From: Gemmatimonadaceae bacterium
GTDB lineage: Bacteria; Gemmatimonadota; Gemmatimonadetes; Gemmatimonadales; Gemmatimonadaceae
Reading direction: 5' to 3'
Length of the DNA stretch: 64,000 nucleotides
Assembly (NCBI GenBank): GCA_036003045.1
Contig: DASYSS010000085.1
Coordinates: forward strand, 124,001-188,000
A program made the translations under genes and the position numbers. This document shows positions 1 through 64,000 of this stretch, piece after piece. Below the pieces are notes generated by a model. The model did no database searches, was not told where the DNA came from, and saw only the letters and a program-made list of their open reading frames with translations. Positions within the stretch are counted from its first letter, which is position 1. Each line of letters begins with the position of its first letter.

Positions 1-967
1 GCGTCGACGCGATGAAGCTCGGATCGATCGCGTACCGCCGATCGTGCCCGGGACGATCGCGCACGTGGGCGATCAACTCGGCACAGCTTGCGCGACGCGC
101 CGCCGGGCATTCGGAGAAACGCTCTTGAAGTGCGCGGTCGGCGCCGATACGCTCGTCGACCAAGGCGCAAAGCTGTCGCACGATGTGAACATTCTCATGT
201 TCGGCGCGGCCGCCCACGTTGAACGTCCTGCCCGCGACATCGGCGCCGAGAATCCGGTCGATGGCCACGCAATGATCTTCGACGAAAAGCCAGTCGCGCA
301 CCTGCTTGCCGTCGCCGTACACTGGCAGCTGCATCGCGCGGAGCGCGTTGACGATCATCAACGGGATGAGCTTTTCGGGAAACTGATATGGCCCGTAGTT
401 GTTCGAGCAGTTGCTGATCGTCGCGGGGAGCGCGTAGGTATGCTGGTAGGCGCGCACGAGATGGTCCGATGCGGCTTTGCTCGCCGCGTACGGCGAGTTC
501 GGCGAGTACGGCGTGCGCTCGGTGAATGCGGCGTCCTGCGGCCCGAGCGAGCCGTAGACCTCGTCGGTCGACACGTGGTGAAAGCGTACGCCGGGGCGCC
601 ACGCCGAATTCGTGCGCCACGCCGCGCGCGCGGCGTCGAGCAGCACCTGCGTGCCGACGACGTTCGTTCGCACGAACGCCCCCGGCTCGACGATCGACCG
701 GTCGACGTGCGACTCCGCCGCGAAATGCACGATGGTGTCGATCTCGTGATCGGCCAATGCACGCGCGACGGCTTCCGGCTCGGCGATGTCGCCCCGGACG
801 AACGCAAAGCGTGGATCTGCGTCGAGGCCGGCGAGCGTGGCGAGGTTGCCGGCGTAGGTCAGGGCGTCGAAGACGACCACGCGATCACTCGCGTGCTCAC
901 GCAGCCAATAGCGGACGAAGTTCCCACCGATGAATCCGGCGCCGCCGGTCACGAGGAGCCTACGCAT
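1..967 (-). CDS. rfbB: dTDP-glucose 4,6-dehydratase, 3' end cut by window edge
   Basis: This enzyme converts dTDP-glucose to dTDP-4-keto-6-deoxyglucose, the second step of dTDP-L-rhamnose synthesis in the cytoplasm. Reading from the ATG at 967-965, the protein begins MRRLLVTGGAGFIGG, which is the NAD-binding glycine motif of extended SDR enzymes. Further on are STDEVYG and the catalytic YxxxK pair in YSPNSPYAASK, then DRPGHDRRYAID near the window edge, all characteristic of RmlB. About 322 residues are visible and the family has roughly 330-360, so only the C-terminal tail is missing. The start lies inside the last codons of rfbD (8-base overlap), so the genes are translationally coupled. It is the last of four contiguous rml genes. 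Confidence 0.95.
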   Translation of the reverse strand, partial: MRRLLVTGGAGFIGGNFVRYWLREHASDRVVVFDALTYAGNLATLAGLDADPRFAFVRGDIAEPEAVARALADHEIDTIVHFAAESHVDRSIVEPGAFVRTNVVGTQVLLDAARAAWRTNSAWRPGVRFHHVSTDEVYGSLGPQDAAFTERTPYSPNSPYAASKAASDHLVRAYQHTYALPATISNCSNNYGPYQFPEKLIPLMIVNALRAMQLPVYGDGKQVRDWLFVEDHCVAIDRILGADVAGRTFNVGGRAEHENVHIVRQLCALVDERIGADRALQERFSECPAARRASCAELIAHVRDRPGHDRRYAIDPSFIAST

Positions 968-1829
968 TCATGAGCTCACGTGTAGACGCGGCGACACCGA
1001 CGCGCCAATGGGGCGGCAAGAATCCGATGGTACGCCACGAGTCGTGTTTGTCGAGCACCGAATACGCGGGACGCTTGGCCACCGAGGGACGCTCGCTGCT
1101 GCGGATTGGTTCGACGCCAGCTCCGGTTGGAAGACGACCCTCCGACGCGAGCGTCTCCATGACGGCGACGGCGACGTCGTACCACGACGCGACGCCGGCG
1201 TCAGTGAAGTGAAGCAAGCCGGTCGCGGCGTTGCCGGCGAGACACCAGAGCGCCCGCGCGAGGTGTCGCGCGCGTGTCGGCGTGCCGATCTGGTCGTCCA
1301 CGACACGCATGGCCTTTCCTGCACCGAGAAAACGCACGGCGGTTTTCACGAAGTTCGTGCCGACAGCCGAGTGAACCCACGCAGTGCGAACGACCACCGC
1401 ATTCCCCGCCGTGGCCAACGCACGACGTTCGCCTTCCAACTTCGTCGAGCCGTAGACGCTGATGGCACCCGCGAGCGCGCCGACTGCGTATGGCTCGTGA
1501 GCGCGTCCATCGAACACGTAGTCGGTCGAGATGTGCAAAAAACGGGCGCCCATCTCCGCGCTCGCTTCGGCCATGACGCCGGGCGCGACGCCGTTCACCG
1601 CCATCGCGTCGTCGGCCGCCGATTCGGCGCCGTCGACGTTCGTATACCCGGCGCAGTTGATCACCGCGTCGGGACGCACCTCGCGTGTGACGCGCAGGAC
1701 CGCGTCGCGATCGCGAACGTCGACGTCGCCCACGTCGAGCGCGATGATTCGAGCGTCGCTGGGCGCCATCCCCAACAGCTCCAATCCGACTTGGCCCGCC
1801 GCCCCAAAGATCAGCACACGCCTGGTCAT
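960..1829 (-). CDS. rfbD: dTDP-4-dehydrorhamnose reductase
   Basis: RmlD catalyses the last step of dTDP-L-rhamnose synthesis, the NAD(P)H-dependent reduction of dTDP-4-keto-L-rhamnose. The 289-residue protein has the N-terminal nucleotide motif GAAGQVG, then NCAGYTNVD, STDYVFDG and the catalytic YGSTK (YxxxK), all in the expected order. A longer frame with ten more codons is open, but the ATG at 1829 is preferred because it overlaps the rfbC stop as ATGA and gives the usual RmlD N-terminus. Its own stop overlaps the start of rfbB. The position between rfbC and rfbB supports a single rhamnose operon. Confidence 0.95.
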   Translation of the reverse strand: MTRRVLIFGAAGQVGLELLGMAPSDARIIALDVGDVDVRDRDAVLRVTREVRPDAVINCAGYTNVDGAESAADDAMAVNGVAPGVMAEASAEMGARFLHISTDYVFDGRAHEPYAVGALAGAISVYGSTKLEGERRALATAGNAVVVRTAWVHSAVGTNFVKTAVRFLGAGKAMRVVDDQIGTPTRARHLARALWCLAGNAATGLLHFTDAGVASWYDVAVAVMETLASEGRLPTGAGVEPIRSSERPSVAKRPAYSVLDKHDSWRTIGFLPPHWRVGVAASTRELMNA

Positions 1830-2374
1830 TCGAACCAGGCCTGCGACGAAAACGCGCACGCCCCGGCGTCAGCGTCGGACAGCGTCGGCTCGACGCCGTG
1901 GGGCAACGGCCAACGAATTCCGATCTCAGGGTCGTTCCAACGAATCGCACGGTTCGACGGCGCGTGATAGACCGTCGTGCACTTGTACGTCACGTCGGCG
2001 ACGTCGCTCAATACCAGAAATCCGTGCCCGAATCCGGGAGGAATCCAGAGTTGCCGGCCGTCGCCCGCTTCGAGCGTCACACCGACCCACCGCCCGAAGT
2101 CCGGCGACGAGCGGCGGAGATCCACCGCGACGTCAAAGATTCTTCCGGTGACGGCGCGGACGAGCTTCCCCTGCGGCTGCTCGAGCTGGAAATGAAGCCC
2201 GCGCAGAACGTTTCTGTGCGAGCGGCTGTGGTTGTCTTGCGCGAACGACGTCGGCAGCCCGATCGACGCGAATCGGTCCGCATGAAACGTCTCGGTGAAG
2301 AACCCGCGCGTGTCGGCGTGCACCGGAGCACGAACGACGGCGACGTCGCGCAGCTCGGTGCGTTCCACAATCAC
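1826..2374 (-). CDS. rfbC: dTDP-4-dehydrorhamnose 3,5-epimerase
   Basis: RmlC epimerises C3 and C5 of dTDP-4-keto-6-deoxyglucose, the third step to dTDP-L-rhamnose. The 182-residue protein has the RmlC signature: [10 protein letters not shown] near residue 21, the catalytic histidine in LRGLHFQ at about residue 61, and the C-terminal stretch with [10 protein letters not shown] and [13 protein letters not shown] start at 2374 is chosen because it overlaps the rfbA stop as GTGA and yields the normal family length. The longer open frame upstream is only the out-of-frame shadow of rfbA. Overlap on both sides implies co-translation. Confidence 0.95.
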
Positions 2375-3255
2375 GGACTCGGAACCTCGTCGGCGATCGC
2401 CCGGAGGTATCCGCCGTAGTCGCTCTTGCCCAGCGCGTCGGCGAGCTCCAGCAGCTTCGTGCGATCGATGTATCCCATGCGAAACGCCACCTCTTCCGGA
2501 GCGGCGATCTTGAGTCCTTGACGCTGTTCGACGGTCTGCACGAAATGCGTCGCCTGAACGAGAGAGTCGTGCGTTCCCGTGTCGAGCCATGCGCTGCCCC
2601 GACCCAGAATCTCGACGTGCAGGTCACTCGCTTCCAGGTAGGCGCGATTGACGTCCGTGATCTCGAGCTCTCCGCGCGGCGACGGCTTCAAGTTGGCGGC
2701 GATGTCGACGACTCGTCGATCGTAGAAGTACAGCCCGGTCACGGCGAAATTCGACCGCGGTGTCTTGGGCTTCTCCTCGATCGATATGGCCCGTCCCGCC
2801 GCGTCGAACTCGACGACGCCGTACGCCTGCGGATTCGACACGCGATACGCGAAGACGGTCGCGCCTCGTTCGCGCTTGGCCGCCGTCTGGACCGCGGTCG
2901 CGAGCTCGTGCCCGTAGAACAGATTGTCGCCGAGTATGAGCGCGGATGGGTGACCGCCGACGAAATCGCGGCCGATGATGAACGCTTCCGCAAGTCCGTT
3001 CGGCTTGTCCTGAACGGCGTACGAGATCTCGAGCCCCCACTCGCACCCCGATCCCAAGAGATCCTCGAACGCCTGCCGGTCTCGCGGCGTCGTGATGATC
3101 AACAGCGTGCGAACCCCCGCCAGCATCAGCGTCGACAGCGGATAGTAGATCATCGGCTTGTCGTACACGGGGAGCAGTTGCTTGCTCACCGAGCGCGTGA
3201 CGGGATACAGCCGCGTTCCGGACCCACCGGCGAGGATTATTCCGCGAGTGTCCAT
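2371..3255 (-). CDS. rfbA: Glucose-1-phosphate thymidylyltransferase
   Basis: RmlA joins glucose-1-phosphate and dTTP to make dTDP-glucose, the committed step of the rhamnose pathway. The 294-residue protein starts [18 protein letters not shown], which holds the nucleotidyltransferase loop GGSGTRL at residues 10-16. [23 protein letters not shown] and EEKPK follow as in RmlA. The ATG at 3255 fits the family N-terminus; an upstream in-frame extension of 27 codons is not family-like. Order rfbA-C-D-B with overlaps marks one unit, just downstream of an ABC polysaccharide exporter. This suggests rhamnose is a component of the exported polymer. Confidence 0.95.
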
Positions 3256-3289
3256 GGCGACGGGTGGGAGGACGTGAGATCGATCGAAG

Positions 3290-4522
3290 CTACGCCGTCT
3301 GTCGCTTGGTGTCGGGCGAAACGCTGGTCCGCGCACCCAGTTTGATAGCGCGCCATCGCGAGTTCATTTGAACATCACCGTAAAAGGGCGACCGCTCCAG
3401 CACTTCGATTTGCAGCCGCGGCCCCGTCATGATGTCCTGACGCTTCAACGAATCCCACACGAACGGCATGACGTGATACGTCCCCGGAGGAACGTTCATC
3501 TGCAGCACGATTTCGTACTCGAATTCTCCTTCGACCGGCAGCGGAATGTCGCGCTGCAGCCCGGAAATCGAGTGAACGTTCCGTCCCGTGCGTTGATCCA
3601 CGACGCAGAGGGCGGGCACCCAACCAGGCGGCGGGTTGTCGAGCGAAGCCGTGCCGGCCACCGTGATCGTGACCTCCTCGCCGGATCGCACGACCTGGCC
3701 GTCGGAAGCCAGGACACGCTGGAATTCGACGCTCGGTTCGCCGGTCCCTTGGCCGCGGCCCGACATGCCGTGCAGGTACGCGTTGATGCAGTTGAGCGGC
3801 GAACCCGTCGCACGAACCTCACCGCGCTCGAGGAGGATCGCTTTGGTGCACAGCTCCGAAATCCGATCGAGCTGATGGGAAACGAGAACGACCGGCGCGC
3901 CGGCGCTCGCCATCTGTTTGATGCGCGCGAACGCCTTTTGTTGAAAGCGTGCGTCGCCCACCGAGAGCACTTCATCGATGATGAGGATGTCGGGCTCGAG
4001 ATGGGCCGCGATGGCAAAACCGAGTCGCGCGTTCATGCCGCTCGAGTATCGCTTGACGGGCGTGTCGATGAACTCCGGAATTCCCGAAAAGTCGACGATC
4101 TCGTCGAACTTGCGCATGACCTCGGCCTTGCGCATCCCCATGATCGCGCCTTGCAGAAAGATGTTCTGCCGGCCCGTCAGGTCGGGGTGAAAGCCCGCGG
4201 ACACTTCGATCAACGCGCCGATCGTCCCGTTCACCTTCACGATGCCGGCGCTCGGTTCCATGATGCGGTTGAGAATCTTGAGCGTCGTCGATTTTCCAGC
4301 GCCGTTGCCGCCGATGATGCCCAGCACGTCGCCCGGCTTCACGTCGAACGACAGATCGCGCACCGCCCAGAAGTAGCGGTCATCGGCGGGCCGTTTCGGC
4401 TCGCGGCCCGTCATGCGGCGGAAGGTTGCGGGGATGAGATCGCGCAGAGAGTCGTGAAGCTGACCCTTCCGAAATCGCTTCCAGACTCCCTCGAAAACGA
4501 GCGACGGCTGTTTCGTCGTCAC
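3290..4522 (-). CDS. wzt: Polysaccharide ABC transporter ATPase with C-terminal glycan-recognition domain (Wzt-like)
   Basis: This ATPase should power export of an undecaprenyl-linked polysaccharide across the inner membrane. The 410-residue protein has Walker [10 protein letters not shown] (residues 71-79), the signature [12 protein letters not shown], Walker [10 protein letters not shown] and the switch histidine in LVSHQLD. After the nucleotide-binding domain, residues about 265-400 form a beta-rich extension typical of Wzt C-terminal domains that recognise the modified polymer end. The GTG start at 4522 overlaps the permease stop as GTGA. The much longer frame upstream of it is the shadow of the permease. 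It pairs with the adjacent Wzm-like permease, and rfbA follows 34 bases downstream. Confidence 0.93.
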
Positions 4523-5427
4523 GCCATCTCCGCGAAGCGGCTCGAACCCGACCGGAACACGTAGATGCCGGTGATTATCAGGAACAGGCTCCACCCGGCC
4601 GCGTAGGCGAGCATCCACGGCGCCCAAACCACGACGTCGCCTTTGCGAGAAGCCACCACGATGGTCTCGGCAAGGCTGTGACCGTGCACCAGAGCAACAT
4701 CCATCGCCTGGATGAACGGCGACAACGGGAGCACCATCATGATCGATGCGCCTTTCGGACCGAGCATCTGCGGCTCGAAGAAAACCGGCGTGGCGAACAC
4801 GCCGAAGTTGAGCAGCACTTGCACGATGTACTTGACGTCGCGAAAGAACAGGTTCGCGCAGCTGAGGAACAACGCGCACCCCACCGTAAAGAGCATCAGC
4901 AGCAGCAGCACCGCGATCACCCACAGACCCGACCAGGAAAGACCGGTCTTGTCGATGAAGGGCATCACCGACGCGACCACGACGAGTCCGACAACCAGAT
5001 CCGGGCTCTGGGCGATCACCGTGGACAGCGGCAACACCTCGCGCGGGAAATAGACTTTGCTGATGAGATTCGAGTTGCCGATGACGCTCGACGTGGCCTG
5101 CGAGAGCGCGCCGGAAAAGAACGCCCAGGGGAGCGCCTTCGCCGCCAGCGACGCGATGCTCGACCCCTCGAGCGGCGAGTTCGCGAGCGTCGCCAGGACG
5201 ACCCGAAACATCATGCCGGCGCCGACGATGAGGATCGGCATGAGGAGCGCCCACGCGAACCCCATCACGGCCTGCGTATAGCGCAGCGTGAGATCTCGAA
5301 GGACGAACTGTACGACGAGGTCGCGGGATTCCCAGATCTCGCCGACGATTTGAACGATCGACGGTCGGGGGGCCCTCGGCGTAGGCGTCGCCGCTCTACC
5401 GGCGCCCAGGGGTGTCGTGGCCGTCAT
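4519..5427 (-). CDS. wzm: Polysaccharide ABC transporter permease (Wzm-like, ABC-2 type)
   Basis: This is an integral membrane permease of the ABC-2 / O-antigen export family, 302 residues. After a Pro/Ala-rich cytoplasmic N-terminus comes the family motif LVVQFVLRDLTLRYTQAVMG, followed by about six hydrophobic segments. KVYFPREVLPLS is the conserved cytoplasmic loop that contacts the ATPase, and NLFFRDVKYIVQ is also diagnostic. The ATG at 5427 begins the protein and its stop overlaps the ATPase start. The substrate is not readable from sequence, but neighbouring rhamnose and glycosyltransferase genes suggest a rhamnose-containing exopolysaccharide or O-antigen. Confidence 0.93.
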   Translation of the reverse strand: MTATTPLGAGRAATPTPRAPRPSIVQIVGEIWESRDLVVQFVLRDLTLRYTQAVMGFAWALLMPILIVGAGMMFRVVLATLANSPLEGSSIASLAAKALPWAFFSGALSQATSSVIGNSNLISKVYFPREVLPLSTVIAQSPDLVVGLVVVASVMPFIDKTGLSWSGLWVIAVLLLLMLFTVGCALFLSCANLFFRDVKYIVQVLLNFGVFATPVFFEPQMLGPKGASIMMVLPLSPFIQAMDVALVHGHSLAETIVVASRKGDVVVWAPWMLAYAAGWSLFLIITGIYVFRSGSSRFAEMA

Positions 5428-5619
5428 GCGCCTCTCGAATTCACCATGCCCACGTCAATCTAGCCGCGGACCGTGGGCGCAGCCCTGCTCTGTCTTGTTC
5501 GGCAGACTCACGAGCGATCCTCCGCCATGCCATTGGCTAGCTTGAAGTTGCGCGGCCGGCGCGCCCACTGGGGGACTCCACGAGGCCGCAGAGCCAAGAC
5601 GCGCTCGCCGTAACGCGAG
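5428..5619. other. Intergenic spacer between exporter and aminotransferase genes
   Basis: This 192-base spacer lies within an otherwise co-directional minus-strand locus. I see no convincing ORF, tRNA or strong terminator in it. It may hold an internal promoter for the exporter-rhamnose half of the cluster. Confidence 0.4.
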
Positions 5620-6828
5620 TCACGCGGGCCGCCCTCCGTAGGACACGATGCTTTCGACCAGCCGGCCCAAGTCTCGGCTGGACCCCAGCGAGTGCACCGG
5701 AAGAGTCACGAGCTGGTGCACCAATTGGGCCGCGCCAGGCATCCTTGATTCCCCAACCACCAGCCGCGCCAGCGCAGGCAGCTCGCCCAGCTCCTTTGGA
5801 TAGCTGGCAGCGACACCGAGCCGACGTACGGCGTCCTCTCCCCCGATGGCGCTCGCGAAGCCGCGAAGTCCCTGGGCCGCCAGAACCGGAAAGCGGAGGT
5901 ACCCCGCACTCGAACCGGCGGCAGACGATGCGATCTCGCGCAATGCGGGTTGATCGGCGATTTGGGCGCGAAGCTTACGCGCATTTTCGCGGCGCCGGTC
6001 CGCTTCGCCCGAGGACATGGCTCGCCCGGCGAGCAACGCCGCGGCGGACGCGCGCGCAATGGCCCTGATCTCCCTCGGCGGGTGGTAAACGGTCTCGCCT
6101 AGCTCAAGGCCTGGCGCACTTTGCGGGAGGCCATACAGTGACGGCCTTCCCAACCCCCATTGGGCTGCGAGAACAGTTGCGGCCTTGAGACTCGCCATGC
6201 TCGCGGCCGTGCGCAGCGTCCGCGACGAACGTCGTCCACGACGAAACAGAACCGCCCCGCCGGCACCACCCGTCCAGCCCTTACCGCGTCCGAAGCTCAA
6301 TGTGCCGATGTCGCCGAGTGAGCCCAGCGGCCTGCGGCGATGCGTCGCTCCGTGCCCCTGCGCCGCGTCCTCGATGAGAGTCGCCCCCTGCGTCGAGGCG
6401 ACGTCCTCGATCGCATCCCAGTCGACGGGAATTCCGTACAGCGGCGCGATGACGACAACGCGCGCGCCGGCAGCGAGCACCCGCGCCAGGGACTCCAGGT
6501 CAGGCGAGAGCGAAAGCGGGTCGAGGTCGTACAGCATCACGGGGCCGCCGGCACCAACCGCCGCCGACGCAACGTCGAAGCAGCTGAAAGCCGGCAGCGC
6601 GACGGCCGCTTGCCGACCGAGGTCGTCGCGCGCGCATTCGATCGCGACCTGAAGCGCTTGCGTTCCGCTACCGCAGAGGAGCACTTCGTCCGCCGAATAC
6701 TCGCGGCGCAGCAGGGCATCGAGCTGTTCAACAGAATCGCGACGACCGCCGAGCGTGGCTGCCGCGGCAGCCGCGAGGGCCGCAATCGGGACCGGCGAAT
6801 AGACGGAGAGCTGATGTCTCAGATGCAT
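5620..6828 (-). CDS. DegT/DnrJ/EryC1-type PLP aminotransferase-like protein
   Basis: The 402-residue protein resembles DegT/StrS sugar aminotransferases, which transfer an amino group to nucleotide-linked keto sugars. CGSGTQALQVAIE is the PLP phosphate-binding region. EDAAQGHGA is the family's ExxAxxxGA motif with the PLP-contacting aspartate. LSFGRGKGWTGGAGG carries the probable Schiff-base lysine. Between that lysine and the C-terminus it is less conserved and Ala-rich, so substrate and even activity are uncertain. It lies 28 bases downstream of a GT2 gene in the polysaccharide locus, consistent with amino-sugar synthesis for the polymer. Confidence 0.8.
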   Translation of the reverse strand: MHLRHQLSVYSPVPIAALAAAAAATLGGRRDSVEQLDALLRREYSADEVLLCGSGTQALQVAIECARDDLGRQAAVALPAFSCFDVASAAVGAGGPVMLYDLDPLSLSPDLESLARVLAAGARVVVIAPLYGIPVDWDAIEDVASTQGATLIEDAAQGHGATHRRRPLGSLGDIGTLSFGRGKGWTGGAGGAVLFRRGRRSSRTLRTAASMASLKAATVLAAQWGLGRPSLYGLPQSAPGLELGETVYHPPREIRAIARASAAALLAGRAMSSGEADRRRENARKLRAQIADQPALREIASSAAGSSAGYLRFPVLAAQGLRGFASAIGGEDAVRRLGVAASYPKELGELPALARLVVGESRMPGAAQLVHQLVTLPVHSLGSSRDLGRLVESIVSYGGRPA

Positions 6829-6856
6829 CGCCGTTCACCCTTCTTCGCCTGCCGAC

Positions 6857-7774
6857 TCACGCCTCGGAGGCTTTCCGGCTGTTTCGATGCTCCATCAACA
6901 CCCCTCGCACTCTCGACGCTTCCATCAAGCTGCCCAACCATCCCGGGTGGCGAATCGCGCGCTGCCAGGCATAGCGAAGGTGCGACATGACGACGGCACG
7001 GTAGACCCATCGCGGGGTCGCGCCGGCCGCGGTCCCGTTCTCGACGCGAACCTGCGTTCGTCCGAGACCGACCCAATACTCACGCACGAAGCGCAGGGTC
7101 AATCGATGCGCGACCACGTAGTGACGCACCTTTGCTGAGGGAACCCAGACGCCCTGGAATCCGTCGGCGGCGAGGGCTCTGCAGTACGTCGTTTCCTCGC
7201 CGCGAATCTGATCGTTTCCGTGCGGGCCAAGTTTGGTATCGTAATCGCGCGACGAAAATGCGGCCCGTCGGAAGGCCATGTTGGCGCCGAACGGCGGCTC
7301 GTCGGCTCCGAGTTGTCGCTCTTCCGGACCGAGATCGCGCAGCGCCATCGCGGGCGCAAGCGCATTCTCGTTTGCCTGAAACCAGGACGGCGGGTCGTGC
7401 TCGAACCAGGGTTTGATGAGTCCTCCGAAGTACCCTGCGTTCGGCCAGCGCTCGGCCGCGCGCACGTACGCGGCGAACCAGTCCTCATCTACGAGAACGT
7501 CGTCGTCGGTCCATAGCAACAGGTCGGCCGCCGCGTTTCTCAGGACACAGTTCTTCGCGTACGATGTGCCCTGCTGCTTTTCGACCAATCGACGAATCGG
7601 CAGGCGCCCCGCGTACCGCTCAACCACAGCGGGAGTGTCATCGGTGCAGTTGTTGTCGACGACCAACAACTCCCACGAGATCCCGCTCGGAATCCGCAGG
7701 TTGCACATCTGCGCCAGCGTCGCGTCGAGCAACTTGGCGCGATTCCACGTGCAGATGCCAACGGTGACGTCCAT
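6857..7774 (-). CDS. Family 2 glycosyltransferase
   Basis: This is an inverting GT-A fold glycosyltransferase of 305 residues starting MDVTVGICTWNR. The N-terminal nucleotide-sugar region includes VVDNNCTDDT and EKQQGTSYAKN. The metal-binding DxD-type motif is WTDDDVLVD. FGANMAFRR and GEETTYCRAL match the acceptor side of GT2 enzymes. The ATG at 7774 fits the usual GT2 N-terminus; the longer open frame continues antisense through the FemAB-like gene and is rejected. It lies 14 bases after the FemAB-like gene and before the aminotransferase. Donor and acceptor cannot be told. Confidence 0.92.
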   Translation of the reverse strand: MDVTVGICTWNRAKLLDATLAQMCNLRIPSGISWELLVVDNNCTDDTPAVVERYAGRLPIRRLVEKQQGTSYAKNCVLRNAAADLLLWTDDDVLVDEDWFAAYVRAAERWPNAGYFGGLIKPWFEHDPPSWFQANENALAPAMALRDLGPEERQLGADEPPFGANMAFRRAAFSSRDYDTKLGPHGNDQIRGEETTYCRALAADGFQGVWVPSAKVRHYVVAHRLTLRFVREYWVGLGRTQVRVENGTAAGATPRWVYRAVVMSHLRYAWQRAIRHPGWLGSLMEASRVRGVLMEHRNSRKASEA

Positions 7775-7788
7775 GCGTGACTCCAAAA

Positions 7789-8844
7789 TTATGGAAGGTG
7801 CCGCGAGAGAAGCGGCCCGACTCGGTTGGCCACGGGCATGGGCAATCGCCGCCACACCGCCGTCGCGACTCGAAACGCGGCCCGGTCGGGCGACGGCGTG
7901 CTCGCCGCGCCTCCGGGCGACCACGACGGCCACGCGAGCGGACGGTCTTGCCCGCCCCATTGCAACTTGAATCGATGCGTCGGGCTTTCCGGCGTCGATC
8001 GGCCGAAGTTGAACGTGCGCAAGCCGCGTCCGATCGCCTGCTCCATCAGATTCGCGTAGAGCAACATGTTGGGCGAGAGATGATTCAACTCGCGGAGCGA
8101 CGACGCCCACGTCACCTCCACTTCGTCTTTCCACGTCAGGCAGCACGCCGCCGCCGCGGCAAGACCACCCGCGTCATACACAGCGGTGAACGAAACGGAG
8201 TCGCCAAATACCGCCCGCAGCCTCGTAAAGAACGATCGAGGCAATACCGGGGTGCCGAGGTCGCGCATGTTGCGGGAGAAGACCGAGTAGAAGGCGTCGA
8301 GCTGGTCCACCCCGTTGCGAGCGATCATTCCCTCTTTCGTCGGTCGCCGAATTTGGCTGCGCAGCTTCGCCTTGAACGTCGCCGCCCAAAGCGCCTCGAC
8401 CGTATCCGGAAGCGCGAGATGGACCGCAACTTTTCGCTCGGATGGAGTCACCGGGCCGGGAACCGGATCGCGCGAGCGAAGCTCGAGCAGTTTGACCCGC
8501 GTCCGTTTCGCGTCCGCGACCGCGTACTCGACGAGCGCCGCCTTCGCGTCGTCGGTCCCCAGCGGGCCACCGTCGTTCATGAACGGGATCGAGACGAGGT
8601 AGTGTCCGAGAACGCTGCGCACCCGCACCAGCGGCAGCACGCCCCGCCAGTTGCCGCCTTCGTCAACCGCCGCGAGGAGCGAGGTCTCGTGGCCAAGGAC
8701 GTCGGAAAGAACGTCGCGCCAGCCGGAGCGGTGACACATCGTGCTTCCGGGCTGTGTCTCGACGAACGCGTCCCAAGCCGCGGCGTCGTCGGTCTCGACC
8801 ACCCGGAGCGAGCGTACCGCGTCGCGACTCGAGACTTCACTCAC
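7789..8844 (-). CDS. FemAB-like protein, XrtA/PEP-CTERM-associated type
   Basis: This 351-residue protein has the double-GNAT fold layout of FemAB-like aminoacyl or acyl transferases. Recognisable segments are SGWRDVLSDVLGHETSLLAA, LPLVRVRSVLGHYLVSIPFMN, KLRSQIRRPTKEG and the C-terminal FNFGRSTPESPTHRFKLQWG, which match the subfamily found at exosortase A (XrtA/EpsH) polysaccharide loci. The function of that subfamily is unproven; modification of the polysaccharide or its precursor is assumed. The GTG start overlaps the deacetylase stop (GTGA). The partnership with an XrtA-type deacetylase supports the assignment. No exosortase gene is visible in this window. Confidence 0.85.
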   Translation of the reverse strand: MSEVSSRDAVRSLRVVETDDAAAWDAFVETQPGSTMCHRSGWRDVLSDVLGHETSLLAAVDEGGNWRGVLPLVRVRSVLGHYLVSIPFMNDGGPLGTDDAKAALVEYAVADAKRTRVKLLELRSRDPVPGPVTPSERKVAVHLALPDTVEALWAATFKAKLRSQIRRPTKEGMIARNGVDQLDAFYSVFSRNMRDLGTPVLPRSFFTRLRAVFGDSVSFTAVYDAGGLAAAAACCLTWKDEVEVTWASSLRELNHLSPNMLLYANLMEQAIGRGLRTFNFGRSTPESPTHRFKLQWGGQDRPLAWPSWSPGGAASTPSPDRAAFRVATAVWRRLPMPVANRVGPLLSRHLP

Positions 8845-9755
8845 TGTGGCACACCCTCACCGCGTCGTCCCGCTTCTTCGGGCCAACGGCCGTCGCGCGT
8901 CGACACCGACCCGGCGCCGAAACTCTCGGCGATCGAGCCGAATCGAAACGTCGAGAGTAGGCGACGAAGACGCCGCGTCGTCCGACGGAGACCGCCGTAG
9001 TGGCGCAGCCGTGTCACGACGGGAACGGAGAACCGAGGCTGTTCCGGATCGACTTCCCACGGGTGGATGTAGAACGTTCCCGGCGCTCCGCGCCGCTCGG
9101 CGCCGCGCAACGCCGACGTCACGAGCGAGTACGGCAAAATGCGGAAGTAGGCGCCGCCGCCCGCGGGCAGCACGCGCCCGCCCAGCTCCACCGTCGCCGG
9201 AGGAATTTCTCTGAGCGTTCCACTCGCGCGCCGCAAGACGTGCGGGTCGCGCTGTCCTCCCTCGAATCCGTAGCCCTTTCGCTTCACGGGAAAGAGACTC
9301 GAGTCGTAGCGATACCCCTCTTCGGCGAGGACGTCCAGCGCCCACTCGCGATCGCGCGTGATCGAAAAGCTCGGCGCTCGGTAGCCGAAGACGGGCTGGC
9401 GCGTGATGTCCTCGAGAACCCGCTTCGACGTGCGAACCGACTCGCGGAACTGTTCGGGGGTCAGCTCAGTGACCCGGCGGTGATCCGTGCCGTGCGACGC
9501 GATCTCGTGGCCATGCTTGGCGATCTCGCGGACCAGAGCCCGCTGTCGCTCCGCCACCCACGACAGGATGAAGAACGTCCCGCGAGCATCGTGCTCGGCG
9601 AGCAGATCGAGGATGCTGCGAACGCCGAGTTCGACCCGACTGGGCAGATCGTCCCAGCGGGCGCGCGACACATGCGGTTCGAACGCCGAGACCTGGAAGT
9701 ACTCCTCGACGTCGACCGTGAAGTGGTGCCGAATCGGCGGGCTGGCCTGAGCCAT
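8841..9755 (-). CDS. Polysaccharide deacetylase, XrtA/PEP-CTERM locus type (NodB domain)
   Basis: The 304-residue protein is a carbohydrate esterase 4 (NodB) deacetylase expected to remove N-acetyl groups from an exopolysaccharide. It begins with HHFTVDVEEYF, holding the catalytic and metal aspartates. ASHGTDHRR gives the metal-binding HxxxH, and FGYRAPSFSI is the RxP motif. The C-terminal part with FYIHPWEVDPEQPR matches the DUF3473-type extension of the PEP-CTERM deacetylase subfamily. The ATG at 9755 is chosen over a TTG one codon upstream. It is the first gene of the minus-strand polysaccharide cluster, so a promoter should lie in 9756-9854. Confidence 0.9.
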   Translation of the reverse strand: MAQASPPIRHHFTVDVEEYFQVSAFEPHVSRARWDDLPSRVELGVRSILDLLAEHDARGTFFILSWVAERQRALVREIAKHGHEIASHGTDHRRVTELTPEQFRESVRTSKRVLEDITRQPVFGYRAPSFSITRDREWALDVLAEEGYRYDSSLFPVKRKGYGFEGGQRDPHVLRRASGTLREIPPATVELGGRVLPAGGGAYFRILPYSLVTSALRGAERRGAPGTFYIHPWEVDPEQPRFSVPVVTRLRHYGGLRRTTRRLRRLLSTFRFGSIAESFGAGSVSTRDGRWPEEAGRRGEGVPQ

Positions 9756-9854
9756 CAATAGTTGTCGGGTTGGTTAAGAACGGCGACGGACCGGCCGCCT
9801 GCAAATGACAGTTCGGTTTCGATGGCCGTCACAGAGCCCCGAGCCCGGCGGGCG

Positions 9855-11042
9855 TCAATCGGCGGCACTCAAGACCGTGCGCTCGTACAGGGAACGGGAC
9901 AGCCCGAGCGTCGCTAGCACGACGAGCCCTGCTAGCAGGAACGGTACCCCCGTCCCGAACCGATCCACGAGGAGTCCGGCGGCGAGCGGAAACACGACGC
10001 GGGCGATCCCGCCATACGTCTGCTGCACGCCCATCTGCAGACCGCGCTCCTTTGCCGGCACCGCGACCGACAAGAGCGCGGTGACGCACGGAAACAGGAA
10101 CGCCGTGCCGAACGGCATGAGTGTGAACGACCCGAACAGCGTAGGCCAGGACTCGGCCAGCGCCATGAGACACAGTCCGGCTGCGAGGAACACGATTCCG
10201 AGTCGTGCGACACGCGGTTCGCCCAGGCGTCGCACGACCGGACCGAGCAGCATCGCGCGAATGATCACGCCCATCAACCCAAAGTACATGAAGAAGTAGC
10301 CGACGTTCTTCTCGGTGACGTGGAACCGGTTCGCCAACACGAGCGGCAAGAACTGGCTCGTACCATAGAAGCCGCCCATCGCGACCGCGTAGATGAGGAT
10401 CAGGCGCGCCGCCGGCTCGGTCGGGTGGTTCACGACCTGGATCAGCGCGGCGCGAGTGGCGTGCGATCGTGGACGCACCCTCCGTTCGACCGTCATTCGC
10501 TCGCTCGACTCACGCAGGTATCGCGAGGCGAACGCGCTGATCGCGAGGCAGAGTATCGCGGCGCCGAGTCCCGGCGCACGACGCCCCCACAACACGGTGA
10601 GGAACGACCCGAACGCCGGGCCGACGACGACGCCCAGGCTCGTTGCCGCGCTGAGCCAACCAAGACTCTTCGCGCGGTCGCTCTCGCGCATGGAATCCGC
10701 GACATACGCCTGGAGCACGCCCACCGTGCCGCCGCCGACGCCTTGCACGAAGCGCGAAATGAGGAGAAGCGGCAGCGTGTCGGTGAAGGCAAATACCACG
10801 TAGGCAACGCTCGAAACGATCAATCCAACCAGAATCGCCGGGCGACGGCCGTAGTAGTCGGAAAAGCGCCCCCACCCCGGCGCACTGACGAGCTGGGCAA
10901 CGGCGAAGGACGCCAGGATGACGCCGAGCATCGCGCCGTTCGCGCCCATTCGGGTGGCGTAGAACGGGATCAGGGGAAGGATCATGGTCGACCCGACCAT
11001 GTCGACGAAGGCCGTGAACATCAGGACGACCAACTTCCCCAT
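9855..11042 (-). CDS. Major facilitator superfamily efflux protein
   Basis: This 395-residue inner-membrane protein has about 12 hydrophobic segments. It carries the MFS motif A between helices 2 and 3 (GRFSDYYGRRPAIL). RFVQGVGGGTVGVLQAYVAD and SLGVVVGPAFGSFL resemble the motif C antiporter region of TetA-like drug:H+ antiporters. The start MGKLVVLMFTAFVDMVG gives helix 1 directly. It is not obviously part of the polysaccharide operon, since about 100 bases separate it from the deacetylase start. The substrate is unknown. Confidence 0.88.
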   Translation of the reverse strand: MGKLVVLMFTAFVDMVGSTMILPLIPFYATRMGANGAMLGVILASFAVAQLVSAPGWGRFSDYYGRRPAILVGLIVSSVAYVVFAFTDTLPLLLISRFVQGVGGGTVGVLQAYVADSMRESDRAKSLGWLSAATSLGVVVGPAFGSFLTVLWGRRAPGLGAAILCLAISAFASRYLRESSERMTVERRVRPRSHATRAALIQVVNHPTEPAARLILIYAVAMGGFYGTSQFLPLVLANRFHVTEKNVGYFFMYFGLMGVIIRAMLLGPVVRRLGEPRVARLGIVFLAAGLCLMALAESWPTLFGSFTLMPFGTAFLFPCVTALLSVAVPAKERGLQMGVQQTYGGIARVVFPLAAGLLVDRFGTGVPFLLAGLVVLATLGLSRSLYERTVLSAAD

Positions 11043-11240
11043 TTCCGCGGCCCCTGGACCGTTGGTGGCGATGAAGCCCGCAAGCTACCCCGGGGCGCCG
11101 GCAGGCGCGACTTGGCTCGCCCTTGCGCTCCCTGGTGGCTCAAAATGTTACACGGTCGCGGTTTGAGGAACCGAGGAGGGCAAGAGCGGCTTCGTGATCC
11201 GCTGACACTTCATGAATTTCAACCGCCGCGGAGGTCGCAA

Positions 11241-11825
11241 ATGAAGTTCACGTATCTCGCTGGTACATCCCTGCTGCTCGCTGCCGCGACAGCCTGTTCG
11301 GATCGCGCGGTCGGTACAGAACCGTCGATCCGCGCAACGTTATCCGCCGCGAGCTTCGACAAAGGCGGCGCGACGGACCGCACCGTGAACATCCTGGATG
11401 CGTGCGACGGTCCGAGCTTCGCCGCGCAGAATCCTCCGGTTCTGTGCACACGAAATGGCGGCGTGACGTTCGACCAACTGATCGCGCAACTCACGGCGAA
11501 TCAATCCGCGGGGGCCTGGCACTTTGCGCCGTCGCAGATGGACGCCAAGGTTGGGCTGACGTTGTTCGCGGTGAACAAGGGCGGCGAAGTACACACGTTC
11601 ACCCATGTGGCGCATTTTGGCGGCGGCATCGTTCCGCCCCTCAACGCGCTCTCGAACAATCCCGTACCGGCCGCCGAATGTCTCGCCCTCCTTACGCCGG
11701 GGCACGACGACGACTTCATCCCACCGGGCGGGACGTACGACGAAGATGTCGTGGGCTCGGGAACGTCGCTCTACCAATGCTGCATCCATCCATGGATGCG
11801 GACCGTCGTAAACGGAAAGGGCTGA
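11241..11825 (+). CDS. Cupredoxin-like lipoprotein, copy A
   Basis: This is a 194-residue exported protein with a lipobox (LLLAAATAC, cysteine near residue 20). The mature part ends with YQCCIHPWM, a C-x2-H-x2-M arrangement of the type seen in type 1 copper cupredoxins. An upstream histidine in EVHTFTHVAHFGG could be the fourth ligand. The likely role is electron transfer or copper binding at the outer face of a membrane, which is inferred. A GGAGG-type ribosome-binding site sits 6-7 bases before the ATG at 11241. A close paralogue follows at 12062. Six cysteines are visible in the frame, including one in LDACDGPSF and one in LCTRNGGV. Confidence 0.8.
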   Translation: MKFTYLAGTSLLLAAATACSDRAVGTEPSIRATLSAASFDKGGATDRTVNILDACDGPSFAAQNPPVLCTRNGGVTFDQLIAQLTANQSAGAWHFAPSQMDAKVGLTLFAVNKGGEVHTFTHVAHFGGGIVPPLNALSNNPVPAAECLALLTPGHDDDFIPPGGTYDEDVVGSGTSLYQCCIHPWMRTVVNGKG

Positions 11826-11840
11826 GCTAGCCAGCGCTAC

Positions 11841-11926
11841 TCCGAGGCGCTTTCACCTTTCGTCGGCAGGCGCCTCGGGTCCCCAGTGCCCGGTGCGCGA
11901 TGTCGACGTGGGGTTCGGCGGAGGAC
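11841..11926 (-). pseudogene. Decayed fragment of an acyl-CoA dehydrogenase 3' end
   Basis: Downstream of cupredoxin copy A is a near copy of the last bases of the intact dehydrogenase gene. TTCACCTTTCGTCGGCAGGC and CGCCTCGGGTCCC match 12645-12676. After a deletion of about 100 bases, CGCGATGTCGACGTG and TTCGGCGGAGGAC match 12793-12823. On the minus strand it can be read as SSAE-HVDIA plus the tail, with no start or complete domain. It is a by-product of the tandem duplication. Confidence 0.75.
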
Positions 11927-11952
11927 GCCCATGTCCTCGACCTCCTGCAGGA

Positions 11953-12856
11953 TGTTGCACGGTCGCTGTTTGACAACCATGACCGTGCGGGCCAGTCTCT
12001 CGGACCGGGCGGAAACTCCGTCCCGTTCGCGAAAGTACGCGCCACCAAGTTCGGAGGTCGCATGAAGATCGCTCATCTCGCAGGTGCATCGCTTGTTCTC
12101 CTTGCCGCGGCAGCTTGTTCAGATCGCGCGGTCGTGACCGAGCCGCTCGTGACTTCGAATGGATTGGTCGCGAGCCTCGACAAAGGCGGCACCACCGATC
12201 GCACGGTGAGCATGATGGACGCGTGCGACGGACCGAGCTTCACCGCCATGGGCATTCTGTGCACGCGAAACGGCGGTGTTTCCTTCGGCGACTTGTTCGG
12301 TCAGTTGGCCGCCCAGGGATTCGCGGGCGCGTGGCACAACGCGCCATCGCAGATGGACGCGAAGGTGGGCCTCACACTTCTGGCGGTAAACAGAGGCGGA
12401 GAAGCCCACACGTTCACGAAGGTCGCAAAGTTTGGCGGTGGGTTCGTCCCCGAGATCAACGCCGTGTTGCATCTCACGCCGACTCCGGAGTGTCTGGCGG
12501 AGAACAACGTCATTCTGCCGGGCGGCACTGACGCGGACGATGTGGTTCAGCCGGGAACGACGCTCTATCAGTGCTGCATCCATCCGTGGATGCGCACCGT
12601 CGTGAACGGAAAGGGCTGAGCTAACCGGCCTCGCTCGAGGCGCCTTCACCTTTCGTCGGCAGGCGCCTCGGGTCCCAGCTCTCCGGTTTCGAGCGAGCGC
12701 TCGGCCAGTGCTTTGAGCCGGTCGTCCTGATTTCGGCTCAGCCCTCGAATGGAGCGGCGCGCGCGCCGATACGCCATCGGCACGAAGATGCGCGCGATGT
12801 CGACGTGAGCTTCGGCGGAGGACCCTTCGCGCTCGGCGCGCGCGATCTCCCAGGTG
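11953..12856. repeat. Tandem segmental duplication, copy B
   Basis: This is the right copy of the duplicated segment. It includes the promoter-proximal block at 11953-11973, the second cupredoxin gene (12062-12619) and the 3' end of the intact acyl-CoA dehydrogenase. Because the dehydrogenase is complete here and truncated in copy A, copy B is probably the parental arrangement. Confidence 0.7.
12062..12619 (+). CDS. Cupredoxin-like lipoprotein, copy B
   Basis: This is the 185-residue paralogue of the gene at 11241, with the same layout. It has a signal peptide with lipobox (LVLLAAAAC), LDKGGTTDRTVSMMDACDGP, SQMDAKVGLTLLAVNRGGE, a histidine in EAHTFTKVAKFGGG, and the terminal copper-type motif YQCCIHPWM followed by RTVVNGKG. 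The second histidine of copy A (HVAHFGG) is replaced by lysine here, so that residue is not essential. GGAGG stands six bases before the ATG. The copper ligands are inferred from the motif. It is convergent with the dehydrogenase, with a 26-base gap between stops. Confidence 0.8.
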   Translation: MKIAHLAGASLVLLAAAACSDRAVVTEPLVTSNGLVASLDKGGTTDRTVSMMDACDGPSFTAMGILCTRNGGVSFGDLFGQLAAQGFAGAWHNAPSQMDAKVGLTLLAVNRGGEAHTFTKVAKFGGGFVPEINAVLHLTPTPECLAENNVILPGGTDADDVVQPGTTLYQCCIHPWMRTVVNGKG

Positions 12857-14424
12857 GTCCTCGACAGCACGGCCGTGGCAAGGAAGATGTCGATCGCCGC
12901 ATTCGCCATGCGTTCCTGAAGGAACTGCATCTCGAGAATCTTCTTGCCGTACTTCATGACCGCGCCTTCGACGCTCAGCGCGAGGTTTTGGATCAGCGTC
13001 GACACGAGCTCCGCCTCGCGCTCGAGCGACTCGTGCACGCGCGAGAAGTGGGGCTTGGTGATCGTTCGTTTGGCGCGTCCCTTGAGATAATGGCCGATGG
13101 CGCCCAGCGAATGGATCGGATCCTTGAACGCCTGACCGAGCGACTTGAGGCGCTCGGCTGGTTCCTGCATTCCCATGAGCGCGATCAACGCTCTCAGGAT
13201 CTCGTTAGTGCCCTCGAATATGAGATTGATACGAGAATCCCGCACCGCCTGCTCGTATGGATACTCCTTCGAGTAGCCGATGCCGCCGGCGATCTGCAGC
13301 GCGTCGTTCGCCGTGCGGAACGCCAGCTCCGACCCGAAGACTTTTGCGGCCGCGGTCTCGAGCGAAAAGTCCACGCCGCCGCGGTCGACCATGCCGGCGG
13401 CGACCATCGCCGCCGAGTCCAACGCGTAACAGTCCACGGCGGCCAGGGCGATCTTGCGCTGCACCATCTCGAACGATCCGATCGGCTTTCCGAACTGCTC
13501 GCGCTGCTTCGCGTACGCGAGCGCGAGCCGCATCACGTGACGCGTCCCGCGCGCCGACGCCGACGCCAACCCGAGACGCCCGGAGTTGAGAACCTCGAGC
13601 GCGATGTGAAAGCCGTGGCCCACGGCGCCGAGCCGGTCGCCGACCGGAACCTTGACCTTGTCGAAGAAGATCGCGCGCGTGTCGGAGGCCTTGATGCCCA
13701 TCTTCTCCTCACGCTTGCCCAGTGAAACGCCGGGCGCGTGCGCGTCGACGATGAAGGCGGTGACGCGCTCTTTGCGCTTCCCGTCCACCTCGGTGGCGAC
13801 CTTGGCGAACACGGTGAGCAGGTCGGCGTAGCCGGCGTTCGAGATCCAGATCTTCGTGCCGCTCAGCAAATACTGCGTGCCGTCGTCGCTCAGGACGGCC
13901 TTCGTCTTCATCGCCTGCGCGTCGGAACCGGAGCCGGGCTCCGTGAGACAAAACGCCGCGACCAACTCACCGCTCGCGCATCGCGGCAGGTAGCGCTGCT
14001 TTTGTTCTTCGGTGCCGAAGAGCACGATCCCCTTGCAGCCGATCGACTGGTGCGCGCCGAAGTAGACGCACAGCGCGGGGTCGGTCCCACCGAGCTCGGC
14101 GAACACGCGATTGTACACGCGCGCCGGTGCGCCGAATCCGCCGTACTCCTCGGGAATGCTGAGCCCCATGAGGCCGAGCTCGTGCAATCCTTGGCGCACG
14201 CCATCGGGGAACTGACCTTCGTGGTCGAAGCGCGCCGAGTCGATACGCTCGGAAGCGTACGACCTGAACGAGTCGAGAATCGCGGTCAGCGATTCGTGTT
14301 CGTCAGTGGTCAGTTCTGGGAACGGAAAGACCAGATCTTCGCGAAGCTCGCCGAGAAAGACGCCCTTCGTAAAGGACGGATTGAGGTCGGGTGAGGCGAG
14401 GTGCGGAGAAGCTGCTGAAGGCAT
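12646..14424 (-). CDS. Acyl-CoA dehydrogenase with long C-terminal extension (VLCAD/ACAD9-like)
   Basis: This flavoenzyme introduces the alpha-beta double bond in acyl-CoA during fatty acid oxidation. The 592-residue protein has the N-terminal helical domain, then CLTEPGSGSDAQAM and KIWISNAGYADL (FAD and substrate loops). The C-terminal helical domain holds YSKEYPYEQAVRDSRI and LIFEGTNEILR, whose glutamate is the expected catalytic base. A further 170 or so residues form the second helical bundle seen in very-long-chain enzymes and explain the length over the usual 380. The start MPSAASPHLASP is the first ATG; no strong ribosome-binding site is seen. Its 3' end is partly duplicated at 11841-11926. 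Confidence 0.92.
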   Translation of the reverse strand: MPSAASPHLASPDLNPSFTKGVFLGELREDLVFPFPELTTDEHESLTAILDSFRSYASERIDSARFDHEGQFPDGVRQGLHELGLMGLSIPEEYGGFGAPARVYNRVFAELGGTDPALCVYFGAHQSIGCKGIVLFGTEEQKQRYLPRCASGELVAAFCLTEPGSGSDAQAMKTKAVLSDDGTQYLLSGTKIWISNAGYADLLTVFAKVATEVDGKRKERVTAFIVDAHAPGVSLGKREEKMGIKASDTRAIFFDKVKVPVGDRLGAVGHGFHIALEVLNSGRLGLASASARGTRHVMRLALAYAKQREQFGKPIGSFEMVQRKIALAAVDCYALDSAAMVAAGMVDRGGVDFSLETAAAKVFGSELAFRTANDALQIAGGIGYSKEYPYEQAVRDSRINLIFEGTNEILRALIALMGMQEPAERLKSLGQAFKDPIHSLGAIGHYLKGRAKRTITKPHFSRVHESLEREAELVSTLIQNLALSVEGAVMKYGKKILEMQFLQERMANAAIDIFLATAVLSRTTWEIARAEREGSSAEAHVDIARIFVPMAYRRARRSIRGLSRNQDDRLKALAERSLETGELGPEAPADER

Positions 14425-14607
14425 GAGTGATCAGAAGAGAGTTTTGAGCCTGCTATCGGAGCGCGTCGAGTGGTGACGAGCCGCGAGCCCAGCATCGAGC
14501 ATTGAGCGTCGAGATTGCGAGGCGAGAGAGCTGCGTGGAACTCCGTGTGGTGAGAATGGCTACTACTCCGCACACCGGGCTGAGGACTGCCTGCGCACTC
14601 AGTTGCC

Positions 14608-14629
14608 TGGCGTCTGACGTCAGACGCCA
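14608..14629. repeat. Perfect 22-bp palindrome in a gene-free spacer
   Basis: The sequence TGGCGTCTGAC followed by its exact reverse complement forms a gap-free 22-bp palindrome centred on TGACGTCA. It lies in the 300-base divergent spacer 14425-14724, which has no other gene I can support. There is no T tract, so it looks more like an operator for a dimeric regulator than a terminator. It sits about 96 bases before the BtuF-like start. Confidence 0.5.
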
Positions 14630-14724
14630 CAGGCTGGGGCAGTCTGAGGGCTGAGTGTGCCCCAGAGCAAGTCTAGGCACGTGCAGGTGCCGTGAGCCAC
14701 CAGTCCGAGCGCTAGTTTTGAGTG

Positions 14725-15561
14725 ATGCGCATCGTCTCGTTCCTCGCCGCCGGGACCGAAATCGTCAACGCGATTGGCGCCGGCGACCAGTTGCTTGGAC
14801 GGTCGCACGAGTGCGACTACCCGGCCGGCGTCGAGCGGCTGCCGATCGTCAGCCGGCCGGCGCTGGAGCTCGGCGGTCTGAGTCAGGCCGAGATCGACTC
14901 GGCGATCGCGGGGCACATGCAGACGGGCGAGAGCCTCTACGTCGTCGACGAGGATCTCCTGCGCAGGCTCGCGCCGGACGTGATTCTGACACAGGAGCTG
15001 TGTCACGTGTGCGCGCCGTCCGGCAACGAGTTGACGCGAGCGCTTGCCACGCTGCCGAAGAAACCGGAACTGGTCTTTCTCACGCCGCGGACGCTCGCCG
15101 AGATCGATGAGAACATTCTGACGGTGGGCCGAGTGGTCGGCCGCCAGGCGGCCGCGCGTGCCGTCGTCGACCGCAATCACGCGAAGCTCGACCGGATTCG
15201 CGAGAGCACGAAAGGGCGGCCGCGCCGGCGCGTGAGCTTTCTCGAATGGGCGGACCCGCCGTTCTGCGCCGGGCACTGGGTGCCCGAGATGATCGAGATC
15301 GCGGGCGGACAGGACCCACTCGGCAGGCCGGGGGGGGATTCGGTGCGAATGACGTGGGACGACGTTCGTGCGACGCGCCCGGAGATCGTGATCGTCGCTC
15401 CGTGCGGATTTGGAATACGCGAGGCGCAGCGCATGGCGTGTGAGCTTCCCGCGATTCCCGGCGCGCGCATCGAACCGGTAGACGCGAACGCGTACTTCGC
15501 GCGCCCGGGCCCGCGATACGCAGAGGGTGTCGAGGTCCTAGCCAAACTTTTTCACGGCTAG
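14725..15561 (+). CDS. BtuF-like periplasmic-binding-fold protein (cobalamin/iron-siderophore class)
   Basis: The 278-residue protein belongs to the helical-backbone substrate-binding family (COG0614, BtuF/FecB). MRIVSFLAAGTEIVNAIGAG is the typical first strand-helix, and GRSHECDYP and LTQELCHVCAPS are typical of the B12-type subgroup. No signal peptide or lipobox is present, so it is probably cytoplasmic rather than a standard ABC transporter component. No permease or ATPase partner is adjacent. The ATG at 14725 is preferred over a GTG one codon upstream. Ligand and role are uncertain; cobalamin binding is the best guess. Confidence 0.8.
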   Translation: MRIVSFLAAGTEIVNAIGAGDQLLGRSHECDYPAGVERLPIVSRPALELGGLSQAEIDSAIAGHMQTGESLYVVDEDLLRRLAPDVILTQELCHVCAPSGNELTRALATLPKKPELVFLTPRTLAEIDENILTVGRVVGRQAAARAVVDRNHAKLDRIRESTKGRPRRRVSFLEWADPPFCAGHWVPEMIEIAGGQDPLGRPGGDSVRMTWDDVRATRPEIVIVAPCGFGIREAQRMACELPAIPGARIEPVDANAYFARPGPRYAEGVEVLAKLFHG

Positions 15562-15578
15562 GCCCACCGAAAAGCAGA

Positions 15579-15605
15579 ACGGCCCTCGAGCGAGTCGAGG
15601 GCCGT
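15579..15605 (-). terminator. Hairpin between convergent genes
   Basis: ACGGCCCTCGA and its exact complement TCGAGGGCCGT form an 11-bp stem with a five-base loop. On the minus strand the hairpin is followed by a T-rich stretch (TCTGCTTTTC), as expected of an intrinsic terminator for the lipoprotein gene. It may also stop transcription from the BtuF-like gene on the plus strand. Confidence 0.7.
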
Positions 15606-15627
15606 CTGCGCGAGCTGACTATTCCGA

Positions 15628-16926
15628 CTACTTGTTCTGAACCTGGAACTGGTTCGACTGCCCCGTTTGTGTGCCGACGGCGGACCATAGTCCGTTCGCC
15701 GCGAGAATGAATCCACCGGCTTTGCCGACCGCGATGGTGAGCGTGACGTTGCCGTTGATATCGGTCGTTCCGGTCGGGTTGCCACCGGAGATGATGGCGC
15801 CGGCCGGCACGCCGTGGTTGTTGTCGACGGAGAGGGTGACGGAAACGCCCGGCAGCGAGTTCGTCCCGTCGCTCGCGTGGACCACCACGGTGAACAGCGT
15901 GTCGGCGAACGTGTTTTGGGGCTGGGTGGTGAACGAGAGGCTGACGTTCGAGCCAGGAATTGCGTCCGGGATAATCGGGCTCCAGCCGTCGGGCAGCCCA
16001 CCGATGCCGAGATCAAACCCCTGCATCGCGAACGCAGACTTGGGCGAGATCAGCGACAAGGCGCTGCTGGCGAACCTTTGCAGCCATGTCGAATTCGTGA
16101 CCGCGGCGACATGGCCCGCGCAGAAGCTCGCGCCCTGATCTTGGTTCGAGGTCGGATCGAACAGCCCGGTGACGATGGCATTGTCGTGAACCAAGCGGTT
16201 CGCCACTGTCTTGTTCCCATTGGCCGCGGGGATGCAGAGGCCGACCCGGAAGAGATTCGCTGTAGTCTGGTCCACAAAGGGAGGCCGGCTAATCGACTGG
16301 GGGATCGTCCCCATGTCGAAACCGGAGACCGTGACGTCCGCGCCGAGCGCGTAGCCGTACACCAGGTACGCTGGGAACCCAGTGCGACCCCAGTTGCCGT
16401 TCGGCTCCGTTCCCCAAAGCGGGTTCGCGATGACCGTAGCGTGACCTGCCGAGGCAACCTCGGCGACAGCCGCCGCGTTCCCGGTGGTTTCCACCTCGAA
16501 CACGCCGCCGGCCAGCGCCAGGTCTGGCTTGAACGTGTCGTCGATGGGACCCACGCTCATGCAACCGACGACGTCGAGCACGAATTTTCCGCCGGCTGCA
16601 CCGGAACCGATCTCCTGGCCCTGATCGCGAATGGCCGCGGTGTGGGTCAGAAGGTAGAAGCCAGTCGGCGTGGCAGCGGCGGCGCTCGTCCCGAAAAGCT
16701 TTTTCATGTTCGGGATCGAGTCGAACACGGGATCCTTCGCCGGGAAATAGAGCTTCGCGTCCTGCGTCATCGTGGCGAACGTGCTGTTCGAGCACGTCAA
16801 CGCGAGGAGCGTTCGTGACGAGGCCTGCGCGACGACGCGCCGCGGCGACGTTGTCGTGTTGTCGCTACAAGCAGCGAGAACCAGCGGGACTACGAGTGAT
16901 GCAACTGCGACGGACGACCGACGCAT
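15628..16926 (-). CDS. Secreted lipoprotein with C-terminal Ig-like (Big) domain
   Basis: This is a 432-residue exported protein of unknown function. The signal peptide ends in the lipobox LVVPLVLAACS (cysteine near residue 20). The central part shows no family I recognise. The last 100 or so residues (FTTQPQNTFADTLFTVVVHA through SVTLSVDNN, GTTDINGNVTLTIAVGKAGG) match bacterial Ig-like repeats of the Big-1/invasin type. The protein is probably outer-membrane anchored and surface- or periplasm-facing. It is monocistronic, with a terminator at its 3' end and a gene-poor 230-base upstream spacer. Confidence 0.75.
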   Translation of the reverse strand: MRRSSVAVASLVVPLVLAACSDNTTTSPRRVVAQASSRTLLALTCSNSTFATMTQDAKLYFPAKDPVFDSIPNMKKLFGTSAAAATPTGFYLLTHTAAIRDQGQEIGSGAAGGKFVLDVVGCMSVGPIDDTFKPDLALAGGVFEVETTGNAAAVAEVASAGHATVIANPLWGTEPNGNWGRTGFPAYLVYGYALGADVTVSGFDMGTIPQSISRPPFVDQTTANLFRVGLCIPAANGNKTVANRLVHDNAIVTGLFDPTSNQDQGASFCAGHVAAVTNSTWLQRFASSALSLISPKSAFAMQGFDLGIGGLPDGWSPIIPDAIPGSNVSLSFTTQPQNTFADTLFTVVVHASDGTNSLPGVSVTLSVDNNHGVPAGAIISGGNPTGTTDINGNVTLTIAVGKAGGFILAANGLWSAVGTQTGQSNQFQVQNK

Positions 16927-17042
16927 GACTGCCTCGCGGTTGAGGGGAGAGGGATTGGGCCCCGGCGTTGGGGGTGCGGGGGAAAATCGGTTGTGGACTG
17001 GGAACCCTCGACCAACTCGATCGAAGAAACTCTCGATCGAAA

Positions 17043-17078
17043 CACGCCGTGACTCGATCTATTTCATATCACGGTGTG
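17043..17078. promoter_or_regulatory. Inverted repeat upstream of the Ig-like lipoprotein gene
   Basis: CACGCCGTGA and TCACGGTGTG are inverted copies (one mismatch in ten) separated by 16 bases. They lie about 120 bases upstream of the start at 16926, in a spacer that also has a direct repeat of CTCGATCGAA. This could be an operator, but the regulator is unknown. Confidence 0.35.
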
Positions 17079-17159
17079 AGCAACGATAGCACGACATCGC
17101 GGGGGGCGCCAACGCGGGGTTTCGGTGTGAGCGGTCCCTAACCGGGGATTCCCCGACCG

Positions 17160-19709
17160 TCAGCGGGTCTCGCCGACCAGCGCTTTGTATGCAGCGTCGT
17201 TCCTGATCGGCTCCCACCACCACGAATCGTCGTCCTTGGCGAAGGCCTGCTGTGGCGGGTTGCTCGCGAAGAACTTGGTCAACAGCCGGATCGCGTCGCT
17301 CTTGTCGCCCACCTGGGCGCGGAAGTACGCCTCGTACAGTAGCAGCGAGGCGGACGGATCGATCTGCGAATCGCCGCGAGACCTGTTGGCGACCGCACGG
17401 GCGCTGTCCGGCGACACGCCCGCACGCAACAAGCCCAAGGCCACCAACATCCCGCCTTTGAGCTGGTTATACGGCTTCTGGCTTGCCGGCACGCGATCGA
17501 TGAACTCTCGATAGCTGGCCCAGACCGAGTCGGCGCTGATCTTCTCTCCGGGCAACTGGTACACCCAGAGCCGACACTCGCTGAACCGGAAGCTCGTCGG
17601 GAAACGCTGCCGGCCGAACGCGCACCATTTCTCCGATTCAGTGCGATTCCCAATCGCCACCGAGTTCTGAAAGAGCCGCCAAACCGTCCGGTCGGCGTCC
17701 TTCAGATACGGATCCGACTCGTACGCCCGCTGCGCGGCAAGCTTCGCGTCCGAGAACTTGTTCTTGGAATTGAGAACATAGCTCAGGGCGTTCCAGGCGC
17801 TGGCTTGCATCGGGGTCGCCGTCGTGGCGGCTCGGAGGTCGGCCTCCGCCTGGTCGAGCAACTTGCGCGAGTTCGTCGGGTCCGGCGTCTGGTTGAACGC
17901 CCAGCGGAAATAGCCGATGTCGCCGCGCAGCTCGAGGGCTGGCGGATCGTTGGGCGCGACCTGGAGCGCCTGCTCCGCGTCCTTCGATCCTTCGTCGAGC
18001 CACTTGGGAATCTGCTGCGGCTGGGCATTCGCGAACAAACTCAGTCGCTTCACGGCGTTCATCCCTTTCAGGACGACTGGGGCCGCCCACTTCTTGTCCA
18101 TGGCCGCGATTCGATCGAGCTCGGCGTCCGTCGAAGCGATGTAGTCGAGCGCCGGCTGAGCTCCGCCCGATCTCGCCACGCTGTCGACGCTGGCGATCGC
18201 CTGCCTGACTTGCTGGAGCGCTTCCCAGGCCTGCGCGTTCGATGTGCCCGGGCGAGCCGTGACGTTGTCGATCTCGTTTCCGAGCTGTTTTCGCAGCGCG
18301 AGCGAAACCTCTTTGGCAAGCGTGTCCTGCAACGCGAACAGGTCGGACCGCGATTTTTCGAACGTCTTGGATGCCAGCTGATTTCCGTCCACGGCGTCGA
18401 CCAGCTGAACCTTCACGCGCAACCGGTCACCCGACTGCGCGACGGACCCGCTCACGATCGTACCGACCTTGAGCGCCTTCCGAAGACTGTCGGGCGAAAC
18501 GTTCTTTCCTTTGTAGGGCGCGACACCGTTTCGCGATGTCACCTTGAGCTGTTTGACCGCGCCCAGCTCGTCGATGAGCGACTCGGTCAGCCCATCCGAC
18601 AGTGCGCGAAGTTTTCCGTCGGATTGGTCATCGAAGTACAGCACCGCGATGTGGTTCGGATCGGAATCCGTTCCGATTCGACTGGCCTGCCCGCCCCGAT
18701 GACTGAAATGGACCGCCGCCCACGCGATGGCAGCGAGCACCGGCACGGCCATGCCGCCGATGAGCGCGTATCGCTTCCACGAGGCCTGCGCCTGACGTGC
18801 CCTGCGGCGCTGCGTCGTCGTTCGCCGCTTGCCTCCCGTCTTGCGAGCCGCCGTCGTGCCCCCGGTCATGATCTCGCGCAGGGCCTCGGCCATGTCGCCC
18901 GCGCTCGCAAATCGATCGGCGGGAAGCTTCGCGAGCGATTGTAGGACGATGTCTTCCACCTCTTCCGGCACGGTCCCTCGGACGATCACGAGCGACGGCA
19001 CTTCGTCGAGCGCGTGGCGGGCGATGATCGATTGCGCCGTCGGTCCGGAAAACGGCGGCTGCCCCGCGATCATCTCGTAGAGCACGCAGCCGAGGCTGTA
19101 AATGTCGCTGCGTCCGTCGATTCCCGGATCGGCCATCGCCTGTTCGGGACTCATGTATGTCGGCGTGCCGAGCGTGACGCCGGTGCTCGTCAGCCTGGCG
19201 CCGCCTCCCTCGGTGATCGCGCGCGCGATGCCGAAGTCGGCGACGAGCGCCTCGCCGTTTTGCAGGAGAATGTTCTCGGGCTTGATGTCGCGGTGAACGA
19301 TTCCCTGTTTGTGGGCGTAGTCGAGCGCCGACGCCACCTGATACGCGATGCGCAGCGCGTCCTGCAGCGGTAGCTGTCTCTCGCGCTCGAGACGCTTGTG
19401 GATCGTCTCGCCGGCGATGAACGGCATCACATAGTAGAGATGCCCTTCGTACTCACCGAAGTCGTCGATCGCGAGGATGTAGGGGTGACTGAGGCGCGAG
19501 ACGACGTCGATCTCCCGGCGGAATCGCTCGGGTCCCATCGCGAACGCAAGCTCCCCGAGGAGGACCTTGATCGCGACGTCGCGATTCAGCTTGAGATCAT
19601 GAGCGAGCCAGACGACCGCCATCCCTCCGCGGCCGACCTCTCTCTCGAGACGGTAACGCTCTCCGAGCAACGTCTGAGGTTGCAAGGAGCGCAACTGCGT
19701 GTCAGTCAT
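17160..19709 (-). CDS. Transmembrane Ser/Thr protein kinase with TolB-like and TPR C-terminal half
   Basis: The 849-residue protein begins with a complete Hanks-type kinase domain: G-loop GRGGMAVVW, DVAIKVL lysine, catalytic HRDIKPEN, DFGIAR and the GTPTYMSPEQ activation segment. A basic juxtamembrane stretch and one transmembrane helix (YALIGGMAVPVLAAIAWAAV, about residue 312) follow. Outside is a TolB-like domain (IAVLYFDDQSDGKLRALSDG, LIVSGSVAQSG-type strands) of the sort fused to adenylate cyclases, then helical repeats resembling TPRs to the C-terminus. It probably senses an envelope signal and phosphorylates cytoplasmic targets; targets are unknown. It is transcribed divergently from the decarboxylase gene. 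Confidence 0.93.
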   Translation of the reverse strand: MTDTQLRSLQPQTLLGERYRLEREVGRGGMAVVWLAHDLKLNRDVAIKVLLGELAFAMGPERFRREIDVVSRLSHPYILAIDDFGEYEGHLYYVMPFIAGETIHKRLERERQLPLQDALRIAYQVASALDYAHKQGIVHRDIKPENILLQNGEALVADFGIARAITEGGGARLTSTGVTLGTPTYMSPEQAMADPGIDGRSDIYSLGCVLYEMIAGQPPFSGPTAQSIIARHALDEVPSLVIVRGTVPEEVEDIVLQSLAKLPADRFASAGDMAEALREIMTGGTTAARKTGGKRRTTTQRRRARQAQASWKRYALIGGMAVPVLAAIAWAAVHFSHRGGQASRIGTDSDPNHIAVLYFDDQSDGKLRALSDGLTESLIDELGAVKQLKVTSRNGVAPYKGKNVSPDSLRKALKVGTIVSGSVAQSGDRLRVKVQLVDAVDGNQLASKTFEKSRSDLFALQDTLAKEVSLALRKQLGNEIDNVTARPGTSNAQAWEALQQVRQAIASVDSVARSGGAQPALDYIASTDAELDRIAAMDKKWAAPVVLKGMNAVKRLSLFANAQPQQIPKWLDEGSKDAEQALQVAPNDPPALELRGDIGYFRWAFNQTPDPTNSRKLLDQAEADLRAATTATPMQASAWNALSYVLNSKNKFSDAKLAAQRAYESDPYLKDADRTVWRLFQNSVAIGNRTESEKWCAFGRQRFPTSFRFSECRLWVYQLPGEKISADSVWASYREFIDRVPASQKPYNQLKGGMLVALGLLRAGVSPDSARAVANRSRGDSQIDPSASLLLYEAYFRAQVGDKSDAIRLLTKFFASNPPQQAFAKDDDSWWWEPIRNDAAYKALVGETR

Positions 19710-19826
19710 CGCCTTGTCACTGCGTGGCTAGAGCCATCATAGTGTAGCGCTTCGATGCGGGCAAGACGACCGACGCCCAATTTTCCGGTCCGTACGGCCG
19801 CTCCGCGGAATAAGTTCCCCCTACCT

Positions 19827-21302
19827 ATGAATCACGAGATTCGGTCCAACTTAGACGTCAGCGACGAGGAAATGCGTCGCCTCAGCCTCCGCGTTGTCGA
19901 CGCAGTCGTCACGCATCTCGCAACCCTTCGCGACCAGCCCGCGCAGAAGTCGCTTTCCCGCGCCGAGGCCAGAGCGATGATCGCCGGGCCCGCGCCCGAG
20001 AAGGGAATACCGTTCGACGAGATCCTCTCCTTTCTCGACAAACAGGTCTTTCCGAACCACGCGCGCGAGCCGCATCCGCACTTCATGGGGTACATCCCCA
20101 GCTCGCCAACGTTCCCCGCCGTGCTCGGCGACTGGCTCGCCACCGGCTACAACTTTTTCGCCGGCGTCTGGTCCGTGGCGTCCGGACCGAACGAGATCGA
20201 GCTCACCGTGCTCGATTGGTTTCGTCAGTGGCTCGGCATGCCGGACGGAACGAGTGGTCTCATCACCTCCGGTGGGTCGACGGCGACGCTCACCGCGCTC
20301 GTCGCGGCCCGGCACGCCGCCGATCCGTCCGCGACCGCGCTGTCGCGGATGACGCTCTACACGTCGGACCAGGCTCATTCGTCGGTCGAGCGGGCGGCGT
20401 GGATCGTCGGCATTCCACGCGGGAACGTTCGCGCGGTCGCGAGCGACGAGGACTTCCGCATGCGCGTCGCCGAGCTGCGCGACGCGATCGCCGCCGACCG
20501 GGCGGCGGGGATGAAGCCGTTCGCGATCATCGCCAGCGCCGGAACGACGAGCACAGGCGCCGTGGATCCGCTGACCGAGATCGCGGACGTCTGTGCGGAG
20601 GAGTCGCTCTGGTTTCATGTCGACGCTGCGTACGCAGGGTTCGCCGCGCTCACGGAGTCGGGCGCGAAAACGCTTCGCGGCATCGCGCGCGCGGATTCAG
20701 TGACACTGGACCCCCACAAATGGCTCTTCGTGCCGTTCGAATGCGGCTGCCTGCTCGCGCGCGACCCGCGGCGCCTCGAGGAAGCGTTCAGCGTTCATCC
20801 GGAGTATCTCACCGATGTGAGAGCGCGTGAACACGAGGTGAACTTCGCCGACCTCGGGCCGCAGCTGACACGCGCCGCGCACGCGCTCAAGGTCTGGACG
20901 TCGATCAACTACTTCGGCGTCGCGGGAATGCGCGAAGCGATCGCGCGCGGCATCCGCCGCGCGGAGCACGCGGAGCGACGGCTGTCGAGCATGGCAGGGT
21001 TCGAGATCCTGTCGCCAGCGCAATTCGGCGTCATCTGTTTTCGCGCCAGGCCGGACGGCTCGACCGACGACCAGGAATTGAACGCGCTCAACGAGCGGAT
21101 CAACGCGCGGGTGAACGCCAGCGGCCGGTTCCTGACCTCGTCCACGCGATTGCGGGGGCGCTTCTCGCTGCGCCTTTGTACCCAGGTCCATCGGATGACC
21201 GAAGACGACGTCGATGAGGTTCTCGAGGCCATGGCGGAGGCCCTGGACCACGAGTGGGGTGGTGTGACCGAGTCGCGCGCGGCCGGGGTTCAGCAACGTT
21301 GA
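19827..21302 (+). CDS. Pyridoxal-phosphate-dependent amino acid decarboxylase (group II, aromatic type)
   Basis: This 491-residue enzyme belongs to the glutamate/aromatic amino acid decarboxylase family. HPHFMGYIPSSPTFPAVLGD is the substrate-pocket region, GLITSGGSTATLTAL binds the cofactor phosphate, and WFHVDAAYAGFAAL holds the PLP-contacting aspartate. The Schiff-base lysine is in TLDPHKWLFVP. Length and motifs fit aromatic-L-amino-acid decarboxylases best. The ATG at 19827 is used because the 24 extra codons upstream are Arg/Pro-rich and not family-like. It is not in an operon with recognisable pathway genes. Confidence 0.92.
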   Translation: MNHEIRSNLDVSDEEMRRLSLRVVDAVVTHLATLRDQPAQKSLSRAEARAMIAGPAPEKGIPFDEILSFLDKQVFPNHAREPHPHFMGYIPSSPTFPAVLGDWLATGYNFFAGVWSVASGPNEIELTVLDWFRQWLGMPDGTSGLITSGGSTATLTALVAARHAADPSATALSRMTLYTSDQAHSSVERAAWIVGIPRGNVRAVASDEDFRMRVAELRDAIAADRAAGMKPFAIIASAGTTSTGAVDPLTEIADVCAEESLWFHVDAAYAGFAALTESGAKTLRGIARADSVTLDPHKWLFVPFECGCLLARDPRRLEEAFSVHPEYLTDVRAREHEVNFADLGPQLTRAAHALKVWTSINYFGVAGMREAIARGIRRAEHAERRLSSMAGFEILSPAQFGVICFRARPDGSTDDQELNALNERINARVNASGRFLTSSTRLRGRFSLRLCTQVHRMTEDDVDEVLEAMAEALDHEWGGVTESRAAGVQQR

Positions 21303-21319
21303 CCGCTCGTCGCCGGGCA

Positions 21320-21349
21320 TTGCGCCGGACGTGAGCGACCAGGGATAAT
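21320..21349 (+). promoter_or_regulatory. Possible sigma-70-type promoter
   Basis: TTGCGC at 21320-21325 and GATAAT at 21344-21349 are separated by 18 bases and lie 25 bases before the lipoprotein start at 21374. The -10 matches the consensus at five of six positions and the -35 at four of six. Confidence 0.35.
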
Positions 21350-21373
21350 TCCCTACTCGCGTGTCACCCTGCT

Positions 21374-22054
21374 ATGCGTCGAATCCTACAAATCGTTCTT
21401 CCTTTGGCCGCGGCTGCGGCGTGCGGATCGGACAACCCAACCTCGACCGGCGACGGAACGGGCGGCAACAACAACGGGACGGCGTATAGCGTTTCCGCCG
21501 ACTCGACCTTCCTCGACAGGACGGCGCCCATCGGGACGGCACTCAGCTCGACGGTCCACGTCGAGCTGGGGGGAGTGGCCGCGCCCAACGTGACCGTCAG
21601 CTGGTTCCCGGCGGCCGGCAGCGGCACGACGAACGCCAAAACCTCGACGACCGACGGCAGCGGCAACGCATCGATCATCTGGACCCTGGGCGACACGGCT
21701 CGCGTCAACACGCTCACCGCGACCGCGGGGACCGGCTCGGTCAACCTCACGGCGACTTCGACTCCCGGAGCGCCGAATGCGATATCGCCCGCCAGCGCGG
21801 ATTCGACGACGCTCGTCGCTGGGGCGAGCACGTTGATCAGCGTGCGCGTCGTCGACGCCTTCGGAAATCGCGTCTCGGGAGTCACCGTCGCCTGGTCGGC
21901 GACGGGCGGTTCGCTCAGCGTCCAGAATTCGACCACGGGCGCGGCAGGAAACGCGGACGTCGTGTTCATCACCGCTGCGACGCCAGCAACCTATTCGGTG
22001 ACGGCCACCGCGCCGGGCCTCAGCCCGGTTTCCTTCAAGGTCATCGGCTTTTGA
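21374..22054 (+). CDS. Ig-like (Big-1 type) repeat lipoprotein
   Basis: This is a 226-residue exported protein. After a short signal peptide with a lipobox (LPLAAAAAC, cysteine near residue 17) comes a Ser/Thr/Gly linker. Two beta-sandwich Ig-like repeats follow, with segments such as VHVELGGVAAPNVTVSW and VRVVDAFGNRVSGVTVAWSA. GNASIIWTLGD and GNADVVFITAAT are the matching strands of repeats one and two. It is likely anchored to the outer membrane; no enzymatic domain is visible. It relates in domain type, not closely in sequence, to the lipoprotein at 15628. Confidence 0.78.
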   Translation: MRRILQIVLPLAAAAACGSDNPTSTGDGTGGNNNGTAYSVSADSTFLDRTAPIGTALSSTVHVELGGVAAPNVTVSWFPAAGSGTTNAKTSTTDGSGNASIIWTLGDTARVNTLTATAGTGSVNLTATSTPGAPNAISPASADSTTLVAGASTLISVRVVDAFGNRVSGVTVAWSATGGSLSVQNSTTGAAGNADVVFITAATPATYSVTATAPGLSPVSFKVIGF

Positions 22055-22108
22055 AATACAAGTGCGCGGAAGGAGCGGATTTCGCGGACAAGAGCCGCCT
22101 GGTCCTGT

Positions 22109-22867
22109 TCACGCCTCGGGCGTGAGTAGGCAGGCGTATTTGCAGAAGACCGAGAAGGCGCTCACCGCCGACACGATGAATCCGGCGCGTCCGTCGCGCC
22201 ATCCGCTGTACACGAAATAGTCGCGGAAGAAGCGCCACGCCGGCCGCGCGACCACATCGCTCACGCGGGCCCGTCTCCCACGCGACCGCATGTCCTCCGC
22301 GGCCCACTTCGCGTATTTCGCGATCTTCACCACCTGGTGCGCCAGATCGCGGTACGGATAGTGGATGAGATCTCCCTCGAGCTCGCCAACGTCATTCGAG
22401 TCGATTCGCTCGTGGACTCGCGACTGGTTGAACCGCTGATCGCTCGAGAAAACTCGAATCTTCCAGTCGCGTCCCCACGGTCCGTGGCGAAGCTCGCGCC
22501 CCAGGTGCCAGTTGCGCGAGCGCACACGATACGCCGAAAAGCGCGGCGAGCCGGTCAGGCACAGATCCGCGATCGAATCGCGCAGCTCGGGCGTGACCAT
22601 CTCGTCCGCGTCGAGGGCGAGGATCCACGGATTGCGCGCGGTTTCGATCGCCGCGTTCCGTTGTGCGCCGATCGTCGTGCCCGTCACGGTCATCACCCGA
22701 GCGCCGGAGCCGCGAGCGATGTCTGGCGTGCCGTCCGTCGAGCCCGCATCGGCGACGATGACCTCGTCGGCCCAATGAACCGTCTCGATGGCCGAGCGAA
22801 TCCGCGGCGCCTCGTTGAGCGTCGGAATCACCACCGAAATCGGAATGCGCGGGGACGATTGGATCAT
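22109..22867 (-). CDS. Family 2 glycosyltransferase (WaaE/KdtX-like)
   Basis: The 252-residue protein starts IPISVVIPTLNEAPRI, the GT2 N-terminal strand. VIVADAGSTDGT is the nucleotide-sugar site and ILALDADEMVTPELR holds the DxD metal motif. AYRVRSRNWHLGRELRHG and VHERI match the WaaE/KdtX-like group that adds sugars to the LPS core or similar glycans. A hydrophobic C-terminal segment (FIVSAVSAFSVFCKYACL) suggests membrane association. It stands alone rather than in the polysaccharide cluster; donor and acceptor are unknown. Confidence 0.9.
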   Translation of the reverse strand: MIQSSPRIPISVVIPTLNEAPRIRSAIETVHWADEVIVADAGSTDGTPDIARGSGARVMTVTGTTIGAQRNAAIETARNPWILALDADEMVTPELRDSIADLCLTGSPRFSAYRVRSRNWHLGRELRHGPWGRDWKIRVFSSDQRFNQSRVHERIDSNDVGELEGDLIHYPYRDLAHQVVKIAKYAKWAAEDMRSRGRRARVSDVVARPAWRFFRDYFVYSGWRDGRAGFIVSAVSAFSVFCKYACLLTPEA

Positions 22868-22908
22868 GCGCGGACAGGAGGCGCGGAGGCGCTTGGGTTT
22901 ACCAATGA

Positions 22909-22938
22909 ATCGGGAACGCCGGGTTCGGCGTTCCCGAT
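22909..22938 (-). terminator. Strong hairpin 113 bases downstream of the 23051 gene
   Basis: ATCGGGAACGCC and GGCGTTCCCGAT form a perfect 12-bp stem with a six-base loop. Transcripts from the secreted-protein gene reading leftwards would fold it. The following minus-strand bases (TCATTGG) are only weakly T-rich, so termination may be imperfect or factor-assisted. Confidence 0.55.
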
Positions 22939-23050
22939 CGTGGCGCTGTCCGTCGATTCCCGGCGACCGCTCGCAGGGGATCCGCGGAGCAGGCGGCGCT
23001 TCTTCGCGTCCTTATGCTACGCGCGGACCCGGGCTGGACGTTGACTGTCG

Positions 23051-24310
23051 CTACCGATGCCCACCGCGGACGACTCCGCCGCCTCTCGGAAAACCGCTGA
23101 TCGGTCTGTTGATACCGACCGGGCCGCGGCGGAACGGGAAGTTCGGCCGGAAGAACGGCCGGTTGATGTTGCCGGTGAGAATCGGCGCCGACGAGAACGG
23201 ATAGAAGAAGTTGTACGGATAGGGGTAATACGGATTCGAGAAATCCATGTACGGAGACGGATTCCCGTTGTACGCCGAGAGCTGGTTGGTCGGATAGCAC
23301 GCGACCGCTGTGCAATACGTCGGCGACATCGGCTCTGGCGTGACCTGTTCCTGCGTCACGACGACGGATGGTTGCTGCGCCGGCTGGATCACGATCACCT
23401 GCGGAGGCGTTTGTCCGTAGGCCATTCCAGCCGTGGCGCGAAGGTATGCGTCGGGATCGTAGCCTGGCGCTTCGGCCCCCGGCTGCGGCGACCACGCGAC
23501 CATGGCCTGGAGAACGCCGCGCGGCACGTTGGCGCGGAAGAGCGCCGCGACTTCGTTGCCGTTCAAGCTGAAGCGTTGTCCGCTCGCGACGATCAGGCTG
23601 GAAACGGTCGACGAATCGACGTGGCGCAGCGCATCGATCACGTCCGCCACCGTCATTGGAGACGCCGCTGCCGCGCGCGCCGTCGTCGACGTCATCCGCC
23701 GAGACTCGAGCGCGTTGAAGACTTCTGATGGGGCGCTCGAGGGAACTCCCGCGTCGCGCCACTGGTCGACGTGCTCGATGAGTCCTTGTCCCGCGTGTAC
23801 CGTCTCGACCTCGAGCCAATCACCAGTCGACGTCATCCCGAGTACGCCGTTCGACGTTCCGGTAAGGCCGACGTCGCAGGTGTAGGTCGAGCGGATGTAG
23901 GCGCGGCGTCCGCTCGTTGCCCAGTCGACCATACGCGTTCCGTGACAACCGTTCTCATCGAACGCGTTGTTGGCCCCGTTGGCGATGAGTCGGCGGCGCG
24001 CCGTGATCTTGCCGCGCGCGATCGTCAGCTGTTGAACACCGCTCGTTCCCGGGAGCGGAATCACGCAGGTGTAGAGTGCCTGCGACGGATCCGAGTAGCC
24101 GGTCGTGTCGGCGTCCCAGCATCCGACCCACGGAATCCAGCGCGCGTCCAAGCTCGACCTTCCCGAGCTGGATTGGGCGGTTTGCGTCGCGGGCTGCGTG
24201 GGTGTGGGATACTGCGCGGCGAGCGGTAAAGCCGCCGCGACCAACAGAGCCATCGCGAAGGTTTCGCGCGGCGAGCGCCGCCGCTGGACTCCAGGAATTG
24301 GCCTCGACAT
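23051..24310 (-). CDS. Secreted protein of unknown function with aromatic, Pro/Asn-rich tail
   Basis: The 419-residue protein has an N-terminal signal peptide ending near ALPLAAQYP. The next part has spaced cysteines (WVGCWDAD, LYTCVIPLP, ENGCHGTR, STYTCDVG). A helical segment (DVIDALRHVDSSTVSSLI through ANVPRGVLQAMVAWS) resembles a motif seen in many bacterial secreted proteins whose role is unclear. The C-terminal 100 residues are rich in Tyr, Phe, Pro, Asn and Arg and look disordered. The ATG at 24310 is chosen because GAGG lies five bases before it; seven more codons are open upstream. I do not recognise a function. Confidence 0.7.
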   Translation of the reverse strand: MSRPIPGVQRRRSPRETFAMALLVAAALPLAAQYPTPTQPATQTAQSSSGRSSLDARWIPWVGCWDADTTGYSDPSQALYTCVIPLPGTSGVQQLTIARGKITARRRLIANGANNAFDENGCHGTRMVDWATSGRRAYIRSTYTCDVGLTGTSNGVLGMTSTGDWLEVETVHAGQGLIEHVDQWRDAGVPSSAPSEVFNALESRRMTSTTARAAAASPMTVADVIDALRHVDSSTVSSLIVASGQRFSLNGNEVAALFRANVPRGVLQAMVAWSPQPGAEAPGYDPDAYLRATAGMAYGQTPPQVIVIQPAQQPSVVVTQEQVTPEPMSPTYCTAVACYPTNQLSAYNGNPSPYMDFSNPYYPYPYNFFYPFSSAPILTGNINRPFFRPNFPFRRGPVGINRPISGFPRGGGVVRGGHR

Positions 24311-24498
24311 AGGTACCTCGAATGTTCTCAACTTCTCTTCTATGCATATCCTGGTGCCGTGGCGCCGACCAGAGGCAAATCATTCACGGTCTAGGCCCTT
24401 AGACTGCGGCCGCGGCTTGTCCCCAATGAAGCCTTGAAAGCGAGGTTTAGTTGCCGGGCGAGTCGTCACCCTGCCGGACTCGAGGCCCGAAACCCGCG

Positions 24499-24525
24499 TG
24501 TCGATTCCCGCCTGTGCCGTTCGAC
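24499..24525 (+). promoter_or_regulatory. ECF42-type promoter upstream of the DGPF gene
   Basis: TGTCGA at 24499-24504 and CGAC at 24522-24525 are spaced by exactly 17 bases. This matches the published ECF42 target consensus as I recall it (TGTCGA at -35, CGA/TC at -10), found before DGPF-protein genes. It implies the sigma factor encoded at 25150 drives its own upstream partner gene. The leader to the ATG at 24639 is about 105 bases long and contains GC-rich repeated blocks around CCGGGCGG. Confidence 0.65.
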
Positions 24526-24638
24526 GTATGAGTGAAGCGATCATGGCGGTGAGACCGGGCGGTAAACCCGGGGGGTAGACCCGGGCGGCAACTCCCGGCC
24601 GCCTCGATCGGGAACCTCAACTACAGGAGAACACGACA

Positions 24639-25070
24639 ATGCGCGTCATGGTGATCGTCAAAGCGACCAAGACCTCCGAGGCCGGCGGCGTCCCCGACAC
24701 CCAGATGCTAAAGGAGATGGGGAATTTCAACGAACAGCTCGTGAAGGCCGGGATCATGCTCGCCGGCGACGGACTCAAGCCAAGCTCGGCCGGCAAGCGC
24801 GTTCACTTCAGCGGCTCAAAGCGAAGCGTAGTCGATGGTCCGTTCGCCGAGACCAAGGAGCTCGTCGCTGGCTTTTGGATCTGGCAGGTCCGTTCGATCG
24901 AGGAGGCCGTCGAATGGGTCAAGCGGTGCCCGAATCCGATGCCTGGCGAGGACTCGGACATCGAGATCCGGCCGTTCTTCGAGGCCGAAGACTTCGGCGA
25001 AGCGTTTACGCCCGAGCTTCGCGAGCAGGAGGAGCGGCAGCGCGCCGAGATGGCATCGCGGTCGCGATAG
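24639..25070 (+). CDS. DGPF/YCII-domain protein, ECF42 partner
   Basis: This 143-residue protein has a YCII-related ferredoxin-like fold. VMVIVKATKTSEAG is the first strand, and SVVDGPFAETKELVAGFWIW holds the DGPF motif that names the family. FFEAEDFGEAFTPELREQEER is the typical tail. Such genes are nearly always next to ECF42 sigma factors; the biochemical role is not known. AGGAG precedes the ATG by nine bases. It lies 80 bases before the sigma gene and downstream of an ECF42-type promoter. Confidence 0.9.
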   Translation: MRVMVIVKATKTSEAGGVPDTQMLKEMGNFNEQLVKAGIMLAGDGLKPSSAGKRVHFSGSKRSVVDGPFAETKELVAGFWIWQVRSIEEAVEWVKRCPNPMPGEDSDIEIRPFFEAEDFGEAFTPELREQEERQRAEMASRSR

Positions 25071-25149
25071 CCATCTCGATAGCGATCGCGGCGACTCGAA
25101 TCCACCACCACCCTTGCCCCACCCGATCGCGCTGATGTGATTGGAAGCC

Positions 25150-26415
25150 GTGACGGCTTCCGAAACTCATCGCGCGATCGAAGCGGTGTGGCGCATCGAA
25201 TCGGCGAAACTGATTGCCGGTCTGGCGCGCGTCGTTCGCGACGTGGGCCTGGCCGAGGATTTGGCGCAGGACGCGCTCGTCGCGGCGCTCGAGCAGTGGC
25301 CGACGTCGGGCGTGCCGGACAATCCGGGCGCATGGCTCATGACCACCGCCAAGCGCCGCGCGATCGATTCGATGCGCCGGGATGCCCTGCACGAGCGAAA
25401 GCACGCGCAAATCGGTGCTGAGCTCGAGGACGAACGTGAACGCGCCGTTCCCGATCTCGACGCGAGGCTGGACGATCATGTCGGCGACGACTTGTTGAGC
25501 CTCATCTTGACCGCGTGCCATCCGGTCCTCTCGACGGACGCGCGCGTCGCGCTCACCCTGCGGCTTCTCGGCGGCCTCACCACCGAGGAAATCGCTCGTG
25601 CGTTTCTCGTCCCCGAGCCGACGATCGCGCAGCGCATCGTTCGCGCGAAGAAAACGCTCGCCGACCGGGGAGTGCCGTTCGAGGTGCCGCGCGGAGACGA
25701 GTTCACGGGGCGGATGTCGTCGGTGCTGCAGGTGATCTATCTCGTCTTCAACGAGGGATATTCGGCGACCGCGGGCGAAGATTGGGTGCGCCCCGCGCTG
25801 TGCGAGGACGCGCTTCGGCTCGGCCGCATACTCGCGGGACTCGCGGCGAATGAGGCCGAAGTCCACGGCCTCGTGGCGCTGATGGAAATCCAGGCGTCGC
25901 GGTTGCGCGCGCGGACGGGCCCGACGGGCGAGCCGGTGCTGCTCCTCGACCAGGATCGCTCACGCTGGGATGGGCTGTTGATTCGACGCGGGCTCGACGC
26001 GCTCGCGCGCGCCGAATCGCTCTCCTCGGAACACGGACCGTACACGGTGCAGGCGGAGATCGCGGCCTGCCACGCGCGCGCACGCGTCGCCTCGGAGACC
26101 GACTGGCAGCGCATCGCGAACCTCTACTCGGAGCTCGCCGTGCTCACGCCGTCGCCGATCGTCGAGTTGAATCGCGCAGTCGCGGTGTCGATGGCCTCCG
26201 GTCCCGCCGCCGGCCTCGAGATCGTCGATTCGCTCTCGAACGAGCCGGCGCTCGAGTCGTATCATCTGCTCCCGGCCGTCCGCGGCGACTTCCTGTCGAA
26301 GCTGGGCAGAGCCTCCGAAGCGCGCGCGGAGTTCGAGCGGGCGGCGGGACTCGCTCGCAACGCCCGAGAGCGGGAACTGCTGCTCGGGCGCGCGCGCAGT
26401 GTGGACGCGCTCTAG
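25150..26415 (+). CDS. ECF42-group RNA polymerase sigma factor with C-terminal helical extension
   Basis: The 421-residue protein has sigma region 2 (AIEAVWRIESAKLIAGLARV, LAEDLAQDALVAALEQWP) and region 4 (TEEIARAFLVPEPTIAQRIV). About 220 further residues form the ECF42-specific C-terminal extension (YLVFNEGYSA, LLDQDRSRWDG, ELNRAVAVSMASGP) with TPR-like helices. No anti-sigma gene is adjacent, as usual for this group; the extension is thought to control activity. A GTG at 25150 is used; a TTG at 25141 is also possible. It probably transcribes the DGPF gene upstream. Confidence 0.92.
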   Translation: MTASETHRAIEAVWRIESAKLIAGLARVVRDVGLAEDLAQDALVAALEQWPTSGVPDNPGAWLMTTAKRRAIDSMRRDALHERKHAQIGAELEDERERAVPDLDARLDDHVGDDLLSLILTACHPVLSTDARVALTLRLLGGLTTEEIARAFLVPEPTIAQRIVRAKKTLADRGVPFEVPRGDEFTGRMSSVLQVIYLVFNEGYSATAGEDWVRPALCEDALRLGRILAGLAANEAEVHGLVALMEIQASRLRARTGPTGEPVLLLDQDRSRWDGLLIRRGLDALARAESLSSEHGPYTVQAEIAACHARARVASETDWQRIANLYSELAVLTPSPIVELNRAVAVSMASGPAAGLEIVDSLSNEPALESYHLLPAVRGDFLSKLGRASEARAEFERAAGLARNARERELLLGRARSVDAL

Positions 26416-26476
26416 TTCGCCCCGCATATTCACGTTGCGTTCATGTTGCCTCGGCCGAGCCGAGTTGGAGACACCC

Positions 26477-26743
26477 ATGTGTAGGAACATCAAGACGCTC
26501 GCCAATTTCGCGCCCCCCGCGACCGACGACGAAGTGCGCGCGTCGGCGCTGCAATTCGTGCGCAAGCTGAGCGGGTCGACCAAACCGTCGCGCGCCAACG
26601 AAGACGCATTCAACCAGGCCGTCGACGAGGTCACCGCGATCGCCCGACGCCTGATCGATACGTTCGAGACCCACGCCCCGCCTCGCAATCGCGAGGAGGA
26701 GGCTCGCAAGGCCCGCGAACGCTCGCAGCGCCGCTTCGCGTGA
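26477..26743 (+). CDS. DUF2277 family protein
   Basis: This is a small 88-residue cytoplasmic protein that begins MCRNIKTLANFAPPATDDEV, the hallmark of DUF2277. ASALQFVRKLSGSTKPSRAN follows, and the tail is basic (EEARKARERSQRRFA). Length and motif agree fully with the family, whose function is unknown. GGAG lies eight bases before the ATG at 26477. The longer frame upstream runs through the sigma-factor end and is rejected. It is 25 bases before the TMEM165-like gene and may be co-transcribed with it. Confidence 0.9.
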   Translation: MCRNIKTLANFAPPATDDEVRASALQFVRKLSGSTKPSRANEDAFNQAVDEVTAIARRLIDTFETHAPPRNREEEARKARERSQRRFA

Positions 26744-26768
26744 TCCGCCGGCGCGACGGCGGCGGCTG

Positions 26769-27398
26769 ATGCTCGAGACTTTTCTCACGACATACATCGC
26801 CGTCTTCGTCGCCGAAATCGTCGGGGACAAGTTGCTGTACACCTCGGGCGTGCTCGCGACGCGCTTTCGGTGGAGCGCCGTGATCTCGGGGATGAGTGCC
26901 GCGTTCATGGCAAAGATGGCGGTCGCCGTCGCGGTCGGCGCGACGATCGGCAAGTTCCTGCCTCGGTGGCTTGTCGCCGTTACAACCGCGGTGAGCTTTG
27001 TCGGCGTCGCTATCGCGATGTGGCGTCACCCAGACGTTCAGACGCCGAAGAAGAAAGACGAGCGCGTCTTTCACGGCGCCCTGATCGCGTTCACGACGAT
27101 TTTTCTTTCGGAGTGGGGCGACAAGGGGATGACGACGGCCGGGGTGTGGGCGGCCGCGAACGTGAGCGTCGCGCCGGGACGGGGGCTTACGCATGGTACG
27201 GCCGCTCTCACCGTGTGGATCGCGGCCGTGGCGGCGATGGTCACGAAGGGCGGCCTGGCCGTGACGCTCGGGGCGAGCATTCGCGGTTGGATCGCGTCGC
27301 ACGTTTCGCCGCGGCGCGTCCGGCATTTCGCCGTCCTGGCTCTCGTGCTGCTCGGAATCCTCTCCGTGCTTGAAGTCACCGGCATTCTCGTAGATTGA
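26769..27398 (+). CDS. TMEM165/GDT1-like membrane transporter (UPF0016)
   Basis: This is a 209-residue protein with about six transmembrane segments in two homologous halves, as in the TMEM165/Gdt1 cation transporter family (Mn2+/Ca2+ against H+). The second half has the signature E-x-G-D-K in FLSEWGDKGMTT. The first half has AEIVGDKLL, one residue longer than the usual E-x-G-D-[KR]. That deviation lowers certainty on function, though fold and length fit. Its stop is four bases before the MFS gene start, so the two are probably co-transcribed. Confidence 0.72.
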   Translation: MLETFLTTYIAVFVAEIVGDKLLYTSGVLATRFRWSAVISGMSAAFMAKMAVAVAVGATIGKFLPRWLVAVTTAVSFVGVAIAMWRHPDVQTPKKKDERVFHGALIAFTTIFLSEWGDKGMTTAGVWAAANVSVAPGRGLTHGTAALTVWIAAVAAMVTKGGLAVTLGASIRGWIASHVSPRRVRHFAVLALVLLGILSVLEVTGILVD

Positions 27399-27402
27399 GC
27401 GC

Positions 27403-28584
27403 GTGACGACCGCGACATCAAACTCGGCCACTCGCAACGCCGCCTTCCGCTTCATCGTCTGCCTGGGCATCGTCAGCCTGTTCGCGGACATGACGTACGA
27501 AGGGGCGTACAGCGGGATCGGCCCGTTTTTGAATGACCTCGGCGTCACCGCCGCATTGGTCGGCCTGATCTCCGGCTTCGGCGAGATGGTCGCCGCCAGC
27601 CTTCGCTACTTCTCCGGCAAGTTCGCGGATCGCACGCGCGCGTATTGGCCGATCGTGATCATCGGCTACGCGATGAACCTGATCGCGATTCCCGGTCTCG
27701 CCTTCGTCCACTCCTGGCAGATGGCGGCGATTCTCATCATCGCCGAGCGGACGGGCAAGGCGATCCGCGGACCGGCGCGCGACGTGTTGCTCTCCGAGGC
27801 GACCGGCGTCGTCGGGCACGGCAAGGGCTTCGGCATCCACGCGGCGATGGATCAGACGGGCGCGATCATCGGGCCGCTGTACGTGGCGTTCGCCGTCTCC
27901 AAGACGCACGTCTTCGGCCCGGCGTTCTTGATGTTGGGGATTCCGGCGGTGCTTGCGCTCGCGTCGCTGCTGCTGGCGCGATACTACCGTCCCACCAAGG
28001 GCACGCCGCCCAAGCCTAAGGCCGACGAGCCGCTCACTCGATTGTTCTGGGTCTACGTGGTCGGTTCCGGACTGCTGGCCGTGGGATTTCTCGACTTTCC
28101 GCTTCTCGGATTCCACTTCCAACATACCGGCCTATTCACGCCGCAGACGATTCCGTTTCTGTACGCCGGCGCGATGGGTGTGGTCGGTCTCACGGCGTTC
28201 ATCTCCGGCATTCTCTTCGACCGATATGGCATCTGGGTGCTGATCGTCGGCATTTTGGCGACGATGTTCGCGCTGCCGCTCGGTTTTCTCGGGGGGCCAC
28301 TGAGCGCGTCGGCGGCGGTGATGTGTTGGGCGGCCGGACTCGGCGTTCAGGACGCGACACTCCGCCCCGGGATAGCCCAGGCGGTGTCGATGAACAAGCG
28401 CGGGCACGCGTTCGGCGCGTTCAACGGTGTGTTCGGCATCACGTGGTTCTTCGGCAGCGCGATCATGGGGCAGCTCTACGCGCGGAGCCTCGTTGCGCTG
28501 GTGATTTTTGGAATGGTGTTCCAGATCGCGGCCGCGGCAGTCTTCGTGTTCGTGCATCGGCCGATTGAGAGGGCGGCGGCGTGA
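27403..28584 (+). CDS. Major facilitator superfamily transporter
   Basis: This 393-residue membrane protein has about 12 hydrophobic segments. The N-terminal half shows SLFADMTYEGAYSGIGPFL, GKFADRTRAYWPIVIIGY (motif A region) and ERTGKAIRGPARDVLLSEAT. The latter resembles MFS proteins related to the fosmidomycin/multidrug group. A long cytoplasmic linker (RPTKGTPPKPKADEPLT) separates the halves. The GTG start at 27403 sits four bases after the preceding stop. The end abuts the GACGGGTG tandem repeat at 28583. The substrate is unknown. Confidence 0.85.
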   Translation: MTTATSNSATRNAAFRFIVCLGIVSLFADMTYEGAYSGIGPFLNDLGVTAALVGLISGFGEMVAASLRYFSGKFADRTRAYWPIVIIGYAMNLIAIPGLAFVHSWQMAAILIIAERTGKAIRGPARDVLLSEATGVVGHGKGFGIHAAMDQTGAIIGPLYVAFAVSKTHVFGPAFLMLGIPAVLALASLLLARYYRPTKGTPPKPKADEPLTRLFWVYVVGSGLLAVGFLDFPLLGFHFQHTGLFTPQTIPFLYAGAMGVVGLTAFISGILFDRYGIWVLIVGILATMFALPLGFLGGPLSASAAVMCWAAGLGVQDATLRPGIAQAVSMNKRGHAFGAFNGVFGITWFFGSAIMGQLYARSLVALVIFGMVFQIAAAAVFVFVHRPIERAAA

Positions 28585-28683
28585 CGGGTGGACAGGTGGA
28601 CGGGTGGACAGGTGGACGGGTGGACGGGTGGACGGGTGGACGGGTGGACGGGTGGACGGTGGACGGGTGGACGGGTGGACAGG
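28583..28683. repeat. Tandem array of GACGGGTG, about 12 units
   Basis: Twelve head-to-tail units of the 8-mer GACGGGTG run from the last codon of the MFS gene. Two are GACAGGTG variants and one is a 7-base unit. The array contains several GGG tracts spaced by five bases, a canonical G-quadruplex pattern on the plus strand. Related units occur at 41332-41363 and 42606-42640. Confidence 0.95.
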
Positions 28684-28779
28684 AACCGAGTGATTCCCAG
28701 GCGGCTAACTTGGACTCACCTCTCCGAAGTCCCCAAGAACAGACACCAGCGACCCGAGACCAGAGACCGGAGATCAGAA

Positions 28780-29337
28780 ATGAAATCTCGCAGCATGCTT
28801 TTCATCGCATCCTTCGCCGCGCTTTCGACGGCGAGCGCGCAGAAATCCGCGTTCAAACTGACGAGCGCCGACATCAAGGAAGGGGCAACCGTTCCGAGCG
28901 CACAGGTGGCGGCAGTCATGGGCTGCACCGGAAAGAACCTCTCGCCCGCGCTCTCTTGGAGCGGCGCGCCGGCTGGAACGAAGAGCTTCGCGCTCACGAT
29001 GTACGATCCCGACGCGCCGACGGGGAGCGGGTGGTGGCACTGGGTCGTGTACAACATCCCCGCGAGTGCGACGTCGCTCGCGGCGGGCGCGGGTGATCCG
29101 AAGAAGAATCTCCTGCCGGCGGGTGCCGTGCAGGGGAATACGGACTTCGGCGTGCCCGGCTACGGCGGTCCATGCCCGCCGCCCAAGGACAAGCCGCATC
29201 ACTATCACCTGACGCTCTTCGCGCTCGACACCGACAAGCTCGACGTTCCAGCCGGCGCGACCGCCGCGTACGTCGGGTTCAACATTCACGCGCACACGCT
29301 CGCGAAAGCGGCGCTGAACGCCACGTACGGACGGTGA
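28780..29337 (+). CDS. YbhB/YbcL-family (PEBP, Raf kinase inhibitor-like) periplasmic protein
   Basis: The 185-residue protein has a signal peptide (MKSRSMLFIASFAALSTASA) and then a PEBP fold. Diagnostic stretches are CTGKNLSPALSWSGAPAGTK, DPDAPTGSGWWHWVVYNIP and YGGPCPPPKDKPHHYHLTLF, the ligand-pocket motifs (DPDxP, GxHR-like). The ATG at 28780 has GGAG ten bases upstream and restores the normal family length. A 64-codon extension that translates the GACGGGTG array is open but rejected. Bacterial members have no firmly known function. It lies seven bases before the helicase gene. Confidence 0.93.
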   Translation: MKSRSMLFIASFAALSTASAQKSAFKLTSADIKEGATVPSAQVAAVMGCTGKNLSPALSWSGAPAGTKSFALTMYDPDAPTGSGWWHWVVYNIPASATSLAAGAGDPKKNLLPAGAVQGNTDFGVPGYGGPCPPPKDKPHHYHLTLFALDTDKLDVPAGATAAYVGFNIHAHTLAKAALNATYGR

Positions 29338-29344
29338 TCAAGGC

Positions 29345-32302
29345 GTGACGACGTCCGCCGCGCGCGAGGCCTTTGCACCGCCGGCGCGGCCGGGGGGGGC
29401 GTCCGATTCGCAGCGCGCGGCTATTACGGCTCCGGCGGGACCGATTCTGGTGCTCGCCGGACCCGGCGCCGGCAAGACGTATTGCCTCATCGAGCGGGTG
29501 CGTCACCTCGTGCAGGAATTGGGCGTCGATCCGTCGAGGATCTGCGCTTTCACCTTCACGAACAAAGCCGCGGGCGAGATCACGCATCGACTCGAGTCCA
29601 CGCTCGGCACGGCGGCGGCGACCATCAAGCGCGGCACCATCCACGCGTTTTGCGCCGAATTGCTGCGCGAGCTCGGTGCCCACGTGCTCTTGGAGCCCGG
29701 CTTCGGCATCGCCGACGAGGAATACCAGATGAGCGTCCTGCGGCGCATCGAGGGCTATCGCCGCTGGCACGGAAGCACGCTGAATCGATTTTCCGCGCAT
29801 CGCTTTCGCGGCGATCCGCTGTTGCACGACGATGCGGTGCTCTTCGCGCGATACGAGCGCTTTCTCGCAACGCGTAAGGTCGTCGACTTCGATACGCTCG
29901 TCATCAAGGCCGCGGAGCTGCTCGAGCGGGATGAGGAAGGACGAACGGTTCGCGCACGTTGGGACGTCGTCCTCGTCGACGAGTTTCAAGATCTGAATCC
30001 GGTGCAATACCGGATCGTGAAAGCGTTGGCCAAGGATCATCGCCACGTCTTCGCGGTCGGCGACGACGAGCAATCGATCTATTCGTGGGCGGGCGCCGAT
30101 CCGGCCGTGTTCAGGAACTTTCTCAACGACTTCAAGCTCGCGTCGGGAATCTGCCTCGAGGAAAATCGGCGCTGCCCGCGCGACGTCTTCGAGTTGGCGC
30201 GGCGTCTCGTCACGCTGAACACGGCGGCGGTCGTCAAGACGGTCGAGCCAAAAGCGAATCGCGATTCCGACTTCCCCGTCGACGTGCAGATGTTCGACGA
30301 CGACGACAAGGAATGCGCGTGGCTCGTGGCGGATTTGCAGCGAGACCGCGACGAGCACCGTCACGACTGGGGCGACGTCGCGCTGCTCTACCGCACGCAC
30401 GAGATCGGGCACGTCCTGGAAGCGGCACTGCTCAACGCCGGCATTCCATGCCGGCTCGCGCTCGGGCGAGCGCTCGCCGACGATCCGGTCGTCGCCTACG
30501 TCATCGCGGCACTGCGCGTCATGAGCGCGCCCAGGAACGACGTCTTCGCCGACCAGTTCCTCGCGACGCTCCTTCCCAAACCGCTGCTCGACGAAGCGCG
30601 CGCTCGCGCCGCGCGCAGCCGCCACGACGTGCGACAAGCACTCCGGAAGATCGAGAAGCGCCGGCCGCGTCACGACGAAACGGGCCGCCGGATCCGCCGA
30701 GCGCTCGCGGACTGGCGAAACCTCGACGCGCTGGTGCGGCGCCATACCCGTCTTGGGCCGCTCGTGCTGGATCTGCTCTCGCGGCGCGTCGGCAAGATTC
30801 GCTCGGTGCTCGAGGATCGCCACGACGAGATTCGCGATCCCGCGTCGATTCCCGAAGTGGTGGCGCTCAAGGAGCGGCTGGCGGCCGTGCGCCGAGACCG
30901 AGCGAGCATGTGGTTGCCACGCCTGGGGGGGGGCGGTGTCGAGATCGGGCTCAAGGCGATTCTTGGCGCGGTCGGAATCACCTCCGTGGACTTGGGCGGC
31001 GAGCCGCCCGCCGGCGCGGAAATCATTTCGCCGGCCGAGTGTCCGGACACCGGGCTCGCACTCGGCGTCTTCAAGGCGGCGCAGCTGCTCGAGATGGACG
31101 AGCTCGATGAAGCGTTCGGCGACTTCACCGCGATCGACCTCGAGACGACCGACGACGACACGGCCAAAGCCGAAATCGTGCAGATCGCCGCCGTGCGAGT
31201 GCGCGATGGTGCGATCGTCGACGCGTTCGACGCCGTCGTGCGTCCTCGCGTCCCAATCGCGCCCGGCGCGACGCAGACGCACGGCTTGAGCGACGCCGAC
31301 GTCGCGAGCGCTCCCTACTTCGAGGACGTTTGGCCGCGCTTTCGCGCATTCTGCGGCGAAGACGTCCTCGTCGCGCATAACGGCTATGACTTCGACTTTC
31401 GGATTCTTCAGCGGATGGTCAAAGCCATCGGTCCGGAGGAGCGGTTCGGCGTCCATACCTACGACACGCTGCCGCTCGCCCGCGACTTGTTTCCGACGAG
31501 TCGCAAGCTCGTCGACCTCGCACGGCAGTTCGGCATCGAGGCGGGCCGCTCGCACCAGGCGCTGGACGATTCGCGAACGCTCGCCAAGGTGGTCTTGGCC
31601 CTCGACCGCGAGAAGAGCTGTCGCGCGCGAAAGACCGCGCTCGTGAGCGTGCTCGACCAACTCGGCATCGCGCTGGCGCTGAGTGATCCGCGGTCGCTCA
31701 CGCCCGAAGCGGAGATGTTCCTCGGCATCTGTCGCGCGTTCTCGCTGGGCCGCTACAGCACCTGTCTCGAGAACTACGAGCGTGAGCAGGCCGGCGACCT
31801 TTCGATCCCGACGGTCGACGAGGTGATCGAGCGGCTCGGCGGAGCGAAGCTCATGCTCAGAGTCCGCGCGGAGAAATCGGCCGATGAGCGCTATCCGGCG
31901 GCGATGTCACGGCTGCGGCGACTGACCGCGGAAATTCCGGACGGGCCCCTCGAAGAACAGATCTCGTCGTTCCTCGAGCGGGCGGTGCTCTCGAAGTGGG
32001 ACGGCGTCGATCCGGCGCGCGGGCGTGTGAATCTGCTCACACTTCACTCGACCAAGGGTCTCGAGTTCTCGCGCGTGTACATCGTCGGCGTCGAGGACTC
32101 GCAGCTTCCCGGCGGCTCGCCGACCTCGGGAGCGACACCGGCCGAAATCGAGGAGGCGCGGCGGTTGTTGTATGTCGGCATGACGCGCGTGCGCGACCGC
32201 CTCGTGTTGACGCACGACATCACGCGCTCCGGCAAACCGACGCGCGGCCATCGCTTTCTCGACGAAATCGGGCTGGCACCGGCGGCGGTGTCGGCACCGT
32301 GA
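29345..32302 (+). CDS. UvrD/Rep-type helicase with an internal DEDDh exonuclease domain
   Basis: This 985-residue protein combines a superfamily 1A DNA helicase with a DnaQ-like 3'-5' exonuclease. Helicase motif I is GPGAGKT (about residue 40), motif II VDEFQD, motif III GDDEQSIYSWAGAD; motifs V and VI (TLHSTKGLEF, RRLLYVGMTRVRDRL) come only after residue 890. Between them, residues about 590-760 hold a complete DEDDh nuclease: FTAIDLETT (Exo I, residue 598), HNGYDFDF (Exo II) and HQALDDSRT (Exo III). The exonuclease is thus inserted in the region normally used by the 2B subdomain. The role is inferred to be DNA repair or end processing. It overlaps the downstream hydrolase by four bases. Confidence 0.93.
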   Translation: MTTSAAREAFAPPARPGGASDSQRAAITAPAGPILVLAGPGAGKTYCLIERVRHLVQELGVDPSRICAFTFTNKAAGEITHRLESTLGTAAATIKRGTIHAFCAELLRELGAHVLLEPGFGIADEEYQMSVLRRIEGYRRWHGSTLNRFSAHRFRGDPLLHDDAVLFARYERFLATRKVVDFDTLVIKAAELLERDEEGRTVRARWDVVLVDEFQDLNPVQYRIVKALAKDHRHVFAVGDDEQSIYSWAGADPAVFRNFLNDFKLASGICLEENRRCPRDVFELARRLVTLNTAAVVKTVEPKANRDSDFPVDVQMFDDDDKECAWLVADLQRDRDEHRHDWGDVALLYRTHEIGHVLEAALLNAGIPCRLALGRALADDPVVAYVIAALRVMSAPRNDVFADQFLATLLPKPLLDEARARAARSRHDVRQALRKIEKRRPRHDETGRRIRRALADWRNLDALVRRHTRLGPLVLDLLSRRVGKIRSVLEDRHDEIRDPASIPEVVALKERLAAVRRDRASMWLPRLGGGGVEIGLKAILGAVGITSVDLGGEPPAGAEIISPAECPDTGLALGVFKAAQLLEMDELDEAFGDFTAIDLETTDDDTAKAEIVQIAAVRVRDGAIVDAFDAVVRPRVPIAPGATQTHGLSDADVASAPYFEDVWPRFRAFCGEDVLVAHNGYDFDFRILQRMVKAIGPEERFGVHTYDTLPLARDLFPTSRKLVDLARQFGIEAGRSHQALDDSRTLAKVVLALDREKSCRARKTALVSVLDQLGIALALSDPRSLTPEAEMFLGICRAFSLGRYSTCLENYEREQAGDLSIPTVDEVIERLGGAKLMLRVRAEKSADERYPAAMSRLRRLTAEIPDGPLEEQISSFLERAVLSKWDGVDPARGRVNLLTLHSTKGLEFSRVYIVGVEDSQLPGGSPTSGATPAEIEEARRLLYVGMTRVRDRLVLTHDITRSGKPTRGHRFLDEIGLAPAAVSAP

Positions 32303-32976
32303 GCGCGGCCGAGTGGCGCGTGTCGGTCGGCGACGCGACGACGAGCGCGGTGTATGAGCCGGCGGTCGCGGGCGACGACGGTGGGCTGTTCATTTGCGCG
32401 CACGGCGCCGGCGGCAGCATGTCCGACCGGGCGACGTACGCCGCGGCAAACCAGATGCGCCGGCGCGGACTCAGCGTCGTGCGATTCAACTTCTTGTACA
32501 AGGAGCGCGGGTCGGGCGGGCCGGATCCCATGCCCAAGTTGATGAACACGTTCGCCGCGGTCGTCGAGCACGCACGCCGCGAGTTGGGATCGCGGCGGCC
32601 GCTGGTGATCGGCGGCCGGTCGATGGGCGGCCGTGCGGCGTCGATGCTCGCGTCAGAAGGCTTCGAGGCGGACGGCTTGCTGCTTCTCGCATATCCGCTG
32701 CACCCGCCGGGAAAGCCGGATCAATTGCGCGACGCCCATCTCCCGCGTATCACGATGCCCGTGCTCTGCTTCAACGGGACGCGCGACGTGTTCTGCACGC
32801 CGGCATTGATGGAGCGAGTGCTGAAGACCGTCACGACACGGTGGGAGATGCACTGGCTCGACGGCGCGGATCACAGTTTCCACGTCCTCAAGTCGAGCGG
32901 GCGTAACGACGCGGCCGTCCTCGACGAAGTCGGCGCGGCGACGGCGGCCTGGCTGCCGAGCCTGCCTGGGCGCTGA
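32299..32976 (+). CDS. Alpha/beta-hydrolase family protein (KANL3/Tex30-like)
   Basis: The 225-residue protein has an alpha/beta-hydrolase fold. FICAHGAGGSMSD is the oxyanion region, LVIGGRSMGGRAAS the nucleophile elbow (GxSxGG), PVLCFNGTRDVFCTP the acid-bearing strand and GADHSFHVLK the catalytic histidine. This arrangement matches the small KANL3/Tex30-like cytoplasmic hydrolases of unknown substrate. A GTG start at 32299 overlaps the helicase stop (GTGA); a longer frame upstream is a shadow of the helicase. Translational coupling with the helicase is notable but unexplained. Confidence 0.88.
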   Translation: MSAAEWRVSVGDATTSAVYEPAVAGDDGGLFICAHGAGGSMSDRATYAAANQMRRRGLSVVRFNFLYKERGSGGPDPMPKLMNTFAAVVEHARRELGSRRPLVIGGRSMGGRAASMLASEGFEADGLLLLAYPLHPPGKPDQLRDAHLPRITMPVLCFNGTRDVFCTPALMERVLKTVTTRWEMHWLDGADHSFHVLKSSGRNDAAVLDEVGAATAAWLPSLPGR

Positions 32977-32985
32977 TACCTCACG

Positions 32986-33014
32986 TTGACATGCCTCAAT
33001 AGTTGATGTATCGT
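32986..33014 (+). promoter_or_regulatory. Promoter giving a likely leaderless PadR transcript
   Basis: A perfect -35 TTGACA (32986-32991) and -10-like TATCGT (33009-33014) are spaced by 17 bases. The PadR ATG at 33020 lies about where transcription would start. No ribosome-binding site precedes it, so the mRNA is probably leaderless. Confidence 0.5.
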
Positions 33015-33019
33015 CGGGC

Positions 33020-33349
33020 ATGGAGCTCATGCCCGGCACGCTCGACGCGCTGATTCTTCGCGGCTTGTCGCGGGGACCGAAGCATGGGTATGCCGTCGCG
33101 CGATGGATCGAGGAGTCGTCGAAAGGATCGTTGACGGTGCTCGACGGCGCGCTCTACACCTCCCTGCACCGCATGGAAGAGCGCGGCTGGATCGCGGCCG
33201 AGTGGGGCACGTCGCATACCGGACGTCGAGCGCGATTCTATCGACTGACACCGGCGGGCAAGAAGCAACTGGTCGCCGAGCAGAGTGACTGGAGCGACTA
33301 CGTGGCGGCGGTCGGCCGCGTGATGCGAACGACGACAGAGCCGGCGTAA
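33020..33349 (+). CDS. PadR-family transcriptional regulator
   Basis: This is a 109-residue winged-helix repressor. MPGTLDALILRGLSRGPKHG is the N-terminal PadR helix, GYAVARWIEE continues it, DGALYTSLHRMEERGWI is the recognition helix region and RARFYRLTPAGKKQL the wing and C-terminal helix. It belongs to the short PadR type found immediately before ADOP-type ABC permeases. Its stop shares one base with the permease start (TAATG), so regulator and target are co-translated. It presumably represses its own operon; the inducer is unknown. Confidence 0.93.
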   Translation: MELMPGTLDALILRGLSRGPKHGYAVARWIEESSKGSLTVLDGALYTSLHRMEERGWIAAEWGTSHTGRRARFYRLTPAGKKQLVAEQSDWSDYVAAVGRVMRTTTEPA

Positions 33350-36051
33350 TGCGCCACCAACCGAGTGAGCCGAAGTGGCGTCGGTATCTTCGCTTTTGGC
33401 GGAGAGATCCGAGCGCGGACGTCGAGGACGAGCTGGGCTTTCACTTTGCGAATCGCGTCACGGAGTTCGAGGCCAAGGGAATGTCTCGCCACGACGCGAT
33501 CGCCGCCGCGCGAGCTCGATTCGGCGACGTCGACGCGGTTCGGAGCGATTTGCTGGAGATCGACGGGCGGATCATTCGCCGGTCGGGGGTGTGGCATTTT
33601 CTCGACGCCTGCGTTGCGGACTTCCGCTACGCCCTTCGTGGGTTGCGTCGGCGACGCGGCGTCGCGCTGACCGTAACGATCACGCTAGCGATCGCCGTCG
33701 GCGCGAACGGCGCGCTTTTCTCCCTGATGGATGCGCTCTTCTTCCGCCCGCCCGCCGGCGTGTCCGATCCGGAAACGCTGGGCCGGTTGTACGTCGCGCG
33801 CCCGCACCTGGCCGATCTCCGAGTCAACTACGCCTTTTCGTATCCGGAGTACCAGGCGCTGCGCGTGGCGCTCAAGGACGAAGTCAGCATCGCCGTCGAA
33901 GCGGTGCGCGATTCAATCGAGGTCGTCTCGGGCGGCGTCGCGCTCTCGGCGGGCGTGAGCTACGCGACGGCGGAGCTGCTGCCGATGCTGGACGTTCGCC
34001 TGGAGCGCGGACGATCCTTTTCTCGCGCGGAAGACGACGTCGCCGCGCCGGCAAGCGTCGCCGTCGTCAGCCACACGTTGGCCACACAGCTGGGTGGTGC
34101 CGACGCGGTTCTCGGTCAGGAGATCCGTGTTCGCGGCAGGGGCTATGTCGTCGTCGGCGTGACGGCCGCCGGGTTCGACGGCATCGGCCTCGGCCGGACC
34201 TCCGTGTGGATGCCGTTCAGCACCATGCCGCGTGAATCGGCGTCGCCGGGCGAGAAACCGTGGTATGAGGACGGTTCACGCTACATCCCGCTCGTCGTTC
34301 GCCGGGCGAAGAATGCATCGCCGCACGCGGTCGAAGCGCACGCGACGGCGGCGTTCAAGCATTTCCTCTCGGCGAAGCCTTACGACCGCAACGCCTCGAT
34401 CCTGCTCGGCCCTCTGTCGACGTATCGCGCACCCGAAATGCACGACAGTCGCACGCTCATCGTGTCTCGGACCTCCGCGGTCGCCGCTCTGTTGCTCATC
34501 ATCGCGTCGGCCAACGTCTCCAATCTGTTTCTTGCGATGGCGGTGGCGCGGCGGCGGGAAATCGGCGTCCGTCTCGCGCTCGGCATCTCTCGCCCGCGAC
34601 TCGCCGGGATGATGATGCTCGAGTCGCTGGTGCTCGCAGCGATCGCCGGACTTGCCGCCTTGCTTCTCGCCGATTGGGAGGGAGGAGTCCTCCGCGCACA
34701 ACTGCTTCCGCGAATCGCGTGGGCTCATCACGCGGTGGGACTTCGCGTCATCGCGTTTACGGCGCTCACCACGCTCGGGGCCGGCCTGGTTGCCGCGGCT
34801 CTGCCCAGCCTGATGGCGTGGCACGGCACGGTCGCCGACGCGTTTCGGAACGGTACGCCTCGCGCGACGTCCGGCCATCGTCGCGCGCGTTGGGCGCTGC
34901 TCGTCGTTCAAGCAACGCTTTCCGTGATGTTGATCTCCGGAGCGATGCTTTTCGCGAGGACGCTACAGGCGGCGTACGCGACGGACCTCGGCTACGATCA
35001 CGATCGTCTCGTCACGACACAGGTGTATTTCGGCGACCGTACGCAACGGACGCAGATCGCCGCGTTGATGCCGGGCGTCGCGGAGCGCGTCGCGCGAATG
35101 CCTGGCGTCGAAGGCGTCGCGATCACGTACGGCGCTCCGATGAATCAGTGGATTTCCGTGCCCCTGTACCGCCCGGATGCGGATTCCACGCACCCGCTCG
35201 ACGGGGGCTCGTACTATCTGGGTGTTTCCCCGCGATACTTCGATCTCACCGGTACTCGGCTGGTCGACGGGCGCGGGTTTCTGTCCTTCGACCGCGCCGG
35301 CGCGCCGCCGGTGATCATCGTCGGGCAAACGATGGCGCGCCAAATCTGGCCCGGCCAGCGAGCCGTGGGCCAGTGTCTACGACCCGTAGCGCCGTCGCAT
35401 CCGTGTTACACGGTCGTCGGCGTTGCGGCGGACGTTCACGAATTTCGCATCCAGGAAAACACGAGCGAGTGGCAGTACTACTATCCGCTCGAGCAGCTCC
35501 CGACGCGCGGCTCGGATCGAACGCTCGTCATTCGAGCTCACAGCGAACGAGCCGAGGCGATCGCCGCGAGTACGCAGGCGCTTCTCCGCACGACTTTCCC
35601 CGGCGCGACCTCTCGCGCGATTACAATGAATCAAGCGCTCCAGGTTGAGTTGATGCCGTGGAAGCTCGGTCTGACACTCTTCGGCGCGCTCGCCCTGTTC
35701 GCGTTGATCGTCGCGAGCGTGGGCGTGTACGGCGTGGTCTCGTTCGACGTCCGGCAGCGGACGCGCGAGATCGGCGTGCGAATGGCTCTTGGTGCCGCGG
35801 GCGGACACGTGATCCGCATGCTCGTGCGACGAAGTACGGTCGTCGTCGGCATCGGTGTCGCCATCGGCGTCGCCGGCTCGCTCGCATCCGGACGCTACGT
35901 TCGCAGTCTCCTCTACGGCGTCGCGCCGAGCGACCCAATTTCGTTCGTGATCGCGTCGGTGCTGCTTTTGGTGGTGGCCGCCGCGGCCGCGGCGGTTCCG
36001 GCTGGGCGCGCTCAGCGCATCGACCCGGCCATCGTGCTCCGCGACGAATGA
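33349..36051 (+). CDS. ADOP-type ABC transporter permease (MacB/FtsX fold, duplicated)
   Basis: This 900-residue inner-membrane protein starts with the cytoplasmic ADOP head (PSADVEDELGFHFANRV, ARARFGDVDAV). It then has two copies of the MacB-like periplasmic domain plus FtsX transmembrane unit. The first TM follows LRRRRGVALTVTITLAIAVG. The conserved FtsX cytoplasmic loops appear as RRREIGVRLALGISRPRL and RQRTREIGVRMALGAAGGHV. Such permeases usually lack an adjacent ATPase, as here, and are controlled by the upstream PadR. Substrate is unknown; antimicrobial peptide or lipoprotein handling is typical for the fold. Confidence 0.93.
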   Translation: MRHQPSEPKWRRYLRFWRRDPSADVEDELGFHFANRVTEFEAKGMSRHDAIAAARARFGDVDAVRSDLLEIDGRIIRRSGVWHFLDACVADFRYALRGLRRRRGVALTVTITLAIAVGANGALFSLMDALFFRPPAGVSDPETLGRLYVARPHLADLRVNYAFSYPEYQALRVALKDEVSIAVEAVRDSIEVVSGGVALSAGVSYATAELLPMLDVRLERGRSFSRAEDDVAAPASVAVVSHTLATQLGGADAVLGQEIRVRGRGYVVVGVTAAGFDGIGLGRTSVWMPFSTMPRESASPGEKPWYEDGSRYIPLVVRRAKNASPHAVEAHATAAFKHFLSAKPYDRNASILLGPLSTYRAPEMHDSRTLIVSRTSAVAALLLIIASANVSNLFLAMAVARRREIGVRLALGISRPRLAGMMMLESLVLAAIAGLAALLLADWEGGVLRAQLLPRIAWAHHAVGLRVIAFTALTTLGAGLVAAALPSLMAWHGTVADAFRNGTPRATSGHRRARWALLVVQATLSVMLISGAMLFARTLQAAYATDLGYDHDRLVTTQVYFGDRTQRTQIAALMPGVAERVARMPGVEGVAITYGAPMNQWISVPLYRPDADSTHPLDGGSYYLGVSPRYFDLTGTRLVDGRGFLSFDRAGAPPVIIVGQTMARQIWPGQRAVGQCLRPVAPSHPCYTVVGVAADVHEFRIQENTSEWQYYYPLEQLPTRGSDRTLVIRAHSERAEAIAASTQALLRTTFPGATSRAITMNQALQVELMPWKLGLTLFGALALFALIVASVGVYGVVSFDVRQRTREIGVRMALGAAGGHVIRMLVRRSTVVVGIGVAIGVAGSLASGRYVRSLLYGVAPSDPISFVIASVLLLVVAAAAAAVPAGRAQRIDPAIVLRDE

Positions 36052-36087
36052 CTCGCGACGCTGGCTTCTCTGTTGCTCGAGAAAAGC

Positions 36088-36204
36088 TCAACGCAGATGA
36101 TCGCAGATTTTGAACAACGATTGGCGCGGACAGAAAGAGAAGGTCGTCACCACCCTTTGATCTATCTGCGTCATCGTCCTTCAACTCTGCGTCATCTGCG
36201 TTGA
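36088..36204. repeat. Inverted repeat element in spacer between permease and amidase genes
   Basis: TCAACGCAGATGA (36088-36100) and its exact complement TCATCTGCGTTGA (36192-36204) flank 91 bases that include further CTGCGTCATC and CGCAGAT copies. The 187-base spacer 36052-36238 holds no gene. It resembles REP-like or small non-coding mobile repeats; the spacer may also act as the terminator between convergent genes. Confidence 0.6.
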
Positions 36205-36238
36205 ATTCTTCTTCCACACCAGCGTACCCCGCCGCGGC

Positions 36239-38065
36239 TTAGAAACCCGGCGGCCGCTCCCCGACGACGTTGAACGCCTTTTCGAGCGCGATCCCCGCCT
36301 GAACGAGCCGGCCTTCCTCGAACAACGGCGCGAGCAGTGTGATTCCGTGTGGCACGCGGCGCGGCGGATTGAATTTGGGAAGCGGATTCTTCGGGTCGGG
36401 CGCCCAATCGCTGCGCGCCTCCGACACGTTCACGAAACCCGCTCTCAGCGTGAGCGAAGGCTGGCCCGTGAAGTTCGATATCGTGAGCATCTCGTCACGC
36501 AACGACGGCACGAGCAGGAGATCGACCTTGGAAAAGAGCTTCGCCATTTCGGTCGCGACCATGCGCCGAAAACGATCCGCCTGCACGAAATCCACCGCCG
36601 AGAGAAAGCGCGCCTCGCGGAACAGATTGGGCCACGCGTCTGGCACCTGCGCCTTCAGTTGATCCGCTCGCCCGTCGAGCGTGATGTCCTCGAACGACGC
36701 CGCGGCCTCGGCGAATAGGATCAGCTGCAGCGAATCGTACGGCCAATCCGGGAGCGAGACTTCCACCGGCACCATGCCCACCGATTTGATCGTGTCGAGC
36801 GCGGCGCGGTCGACATCCGTCGCCGGCGACTCCTTCATCCACGCCGGGAAGTAGCCGACGCGCAGCCCCTTCACGCTCTCGTTGGCGTCGAAGTCGAGAC
36901 GCGACGGCACGCTTTCGAGATCGCCCGCATCGGGTCCCGAGATCGCGTGCAGCACGAGCATCGTGTCTTCGACGCTCCGCGCCATCGGGCCGAGTTTGTC
37001 GAGCGACCAGCACAACGTCATCGCGCCGCTGCGCGGCACTCGGCCGAACGTGGGACGCAGTCCCGTGACTCCGCACCGCATCGAGGGCGCGATGATGCTG
37101 CCGCCAGTCTCGCTGCCGATCGAGAAGCCGACGAGTCCCGCGGCCGTCGCGGCGCCGGGGCCCGCGCTCGAACCCGACGCTCCCTCCTCGAGCAGCCATG
37201 GGTTCATCGTCTGGCCGCCGAACCAGATGTCGTTGAGCGCGAGCGCGCCGAGGCTGAGCTTCGCGATGAGGACGGCGCCGGCGTCGTGGAGTCGCGCGAC
37301 GACGGCCGCATCGGCGGTCGGCACACGGCTGCGATAGAACTCGGCGCCGTAGGTGGTGGCGATCCCCGCCGTGTCGAGCAGGTCCTTACCGCCCCACGGA
37401 ATGCCGTGCAGCGGGCCGCGATACTTCCCCGCCGCGATTTCGGCGTCGGCTTGTTTCGCCTGGGCGAGCGCGTTGTCACGCGTGAGGGTGATGATGCAGC
37501 GGAGCTTCGGATCGAGACGCTGAATCCGATCGAGGTAGATGTTGGTGAGGCGGGTCGACGTCAGCTTCTTCGTCTCGATCCAGCGCGACAGCTTCGTCAC
37601 CGGCGCGAAGGCGATGTCGTCGTCCGACGATGGAAGGGGCGCGGAATCGAGGTGCGGAGACGTACGCACAAAACGGTCGCGCGACGGGCCGATCTTCTCG
37701 TTGGGGAGTGCCGGATTCCATTTTGTGCCCGGCGCGACGCCGGCGTCGATCGGCACTTTGCGCGGGCCGGCGCGCCGCTCGAGCAGGAAGGCCATCGACG
37801 TCCGCCAGCTCGACGCGGCCATTTCGCGCTGCGCGTCGGTCAGCGTGACCTGCGCGAGCTTTTCCGCTTCGGCGAACGTACCTGCCGCCACCGCGGGTCC
37901 GACGGCCGGCGCGGTGCCAAAGGTGGGCGGCGCACCCGGCGTGCTTGGGACGCCGCCTGCCGATGAGCCCGACGGCGTCTGGGACGTTCCCCCGCCGCTG
38001 CATGCGGCGGCTGCGCCGAGTATTCCGAGCGGCGCTTGAACGATGAAATCACGGCGTGAGCTCAC
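36239..38065 (-). CDS. Tat-exported lipoprotein amidase (amidase signature family)
   Basis: The 608-residue enzyme belongs to the Ser-Ser-Lys amidase signature family. The lysine is in GIPWGGKDLLDTAG, the cis-serine and nucleophile in GASGSSAGPG and GSETGGSIIAPS. The N-terminus has a twin-arginine signal (SSRRDFIVQAPLGILG) ending in a lipobox AAAACSG, and a Pro/Gly/Ser-rich linker. About 100 more residues than usual precede the catalytic core. The GTG at 38065 is chosen because GAGGA lies seven bases upstream; 38 more open codons cross into the divergent leader. Substrate is unknown. Confidence 0.88.
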   Translation of the reverse strand: MSSRRDFIVQAPLGILGAAAACSGGGTSQTPSGSSAGGVPSTPGAPPTFGTAPAVGPAVAAGTFAEAEKLAQVTLTDAQREMAASSWRTSMAFLLERRAGPRKVPIDAGVAPGTKWNPALPNEKIGPSRDRFVRTSPHLDSAPLPSSDDDIAFAPVTKLSRWIETKKLTSTRLTNIYLDRIQRLDPKLRCIITLTRDNALAQAKQADAEIAAGKYRGPLHGIPWGGKDLLDTAGIATTYGAEFYRSRVPTADAAVVARLHDAGAVLIAKLSLGALALNDIWFGGQTMNPWLLEEGASGSSAGPGAATAAGLVGFSIGSETGGSIIAPSMRCGVTGLRPTFGRVPRSGAMTLCWSLDKLGPMARSVEDTMLVLHAISGPDAGDLESVPSRLDFDANESVKGLRVGYFPAWMKESPATDVDRAALDTIKSVGMVPVEVSLPDWPYDSLQLILFAEAAASFEDITLDGRADQLKAQVPDAWPNLFREARFLSAVDFVQADRFRRMVATEMAKLFSKVDLLLVPSLRDEMLTISNFTGQPSLTLRAGFVNVSEARSDWAPDPKNPLPKFNPPRRVPHGITLLAPLFEEGRLVQAGIALEKAFNVVGERPPGF

Positions 38066-38252
38066 GAAATGGTCCTCGTGCGGAATGGAGTCGGTCGGTC
38101 GAGACCGGGAGGGATGCAAGGCGTTGGTAAACACGCGCGTAAAGATGTCGGGCGCAACAGCGCCGCGGCCGCTTCCCACGTTCTACGGTGGGGCGTATTG
38201 TAGCGGTCATCCCCGCCCGGACCTCAGCCCGCCGTATCCAGGAGGCTTGCTC

Positions 38253-41200
38253 GTGATCGACGTCGCCAGGACCATCCCCAGGACGACATATCGCACGCTG
38301 ACGAGAACCATCCCACTCGTCGCTCTCATCATCGTCGTCGCGCCACAACTCGCGGGCGCGCAGACGGCCGCCAAGAAGGCGTTGTCCGTCGACGACTACA
38401 CCAAGTGGAAGAGCGTCGGCAACCAGTCGATCTCGGGCGACGGGAAGTGGGTCGCGTACGTGCTGTCGGCGACCAACACCGCGCCGGCGGACGCGAAGCC
38501 CGTGCTGCACCTCGTGCGGCTCGACAATAGCCAGGATCTCGAGATCCCCAACGGCACCGCGCCGGCGTTTTCGCCCGACTCGAAATGGCTGGCGTACACG
38601 GTCGACGCCAGCGGCGGTGGACGCGGCGGTCGCGGTGGCCGTGGCGGCGGCGGCGGCGGCGCCCAACCCGGCGGCGCGGGGGGGGGCGCGCAAAACGCCC
38701 GGGGCGGCAATGGCGCGCCAGCGGCCCCGCCGCGGCACGTCGAATTGAGAAATCTGGCGACGGGCACGGTGCAGTCCTGGCAGGACATCCAGTCGTTCAC
38801 CTTTGCCGCGACGTCGAGCCACATCGTGCTGCGCCGTCGAGTACCGGGCGCACCAGGCGGTCCGGCCGGCGGCCGTGGCGGAGCGCCGGCCGGCGGCGGT
38901 GCCGCAAATGCCGGTGCGGCGAACGCCGAGGCGTCCAATGGCCCGCGCGGCGCCGACGTGATCCTGCACGACCTCGCGACCGGACGCGACCAACTCCTCG
39001 GCAGCGTCGGCGAGATCCTGTTCAACAAGAAGGGCGATCTCCTCGCGTACACGGTGGACGGGACGGTGCGGGACGGAAACGGCCTATTCATTCTCGATCT
39101 CCGCAACGGACGCATCTCGACGCTCGACAACGACGCGCGTGTCTACAGCCGGCTCACGTGGAACGACAACGGCACGGGGCTCGCGGTTCTCAAGGGCCTC
39201 GACGTCGACAAGATGCGGGAGCGCGACAACATGCTGCTCGCGTATCCGAGCGTGCAGTCCGCGCTCGATCAAATCGAGTACCCGCCGGTGAAATTCGATC
39301 CGTCCAAGGCGGACGGATTCCCGAAGGGTTGGGTGCTGAGCGACCGCGCCGCGATCGATTGGAGCGACGACAACAAGCGGATCTTCTTCGGCGCCAAGGA
39401 GCAGGTGCCCGCGCCCGACACGACGCGCCGCCGCAACGCGGATGATGTGGCGGACGTGGACGTGTGGAATTCGAAGGACGACCGAATTCAGTCGGTGCAA
39501 ATGACCCGCGCCGACGCGGATCGCAACTTCACGTATCGCGAGGCGTTCAATCTCGCGGACAAGAAGTTCGTGAAGCTGGCCGACACGGCGATGCGCGAAG
39601 TCGAAGTGAGCGCGGACGGTCGCTGGGCCGTCGGACGCGACACGCGCGAATACACGTCCGACTACAAGCGGCCCGCCGCCGACATCTATCGCATCGATCC
39701 GTCGACCGGCGAGCGGACGCTGATGCTCAAGGATCAGCTCATTGGTCAGTTCGTTTTCGGCATCTCGCCGGACGGGAACAACTTCTTGTATTGGAAGGAC
39801 AACAAGTTCCAGTCGTACAATCTCGATGCGGCGACGACGAAAACGCTCGGCGGAAATACGAGCGTCAGCTTCGTGGACGTGGACTTCGATCATCCGGGCC
39901 CGAAGCCGTCGTTCGGCCTCATGGGGTACACGAGCGACGGCAAGAACGTCGTCGCGATGCACAAGTTCGATTTGTGGGTCGTGCCGCTCGACGGGTCACC
40001 GGCGCGCAGCCTCACGAACGGCTCGGGCGACAAGGGGCAGATTCGCTTCCGCTACGTCGCGACCGAGCCGGATTCGAACGGCTTCGGTGGCGCGCCGGGT
40101 GGCGGTGGCGGCGGTGGTCGCGGAGGACGAGCCACCCGAAGCACGATCGACTTGTCCAAGCCCGTTCTTCTCTCGGCGTACGGTGAATACACGAAGAAGG
40201 CAGGCTTCTATCAACTCGCCGACGGGCAGCTGAAAGAGCTGGTCTACGACGACGCCGCGTACTCGAATCCGCAGAAGGCCGCGAAGGCCGACGAGTATCT
40301 CTTCACGCGGCAAACGTTCACCGAGTTCCCTGATCTCCGCGTGTCGGGGCTCGACTTCAAGGGCGACAAGAAAATCTCGAACGCGAACCCGCAGCAGTCC
40401 GAGTATCTGTGGGGCCATCGCGTCCTGTTCGACTTCAAGGACCACGACGGCCACAAGCTGCAAGGCATGCTGACGATCCCCGACGACTACAAGCCGGGCG
40501 AGAAGCGGCCGATGCTGGTGAACTTCTACGAGAAGAACTCGCAGAATCTGAATCGCTATTCGGCGCCGTCATATCTGACCGGCATGGGCTCGATGCCGAT
40601 CGAGGCGACGAGCCGCGGCTACATCACGATGATCCCCGACGTGTACTTCCACACCGGCCGCTCGCACAGCGACATGCTGGATTGCGTCGAAGCCGCGGTG
40701 AAGAAGGTGATCGCGATGGGCTACGTCGATCCGAAGAAGATCGGGATCAATGGCCATAGCTACGGCGGCGAGGGCGCCGCGTTCATCGGCACGCGGTCGC
40801 GATTGTTCGCGGCCGTCGGTGTCGGCGCCGGGGTGACGGACCTCTATCAGGACTTCAGTCAGAACTGGGGGTGGGCATACGCGGTGCCGGGCGGCAGCGG
40901 CGCGAACGGCAACGACTACTACCTGTACGGTCAAGGACGCTGGGGATTCTCGCCGTGGGACAAGCCCGACGTCTACATGTTCGAATCCGCGCTGACACAC
41001 GTGCCGGAGGTGACGGCGCCTTTCCTCATCATGCACGGCACGGCGGATCCGACGGTCGCGTTCCAGAACGGACTCGGTCTGTACAACGCGATGCGTTATA
41101 ACGGTAAAAACGCCGTGCTGCTCGCCTACGTCGGAGAAGGCCACGGATTACGCGGCCTCGGAAATCGCAAAGACCTCACGATTCGCTACTTCCAGTTCTT

Positions 41201-41324
41201 CGATCACTACCTCAGGGGTGCGCCGGCGCCGAAGTGGATGACCGACGGCGTGCCGTATCTCAAGAAGGACGACATGCGCGATCCGATGGGAATCGCTGGC
41301 TCCGTTACGCCGCAGGTTCCATGA
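38253..41324 (+). CDS. Secreted S9-family prolyl oligopeptidase-like peptidase
   Basis: This 1023-residue exported serine peptidase has a signal peptide ending in APQLAGAQ, a long beta-propeller and a C-terminal alpha/beta-hydrolase domain. The nucleophile is in INGHSYGGEGAA, the aspartate in HGTADPTVAF and the histidine in EGHGLRGLGNRKD. Three glycine-rich insertions break the propeller (roughly residues 121-160, 200-228 and 612-628). The GTG start at 38253 has a perfect AGGAGG seven bases upstream; a 70-codon extension with no signal peptide is rejected. Its stop overlaps the amidohydrolase start (ATGA). It likely cleaves oligopeptides in the periplasm. Confidence 0.93.
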   Translation: MIDVARTIPRTTYRTLTRTIPLVALIIVVAPQLAGAQTAAKKALSVDDYTKWKSVGNQSISGDGKWVAYVLSATNTAPADAKPVLHLVRLDNSQDLEIPNGTAPAFSPDSKWLAYTVDASGGGRGGRGGRGGGGGGAQPGGAGGGAQNARGGNGAPAAPPRHVELRNLATGTVQSWQDIQSFTFAATSSHIVLRRRVPGAPGGPAGGRGGAPAGGGAANAGAANAEASNGPRGADVILHDLATGRDQLLGSVGEILFNKKGDLLAYTVDGTVRDGNGLFILDLRNGRISTLDNDARVYSRLTWNDNGTGLAVLKGLDVDKMRERDNMLLAYPSVQSALDQIEYPPVKFDPSKADGFPKGWVLSDRAAIDWSDDNKRIFFGAKEQVPAPDTTRRRNADDVADVDVWNSKDDRIQSVQMTRADADRNFTYREAFNLADKKFVKLADTAMREVEVSADGRWAVGRDTREYTSDYKRPAADIYRIDPSTGERTLMLKDQLIGQFVFGISPDGNNFLYWKDNKFQSYNLDAATTKTLGGNTSVSFVDVDFDHPGPKPSFGLMGYTSDGKNVVAMHKFDLWVVPLDGSPARSLTNGSGDKGQIRFRYVATEPDSNGFGGAPGGGGGGGRGGRATRSTIDLSKPVLLSAYGEYTKKAGFYQLADGQLKELVYDDAAYSNPQKAAKADEYLFTRQTFTEFPDLRVSGLDFKGDKKISNANPQQSEYLWGHRVLFDFKDHDGHKLQGMLTIPDDYKPGEKRPMLVNFYEKNSQNLNRYSAPSYLTGMGSMPIEATSRGYITMIPDVYFHTGRSHSDMLDCVEAAVKKVIAMGYVDPKKIGINGHSYGGEGAAFIGTRSRLFAAVGVGAGVTDLYQDFSQNWGWAYAVPGGSGANGNDYYLYGQGRWGFSPWDKPDVYMFESALTHVPEVTAPFLIMHGTADPTVAFQNGLGLYNAMRYNGKNAVLLAYVGEGHGLRGLGNRKDLTIRYFQFFDHYLRGAPAPKWMTDGVPYLKKDDMRDPMGIAGSVTPQVP

Positions 41325-42604
41325 CGCGGGTGACCGGGTGGACCGGTGGACCGGTGGACCGGGAACGACGGCGCGGCCTGTTCGGCGGTCTCGTTTTGGC
41401 GAGTCTGCTGCTCGTGTCGACGCTCGGGGCACAAGGAGGGACCCCTCCCGCCGGGGGCGGACGTGGAGGCCGGGGCGGCGGACGGGGCACCGCGATTCCG
41501 GCGGGCGAGTCGTGTCCGCCGGGCACGACGGAGATTCGTCCGCGCAGTTGCATGGCGCCCGAGTTCGCGCCGCCGAGCATTCTCGACTATCGGCCGAAGT
41601 CGACGCTGATCGTGCCGGCGCATCTCGTGCCGACCGCCAAATATCCCGCGATCGATTTTCACGGACATCCGGGCCAACTCATCGCTTCGGCCGAGGGTCT
41701 GGCGTCGCTCAAGGCGTCGCTCGACAGCTTGAACGTGCGGATGATGATCAGCGCGGACAATCTGTCAGGCGATCGGTTGAAGAGCGTTCTCGCCGCGGTC
41801 GCGGCGTCGCCGGGCATGAAAGACCGCGTGCGCATCCTGGCCGGCATCAACTTCAGAAACGTCGGACCCGAGTGGGCAGCCGGCGCGATCAAGCAGCTCG
41901 ACGCCGACATCGCGGCGGGCGCGGTCGGTGTGGGCGAGATCTCGAAGAGCCTCGGCCTGTCCATTCGAAAGCCCGACGGGTCGCGTCTGCGCATCGACGA
42001 CCCCGAGCTCGACCCGATCTGGGACGAGTGCGCGAGGCTGGGGCTTCCGGTGTTCATTCATACCGCGGACCCACAAGAATTCTTCAAGCCGATCGACTAC
42101 ACGAACGAGCGGTGGCTCGAGTTGTCGCTGTTTTCCGACCGGCGCTACCCGCAGGACAAATTTCCGAGCTTCGAGGAGCTGATGACGGAGCGGGACAACC
42201 TGTTCCGCAAACATCCGAAGACGACGTTCGTCGCCGCGCACATGGGATGGCACGCCAACGACCTCGGTGCGCTGTCGAAGATGCTGGACGAGATGCCGAA
42301 CGTGTACACCGAAGTCGGCGCCGTGCTGTACGACATCGGGCGGCAGCCGCGCGCCGCGCACGACTTCTTCATCAAGTACCAGGACCGCATTCTCTTCGGC
42401 AAGGACTCGTTCCAGCCGGAAGAGTATCCATATTATTGGCGCGTCTTCGAGACGAACGACGACTACTTCGATTATTATCGTCCATATCATGCGTTCTGGA
42501 AGCTCTACGGGATCGGCTTGCCGGACAGTGTGCTGAAGAAGGTCTACTTCGACAACGCGCTCAAAATCACCAAGGGGATACCGCAGAATGGTTGGCCGAA
42601 ATAG
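41321..42604 (+). CDS. Secreted amidohydrolase-2-like metal-dependent hydrolase
   Basis: The 427-residue protein has a signal peptide (LFGGLVLASLLLVSTLGAQG), a Gly/Arg-rich linker and a TIM-barrel amidohydrolase domain. Metal-site motifs are IDFHGHPGQ (HxH), VFIHTADPQEFF, FVAAHMGWHAND and the terminal aspartate in ILFGKDSFQPEE. The ATG at 41321 overlaps the S9 peptidase stop. Codons 4-14 are made of the GACCGGTG repeat, so the n-region of the signal peptide is repeat-derived (GWTGGPVDR). The substrate is unknown. Confidence 0.88.
   Translation: MTRVTGWTGGPVDRERRRGLFGGLVLASLLLVSTLGAQGGTPPAGGGRGGRGGGRGTAIPAGESCPPGTTEIRPRSCMAPEFAPPSILDYRPKSTLIVPAHLVPTAKYPAIDFHGHPGQLIASAEGLASLKASLDSLNVRMMISADNLSGDRLKSVLAAVAASPGMKDRVRILAGINFRNVGPEWAAGAIKQLDADIAAGAVGVGEISKSLGLSIRKPDGSRLRIDDPELDPIWDECARLGLPVFIHTADPQEFFKPIDYTNERWLELSLFSDRRYPQDKFPSFEELMTERDNLFRKHPKTTFVAAHMGWHANDLGALSKMLDEMPNVYTEVGAVLYDIGRQPRAAHDFFIKYQDRILFGKDSFQPEEYPYYWRVFETNDDYFDYYRPYHAFWKLYGIGLPDSVLKKVYFDNALKITKGIPQNGWPK
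41332..41363. repeat. GACCGGTG tandem repeat inside the amidohydrolase start
   Basis: About four units of GACCGG(G)TG, a variant of the 28583 array, lie within the first codons of the amidohydrolase gene and are translated as part of its signal peptide. Confidence 0.85.
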
Positions 42605-43283
42605 CGGGTGGACGGGTGGACGGGTGGACCGGTGGACCGGTTTAACGGCGCTGGGCCTGCTCCTGGTCGTTGCCGGATGCAAGGAGAAGGCGCCGGCGAC
42701 GGCGGATACGAGCAAGGCGGCGGCAAACGCTCCGGCGCCAAACCCCGCGGTCGCCACCGCTACGGCACCCGATTCCTTCCGTGTCGCGTTCGAGACGACG
42801 CGCGGGAGCATTGTCGTGCAAGTGAACCGGGCGTGGGCGCCGCTCGGCGCGGATCACTTCTACCAGCTCGTCGGGCAGCAATTCTTCGACGGCGTGAAAT
42901 TCTTTCGCGTCGTTCCGGGATTCGTGGCGCAGTTCGGAATGAGCGGCGACCCGAAGCGCAACGCGGCGGAGGACTCGAAGCACATCCCCGACGACTCGGT
43001 GCGGCACACGAATGCCAAGGGCACGCTGACCTTTGCCGCGATGAGTCTGCCCAATTCACGAAGCCACCAGCTGTTCTTCAACCTGAAGGACAACCCGGCG
43101 CTGGACGGCATGCACTTCGCGCCGATCGGCGTGGTCGTTCAGGGTCAGGCCGTGGTCGACTCGTTGTACAGCGGCTACGGCGAGGATCCCGATCAAACGT
43201 CCATCAGCAACCTCGGGAACTCGTATCTCGACCGGGCGTTTCCGAAGCTCGACGCGATCAAGACGGCGCGAATCGTGAAATGA
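42588..43283 (+). CDS. Cyclophilin-type peptidyl-prolyl isomerase lipoprotein
   Basis: This 231-residue protein catalyses proline isomerisation in exported proteins. The N-terminus is a lipoprotein signal (LTALGLLLVVAGCK) followed by an Ala/Pro linker. The cyclophilin core has FETTRGSIVVQVNRAWAP, FYQLVGQQFFDGVKFFRVVP, GFVAQFGMSGDP, GTLTFAAM and SHQLFFNLKDN. The ATG at 42588 overlaps the amidohydrolase end by 17 bases; a GTG inside the repeat (V14) is an alternative. Residues about 7-18 are encoded by the GACGGGTG repeat. It is third in the S9-amidohydrolase-cyclophilin operon. Confidence 0.9.
   Translation: MVGRNSGWTGGRVDRWTGLTALGLLLVVAGCKEKAPATADTSKAAANAPAPNPAVATATAPDSFRVAFETTRGSIVVQVNRAWAPLGADHFYQLVGQQFFDGVKFFRVVPGFVAQFGMSGDPKRNAAEDSKHIPDDSVRHTNAKGTLTFAAMSLPNSRSHQLFFNLKDNPALDGMHFAPIGVVVQGQAVVDSLYSGYGEDPDQTSISNLGNSYLDRAFPKLDAIKTARIVK
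42606..42640. repeat. GACGGGTG tandem repeat at the cyclophilin gene start
   Basis: About four and a half units (GACGGGTG and GACCGGTG) stand directly after the amidohydrolase stop and within the first codons of the cyclophilin gene. They are the same family as the arrays at 28583 and 41332. Confidence 0.85.
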
Positions 43284-43301
43284 TGGGCGCGCCGCCGCGC
43301 G

Positions 43302-46300
43302 TCAGTGCAGGACGATCGGGGTCGCCATCTCGCGGAAGCGGCAGAGCGCGTTCGCGAGCTGCATTTGGCGCGGAGTGCGGCACTCGACGTCGAGCAGACG
43401 CGATGAGGCGACGAGGATCGCCAGGCATTTCGCGCGCGACGTCGCGACGTTCAGACGGTTCAGGCTGAGCAAGAACTCCATTCCGCGCGGCGCTTCGTCC
43501 GGGCTCGACGTAGCCATGGAGTAGATGACGACAGGTGCCTGCTGTCCCTGAAACCTGTCGACCGTCCCGACGCGCACGCCGGTCGCGGAGAGACGACCCG
43601 CCAAGCGAGTCACGTGAGCATTGTACGGCGCCACGACGACGATGCCCGAACCGAGGAGTCGTTCGGCGTCGCCATCGGCGTTCGTCCACGTCGTGCCATG
43701 GGCTCCGAGGCGTTGGATCAACGCCGTGACGGCTTCGACCTCTTCGGGCGAGTAGTTCCGATTTCCGTCGTGCTCCACCGGCACGACGGCGAGCCCGGCC
43801 TCGGGAAGTCCATCCACGCCGGAAATTCGCTGGTTCTCGAGCCCGACGTGCGACTTCAACAGCCCGTCGTAAAAGACCTCCGAGGTGAAGCGACAGATGC
43901 TCGGCGCAAGCCGCCACGTCTCCCGCAAGAAGATTCCGCGGTCTTCAGCGATGGTCTGTCGTCCGGCCAACACGTGCTCGAGCGCGGATACCTCGACGCC
44001 GTGCGGATGAGATCCTTTCCGCGGCTGCTCGAGCTGTTGCGGATCGCCGAGCAGGACGACGCTTTTCGCCGCCTGTGAGACGGCGAGAACGTTGGCGAGG
44101 GACATCTGACCCGCCTCGTCCACGAAGAGCAGATCGACCGCGCCGGCGAACTCCTCGCGCGACCACAGCCACGCTGTTCCGCCAAGGACGCTTACCTCGC
44201 CGCGGACGATCGCACCGTGCGCGTCCTTGTTGTTGTCGATGCAACGGACGCTTCTCGAGGGTTCGCCTTCGTCGCACCGATGCGCGACGGCTATGCTCAC
44301 CCCCCTCGCCGTCGCCTCCTCGATCACTGAATCCAGAAGCAGGCGAATCACCTTGTGGCTGTTCGCGACCACGCCGATTCGCTTTCCCTCTCGCACCAGC
44401 GAGCAAATCATGCGCGCGCCAAGGAACGTCTTTCCCGCTCCAGGCGGTCCCTGAATCGGCAGCACCGTGCGATCGAGAGCGGGGGCAACGCGAAGCGCCC
44501 TGTCGGGCGGAGACTCGCCTACCTTGACGTCGAATTGGCCTCCTGTCGCCGAAAGGCGCGGCGCTTCGCCTCGAAGTAGTGCGAGCGCGGCGCCATAGTC
44601 CTCTCGGCCCGAGGCGACGGACTCGCCGATGCGAGACAGCGAGTCCGCCATCTCGTCGGTGTTCACGTGCGAGAACGCACACACCGCCGTCGGATGGATC
44701 TCAGCGCGCGCCTTCTTCTTCTTGATCTCGATCGTGTGTGCGAGGCGGTCGATCGAAACGACCTCTCCGAACCCCTTCTTGTCGGAGAGCCACAGCTCGT
44801 CGCCGGGACCGATCTCGGTTTCTTGTGGCGGGAAAGCGTATCGATCAACGACCGTGCCGGTCTCCTTCCCGCTCTTCTTGTGCCGCACGATTTCGACACG
44901 GCCGTCGAACTCCAGGCCGGCGACGGCTTCGGGCTTGTCGTACAGGTCTTCGTCCGGCGACTCGCACAGTCGAAAATGCGTCGCCCAACCAACACGATCT
45001 TCACGGCGGTGATAGTCGAGGCTGTACGCAAGCAGCCAGCGCGCCTGTTGCGACGCGTTCCGGTCGGCCGGCGACTCGGCGACTCCGTTCAGCAGACGAG
45101 CGCGAAGCGCCTCGACGGCCTGCGCCCGTTCGTCGACTTTTGGCGGCGCTTTGCCGTCGGACGGATCGCGCGGTGGACGAGGGATCCACGCGCCCGATCG
45201 GATCTGGCGTTCGCGAACAGCCTCGAGCCAATCGCGCAGCGCGAGCGTCGACGCGCAGTCGTCGCGATTGTAGCCTTCGACCGTCGTTCGCGCTTCCGCC
45301 GGCAGGTCGTGAATGGCGCCGGATTCGAGGGCGTACTCGACGTCACGCAAGCGGCGGTTCGCGTCCTCGAGCGCGATCTGCCGCTTGAAACCGTAGAGCG
45401 TTTCGAGGCTCTTGATCGAGTAACGCTCGACACCGATGCGCATCGATTGGCGGACGACAGCGTACAGATCGATGAATCGCCCGGCGCGAAGCATCGCTTC
45501 GAATTCACGTTCGCGCGTGGCGTAGCGGCCCATCAGCCTCGTAAACGCGGCCGGCTCGTACGGGGCGTAGTGGTACACATGCATTTCCGGATGGGCACGA
45601 GCGGCCTCGATCATCCGATCGATCACGCCCTCGAACACGCGATGCTCCTCGGCGTCGGTCAGCGCCCACCTCGAGTCGCAGGAGCCGTCTGCCGCGACGA
45701 CCCCGAACAGATACTCGCGCCCGGCCTCGCCGACGAACGGGTCGCCTTCGAGGTCGAGGAACAGATCTCCGGGCGATGGCTCTGGCAGGCGACAAAGCCC
45801 CTTTGTCTCTTTGATCTCCAGCAGCTCGTGCGCCGGGACCGCGGCGCCGCGCGAAGCCAGCTGAAGCCGTGCCTGGTCGTGCACGCGTTCGTAGGCGCGC
45901 AACGAGTCGCGCCGCGGCTTGAAGGGGAGCGGCGAAGCGGCGTTCGCGAGCTGGACGAGCTTCTCGATGCCATGTTCCTGAAGCTCTCGTCGCTGGCCTC
46001 GCGAGATCCCCGCGACGAGAGACAGATGGTCGTCGGCGCGGCGTTTGTCGGCGCAGGTCTTTCGCCAACGACAAACGTCGCACTGCTCCACCGGCTCCGG
46101 ATAGTTCGCCGCGGCGAGCGGCTCATCGCCGATCGCCACGGCGAGCACCAGCTTGTCGCGCACCATACGGAAGTACGCCGCGTAGTCGTTCACGCGGTAA
46201 CTCTCGACGTTCATTCCGGCCGTCGGCGTGACGACGTGAAACGAGTCGGGCATCACCCCCTGCTCCTGAGCGAGCAGGTCCGAGTAGAGGCTCAGTTGGA

Positions 46301-46736
46301 GGATCGTCCCCCCCTTCGTCTCTCGCGCGAGCTTCGTGTCGTAGACCTCATAGGACCACGAGCCGAGCGCGCTCGGCTGCTCGACTCGCCGGAGAATGTC
46401 GGGGCGGCCATTCCATATGCCGTCGGCGAACGCCCCTTGCACGATGACGTCGGCGCCCTCGCGCATCGCGGCCTCCGTCTTCGCGAGACGCTCGGCGTTG
46501 TGATCGATCCCGGCGAGATCGACGACGCTCGCGTTTCCAGTCCGCAAACTGTCGACGAATCGCCGCTCGTGCTCGAGCCCTCGTTGAATCAGAAGCTCGA
46601 GGAGCGGATCGCTCTGATAGACCGGCTCGCGCTTGCCGAGCGCCACGGCCATGTCGAGCGCCGTGCGATGTTTGCAGCCGAGGAAGCTCGAGAGGTCGGT
46701 TGCGGAGAGCGCGAACTCGCCGTCGCGGACATGCAC
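43302..46736 (-). CDS. TM0106-family RecB-like nuclease fused to SF1 helicase
   Basis: The 1144-residue protein has three parts. Residues about 10-270 are a RecB/Cas4-like PD-(D/E)xK nuclease with the lysine in YDTKLARETKGG and cysteines (LGCKHRT, QCDVCRWRKTCADKR) that could bind a 4Fe-4S cluster. The middle is an RNase H-like domain starting DLFLDLEGDPF and ending with YNRDDCASTLAL. The C-terminal third is an SF1 helicase with GPPGAGKTFLGAR, DLLFVDEAGQM, GDPQQLEQP and TVDRFQGQQAPV. The GTG at 46736 is chosen; the longer frame is antisense shadow in the DUF72 gene. It follows Ku and DUF72 in one operon. Confidence 0.92.
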   Translation of the reverse strand: MHVRDGEFALSATDLSSFLGCKHRTALDMAVALGKREPVYQSDPLLELLIQRGLEHERRFVDSLRTGNASVVDLAGIDHNAERLAKTEAAMREGADVIVQGAFADGIWNGRPDILRRVEQPSALGSWSYEVYDTKLARETKGGTILQLSLYSDLLAQEQGVMPDSFHVVTPTAGMNVESYRVNDYAAYFRMVRDKLVLAVAIGDEPLAAANYPEPVEQCDVCRWRKTCADKRRADDHLSLVAGISRGQRRELQEHGIEKLVQLANAASPLPFKPRRDSLRAYERVHDQARLQLASRGAAVPAHELLEIKETKGLCRLPEPSPGDLFLDLEGDPFVGEAGREYLFGVVAADGSCDSRWALTDAEEHRVFEGVIDRMIEAARAHPEMHVYHYAPYEPAAFTRLMGRYATREREFEAMLRAGRFIDLYAVVRQSMRIGVERYSIKSLETLYGFKRQIALEDANRRLRDVEYALESGAIHDLPAEARTTVEGYNRDDCASTLALRDWLEAVRERQIRSGAWIPRPPRDPSDGKAPPKVDERAQAVEALRARLLNGVAESPADRNASQQARWLLAYSLDYHRREDRVGWATHFRLCESPDEDLYDKPEAVAGLEFDGRVEIVRHKKSGKETGTVVDRYAFPPQETEIGPGDELWLSDKKGFGEVVSIDRLAHTIEIKKKKARAEIHPTAVCAFSHVNTDEMADSLSRIGESVASGREDYGAALALLRGEAPRLSATGGQFDVKVGESPPDRALRVAPALDRTVLPIQGPPGAGKTFLGARMICSLVREGKRIGVVANSHKVIRLLLDSVIEEATARGVSIAVAHRCDEGEPSRSVRCIDNNKDAHGAIVRGEVSVLGGTAWLWSREEFAGAVDLLFVDEAGQMSLANVLAVSQAAKSVVLLGDPQQLEQPRKGSHPHGVEVSALEHVLAGRQTIAEDRGIFLRETWRLAPSICRFTSEVFYDGLLKSHVGLENQRISGVDGLPEAGLAVVPVEHDGNRNYSPEEVEAVTALIQRLGAHGTTWTNADGDAERLLGSGIVVVAPYNAHVTRLAGRLSATGVRVGTVDRFQGQQAPVVIYSMATSSPDEAPRGMEFLLSLNRLNVATSRAKCLAILVASSRLLDVECRTPRQMQLANALCRFREMATPIVLH

Positions 46737-46756
46737 GGTGGGAGGCCGCGATCGCG

Positions 46757-47473
46757 TTAGACGGTCGGCGCCTTGTCGAACGCTTCGACGAATGCGTCGA
46801 CCGCGGGCGGGCCGGACCCGATCCCTTCGTCGTGCTTGAAGTACACGAACGCGTCGCTCCACGGCTGCCCCGCGATGCGCTTGCTCCATTCCTCGAGCAG
46901 CGCGGCGTCGTAGTCGAGCCGGTGAAGCCGCACGTAGCCCCAGCCGGCCGTCGTCACGAACGGCGACGCGAAATCCGGCTGCTCGGTGACGCACATCGGA
47001 ATGTCGCGTTCACGCAGCACGGCATACACCTCGTCGTCGAACCAACTCTCGTGGCGAAATTCGACCGTGTAGCGGCGGTCCGTCGGAAGCGTCGCGACGA
47101 ACGCGCGCAGACGCGCCACGTCGATTTTCAGATTCGGGGGAAGCTGAAACAAGATCGGTCCGAGCCGCGCGCCGAGCGCCGACGTGTTCTTGAGGAGAAA
47201 CTCGGTGGCGCTCGCGGCGTCGGGCTTGAGCCGCGCGAAATGCGTGATCCGCTGGCTGGCCTTGATCGCGAACGTGAACGGTTCGGGCACCTGCGACGCC
47301 CAGTCGAGCAGCACGTGCTCGCGGGGGAGCCGATAGAACGTGTTGTTGATCTCGACGGTCGGAAATCGCCCGGCGTAGAAGCCGAGCATCGCGTCGTCCT
47401 TGAGATCAGCCGGGTAGAACGGCCCTTTCCATTCCTTGAAAGCAAAACCGCTCGTTCCAGCGAGCAGCTTCAT
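46757..47473 (-). CDS. DUF72 (YecE-like) family protein
   Basis: This 238-residue protein has a TIM-barrel-like DUF72 fold. It begins LLAGTSGFAFKEWKGPFYP, then FPTVEINNTFYRLP, FTFAIKASQRITHF and a C-terminal YVRLHRLDYD and DAFVYFKHDEGIGSGP, all family hallmarks. The biochemical function is unknown; catalysis by a TIM barrel is assumed. Its start overlaps the Ku stop (ATGA) and the TM0106 gene starts 20 bases later. The association with Ku and a nuclease-helicase hints at a DNA-linked role. Confidence 0.92.
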   Translation of the reverse strand: MKLLAGTSGFAFKEWKGPFYPADLKDDAMLGFYAGRFPTVEINNTFYRLPREHVLLDWASQVPEPFTFAIKASQRITHFARLKPDAASATEFLLKNTSALGARLGPILFQLPPNLKIDVARLRAFVATLPTDRRYTVEFRHESWFDDEVYAVLRERDIPMCVTEQPDFASPFVTTAGWGYVRLHRLDYDAALLEEWSKRIAGQPWSDAFVYFKHDEGIGSGPPAVDAFVEAFDKAPTV

Positions 47474-48309
47474 GCCGATTTCGCCCGGCGCCTCTTGTGA
47501 GGCTTCTCTTCCTCCTCCTCTTCTTTGTTCGCCGCCTTGGCTTCGCTCAGACTCGCCTTGAGCGCTTCCATGAGGTCGATGATCTTGCCGCCGCGCTCGG
47601 CCGGCGCCTCCTCGGTGATCTCCTGGCCCTGGATCTTCGCCTCGATCGCCTCGAGCTGACGCTCGCGCACGGTGTCCTTGTATTTCTCGGGCGTGAAGTC
47701 GTCGCTCGCCGACTGCTCGATGAGCTGCTTGGCGAGATTCAGCTCGGCGGGTTTCACCGTTCCTTCGGGGACTTCGACCTGCGTCGTCGGGCGCAGCTCG
47801 TCGGCGTAGTGGAGCTGCTCCATCACCATCACGCCGTTGAGCGGGCGCAGGAGCACGAGGTGCTGCGCGCCTCGCGCCGCGTATTGCCCGAGCGCGGCCT
47901 TGCCGGTCTCTTCCAGCGCCGCGACGAGGAGCCGGTACGCACGATCGCCGCCCTTGTCCGGCCCGAGGTAGTACGTCTTGTCGAGGTACTCGCGATCGAC
48001 CTTCGCCAGCGGCACGAACTCAGTGATGTCGATCGTGTTCGTCGCCTTTTCGTCGAGCGCCTTGAGCTCTTCGGGCGTGAGGATCACATAGTGGTCCTTC
48101 GAGACCTCGTAGCCTTTGACCATCTGGTCGCGCGTTACGAGCTCGTTGTCCTTCGAGCAGATGTACTGCTGCTTGAGACGCGCGCCGTCCTTCTTGTGCA
48201 GCAGGTTGAACGAGATGTTGGCCTTCGACTCGGCTGCTGAAAACAGACTCACGGGCACGGAGACGAGGCCGAACGAGATGGTGGCCGTGCCGATGGCGCG
48301 TGCAGGCAT
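47470..48309 (-). CDS. ku: Non-homologous end-joining protein Ku
   Basis: Ku forms a ring on double-strand DNA ends and recruits LigD. The 279-residue protein begins MPARAIGTATISFGLVSVPV, the invariant bacterial Ku start. KQQYICSKDNELVTRDQMVK, LLVAALEETGKAALGQ and VLLRPLNGVMVMEQLHY follow. The C-terminus is a charged tail (EEEEEE then KPHKRRRAKSA) of the kind that binds DNA or LigD. The ATG at 48309 is fixed by the family; the longer frame is rejected. It leads the operon Ku-DUF72-TM0106 and is divergent from LigD across 137 bases. Confidence 0.96.
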   Translation of the reverse strand: MPARAIGTATISFGLVSVPVSLFSAAESKANISFNLLHKKDGARLKQQYICSKDNELVTRDQMVKGYEVSKDHYVILTPEELKALDEKATNTIDITEFVPLAKVDREYLDKTYYLGPDKGGDRAYRLLVAALEETGKAALGQYAARGAQHLVLLRPLNGVMVMEQLHYADELRPTTQVEVPEGTVKPAELNLAKQLIEQSASDDFTPEKYKDTVRERQLEAIEAKIQGQEITEEAPAERGGKIIDLMEALKASLSEAKAANKEEEEEEKPHKRRRAKSA

Positions 48310-48446
48310 AGGGGTCCGGGAAAGAGCTGAGGTGGTCGAGGACGTTGGTCGAGATCGTGCAGCGACGCAAGAGTACGGCGGCGGGGAGGCGCGCTGGCCT
48401 CGCCCGGCAGGACTCCATAGGTTCACCGCCCAAGCGAAACATCCCT

Positions 48447-51041
48447 GTGACGGCAAGTAGCGACGACGAACGACCGGTAGACAACCTCAGCGCGTACCGT
48501 GCCAAGCGGTCCCCGGATACGACACCGGAACCGATGGGCACGGTGTCGGCCGTGCCGGGGCGCCTGTTCGTCGTCCACAAGCACGCCGCGCGGCGTTTGC
48601 ACTTCGACCTCCGCCTCGAGATGGACGGCGTTCTGCGCTCGTGGGCCGTGCCGAAAGGGCCGTCGTACGACATGAAGGACAAGCGGCTCGCCGTGAAGGT
48701 CGAGGATCACCCACTCGAGTACGGAGATTTCGAGGGAGTGATCCCGGAGGGCAACTACGGCGCGGGCGGCGTCATCGTGTGGGACCGCGGCGAGTGGATC
48801 CCGCTCGAGGATTGGCGCGAGGGTCTCGCCAAAGGGAAACTCCTCTTCGAGCTGCGCGGCTACAAGCTTCACGGCAACTGGACGCTCGTGAAGATGAAGA
48901 AGAGCGAAAAGGACTGGCTGCTGATCAAGGAGCGAGACGCGTACGTCAAGTCGCCCGGCGACCAGTTCGAGGAGACGTCGGTTCTGTCCGGGCTGACGGT
49001 CGACGAAGTGAAGCTCGGTCGCAGTCCCGTCGCCGATCTACGCCAAGCCGTCGAAGCCGTCAAGGCGCCGCGCCACCGGGTCGACCCGAAAACCGTCGAG
49101 CCGATGTTGGCCGAATCGACGGACAAGGCGTTCACCCGCGACGACTGGCTGTTCGAGCTCAAGCTCGACGGTTATCGGCTGATCGCGAGCAAGTCGCGCG
49201 GCAAATCGATGCTCGTCACGCGCAAGGGGAACGACTACACCGCCGTATTTCCCGAAGTCGCGCGCGCGCTGGAGGCGCTCCCGTTCGACGAGATCATCAT
49301 CGATGGCGAAGTCGTTTGCCTCGACGACGCAGGCAAGCCGAGCTTCGCCCGACTCCAGCAGCGCGGCACACTGCACAATCCGGCGGAGATCAAGCGTGCG
49401 GCCGTCGAGCTGCCGGCGACCTTCTTCGCGTTCGACTTTCTCGCGTTCGAGGACTTTGATCTCCGGCCGCTTCCGCTCAAGGTTCGCAAAGCGCTGCTCT
49501 TGTCGGCGCTGCCCAAGCTCGGGGCGATCCATCCGCTCGACCACATCGAGGGCGAGGGCGAGGCGTTTCTCGCGCAGGTCGAGAAGATGGGGCTCGAGGG
49601 CATTCTCGCGAAACGCGCCGACGCATCCTATCGCGCGGGGCGCAGTGATCTCTGGCTCAAGATCAAAGCCGAAAAGAGCGACGACTTCGTGATCGTCGGC
49701 TTCACGAGCCCCAAAGGGAGCCGGTCGAGCCTCGGCGCGCTGCAACTCGCGGATTTTGTGGACGGAGCGCTCGTGTACTCGGGGCGGGTCGGCACCGGAT
49801 TCAACGACTCGTTGCTCGAGGAGCTCGCGTCGATGTTCGAGTCGATCATTCGTGAGACGCCGCCTTGTGGTCCGCCGATCCGCACCGATAGCGGCGCGAC
49901 GGCCGCCGTCATTCCCGAGACGAAGACGACGACGTGGGTCGAAGCGGTCAACGTGTGCGAAGTGCGCTTTCGCGAGTGGACGCCGGACGGCGTGCTGCGC
50001 CACGCGGCCTTCCTTCGCATGCGCTATGACAAGGATCCGCGCGAGTGCGTACGCCAGGGCACAACGCCCGCGCCCTCGAATGCGGCGACGCCGGCCCCGA
50101 CTGGAGTCGAAGAGCCGCCACCGCCGCTGAAACCCGCGCCGGTCGAGAAGGCCTTCAACTTCTCGAATCTCAAGAAGGTTTATTGGCCGAAGGAGCATTA
50201 CACCAAGGGCGATCTCGTCGAGTACTATCGCGCGATCTCGCCGTGGATGCTGCCGTATCTGCGCAACCGCCCGCTGGTGATGACGCGCTTCCCCGACGGC
50301 ATCGAGGGCAAGCAGTTCTATCAGAAAGACGCGCCCGAATTCGCCCCGTCGTGGATCGAGACGATTCCCATATGGAGCGAGGACACGCAGCGAGACATCA
50401 AATACTTTGTCGCCAACGACGTCGAGTCGCTGCTCTACGTCGCCAACCTCGGCTCGATTCCGATCCACATCTGGAACAGCCGCGTCGGTTCGCTCGAGCA
50501 GCCCGATTGGTGCGTGATCGACCTCGACCCGAAAGAGGCGCCCTTCTCCGACGTGATCAAGTGCGCCGTCGTCTTCAAGGCATTGACGGATGTCATCGGC
50601 CTGCCGAGCTACATCAAGACGACCGGCAAGACGGGACTCCACATCATGATTCCGCTCGGCCGGCAGCTGACGTACGCGCAGTGTCGCACGATGGGCGAGC
50701 TGCTCGCGCGCGTCGCGCTGCGCGAGCTCGATCCCATCGCGACGATCACGCGTCACGTGAGCAAGCGCGGCGACAAGGTGTACCTCGACTATCTGCAGAA
50801 CCGCCACGGCCAGCTGATCGTCGCGCCGTTCTGCGTGCGGCCGCTGCCCGGAGCGACCGTTTCGATGCCGCTCCTTTGGGACGAGGTGAACAAGGACCTC
50901 AACCCGAAGGACTACACGATCAAGAACGCGATCGAGCGGATGGAAGCGCTGAAGAGCGATCCGTTGCTGCCCGTTCTCGACGACAAACCGAACCTCGCCG
51001 AGGTCCTCGAGAAGCTCGCTGGAATGATGAACGGCGATTAA
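48447..51041 (+). CDS. ligD: Multifunctional ATP-dependent DNA ligase LigD (phosphoesterase-ligase-polymerase)
   Basis: This 864-residue enzyme repairs double-strand breaks with Ku. Domain order is 3'-phosphoesterase (about 20-175; FVVHKHAARRLHFDLRLEMD, FEGVIPEGNYGAG), ligase (about 215-520; nucleotidyl lysine in FELKLDGYRLI, IDGEVVCLD, EGILAKRAD, DLWLKIK) and primase-like polymerase (about 590-860; MLPYLRNRPLVMTRFPDG, VIDLDPKE, TGKTGLHIMIPL). A Pro-rich linker separates the last two. The GTG at 48447 gives a family-like N-terminus; 34 more codons are open upstream. It lies opposite the Ku operon and shares its promoter region. Confidence 0.94.
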   Translation: MTASSDDERPVDNLSAYRAKRSPDTTPEPMGTVSAVPGRLFVVHKHAARRLHFDLRLEMDGVLRSWAVPKGPSYDMKDKRLAVKVEDHPLEYGDFEGVIPEGNYGAGGVIVWDRGEWIPLEDWREGLAKGKLLFELRGYKLHGNWTLVKMKKSEKDWLLIKERDAYVKSPGDQFEETSVLSGLTVDEVKLGRSPVADLRQAVEAVKAPRHRVDPKTVEPMLAESTDKAFTRDDWLFELKLDGYRLIASKSRGKSMLVTRKGNDYTAVFPEVARALEALPFDEIIIDGEVVCLDDAGKPSFARLQQRGTLHNPAEIKRAAVELPATFFAFDFLAFEDFDLRPLPLKVRKALLLSALPKLGAIHPLDHIEGEGEAFLAQVEKMGLEGILAKRADASYRAGRSDLWLKIKAEKSDDFVIVGFTSPKGSRSSLGALQLADFVDGALVYSGRVGTGFNDSLLEELASMFESIIRETPPCGPPIRTDSGATAAVIPETKTTTWVEAVNVCEVRFREWTPDGVLRHAAFLRMRYDKDPRECVRQGTTPAPSNAATPAPTGVEEPPPPLKPAPVEKAFNFSNLKKVYWPKEHYTKGDLVEYYRAISPWMLPYLRNRPLVMTRFPDGIEGKQFYQKDAPEFAPSWIETIPIWSEDTQRDIKYFVANDVESLLYVANLGSIPIHIWNSRVGSLEQPDWCVIDLDPKEAPFSDVIKCAVVFKALTDVIGLPSYIKTTGKTGLHIMIPLGRQLTYAQCRTMGELLARVALRELDPIATITRHVSKRGDKVYLDYLQNRHGQLIVAPFCVRPLPGATVSMPLLWDEVNKDLNPKDYTIKNAIERMEALKSDPLLPVLDDKPNLAEVLEKLAGMMNGD

Positions 51042-51150
51042 GACTTTCGCGCCGCGTTCACGACGCCGTAGAGTCCCTTCCCCGCCTTGGTCACCGTCGC
51101 GACGGCTGCCGCGATGTCGGATACGGACGTGACATCGAGGCGGCCGCTGC
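51038..51150 (-). pseudogene. Remnant of a short-chain dehydrogenase/reductase
   Basis: The minus strand here reads GRLDVTSVSDIAAAVATV, then TKAGKGLYGVVNAARKS and stop. This matches the SDR segment that precedes the NNAG motif (xLDVTD...GLxGVVNNAG), with the asparagine pair broken. No cofactor motif or catalytic part remains, and the piece is joined directly to the GlsB stop region. It is best explained as a degraded gene fragment. Confidence 0.55.
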
Positions 51151-51414
51151 TCAAAGGGGTCGTCGTCCGACGCCGCGGATCAATCGGAGAATGAAGAGGA
51201 GAACGACCGCTCCGATGAACGCGACGAGGATCGTGCCGGGGAGACCACCGAGGGGCACGCCGGCGCCGAGCGTCGCCAAGATCCAGCCGCCGATGAACGC
51301 ACCGACGATTCCGATGATGATGTCGCCGACCAGACCGTAGCCCGTACCGCCCATCACCATGGATGCGAGCACGCCCGCGACCAATCCGACGATCAACCAC
51401 GTCAAGAGACTCAT
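51151..51414 (-). CDS. GlsB/YeaQ/YmgE family membrane protein (transglycosylase-associated)
   Basis: This is an 87-residue protein with three hydrophobic segments: LLTWLIVGLVAGVLASMVM, DIIIGIVGAFIGGWILATLG and GTILVAFIGAVVLLFILRLI. The glycine pattern between them (GGTGYGLVGDI) is typical of the GlsB/YeaQ/YmgE family, stress-linked small inner-membrane proteins whose 'transglycosylase-associated' name is historical. Start and length fit the family well. It ends next to the SDR remnant. Confidence 0.9.
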   Translation of the reverse strand: MSLLTWLIVGLVAGVLASMVMGGTGYGLVGDIIIGIVGAFIGGWILATLGAGVPLGGLPGTILVAFIGAVVLLFILRLIRGVGRRPL

Positions 51415-51519
51415 ATGAGCCGCCCAGAGAGTTAGTCGCCCCGGCTCAAAGCAACGGACGTGCCTGGCGGCTCACGGATGAGTCCCCTCTGAGCAGCGCG
51501 ATACAGAAACACGCCTCGG

Positions 51520-54267
51520 CTACTCACATCGGATCGCGACCAAGGGATCGACACGCGCCGCGTTGCGCGACGGAACGAGTGCGGCGATGACGCCGACGAG
51601 TACCAGCACGGCGGCCCCCGACGCGAGCGGCGCGGGATCGAACGGCGTGACGCCGTAGAGCAGCGCGCGCAGCGACCGCGCCCCGAACAGCGCGAATGGA
51701 ATCCCAAGCATGACACCGACCGCGATCACGCGCAGCGCCTGGCCGATCACCATTCCCACGACCTGGCGTCGCCCCGCGCCGAGCGCCATCCGCACGCCGA
51801 TCTCGCGCGTCCGCGCCGAGACCTGGAACGCCATCACGCCGTAGAGTCCAATCGCGGCCAGCAACAATGCGACGAAGCCGAACGCGGCGGACAACGACGC
51901 CATGGCGCTCTCTCGGCCGACCGTCATGGAGAGCAGATCGGTCATCGGCAGCAGATGGCGAATGCGGATCTTGGGCAGTTCGCCAAGAATGATCGCGCGC
52001 GCGGGCGGTACGAGCTGCGACGGTGGCACCGTCGTGCGAATGGCGAATACCGCGCGATCGCTCATGGCGGGCCACTGCCGGCGCGTGAGATACACGGTGC
52101 TCGGCGCCGGGGAGCGGAGATCGGACTGCTTCGCGTCGGCCACTACGCCGACGATCGTCCGATTGCGTCCCCCACCCCCACCCCCACCCCCTTCGTCTCC
52201 GGGGGTGCTGCCCGCCTGAAAGCCGATCGACTGACCGCTGCCCGCCCGAAAGCCGATCGACTGACCGAGCGGACTTCTCCCGGGAAAGAATTGCTGTGCC
52301 AGATGCTCGCTGATCACGGCGACGCGCGGACTCCCCAGCACATCGTTCTCGTTGAAATCTCGACCGGCGACGAGCGCGATGCCGAGCGTCTCGAAGTAGC
52401 GCGGCGCGACGGCGAAGCTCGCGACCTCCACTTGGTCGTCCGACGCGGTCTCGAATCCCGGAGCGTCGAGGCTTCTCGTCGGCAACCCTCCATAGATCAG
52501 GGGGACGACGAACGACTCGGCGACCGACTTCACGCCGGGCATCGCCGCAAAGCGAGCATGGAACGTCGGCACCAGCGACTGAAGCAGCGTATCGCTGTGC
52601 GGCGTGTCGCGGGCGTCGAGCTGCACGATGAGGAGCGTCTCCGGCTGGCTGCCGCCGACGGCCTCGGTGAGATGCCGGAGAGTCGCGTTCAACAGGCCCG
52701 CCGACGAGAGGAGCAGCAGCGCCAGCCCGACCTGCACGGCGACGACGCTCTTGTCGAGCGCGCGGACGCGCCGGCCGGCGGTCTGATGGTCGCGAAGGCC
52801 CGCGACGATGTCGCCGCGCGTGGCTCGCAGCGCCGGGACGACGCCGAAGATCAGGCCGCACCCGAGCGCGACCGAGGCGGTGAAGCCGAAGATCATGAGG
52901 CTCGGGCGAATGGCGACGAACGGCTCGAGCATCGCCAGTCCCGCCGGCATGTTCCGCGACAGAACCGCCGAACCCCAGATCGCGAGGAGAATTCCCGTCG
53001 CGCCGCCGAGGAGCGCCAGCAACACCGATTCGGCCAACAGTTGTCGGATGATGCGCCCTCGCGAAGCGCCGAGTGAAAGACGAACCGCGAGCTCACGCGC
53101 TCGGGCCGCCGCTCGGGCCAGAAGCAAGTTGCCGACGTTCGTGCACGCTATGAGCAGGAGGACTGCCACTCCGCCCATTAGAGCAAGCAATACGTTCTCG
53201 TATTGCGCGCGAACGTCGATCTTCCTGCCTTCGGTGATGCCGTTGCTGATGTCGAGAAAGCCGATGCGTTGGATTCCCTGCCTCGAGCGCGGAAACGCCA
53301 GCGCGCCGTTCGCGCAGCAGCGGGAGAAGACCGTTTCGAGCGCGGATCGCAGGCGCAACGAGTCCGCGCCGAACCGCGCGATGAGAAAGAGGTCGGGCCG
53401 TCGTTCACCGGCCGGCCGGTGTTGCATCGCCGGAACGGCGGTCATCGGAACCGTCATCTCGTAGGCGCTGCCGAGCCTGAGACCGTGATATCCTGCGTCG
53501 CTCACACCGACGATCGTGAAGAGCTGGTCGTTCAGCTTGATCGTTTTGCCGAGCGCCGCACTGGGGCTCCCGAAGCGCGCGTTCGCCGAGGCGTTCGAGA
53601 GGACCGCGATTTGGGCGCCGTTCCGAACGTCGGCCGGAGAAATCGGACGCCCAACGGCCATCGGGACGCCGACGACCCGGAAGAACGCGCCGTCCACGGC
53701 ATCGATGTTCACCCCACCGACGCGCACGCCGTTGATCTCGCCGTTTGCCGCGTCGGTTGAATGAAACGACGCGAGGTCGGTCGGCACGCCGGCTTTCACC
53801 GCCGGAACTTCGTCGGAGGTGAAGAACGCACGCATCGGGCCGTCGGGCGAATGCGTCACGAGACGCAATGCGTCGGGATCGGCGACGGCCAGCTTCGCGA
53901 GCAACAGCGAGTGGATCATTCCGAAGATCGCCGCGTTCGCGCCGATGCCGATGCCGAGCGATGAGATTGCGACAAGAGTGAACACCGGCGAGCGACGCAG
54001 GGCGCGCCACGCATACCCGAGGTCCTGCCGCGTCACGTCGAGCCAGCGCGTCACTCCCATCCAGCGCGCTTCTTCCTTGAGATAGGTCGGATTGCCGAAG
54101 TCGCGCCGCGCCGCAAGGCGCGCGTCGTCGGACCCCGCTCCGTCGTGCATCCGCTGCTGCTGGTCGAGGCTCTGATGGATCGCGTACTCCTCGGCGCGGT
54201 CGCGGTCAGCTTCGCCGCTGCGCAGGGCGGTTCGGATTCTGTGTCGAAGGGCATCGAAGGCTGACAT
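51520..54267 (-). CDS. ADOP-type ABC transporter permease, second copy
   Basis: The 915-residue protein has the ADOP head (RDRAEEYAIHQSLDQQQRM, AARRDFGNPTYLKEEAR), a first TM (FTLVAISSLGIGIGANAAIF) and two MacB-domain/FtsX units with loops RARELAVRLSLGASRGRI and RTREIGVRMALGAGRRQVVG. In the second periplasmic domain a 10-residue tandem repeat (GQSIGF[R/Q]AGS) and a run of eight glycines interrupt the fold; the DNA there is repetitive. It follows its PadR regulator by six bases. It resembles the gene at 33349 in layout, but the orientation and PadR differ. Substrate is unknown. Confidence 0.92.
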   Translation of the reverse strand: MSAFDALRHRIRTALRSGEADRDRAEEYAIHQSLDQQQRMHDGAGSDDARLAARRDFGNPTYLKEEARWMGVTRWLDVTRQDLGYAWRALRRSPVFTLVAISSLGIGIGANAAIFGMIHSLLLAKLAVADPDALRLVTHSPDGPMRAFFTSDEVPAVKAGVPTDLASFHSTDAANGEINGVRVGGVNIDAVDGAFFRVVGVPMAVGRPISPADVRNGAQIAVLSNASANARFGSPSAALGKTIKLNDQLFTIVGVSDAGYHGLRLGSAYEMTVPMTAVPAMQHRPAGERRPDLFLIARFGADSLRLRSALETVFSRCCANGALAFPRSRQGIQRIGFLDISNGITEGRKIDVRAQYENVLLALMGGVAVLLLIACTNVGNLLLARAAARARELAVRLSLGASRGRIIRQLLAESVLLALLGGATGILLAIWGSAVLSRNMPAGLAMLEPFVAIRPSLMIFGFTASVALGCGLIFGVVPALRATRGDIVAGLRDHQTAGRRVRALDKSVVAVQVGLALLLLSSAGLLNATLRHLTEAVGGSQPETLLIVQLDARDTPHSDTLLQSLVPTFHARFAAMPGVKSVAESFVVPLIYGGLPTRSLDAPGFETASDDQVEVASFAVAPRYFETLGIALVAGRDFNENDVLGSPRVAVISEHLAQQFFPGRSPLGQSIGFRAGSGQSIGFQAGSTPGDEGGGGGGGGRNRTIVGVVADAKQSDLRSPAPSTVYLTRRQWPAMSDRAVFAIRTTVPPSQLVPPARAIILGELPKIRIRHLLPMTDLLSMTVGRESAMASLSAAFGFVALLLAAIGLYGVMAFQVSARTREIGVRMALGAGRRQVVGMVIGQALRVIAVGVMLGIPFALFGARSLRALLYGVTPFDPAPLASGAAVLVLVGVIAALVPSRNAARVDPLVAIRCE
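52169..52191 (-). repeat. Four G5 tracts spaced by single T (quadruplex motif) in coding sequence
   Basis: On the coding strand of the permease gene, GGGGGT is repeated three times and followed by GGGGG. It encodes a Gly run and has the densest possible pattern for an intrastrand quadruplex in DNA and mRNA. A slippage unit of 6 bp would keep the frame. Confidence 0.9.
52207..52266 (-). repeat. 30-bp direct tandem repeat in permease gene
   Basis: Two 30-base units (52207-52236 and 52237-52266) differ at one base and encode GQSIGFRAGS and GQSIGFQAGS. They are next to the G5 tract repeat, consistent with replication slippage. Confidence 0.9.
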
Positions 54268-54273
54268 GGGACC

Positions 54274-54606
54274 TCACGTCGTCTTGAGGACGCGAACGAT
54301 GGCGGCGTACATCGACTCGAACGCGGAGACCTCGTCGCCGAGGCAGCGGCGGCCGCTGGCGGTGATCGTGTAGTAGCGCGCGCGACGCCCGGTGTGGGAC
54401 CGGTCCCACTTCGCGGTCACGTGGCCCGCGCGAAGGAGCCGCTCGAGGGCGGGGTACAACGATCCCTTCTCGACGCGGATGACGTCGGCGGAGGTGCGCT
54501 CGATGTGCTGGCCGATGCCGTAGCCGTGCATTCGGCCCAAGCTGAGTGTGCGAAGGACCAGCATCTCGAGCGTGCCCGGCACCAATTCCTGCGACTTGTC
54601 GGTCAT
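54274..54606 (-). CDS. PadR-family transcriptional regulator, second copy
   Basis: This is a 110-residue winged-helix repressor. [20 protein letters not shown] and [12 protein letters not shown] form the N-terminal helices, [18 protein letters not shown] the recognition helix, and [20 protein letters not shown] the wing and dimer helix. It precedes an ADOP permease by six bases, the usual arrangement. The ATG at 54606 lies inside an inverted repeat that may be its own operator, and no ribosome-binding site is seen. The effector is unknown. Confidence 0.93.
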
Positions 54607-54647
54607 GGATAGTCTGTCTGTCTATGACGGTAAGACTATCTATCCAT
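54605..54647. promoter_or_regulatory. Nested inverted repeats overlapping the PadR start (putative operator)
   Basis: ATGGATAG (54605-54612) pairs with CTATCCAT (54640-54647), and inside them GATAGTCT (54608-54615) pairs with AGACTATC (54633-54640). The double dyad covers the PadR start codon and probably its promoter, as expected of an autoregulated repressor. It also lies upstream of the divergent CocE gene. Confidence 0.5.
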
Positions 54648-54790
54648 TACCGCCGCTCGTCAAGGGCGCATTGACGACCTCGGCATCAGCGCGGCGGAAA
54701 CGGAGTCGCGCCGTCAAGTCGGGGACGCCCTTCTTGACCCCCTGCGAACCCGGCCGCCAATTCCATCCGGACCTCACGAGGAGTCGTCAC

Positions 54791-56758
54791 GTGCGTCGCG
54801 TCATTCTCGCCTGCATCATGGCCACCGGTCTCACGGCGCTCGCCGCGCCAGCCACCGCTGCCCAGGGCGGCGGCGGATTGCCGGACAGCACAAAGGCGCA
54901 TCGTTGGGACGTCGAGCACGAGCTGGAGTCGGTCGCCGTGATCGATCGGAAGGAAATGATCGCGATGCGAGACGGAATTCGCGTGGCGGCCGACATCTAC
55001 TACCCGAAGGACCTCTCGAAGAAGTATCCCGCGATCTGGTCGCGAACGCCGTACAACTTCAACTACTGGGACGTTCAGAACGGCGTGCCGCGGGACATGA
55101 CGACGGCTTTGAACGCGGTCAAGCGCGGCTACGCATACGTCGAGATGCAGGAGCGCGGCCACTTCTTCTCCGAGGGGAACTACGACATCCTCGGTCCGCC
55201 GCTCACCGACGGCGTCGACGAAGTGAAGTGGATGACGAAGCAAAAGTGGTCGAACGGCAAAGTCGGCACGACCGGCTGTTCCTCCACGGCCGAGTGGCAG
55301 GGCGCGGTCGCGGCGCAGAACACGCCGGGCTTCGCGGCGATGAACGTGCAGGGATTCGGCGCCGGCGTGGGACGCATCAAGCCGTACTACGAGCAGGGCA
55401 ACTGGTACCGTGGTGGTGCCGTACAAATGCTATTCATAGACTGGCTGTACGGCGAGCAGAATCAGGTCCGGCCGATGATGCCGAAGAACGCGACACAGGC
55501 GGAGCTTATTCGCGAGTCGAAGTCATTCGACCTCGCGCAGCACATGCCGCCCGTGGATTGGTCGAAGGCATTCTGGACACTGCCCGAGCAGGACATCATG
55601 AAAGACGTCGGCGGCCCGAAGGGAATCTTCGCCGACTCCATGCCCGTCGCGACGGGCGGCGCCATGATCAAGCGCGCCCCGAACGATCCAGCGTGGTATC
55701 GAGGTGGCCTTTTCCACGACGACATGCGGATCAACATCCCCGGCCTGTGGTTCATGTCGTGGTACGATGTGTCGGTCGGCCCCAACTTGGCGATGTACAA
55801 CTTGGTCCGCAGCACGGCCAAAGGCGCCGCGGCGAATCAGCAGTGGGCGGTCATCGCGCCCACGGGCCATTGCGGCTACACGCGATCGACCGAGCACACC
55901 GTCGTCGGCGAGCGTGACATGGGCGACGCTCGGCTCGCGTACAACGACATCATGTTCGCGTTCTTCGACCGTTTCCTGAAGGGCGAAGGGGCGGGCGGCC
56001 AGATGCTCGACACCATGCCCAAGGTCCGCTACTACACAATGGGCCTGAACAAGTGGCAGAGCTCCGATACGTGGCCGCCGCGCGGCGCGGAGCCGATGAC
56101 GCTGTATCTCTCGAGCGGCGGAAACGCCAACACGCTGAACGGCGACGGGGTGCTCGCCAAGGCGGCCCCCGCGAGCGACAAGCCCGACAAGTTCGCCTAC
56201 GACCCCATGCATCCCGTCCTGTCTCACGGCGGCAACGTTTGCTGCCAGGGAAACGCGGTCGGCGCCGGCGCGATGGACCAGCGCGAGACGGAAGCCCGCG
56301 CCGACGTGCTGGTCTTCACGAGCGAGCCGTTCACCCAAGGCACCGAAGTCAGCGGACCGATCACGCCGACGTTGTACGTGTCGTCCGACGCCAAGGACAC
56401 CGACTTCTCGATCAAGATCCTCGACGTCTATCCGGATGGTCACGCGTACAATCTCGACGAATCGATTCAGCGCATGCGCTACCGAAATGGATATGACAGG
56501 CCGCTGGTGTGGATGGAGAACGGCAAGGTGACGAAGGTGACCTTCCAGCCGCTCAACACCAGCAACTACTTCGAGCCGGGACATCGGCTGCGCATCGAGA
56601 TCTCGAGCAGCAACTTCCCGCGTTTCGATCGGAATTTGAACACGGGCGGCCGCAACTACGACGAGTCGAAGCCGGTCGTGGCCCACAACGCCGTGCACCA
56701 CTCCAGCGAGTATCCATCGTCGGTCACGCTCACGGTGGTGCGCAAGCCACAGCCATAG
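54791..56758 (+). CDS. Secreted CocE/NonD-family hydrolase
   Basis: The 655-residue exported enzyme belongs to the X-Pro dipeptidyl-peptidase (S15)/CocE acylase group. After a signal peptide ([20 protein letters not shown]) the core has [19 protein letters not shown], the nucleophile region [24 protein letters not shown] and the histidine in [10 protein letters not shown]. The C-terminal jelly-roll domain includes [23 protein letters not shown] and [20 protein letters not shown]. The GTG at 54791 has GAGGAG about seven bases upstream; the longer frame begins in the PadR coding region and is rejected. Substrate is unknown. Confidence 0.92.
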
Positions 56759-56776
56759 CGTCGCGGCGTCGGAAGC

Positions 56777-56808
56777 AGAAGGGGCGCCGAGATGCCGGCG
56801 CCCCTTCT
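56777..56808. terminator. Bidirectional intrinsic terminator
   Basis: AGAAGGGGCGCC and GGCGCCCCTTCT form a perfect 12-bp stem with an eight-base loop. It lies between the convergent CocE and lipoprotein genes. The stem base ends in T-rich and A-rich sides, so it could serve both strands. Confidence 0.8.
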
Positions 56809-56827
56809 TTGCGGCGTCCCTCCGACG

Positions 56828-57334
56828 TCACTTGAGCGGCAGCACCACCCACCATGGGTAGTCCGCGCTGTGTTCATACGCCATCGCCGCGACGTAAACG
56901 CCCTGATAGGCGCTCCCCGCCGGCGGCGCGATGGTCACGATGTAGAGGCCGCCCGGCAGCGTCGGAAGTTGAAATCGCCCGTTCGCGTCCGTCGTCACCG
57001 ACGCCACTTGCTGGCCAACTCCGAGCGTGTCGGTCGCCGTGGGCTGGCCGTGCGTGTAGGCCGTCACGCGCGCGCCGACGATGCGCGGAAGCGTCGAGAG
57101 TGTGTCGGTGCCCGGTGGAAACGGACTGTGTCCCATGACGGTGCCGTGAAACGACCCCGGCGTGGGGCTGGGAGGCGGCGTGGTGACCGGACTGCTGTCA
57201 TTGGTCGCGCCCGGTACGAGACCCGCCAGCGGCGTCGCGACCGGCCCAGTGCTGGAGGAGTCCCCACCGCAAGCAATCGTGACTCCCGCGACCATGATTG
57301 CGCATACAACCCAACGACCGACACGAACGTTCAC
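56828..57334 (-). CDS. Lipoprotein with carboxypeptidase-regulatory-like (CnaB-type) domain
   Basis: This is a 168-residue exported protein. The signal peptide (VVCAIMVAGVTIACGG) has a lipobox cysteine near residue 21, followed by a Pro/Thr/Ser linker (SSPVTTPPPSPTPG). A single beta-sandwich follows with RIVGARVTAYTHGQ, ASVTTDANGRFQLPTLPGG and LYIVTIAPPAGSAYQG, the DxxGxFxL-type pattern of CarboxypepD_reg domains. The GTG at 57334 is selected because AGGAG lies seven bases upstream. No catalytic part is attached; a structural or binding role is likely. Confidence 0.8.
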   Translation of the reverse strand: MNVRVGRWVVCAIMVAGVTIACGGDSSSTGPVATPLAGLVPGATNDSSPVTTPPPSPTPGSFHGTVMGHSPFPPGTDTLSTLPRIVGARVTAYTHGQPTATDTLGVGQQVASVTTDANGRFQLPTLPGGLYIVTIAPPAGSAYQGVYVAAMAYEHSADYPWWVVLPLK

Positions 57335-57410
57335 TGATGGCTCCTGAAGGCTTCTTCCGGTAAACTGCCAGTCGTCGCGTCGCGTCACTCGAGCTTTCAC
57401 CACCTGTGAC

Positions 57411-57980
57411 ATGCACTACACGTTTGAAGGGATCCCCGACCACGCGATTCCCCGCGCGCGCGTGCGACTCATGCAACACGCGCTCGATACCTACGCGAGC
57501 GAGACCAACAAGGTCGGCTCGGTCTGGTCGCGCTTCGGCGACGAGGACCTCTCGTACCGTCCGCAGGCCGGCGCGTCGACGGTCGGTGATATTTTGCGGC
57601 ACCAACTGCTCTCCGAGCGGCGATTCTTCGGCGAGTTTCTCGGCCTGCCGGAGGTACCCGCCGCGTCCGTGCTGCCGAATTCACTGACGACGCAGACGGC
57701 CGTCGCGCGGCTACTGGAGCTGGCGTCGCCACGACTCGAGTTCCTCGCGGGGCGACGGCATCCGTGGTGGCTCACCGAGGTCGACTTCTTCGACGCGCGC
57801 CGCTCGCGAGTCTGGGTGTTCTGGCGACGCGTGCTGCACACCGCGCATCACCGCACGCAACTCACGGTCTATTTGCGGATGCTCGGCCGGCCGGTGCCTG
57901 CCACCTACGGTCCGACGGGCGACGAGAAGTGGGTCGGCGCGGACCCCACCACATCTGTCGAGGCGGCGTCTCGCCGATAA
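57411..57980 (+). CDS. DinB-family protein
   Basis: The 189-residue protein forms the four-helix DinB/YfiT-like bundle, often a metal-dependent thiol transferase. The metal histidines appear as DILRHQLLSERRFF in helix two and VLHTAHHRTQLTVYLRMLG in the last helices. The ATG at 57411 gives a slightly extended N-terminus (FEGIPDHAIPRARVRLMQHA). It is six bases upstream of the TfoX-domain gene, so both are probably co-transcribed. The thiol substrate is not determinable. Confidence 0.88.
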   Translation: MHYTFEGIPDHAIPRARVRLMQHALDTYASETNKVGSVWSRFGDEDLSYRPQAGASTVGDILRHQLLSERRFFGEFLGLPEVPAASVLPNSLTTQTAVARLLELASPRLEFLAGRRHPWWLTEVDFFDARRSRVWVFWRRVLHTAHHRTQLTVYLRMLGRPVPATYGPTGDEKWVGADPTTSVEAASRR

Positions 57981-57986
57981 CCCAGC

Positions 57987-58442
57987 ATGCCTCCGCACAA
58001 GCGAACGGCAGCAAAGAAGGCCGTCTCGAAGAAGCCGACCGCCAAGAAACGCGCGGCGGAGCCGAAACGAGCGGTTCGGAAGATGCCGGTGTTCAGCAAG
58101 CCAACGGCGAAGACGCTCGACGCGTTCGCGCGCGCGATCGATGGACTGGCCGGCCTCGAACACCGCACGATGTTCGGCTATCCGTCGGTGTTCCTCAACG
58201 GCAACATGCTCGCTTGCGTGTTCCAGGACCGCATCATGGTCCGGCTTTCCGAAGCCGATCGCGCGGCCGCAATTGCGACCGTCGGCGGCCGGCCGTTCGA
58301 GCCGTCGCCGGGACGCGCGATGAAGGAATACATCGAGCTCCCGTCACGCGTCGCCGACGATCCATCGCAACTCAACAGTTGGCTCCAGCGCGGACGCGGT
58401 TACGTCCACACGCTGCCCAAGAAATCCAAAGCGAAGCGTTGA
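57987..58442 (+). CDS. TfoX N-terminal domain protein with Lys/Ala-rich histone-like tail
   Basis: This 151-residue protein has a TfoX_N domain at about residues 40-140 (LEHRTMFGYPSVFLNGNMLA, RIMVRLSEADRAAA, GRAMKEYIELPSRV). In front of it is a basic tail of about 35 residues (RTAAKKAVSKKPTAKKRAA) resembling histone H1 or HU-type extensions. The C-terminus is also basic (LPKKSKAKR). TfoX_N proteins are of unclear biochemical role, some linked to competence regulation. DNA or RNA binding through the tails is inferred. It follows the DinB gene by six bases. Confidence 0.85.
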   Translation: MPPHKRTAAKKAVSKKPTAKKRAAEPKRAVRKMPVFSKPTAKTLDAFARAIDGLAGLEHRTMFGYPSVFLNGNMLACVFQDRIMVRLSEADRAAAIATVGGRPFEPSPGRAMKEYIELPSRVADDPSQLNSWLQRGRGYVHTLPKKSKAKR

Positions 58443-58460
58443 GCGCCGTTCGCGGCGGAG

Positions 58461-59138
58461 CTACTTCGACACCAAGAGCACCGAGCTCGCGGTCAGCGCG
58501 CCCCCCCCGTTGGCTCCGCGCTTCGAGACGACGACCACCTGATCGCCCACCGCCGCCTGCTTCGACGTCTCCTTGATCACCGTCACCGGAGTGCTGGGCG
58601 GCACGTCGATCGTCTGCGTTCCGCCGGCGTAGGTCACGACGAGCGTTCCGCCGTGCGAGCTCGAGACGGTTCCGTTGGACATCCGCGACGCCTGGACGCT
58701 GCCGTTTGTCATCCGGCTGCCGCTCGGACTCGCGCTCGGTTCCATCATATGGCTCCCTTCACCGAGTCCGCGCAGATCTTCGGGAAAGACATGAATCTCG
58801 GTCGCTTGTTCCTTGCCGTCGGGCTGCTTGACCGAGGTGACGCCGACGAACGCGTTGTCGGCGACGTCCGACAAGCTTCCCGATTCGCGATCGAAGACCT
58901 TCGGCGGACTTGCCAACGCCAACGTCACGCTGCCGGTGTCGGTTTTGATGACGAGCGAGCTTGACGTGACGTCCGAAACGACGCCCCGCACCATCGTCGA
59001 GGCGTTTGGTGCGGACACCTCGCCTGCGGACGCGGCGGTCGAATCGTATCGAGCGTTCGAGCGCCCGCAGGCGACGCCGCACATCGAGGCGGCTAGCAGC
59101 GCGGCCAACGACCGCGTGAAATATTGACTGGCGAACAC
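58461..59138 (-). CDS. Exported lipoprotein with two OB/SH3-like beta units (DUF5666-like)
   Basis: The 225-residue protein has a lipoprotein signal (LAALLAASMCGVACGRS). Two related small beta-barrel segments follow: TMVRGVVSDVTSSSLVIKTD and LVVTYAGGTQTIDVPPSTPV. The latter, together with SKQAAVGDQVVVVSKRG, resembles DUF5666-like proteins. A Met/Ser/Gly-rich linker (SGSRMTNGSVQASRMSNGTV) joins the halves. The start is a GTG at 59138, with an AGGGGG-type ribosome-binding site five bases upstream. Function is unknown. Confidence 0.72.
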   Translation of the reverse strand: MFASQYFTRSLAALLAASMCGVACGRSNARYDSTAASAGEVSAPNASTMVRGVVSDVTSSSLVIKTDTGSVTLALASPPKVFDRESGSLSDVADNAFVGVTSVKQPDGKEQATEIHVFPEDLRGLGEGSHMMEPSASPSGSRMTNGSVQASRMSNGTVSSSHGGTLVVTYAGGTQTIDVPPSTPVTVIKETSKQAAVGDQVVVVSKRGANGGGALTASSVLLVSK

Positions 59139-59289
59139 GACAGCCCCCTTGAACCTTGTGGATGGACTGTGGTCTGCGCACGTCTTGTGCTCGCTCGGGT
59201 ATCAGACGGGGACATTCGTGGGATGAGAAGTGGCGTTTTTTCGGGAGGGCCGGTTCAGCAGGCGACTGTCTTCCGTCAAGGAGATCCGC

Positions 59290-60519
59290 ATGACCCTTTC
59301 TCGTCGAATTCTTCTCATAGCCGCTTGGATGGCCGCCGTTGCCTGCTCCGACGCGAGCGGGCCCAAGCCGCCGCCCTCGTTCACGCTCAATCCCGCCGAA
59401 CAGGGAGTCGCGACCTCCGGCAACGACTTCTCGTTCGCCCTCTTTCAGCAAGTCGCAAAGACTGATCCGGGAAGCAACGTCTTCATCTCGCCTCTGAGCG
59501 CATCGATGTCGCTCGGCATGGCGATGAACGGCGCGTCCGGCTCGACCTTTGACGCCATGCGAACCGCGTTGCGTTTCGGTTCCGGCGACGTGAGTCAGCT
59601 CGACGCGGGATACCAGGGGCTCATAGGCCTGCTGCGCGGCCTCGATCTCACGACCACGTTCCAGATCGCGAACTCCGTTTGGTATCGAAATGCGTTTGCG
59701 TTCAAGCAGCCGTTCCTCGATACGACCAAGAAGTATTTCGACGCGCAGGTTCAGGGTCTCAATTTCGATGACGTCCCAGGCTCGCTTGCGACGATCAACG
59801 GTTGGGTGAGCTCGCACACCGCCGGCAAGATCCCGACGATCCTCGACGACATCAAACCGGATGAGGTGATGTTCCTCATCAACGCGATCTACTTCAAGGG
59901 AACGTGGCAGTACCAATTCGATCCCAAATCGACGGCCCCGTCGGCGTTCTGGGCGAGCGACGGCACCATGCAGACGGTTCCGTTCATGAATCGCCCCGAG
60001 GACATGAAACCCGAGTTTCGCGTCGGTTCGGCTCAGGGTTTGGCCATCGCGGAGATGCCGTACGGCAATGGGGCGTTCGCGATGGACATCGTGCTCGTGC
60101 CATTCAACGTGAAGGCAGGCATCGATTCAGTCGCCGCGCAGCTGAACGCGAGCACGTGGGCGGCTCTCATTGCGAGTTTGACCGATACCGACGAAGCGTT
60201 CGCGATGCCCAAGTTCACTCTCGCCTACGACCGTATGCTGACGAACGATCTGTCGACGCTGGGAATGGGCATAGCGTTCAGCGACGCGGCGAACTTCTCG
60301 GGGATGTCGACCCAGGCTCTCAAGCTTTCCTTCGTCAAGCAGAAGGCCTTCGTCACCGTCGACGAGACCGGCACCACGGCCGGCGCGTCGACCGTTACCG
60401 GTGTCCAGCTCACGGCACTCCGCGAATTCCGCGTCGATCATCCATTCATTTTCGTGATCCGTGAGCGGCAGACGGGTACGATCCTGTTCATGGGCAAGAT
60501 GCTCAAGATCCCCGCGTGA
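59290..60519 (+). CDS. Serpin-family serine protease inhibitor lipoprotein
   Basis: This is a 409-residue exported serpin. The lipoprotein signal is MTLSRRILLIAAWMAAVACS. The serpin core is complete: NVFISPLSASMSLGMAMNGA, ANSVWYRNAFAFKQPF, INGWVSSHTAGKIPTILDD and LINAIYFKGTWQYQFDP. The reactive-loop hinge reads VDETGTTAGASTVTG, with small residues compatible with loop insertion, and the C-terminal DHPFIFVIRERQTGTILFMG is intact. It is therefore probably an inhibitor; target protease and P1 residue are unclear. AAGGAG precedes the ATG at 59290 by eight bases. Confidence 0.93.
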   Translation: MTLSRRILLIAAWMAAVACSDASGPKPPPSFTLNPAEQGVATSGNDFSFALFQQVAKTDPGSNVFISPLSASMSLGMAMNGASGSTFDAMRTALRFGSGDVSQLDAGYQGLIGLLRGLDLTTTFQIANSVWYRNAFAFKQPFLDTTKKYFDAQVQGLNFDDVPGSLATINGWVSSHTAGKIPTILDDIKPDEVMFLINAIYFKGTWQYQFDPKSTAPSAFWASDGTMQTVPFMNRPEDMKPEFRVGSAQGLAIAEMPYGNGAFAMDIVLVPFNVKAGIDSVAAQLNASTWAALIASLTDTDEAFAMPKFTLAYDRMLTNDLSTLGMGIAFSDAANFSGMSTQALKLSFVKQKAFVTVDETGTTAGASTVTGVQLTALREFRVDHPFIFVIRERQTGTILFMGKMLKIPA

Positions 60520-60550
60520 CACTCGTGGGAGAAGGGCAACTGCCGGCACG

Positions 60551-60722
60551 GCAACGATTTCGCGGAAAGACCACGGATTTCGCGGAGTACGACTAAAAAC
60601 GAACTGCAAACGTTTTTTTGAACGGCCTCGGGCAGGCCGATGCCCCCCGGAGGCAGTCCCCAAGAATTCTTTCGTTGTTTGGTCGTGCTCCGCGAAATCC
60701 GCAGATTCCGCGAAATCGTTGC
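60551..60722. repeat. Long imperfect inverted repeat element
   Basis: The left arm (60551-60593) and right arm (60682-60722) are inverted copies of a 40-base block that carries GATTTCGCGGA twice, with a few mismatches. They flank 88 bases. A partial copy of the motif (GGATTTCGCGGA) also occurs near 22080. The element lies in the convergent spacer 60520-60803, which holds no gene, and looks like a REP-like or MITE-like intergenic element; it may also form a terminator. Confidence 0.75.
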
Positions 60723-60803
60723 AGTACCAAATCGTAGATACTGACTTTGCCACGAAAAGGTGCGTTCGCAAACGAGATCGTCGCCGGCTGTTCCCCTCTT
60801 CTA

Positions 60804-60941
60804 CTATTTGAAGAGGTCGAGCGACTTGTGAACGACCTGCCAGACGCCCCACGCCAGCGGCAGGCCGACGAGCGTCCACGCGCCGACGAGCTTGAGGGCG
60901 AGGCCTGTCGAGCGTTGGTCGCGGCCCGATTCACCGGTCAT
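60804..60941 (-). CDS. Small one-TM protein, putative small subunit of the adjacent MFS transporter
   Basis: This is a 45-residue protein of the kind now annotated as the MFS transporter small subunit beside oxalate/formate-type permeases. A polar N-terminus (MTGESGRDQRSTG) is followed by one hydrophobic helix (LALKLVGAWTLVGLPLAW) and a short basic/acidic tail ending in LDLFK. GAGGAG stands six bases before the ATG, and two stop codons follow in tandem. It starts 13 bases after the transporter stop on the same strand. A role in stabilising or activating that transporter is inferred. Confidence 0.75.
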   Translation of the reverse strand: MTGESGRDQRSTGLALKLVGAWTLVGLPLAWGVWQVVHKSLDLFK

Positions 60942-60954
60942 CGAATGCTCCTCG

Positions 60955-62325
60955 TCAGGCCACGGCGGTGTTGGCCGCGGCGAATTCGGCGGTCACGTGG
61001 CGCTCGTCAACCGGGCGCACGAGCAGGTTGCAGACGAATCCGACGACGAGCAGCGCTGCCATGATGTACATCGTCGTCGTGTACGCACCGGCTTTGGGTA
61101 CGCCGTGGGCGATCTCGTACTCGCGGATGTAGTTGACGAGCACAGGCCCGAGCACGCCGGCCGTCGACCATGCGGTGAGCAGGCGGCCATGAATCGCGCC
61201 GACCTGGATCGTGCCGAACATGTCCCGCAGATACGCGGGGATCGTCGCAAAACCGCCGCCGTACATGCTGATGATCACGACGTACCCGATCACGAAGAGC
61301 GCGACGTTGCCGGCGCGGCCGGTAGACGGAACCAACGCGTACAGCACGGCGCCGAGCAAAAAGAAGGTCGCGTACACGGCCTTGCGGCCAATCACGTCCG
61401 AAAGCGACGACCAGAAGAAGCGTCCGCCCATGTTGGCGAGGCTCAGCAAGCCGACGAAGCCGGCCGCCGCGCTCACGGAAATCGAACCGGGAAACATCTC
61501 CTGAATCATCGGCGACGCCTGGCCGAGCACGCCGATTCCCGCCGTGACGTTCATGCAGAGCACGAGCCAGAGAAGCCAGAACTGCGGCGTCGTGATCGCG
61601 CGGTCCGCGGTGACGTTGCCCGTCGTCACCATGGCGCGTGGCGGCGGTGACGTCCAACCCGCCGGCCGCCAGCCCGGCCGCGGAATGCGAACGGTGAACA
61701 CGCCGAACATCATGAAGCAGAAGTAGAGAATGCCCATCGTCACGAACGTAAACGCGACGCCGGGCGCCGACGCCGTCTTGAAGTACGCCATGAGCGTCGT
61801 CGACAGCGGCGACGCGATCATCGCCCCGCCGCCGAATCCCATGATCGCCATTCCCGTCGCCATGCCCGGCCGGTCCGGGAACCACTTGATGAGCGTCGTC
61901 ACCGGAGAGATGTACCCGATGCCAAGGCCGATGCCGCCGAGCACGCCGTAGCCGAGCAAGAGGATCCAGAATTGATGCGTCGCGATGCCGAGCGCGCCGA
62001 CTTCGAATCCGCCCGCGAAGCACAGAGCCGCGACGAACATCGCCTTGCGCGGGCCGACGCGCTCCAGCCACGCGCCGAAGAGCGCCGCCGACAGTCCGAG
62101 GAACACGATCGCGATGCTGAACACCCACCCGATCGTGCTCAGCTTCCAATCGTCGGGCGCCGAGTGGGTGACGCCGATGCGTTGCGACAGCGGAAGATTG
62201 AAGACGCTGAACGCGTACGCCTGTCCGATCGAGAGGTGGATCGCCAGCGCGGCGGGCGGGACCAGCCAGCGCGAGTAGCCTTCACCGGCGATCGTGTGTT
62301 CGCGGTCGAGAAAAGACAGGCTCAT
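60955..62325 (-). CDS. OFA (oxalate/formate antiporter) family MFS transporter
   Basis: The 456-residue protein has 12 predicted membrane segments. It matches the OxlT/OFA family: IHLSIGQAYAFSVFNLPLSQ in helix 1, GYGVLGGIGLGIGYISPVTT in helix 4, RPGMATGMAIMGFGGGAMI, and IGRKAVYATFFLLGAVLYAL. Transport of a carboxylate is likely but the substrate is not fixed by the motifs seen. The ATG at 62325 overlaps the hydrolase stop (ATGA), and the longer frame is a shadow of that gene. A 45-residue partner gene follows. Confidence 0.9.
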   Translation of the reverse strand: MSLSFLDREHTIAGEGYSRWLVPPAALAIHLSIGQAYAFSVFNLPLSQRIGVTHSAPDDWKLSTIGWVFSIAIVFLGLSAALFGAWLERVGPRKAMFVAALCFAGGFEVGALGIATHQFWILLLGYGVLGGIGLGIGYISPVTTLIKWFPDRPGMATGMAIMGFGGGAMIASPLSTTLMAYFKTASAPGVAFTFVTMGILYFCFMMFGVFTVRIPRPGWRPAGWTSPPPRAMVTTGNVTADRAITTPQFWLLWLVLCMNVTAGIGVLGQASPMIQEMFPGSISVSAAAGFVGLLSLANMGGRFFWSSLSDVIGRKAVYATFFLLGAVLYALVPSTGRAGNVALFVIGYVVIISMYGGGFATIPAYLRDMFGTIQVGAIHGRLLTAWSTAGVLGPVLVNYIREYEIAHGVPKAGAYTTTMYIMAALLVVGFVCNLLVRPVDERHVTAEFAAANTAVA

Positions 62326-64000
62326 CGGGGAATCACGGGCAGGAGAACATGCGACGGATGTGCCGCGTCGTGCACGAGCGTCTGGTGCGCGACGACGAAC
62401 GTGCTGTCGCGCTCGTTGTTGCCGCCGGTGTTCAGGTTGCGGTCGTACTTCGGAAAGAGCGACGACGACACGGTCACGCGAATCTTGTGGCCCGGCTCGA
62501 ACACGCGCGACGTGAACCAGAGGTCGAGATCGTACTGCTCGACGCTCCCGGGAGAGAGCGGCACTTCCTTGTCGAACCCCTTTCGGAATCGCGCGCGCAT
62601 CAGGCCGTCCTGCACGCGTTCGGCGTGTCCGTCGGGGAAGACGTCGAGGAGCATCACGTTCCAGTCGGTGTCCTTCGCGTCCGTGGCCGCCCAGAGCGTG
62701 GCGGACATCTGCCCGGTCACTTCGACCGGCTTGGTGAGCGGCTTGGACGTGAATACCAACTCGTCGCGGCGGCTCGCGTTGAGCGACGTGTAGTCCTCGT
62801 TGAGCGAGGTCTCCAGCTCGCGCGAGTCGATCAGGAACGGAGTGGGATTGGCCGGATCGTACGTGAACGTGTCCCCGGCGGCGCCGGTCGGAGGAATCGT
62901 GTCGAGTAGGCCGTTGCCGGCGCTGGTGTTCGCGGCGCCGCCCGATGACACGTACCACTTCGTCGCCACGGCGCGCGCGATCGGCCACGCGGCTTCCTTT
63001 CGCCATGTGTTGTCGCCGAACACGAAATCGTCGAACGGCGGCTCCTTGTCGACGCCGTTGTCCTTGCCGAGCAGGTAGTGGTCGAACCAACGGAGCTGAA
63101 GCTGTCGCGTGTCGACGCGCGACTGCGGACCGAACTCGCCGGCGACGTAATCGACGCCCTTGTGCGCGCCGGGCCCCATGACCAGCCGAATGAAGGGATG
63201 GTTCGGCACGGCGAGAAGCGCATTCGTGTAGTCGATCGGACCGCGTGAGTCGTCGTACCATCCCGCGATCTGCAACACCGGCGCGCGCACTTTGGCGATG
63301 TTCGTCGTCACGGCGTGCGCGCGCCAATAGGCGTCGAGCGACGGGTGCGCGACCCAACGATCCCACAGCGGGACGTCTCCGCATCCCAAGCGCTGCGGCA
63401 AGTCGATCAGCGGCAGGTGCGCGAGCGCCGACCCGATATCGAGATCGGCCGTGTTCTGCATCGTGCGCGCGCGCATCAGGCACGCCCAGTCGACGTTGAT
63501 CGGCGAGAAGACCATGTCCTCGTAGGGTACGATGCGCCACGGATCGCCGCTCGCCGCCGACGGCGCGAACGCCGCGAGATGAGGTGGCGCGCTCACGGCC
63601 GCGTACCACGCGAGCCTTCCCTCGTCGGAGTGTCCGATGAGTCCGACCTTGCCGTTCGCGCCAGGCAGCTTTGCCGCCCACTCGACGGCGTCGTATCCGT
63701 CGCGCACGTCGGTATCGTAGTCGCCGAAGTCCTTGCCGTCCGACACGTCGCGGCCGCGCACGTGCTGCGCGACGAAAATGTAACCGTGCGAGGCCCAGAA
63801 CTTTCCCGCGGGATGGAGGACGCGCCGGTACGGCGTTCGCTGCATCACGACGCCAAACGGTCCGTTCCCAACCGGACGCGCGATGTAGCTCGCCAGCTTC
63901 GCGCCGTCGCGCGTCTTCATGAAAACGAGCGTGTCTTCCGTAACCGCGTACTGCGAATCCGAGACGGCGCCCGGCCAGAGCGCGTACGATTGCTCGACGG
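62322..64000 (-). CDS. CocE/NonD-family hydrolase, 5' end beyond window
   Basis: This is a second CocE/S15-type hydrolase. FMKTRDGAKLASYIARPVGN near the visible N-terminus corresponds to the first strands, and the frame stays open upstream to the edge (EQSYALWPGAVSDSQYAVTE), so the true start is probably outside. The nucleophile region is VGLIGHSDEGRLAWYAA, followed by VLQIAGWYDDSRGP and the histidine in MGPGAHKGVDY. The C-terminal jelly roll has LWAATDAKDTDWNVMLLDVF and [13 protein letters not shown]. It is co-transcribed with the OFA transporter, suggesting the transporter moves a product of its reaction. Confidence 0.9.
   Translation of the reverse strand, partial: VEQSYALWPGAVSDSQYAVTEDTLVFMKTRDGAKLASYIARPVGNGPFGVVMQRTPYRRVLHPAGKFWASHGYIFVAQHVRGRDVSDGKDFGDYDTDVRDGYDAVEWAAKLPGANGKVGLIGHSDEGRLAWYAAVSAPPHLAAFAPSAASGDPWRIVPYEDMVFSPINVDWACLMRARTMQNTADLDIGSALAHLPLIDLPQRLGCGDVPLWDRWVAHPSLDAYWRAHAVTTNIAKVRAPVLQIAGWYDDSRGPIDYTNALLAVPNHPFIRLVMGPGAHKGVDYVAGEFGPQSRVDTRQLQLRWFDHYLLGKDNGVDKEPPFDDFVFGDNTWRKEAAWPIARAVATKWYVSSGGAANTSAGNGLLDTIPPTGAAGDTFTYDPANPTPFLIDSRELETSLNEDYTSLNASRRDELVFTSKPLTKPVEVTGQMSATLWAATDAKDTDWNVMLLDVFPDGHAERVQDGLMRARFRKGFDKEVPLSPGSVEQYDLDLWFTSRVFEPGHKIRVTVSSSLFPKYDRNLNTGGNNERDSTFVVAHQTLVHDAAHPSHVLLPVIPR

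Follow-up and report, generated by a model that had tools for sequence, protein, structure and literature searches.

A DUF72 clade associated with Ku and LigD, and an occasional TM0106-family companion, at bacterial end-joining loci

Gene organization of the locus

The window, a stretch of 64,000 nucleotides from a Gemmatimonadaceae bacterium (GenBank assembly GCA_036003045.1, contig DASYSS010000085.1, positions 124,001 to 188,000), carries genes for Ku, a DUF72 protein, a TM0106-family protein, and LigD (Table 1). The source assembly comprises 5.37 Mb and contains one ku gene. The encoded Ku is a full-length bacterial Ku, scoring above the TIGR02772 equivalog cut-off of 150 bits, and LigD unites phosphoesterase (PE; PF13298), ligase (Lig; PF01068/PF04679), and polymerase (Pol; PF21686) domains in a single open reading frame. 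The DUF72 and TM0106 proteins exceed the PF01904 gathering score (25.3 bits) and the curated TIGR03491 cut-off (97.45 bits), respectively. Judged from these genes, the locus is a bacterial nonhomologous end-joining (NHEJ) locus of the divergent Ku/LigD(PE-Lig-Pol) type.

Table 1. Features of the Ku/LigD locus, in window coordinates
Feature	Coordinates	Strand	Start and stop	Basis
ku, 279 aa, Lys/Arg-rich C-terminal tail	47470..48309	-	ATG 48309 (start codon read from sequence); stop ends 47470	PF02735 169 bits, TIGR02772 283.6 bits
DUF72 (YecE-like), 238 aa, in NHEJ-associated DUF72 clade	46757..47473	-	ATG 47473; stop ends 46757 (re-derived from sequence)	PF01904 193.7 bits
ATGA, 4-base overlap of ku stop and DUF72 start	47470..47473	-		Read from sequence
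TM0106 family (TIGR03491/COG2251), 1144 aa	43302..46736	-	GTG 46736; stop ends 43302	TIGR03491 257.5 bits, PF13482, PF13087, PF13086, PF13604
ligD, 864 aa, domain order PE-Lig-Pol	48447..51041	+	GTG 48447; stop ends 51041	PF13298, PF01068, PF04679, PF21686; TIGR02776 503.7 bits
ku-ligD divergent intergenic region, 137 bases	48310..48446			Presumed site of both promoters

A preliminary description of this DNA had reported that the ku stop codon overlaps the start codon of DUF72, that the TM0106 gene begins 20 bases after DUF72, and that ligD reads away across 137 bases. The gene boundaries bear out this layout in full: the TM0106 start lies exactly 20 bases past the DUF72 stop, and ligD is located outside the ku operon. 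The overlap of ku and DUF72 is a predicted case of translational coupling. A TM0106 start at 46994, within DUF72, was rejected, as it marks only the longest open frame (1230 aa). A sigma-70 scan of the ku-ligD intergenic region found no consensus site, which is weak evidence in Gemmatimonadota. Both Ku and DUF72 of the window have their best matches on a plasmid of Gemmatirosa kalamazoonensis, and the Ku-DUF72 pair of this species resides on a 1-Mb plasmid with a complete record.

The locus shares with the two-component NHEJ systems of, for example, Bacillus, Mycobacterium, and Pseudomonas the adjacent and divergent genes for Ku and a LigD with PE, Lig, and Pol domains. However, it adds an apparently co-translated, clade-specific DUF72 gene as a third gene and TM0106 as a fourth.

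The DUF72 clade and its association with NHEJ loci

DUF72 (YecE) belongs to the widespread bacterial families to which, to our knowledge, no function has yet been assigned. We searched 200 Gemmatimonadota, 149 Acidobacteriota, and 151 Chloroflexota genomes, and in a tree of 68 DUF72 proteins one clade (support 99/96) contained nearly all NHEJ-linked copies of the three phyla. When half of the linked copies were used to build a model, clade members scored 262 bits or more with it, even where a copy was cut by the locus end, and other DUF72 proteins scored 227 bits or less. Clade membership was defined by a position inside the 99/96-supported clade together with a score of at least about 290 bits for model A1, derived from the clade alignment; the window protein was placed inside the clade by the tree and scored 371.4 bits with A1. 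In two Chloroflexota genomes (G432 and G433), the Ku-adjacent DUF72 belongs to another subfamily. One genome (G112; C68, C12) possesses two clade copies, one located by a full ku and the other by a short ku fragment.

In co-occurrence statistics that take phylogeny into account to genus level at most, Ku was present in 94 of the 101 Gemmatimonadota genomes carrying a clade DUF72 versus 28 of the 99 noncarriers (Fisher p 1e-22; n=200), in 51/54 versus 14/38 when these were counted by genus (p 2e-9), and in 28 of 33 Acidobacteriota carriers versus 18 of 116 other genomes of this phylum (p 2e-13). Physical linkage of DUF72 to Ku/LigD overwhelmingly exceeds chance, with 47 clade copies, about half of those in Gemmatimonadota, lying no more than 10 kb from Ku and about 0.6 expected. 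The notion that nearly all clade DUF72 genes are physically linked was discarded, as the unlinked copies had been sampled with a bias and a genome-wide search gave about half.

Extraction of 100 Gemmatimonadota Ku loci, with flanks of up to about 6 kb per side, revealed DUF72 in 38 of them. It occurred at 38 of the 76 loci with Ku and PE-containing LigD on opposite strands and at 0 of the 24 loci of other types. Elsewhere in the genome included, 72 of 76 genomes with a divergent Ku/LigD-PE locus possess a clade DUF72, and the same-genus genomes G144 and G177, with another Ku-LigD type, are without one. Placement of the gene varies from tandem or convergent directly after ku to a position past ligD, and the 4-base Ku/DUF72 overlap is kept at 14 of 20 tandem loci. 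DUF72 was also found at Ku/LigD loci of Acidobacteriota (G339, G294, G321, and G268) and Chloroflexota (G356 and G397). Judging from these sequences, the association of DUF72 with NHEJ is well supported in Gemmatimonadota and Acidobacteriota, extending rarely to Chloroflexota. Since DUF72 accompanies the same repair genes in three phyla, it probably constitutes a third component of the repair machinery.

About half of the Ku-bearing clade carriers have their DUF72 elsewhere in the genome, amid unrelated genes, and the neighborhoods of these unlinked copies displayed no repair theme save one MutS. Seven Gemmatimonadota and five Acidobacteriota carriers were without detected Ku. One of these genomes scored as Ku-less, G015 (L372:3153-7208), has its clade DUF72 next to LigD where the contig ends; in some such carriers, an assembly gap thus probably accounts for the missing Ku. 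According to control lists, members of the DUF72 family as a whole occur in many Ku-less organisms, such as E. coli, and none of six alphaproteobacterial plasmid DUF72 genes was near ku in its annotated neighborhood.

The TM0106-family protein and its linkage

By profile matches and conserved motifs, TM0106 combines a predicted Fe-S RecB-like nuclease, a DnaQ/RNase H-like exonuclease, and an SF1 (Upf1/DNA2-like) helicase. The RecB-type nuclease site is intact (D113, D133-T-K135, and Q147xxxY151), and C21, C219, C222, and C228, the putative cluster cysteines, have the spacing of Fe-S nucleases. The DnaQ-like exonuclease residues (D328-L-E330, D423, and Y489/D493) and the SF1 motifs GPPGxGKT, DEAGQ, GDPQQL, VGTVDxFQGQ, and NVATSRA are present as well. 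These motifs are conserved in 23 aligned homologs, and the nuclease residues and cysteines are invariant in alignment A2. The DnaQ-like PF13482 match covers residues 411 to 590 of the longest open reading frame, corresponding to approximately 325 to 504 of TM0106, and the helicase has PDB matches to Upf1, SMUBP-2, and DNA2. In the literature, COG2251 is counted as a predicted 3'-5' exonuclease that has a PD-(D/E)XK-like domain plus AAA repeats (PMC3985635). DNA2 shares with TM0106/COG2251 the Fe-S RecB-like nuclease and the SF1 helicase of the Upf1/DNA2 group, but in TM0106 an additional DnaQ/RNase H-like domain lies between the two. Structure prediction from a 3-row alignment gave a mean pLDDT of 40.9, too low for structural conclusions.

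TM0106 proteins over the TIGR03491 cut-off were detected in 12 of the 200 Gemmatimonadota genomes, the window genome included; one of the 12 (G016) has TM0106 without Ku, as does G202. Linkage to Ku was found in none of 10 other Ku-bearing Gemmatimonadota, where the two genes are on different contigs or, in G069, more than 1 Mb apart, in none of 15 Chloroflexota genomes with both genes, and in 3 of 9 such Acidobacteriota genomes (G221, G294, and G330). Of the 34 Ku-bearing genomes examined besides that of the window, 31 thus have an unlinked TM0106, a count in which distant linkage could escape notice because some contigs are short. In all three linked Acidobacteriota genomes, Ku and LigD are encoded on one strand and DUF72 followed by TM0106 on the opposite strand, the latter two overlapping as ATGA; LigD is separated from DUF72 by an unrelated gene in G221 and G330.

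In a tree of 51 TM0106 proteins, the linked Acidobacteriota copies form one clade and the window copy is placed elsewhere, with unlinked relatives, the nearest being those of G029 and G026. Therefore, linkage either arose two or more times or arose once and was lost frequently. Transfer of the window gene from the linked Acidobacteriota loci was rejected, as the tree places this gene among unlinked copies from Gemmatimonadota and Acidobacteriota instead. Loose TM0106-Ku linkage outside the window is weak evidence, because it amounts to one independent event versus 0.22 linked genomes expected (P ~0.2); for the tandem DUF72-TM0106 pair, about 0.002 are expected by chance. A conserved NHEJ gene of Gemmatimonadota, as which TM0106 had been considered, is ruled out by the lack of linkage in the 10 other genomes of this phylum. 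Since the Acidobacteriota trio has another arrangement and another tree branch, TM0106 can at most be an optional partner that was recruited repeatedly.

Hence, the Ku-DUF72-TM0106 end-processing module suggested in the preliminary description is partly supported: linkage is very strongly enriched in three phyla for DUF72, but for TM0106 it does not extend to any other Gemmatimonadota or Chloroflexota genome sampled and recurs in three related Acidobacteriota only. TM0106 is a weaker, occasional companion of NHEJ: its geometry recurs in one other lineage, and linkage is rare.

Possible roles of DUF72 and TM0106 in end joining

The only solved relatives that sequence searches found for the window DUF72 are TM1631 (PDB 1vpq; E 1.7e-17) and EF0366. 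From 1vpq, Konc et al. predicted a phosphate- and DNA-binding site and an endonuclease IV-like binding mode without the metals of that enzyme, TM1631 being devoid of a metal-binding catalytic site (PMC3828134). In a study from 2025, DUF72 and SRAP were noted in the neighborhood of polB2, and the fold was described as close to that of UV-damage endonuclease (PMC11791011). In our alignment, TM1631 residues E42, N44, K72, H79, Q114, E143-F144-R145, and R191 correspond to E41, N43, K71, H78, Q110, E138-F139-R140, and R182 of the window protein; all of these predicted binding residues are invariant in the clade, except for the nearly invariant N43. The two proteins thus share the Pfam family and the predicted phosphate-binding residues, but the window DUF72 belongs to a distinct, NHEJ-tied clade, and the function of TM1631 is a computational prediction only. 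Likeness to endonuclease IV and UV-damage endonuclease consists, according to the literature, in the TIM-barrel fold and the predicted binding of bent, damaged DNA. However, DUF72 structures are without a metal site per published work, and Pfam and PDB searches with the window protein returned DUF72 proteins only, with no match to endonuclease IV or UV-damage endonuclease. Structure prediction from a 2-row alignment yielded a mean pLDDT of 41.8, likewise too low for structural conclusions.

Based on the conserved site, the repair context, and the literature predictions, DUF72 is probably a TIM-barrel protein with a conserved phosphate-binding site that processes damaged ends. The statement in the preliminary description that DUF72 is of unknown function was slightly outdated, as a role in DNA damage had already been suggested (PMC3828134, PMC11791011), but we found no paper joining DUF72 with end joining or the Ku protein, or YecE with NHEJ, in a search of papers available without subscription. 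As far as could be searched, DUF72 as a dedicated third NHEJ gene is unreported. The label "end-processing" seems to fit the TM0106 catalytic motifs as well as the binding of damaged DNA predicted for DUF72 in the literature.

We consider it probable, with some reserve, that loci of this kind encode an NHEJ system with a dedicated third component, the clade DUF72 translationally coupled to Ku, and an optional DNA2-like TM0106. The DUF72 TIM barrel would bind the backbone phosphates of DNA that is damaged or unpaired, through a site equivalent to that predicted in TM1631, and would clean or open the Ku-bound ends, after which the PE, Pol, and Lig domains of LigD would complete the join. Ends not directly joinable by Ku and LigD might be unwound and trimmed by TM0106, whose placement behind the clade DUF72 is documented in at least two cases, this genome and one Acidobacteriota lineage. 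Such a DNA2-like unwinding and trimming role is a natural guess from the domains of the protein, and its service to NHEJ draws support from two independent loci only.

Alternatively, DUF72 might be a stand-alone DNA-lesion enzyme, similar to UV-damage endonuclease or endonuclease IV, which came to lie beside ku through shared stress expression and does not act on Ku-bound ends. The occurrence of DUF72 near polB2 and SRAP (PMC11791011), its presence in many Ku-less genomes, and the half of the clade copies not linked to Ku speak for this scenario, as do two viral contigs (L353:2713-4789 and L354:2679-4774), in which DUF72 immediately follows a Y-family (UmuC/DinB-like) polymerase. We nevertheless regard it as unlikely, considering that the clade tracks one NHEJ subtype in 72 of 76 genomes and is absent from all 24 other Ku-LigD loci; a shared regulon alone is disfavored because it would not predict this subtype specificity. 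The PolB2 operons resemble the window locus in having DUF72 by DNA-damage genes, but they represent another polymerase system, without Ku or LigD.

With respect to TM0106, there is a considerable chance, somewhat short of even, that its adjacency to DUF72 in the window is fortuitous and that the module consists of Ku, LigD, and DUF72 only. Its unlinked state in 10 other Ku-bearing Gemmatimonadota and in 15 Chloroflexota, and that of its closest relatives in G029 and G026, is in line with this, but three Acidobacteriota with a coupled DUF72-TM0106 pair by LigD-Ku, whose TM0106 belongs to a different branch, and the very small number of such tandem pairs expected by chance argue against it. That TM0106 is an antiphage or plasmid-defense nuclease-helicase that landed in a repair locus appears highly improbable: the helicase matches the PADLOC models MkoA/MkoC, DpdJ, and PLuB helicase, but mainly over the common SF1 helicase core, and the neighbors of the gene are cyclophilin, DUF72, Ku, and LigD, with no other defense gene adjacent.

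The tie of DUF72 to one type of NHEJ gives this family a concrete, testable role, and it suggests that the textbook two-protein NHEJ of bacteria is incomplete in several phyla. The DUF72-containing system would then be a variant of bacterial NHEJ with a dedicated third gene and an occasional fourth. More tentatively, and with doubts outweighing our confidence, one might envisage three-component NHEJ in several phyla, with DUF72 as a new enzyme, possibly independent of metals, that would repair or cut the damaged ends to which Ku is bound, and with a DNA2-like nuclease-helicase added in some lineages, so that end joining would be assisted by resection in a manner comparable to the end processing of eukaryotes.

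Further genes were observed in the vicinity of ku or DUF72. On a Mesorhizobium plasmid (NZ_CP080533; L359:3765-6753), DUF72 lies about 1.3 kb from a gene for SRAP (SOS response-associated peptidase), comparable to the polB2 neighborhood. A protein with a MerR-type helix-turn-helix and TPRs is encoded directly after ku in L058 (6389-7462) and in some 22 loci like it; most of these seem to belong to one Gemmatimonadota family (f5), in which DUF72 is mostly located elsewhere in the genome. An EVE-domain protein (PF01878) is encoded near ku-ligD in L018 (10841-11347), where it is just past ligD, and in eight similar loci. Five genomes (G187, G147, G178, G141, and G192) possess a tandem ku pair, some of them with a further ku.
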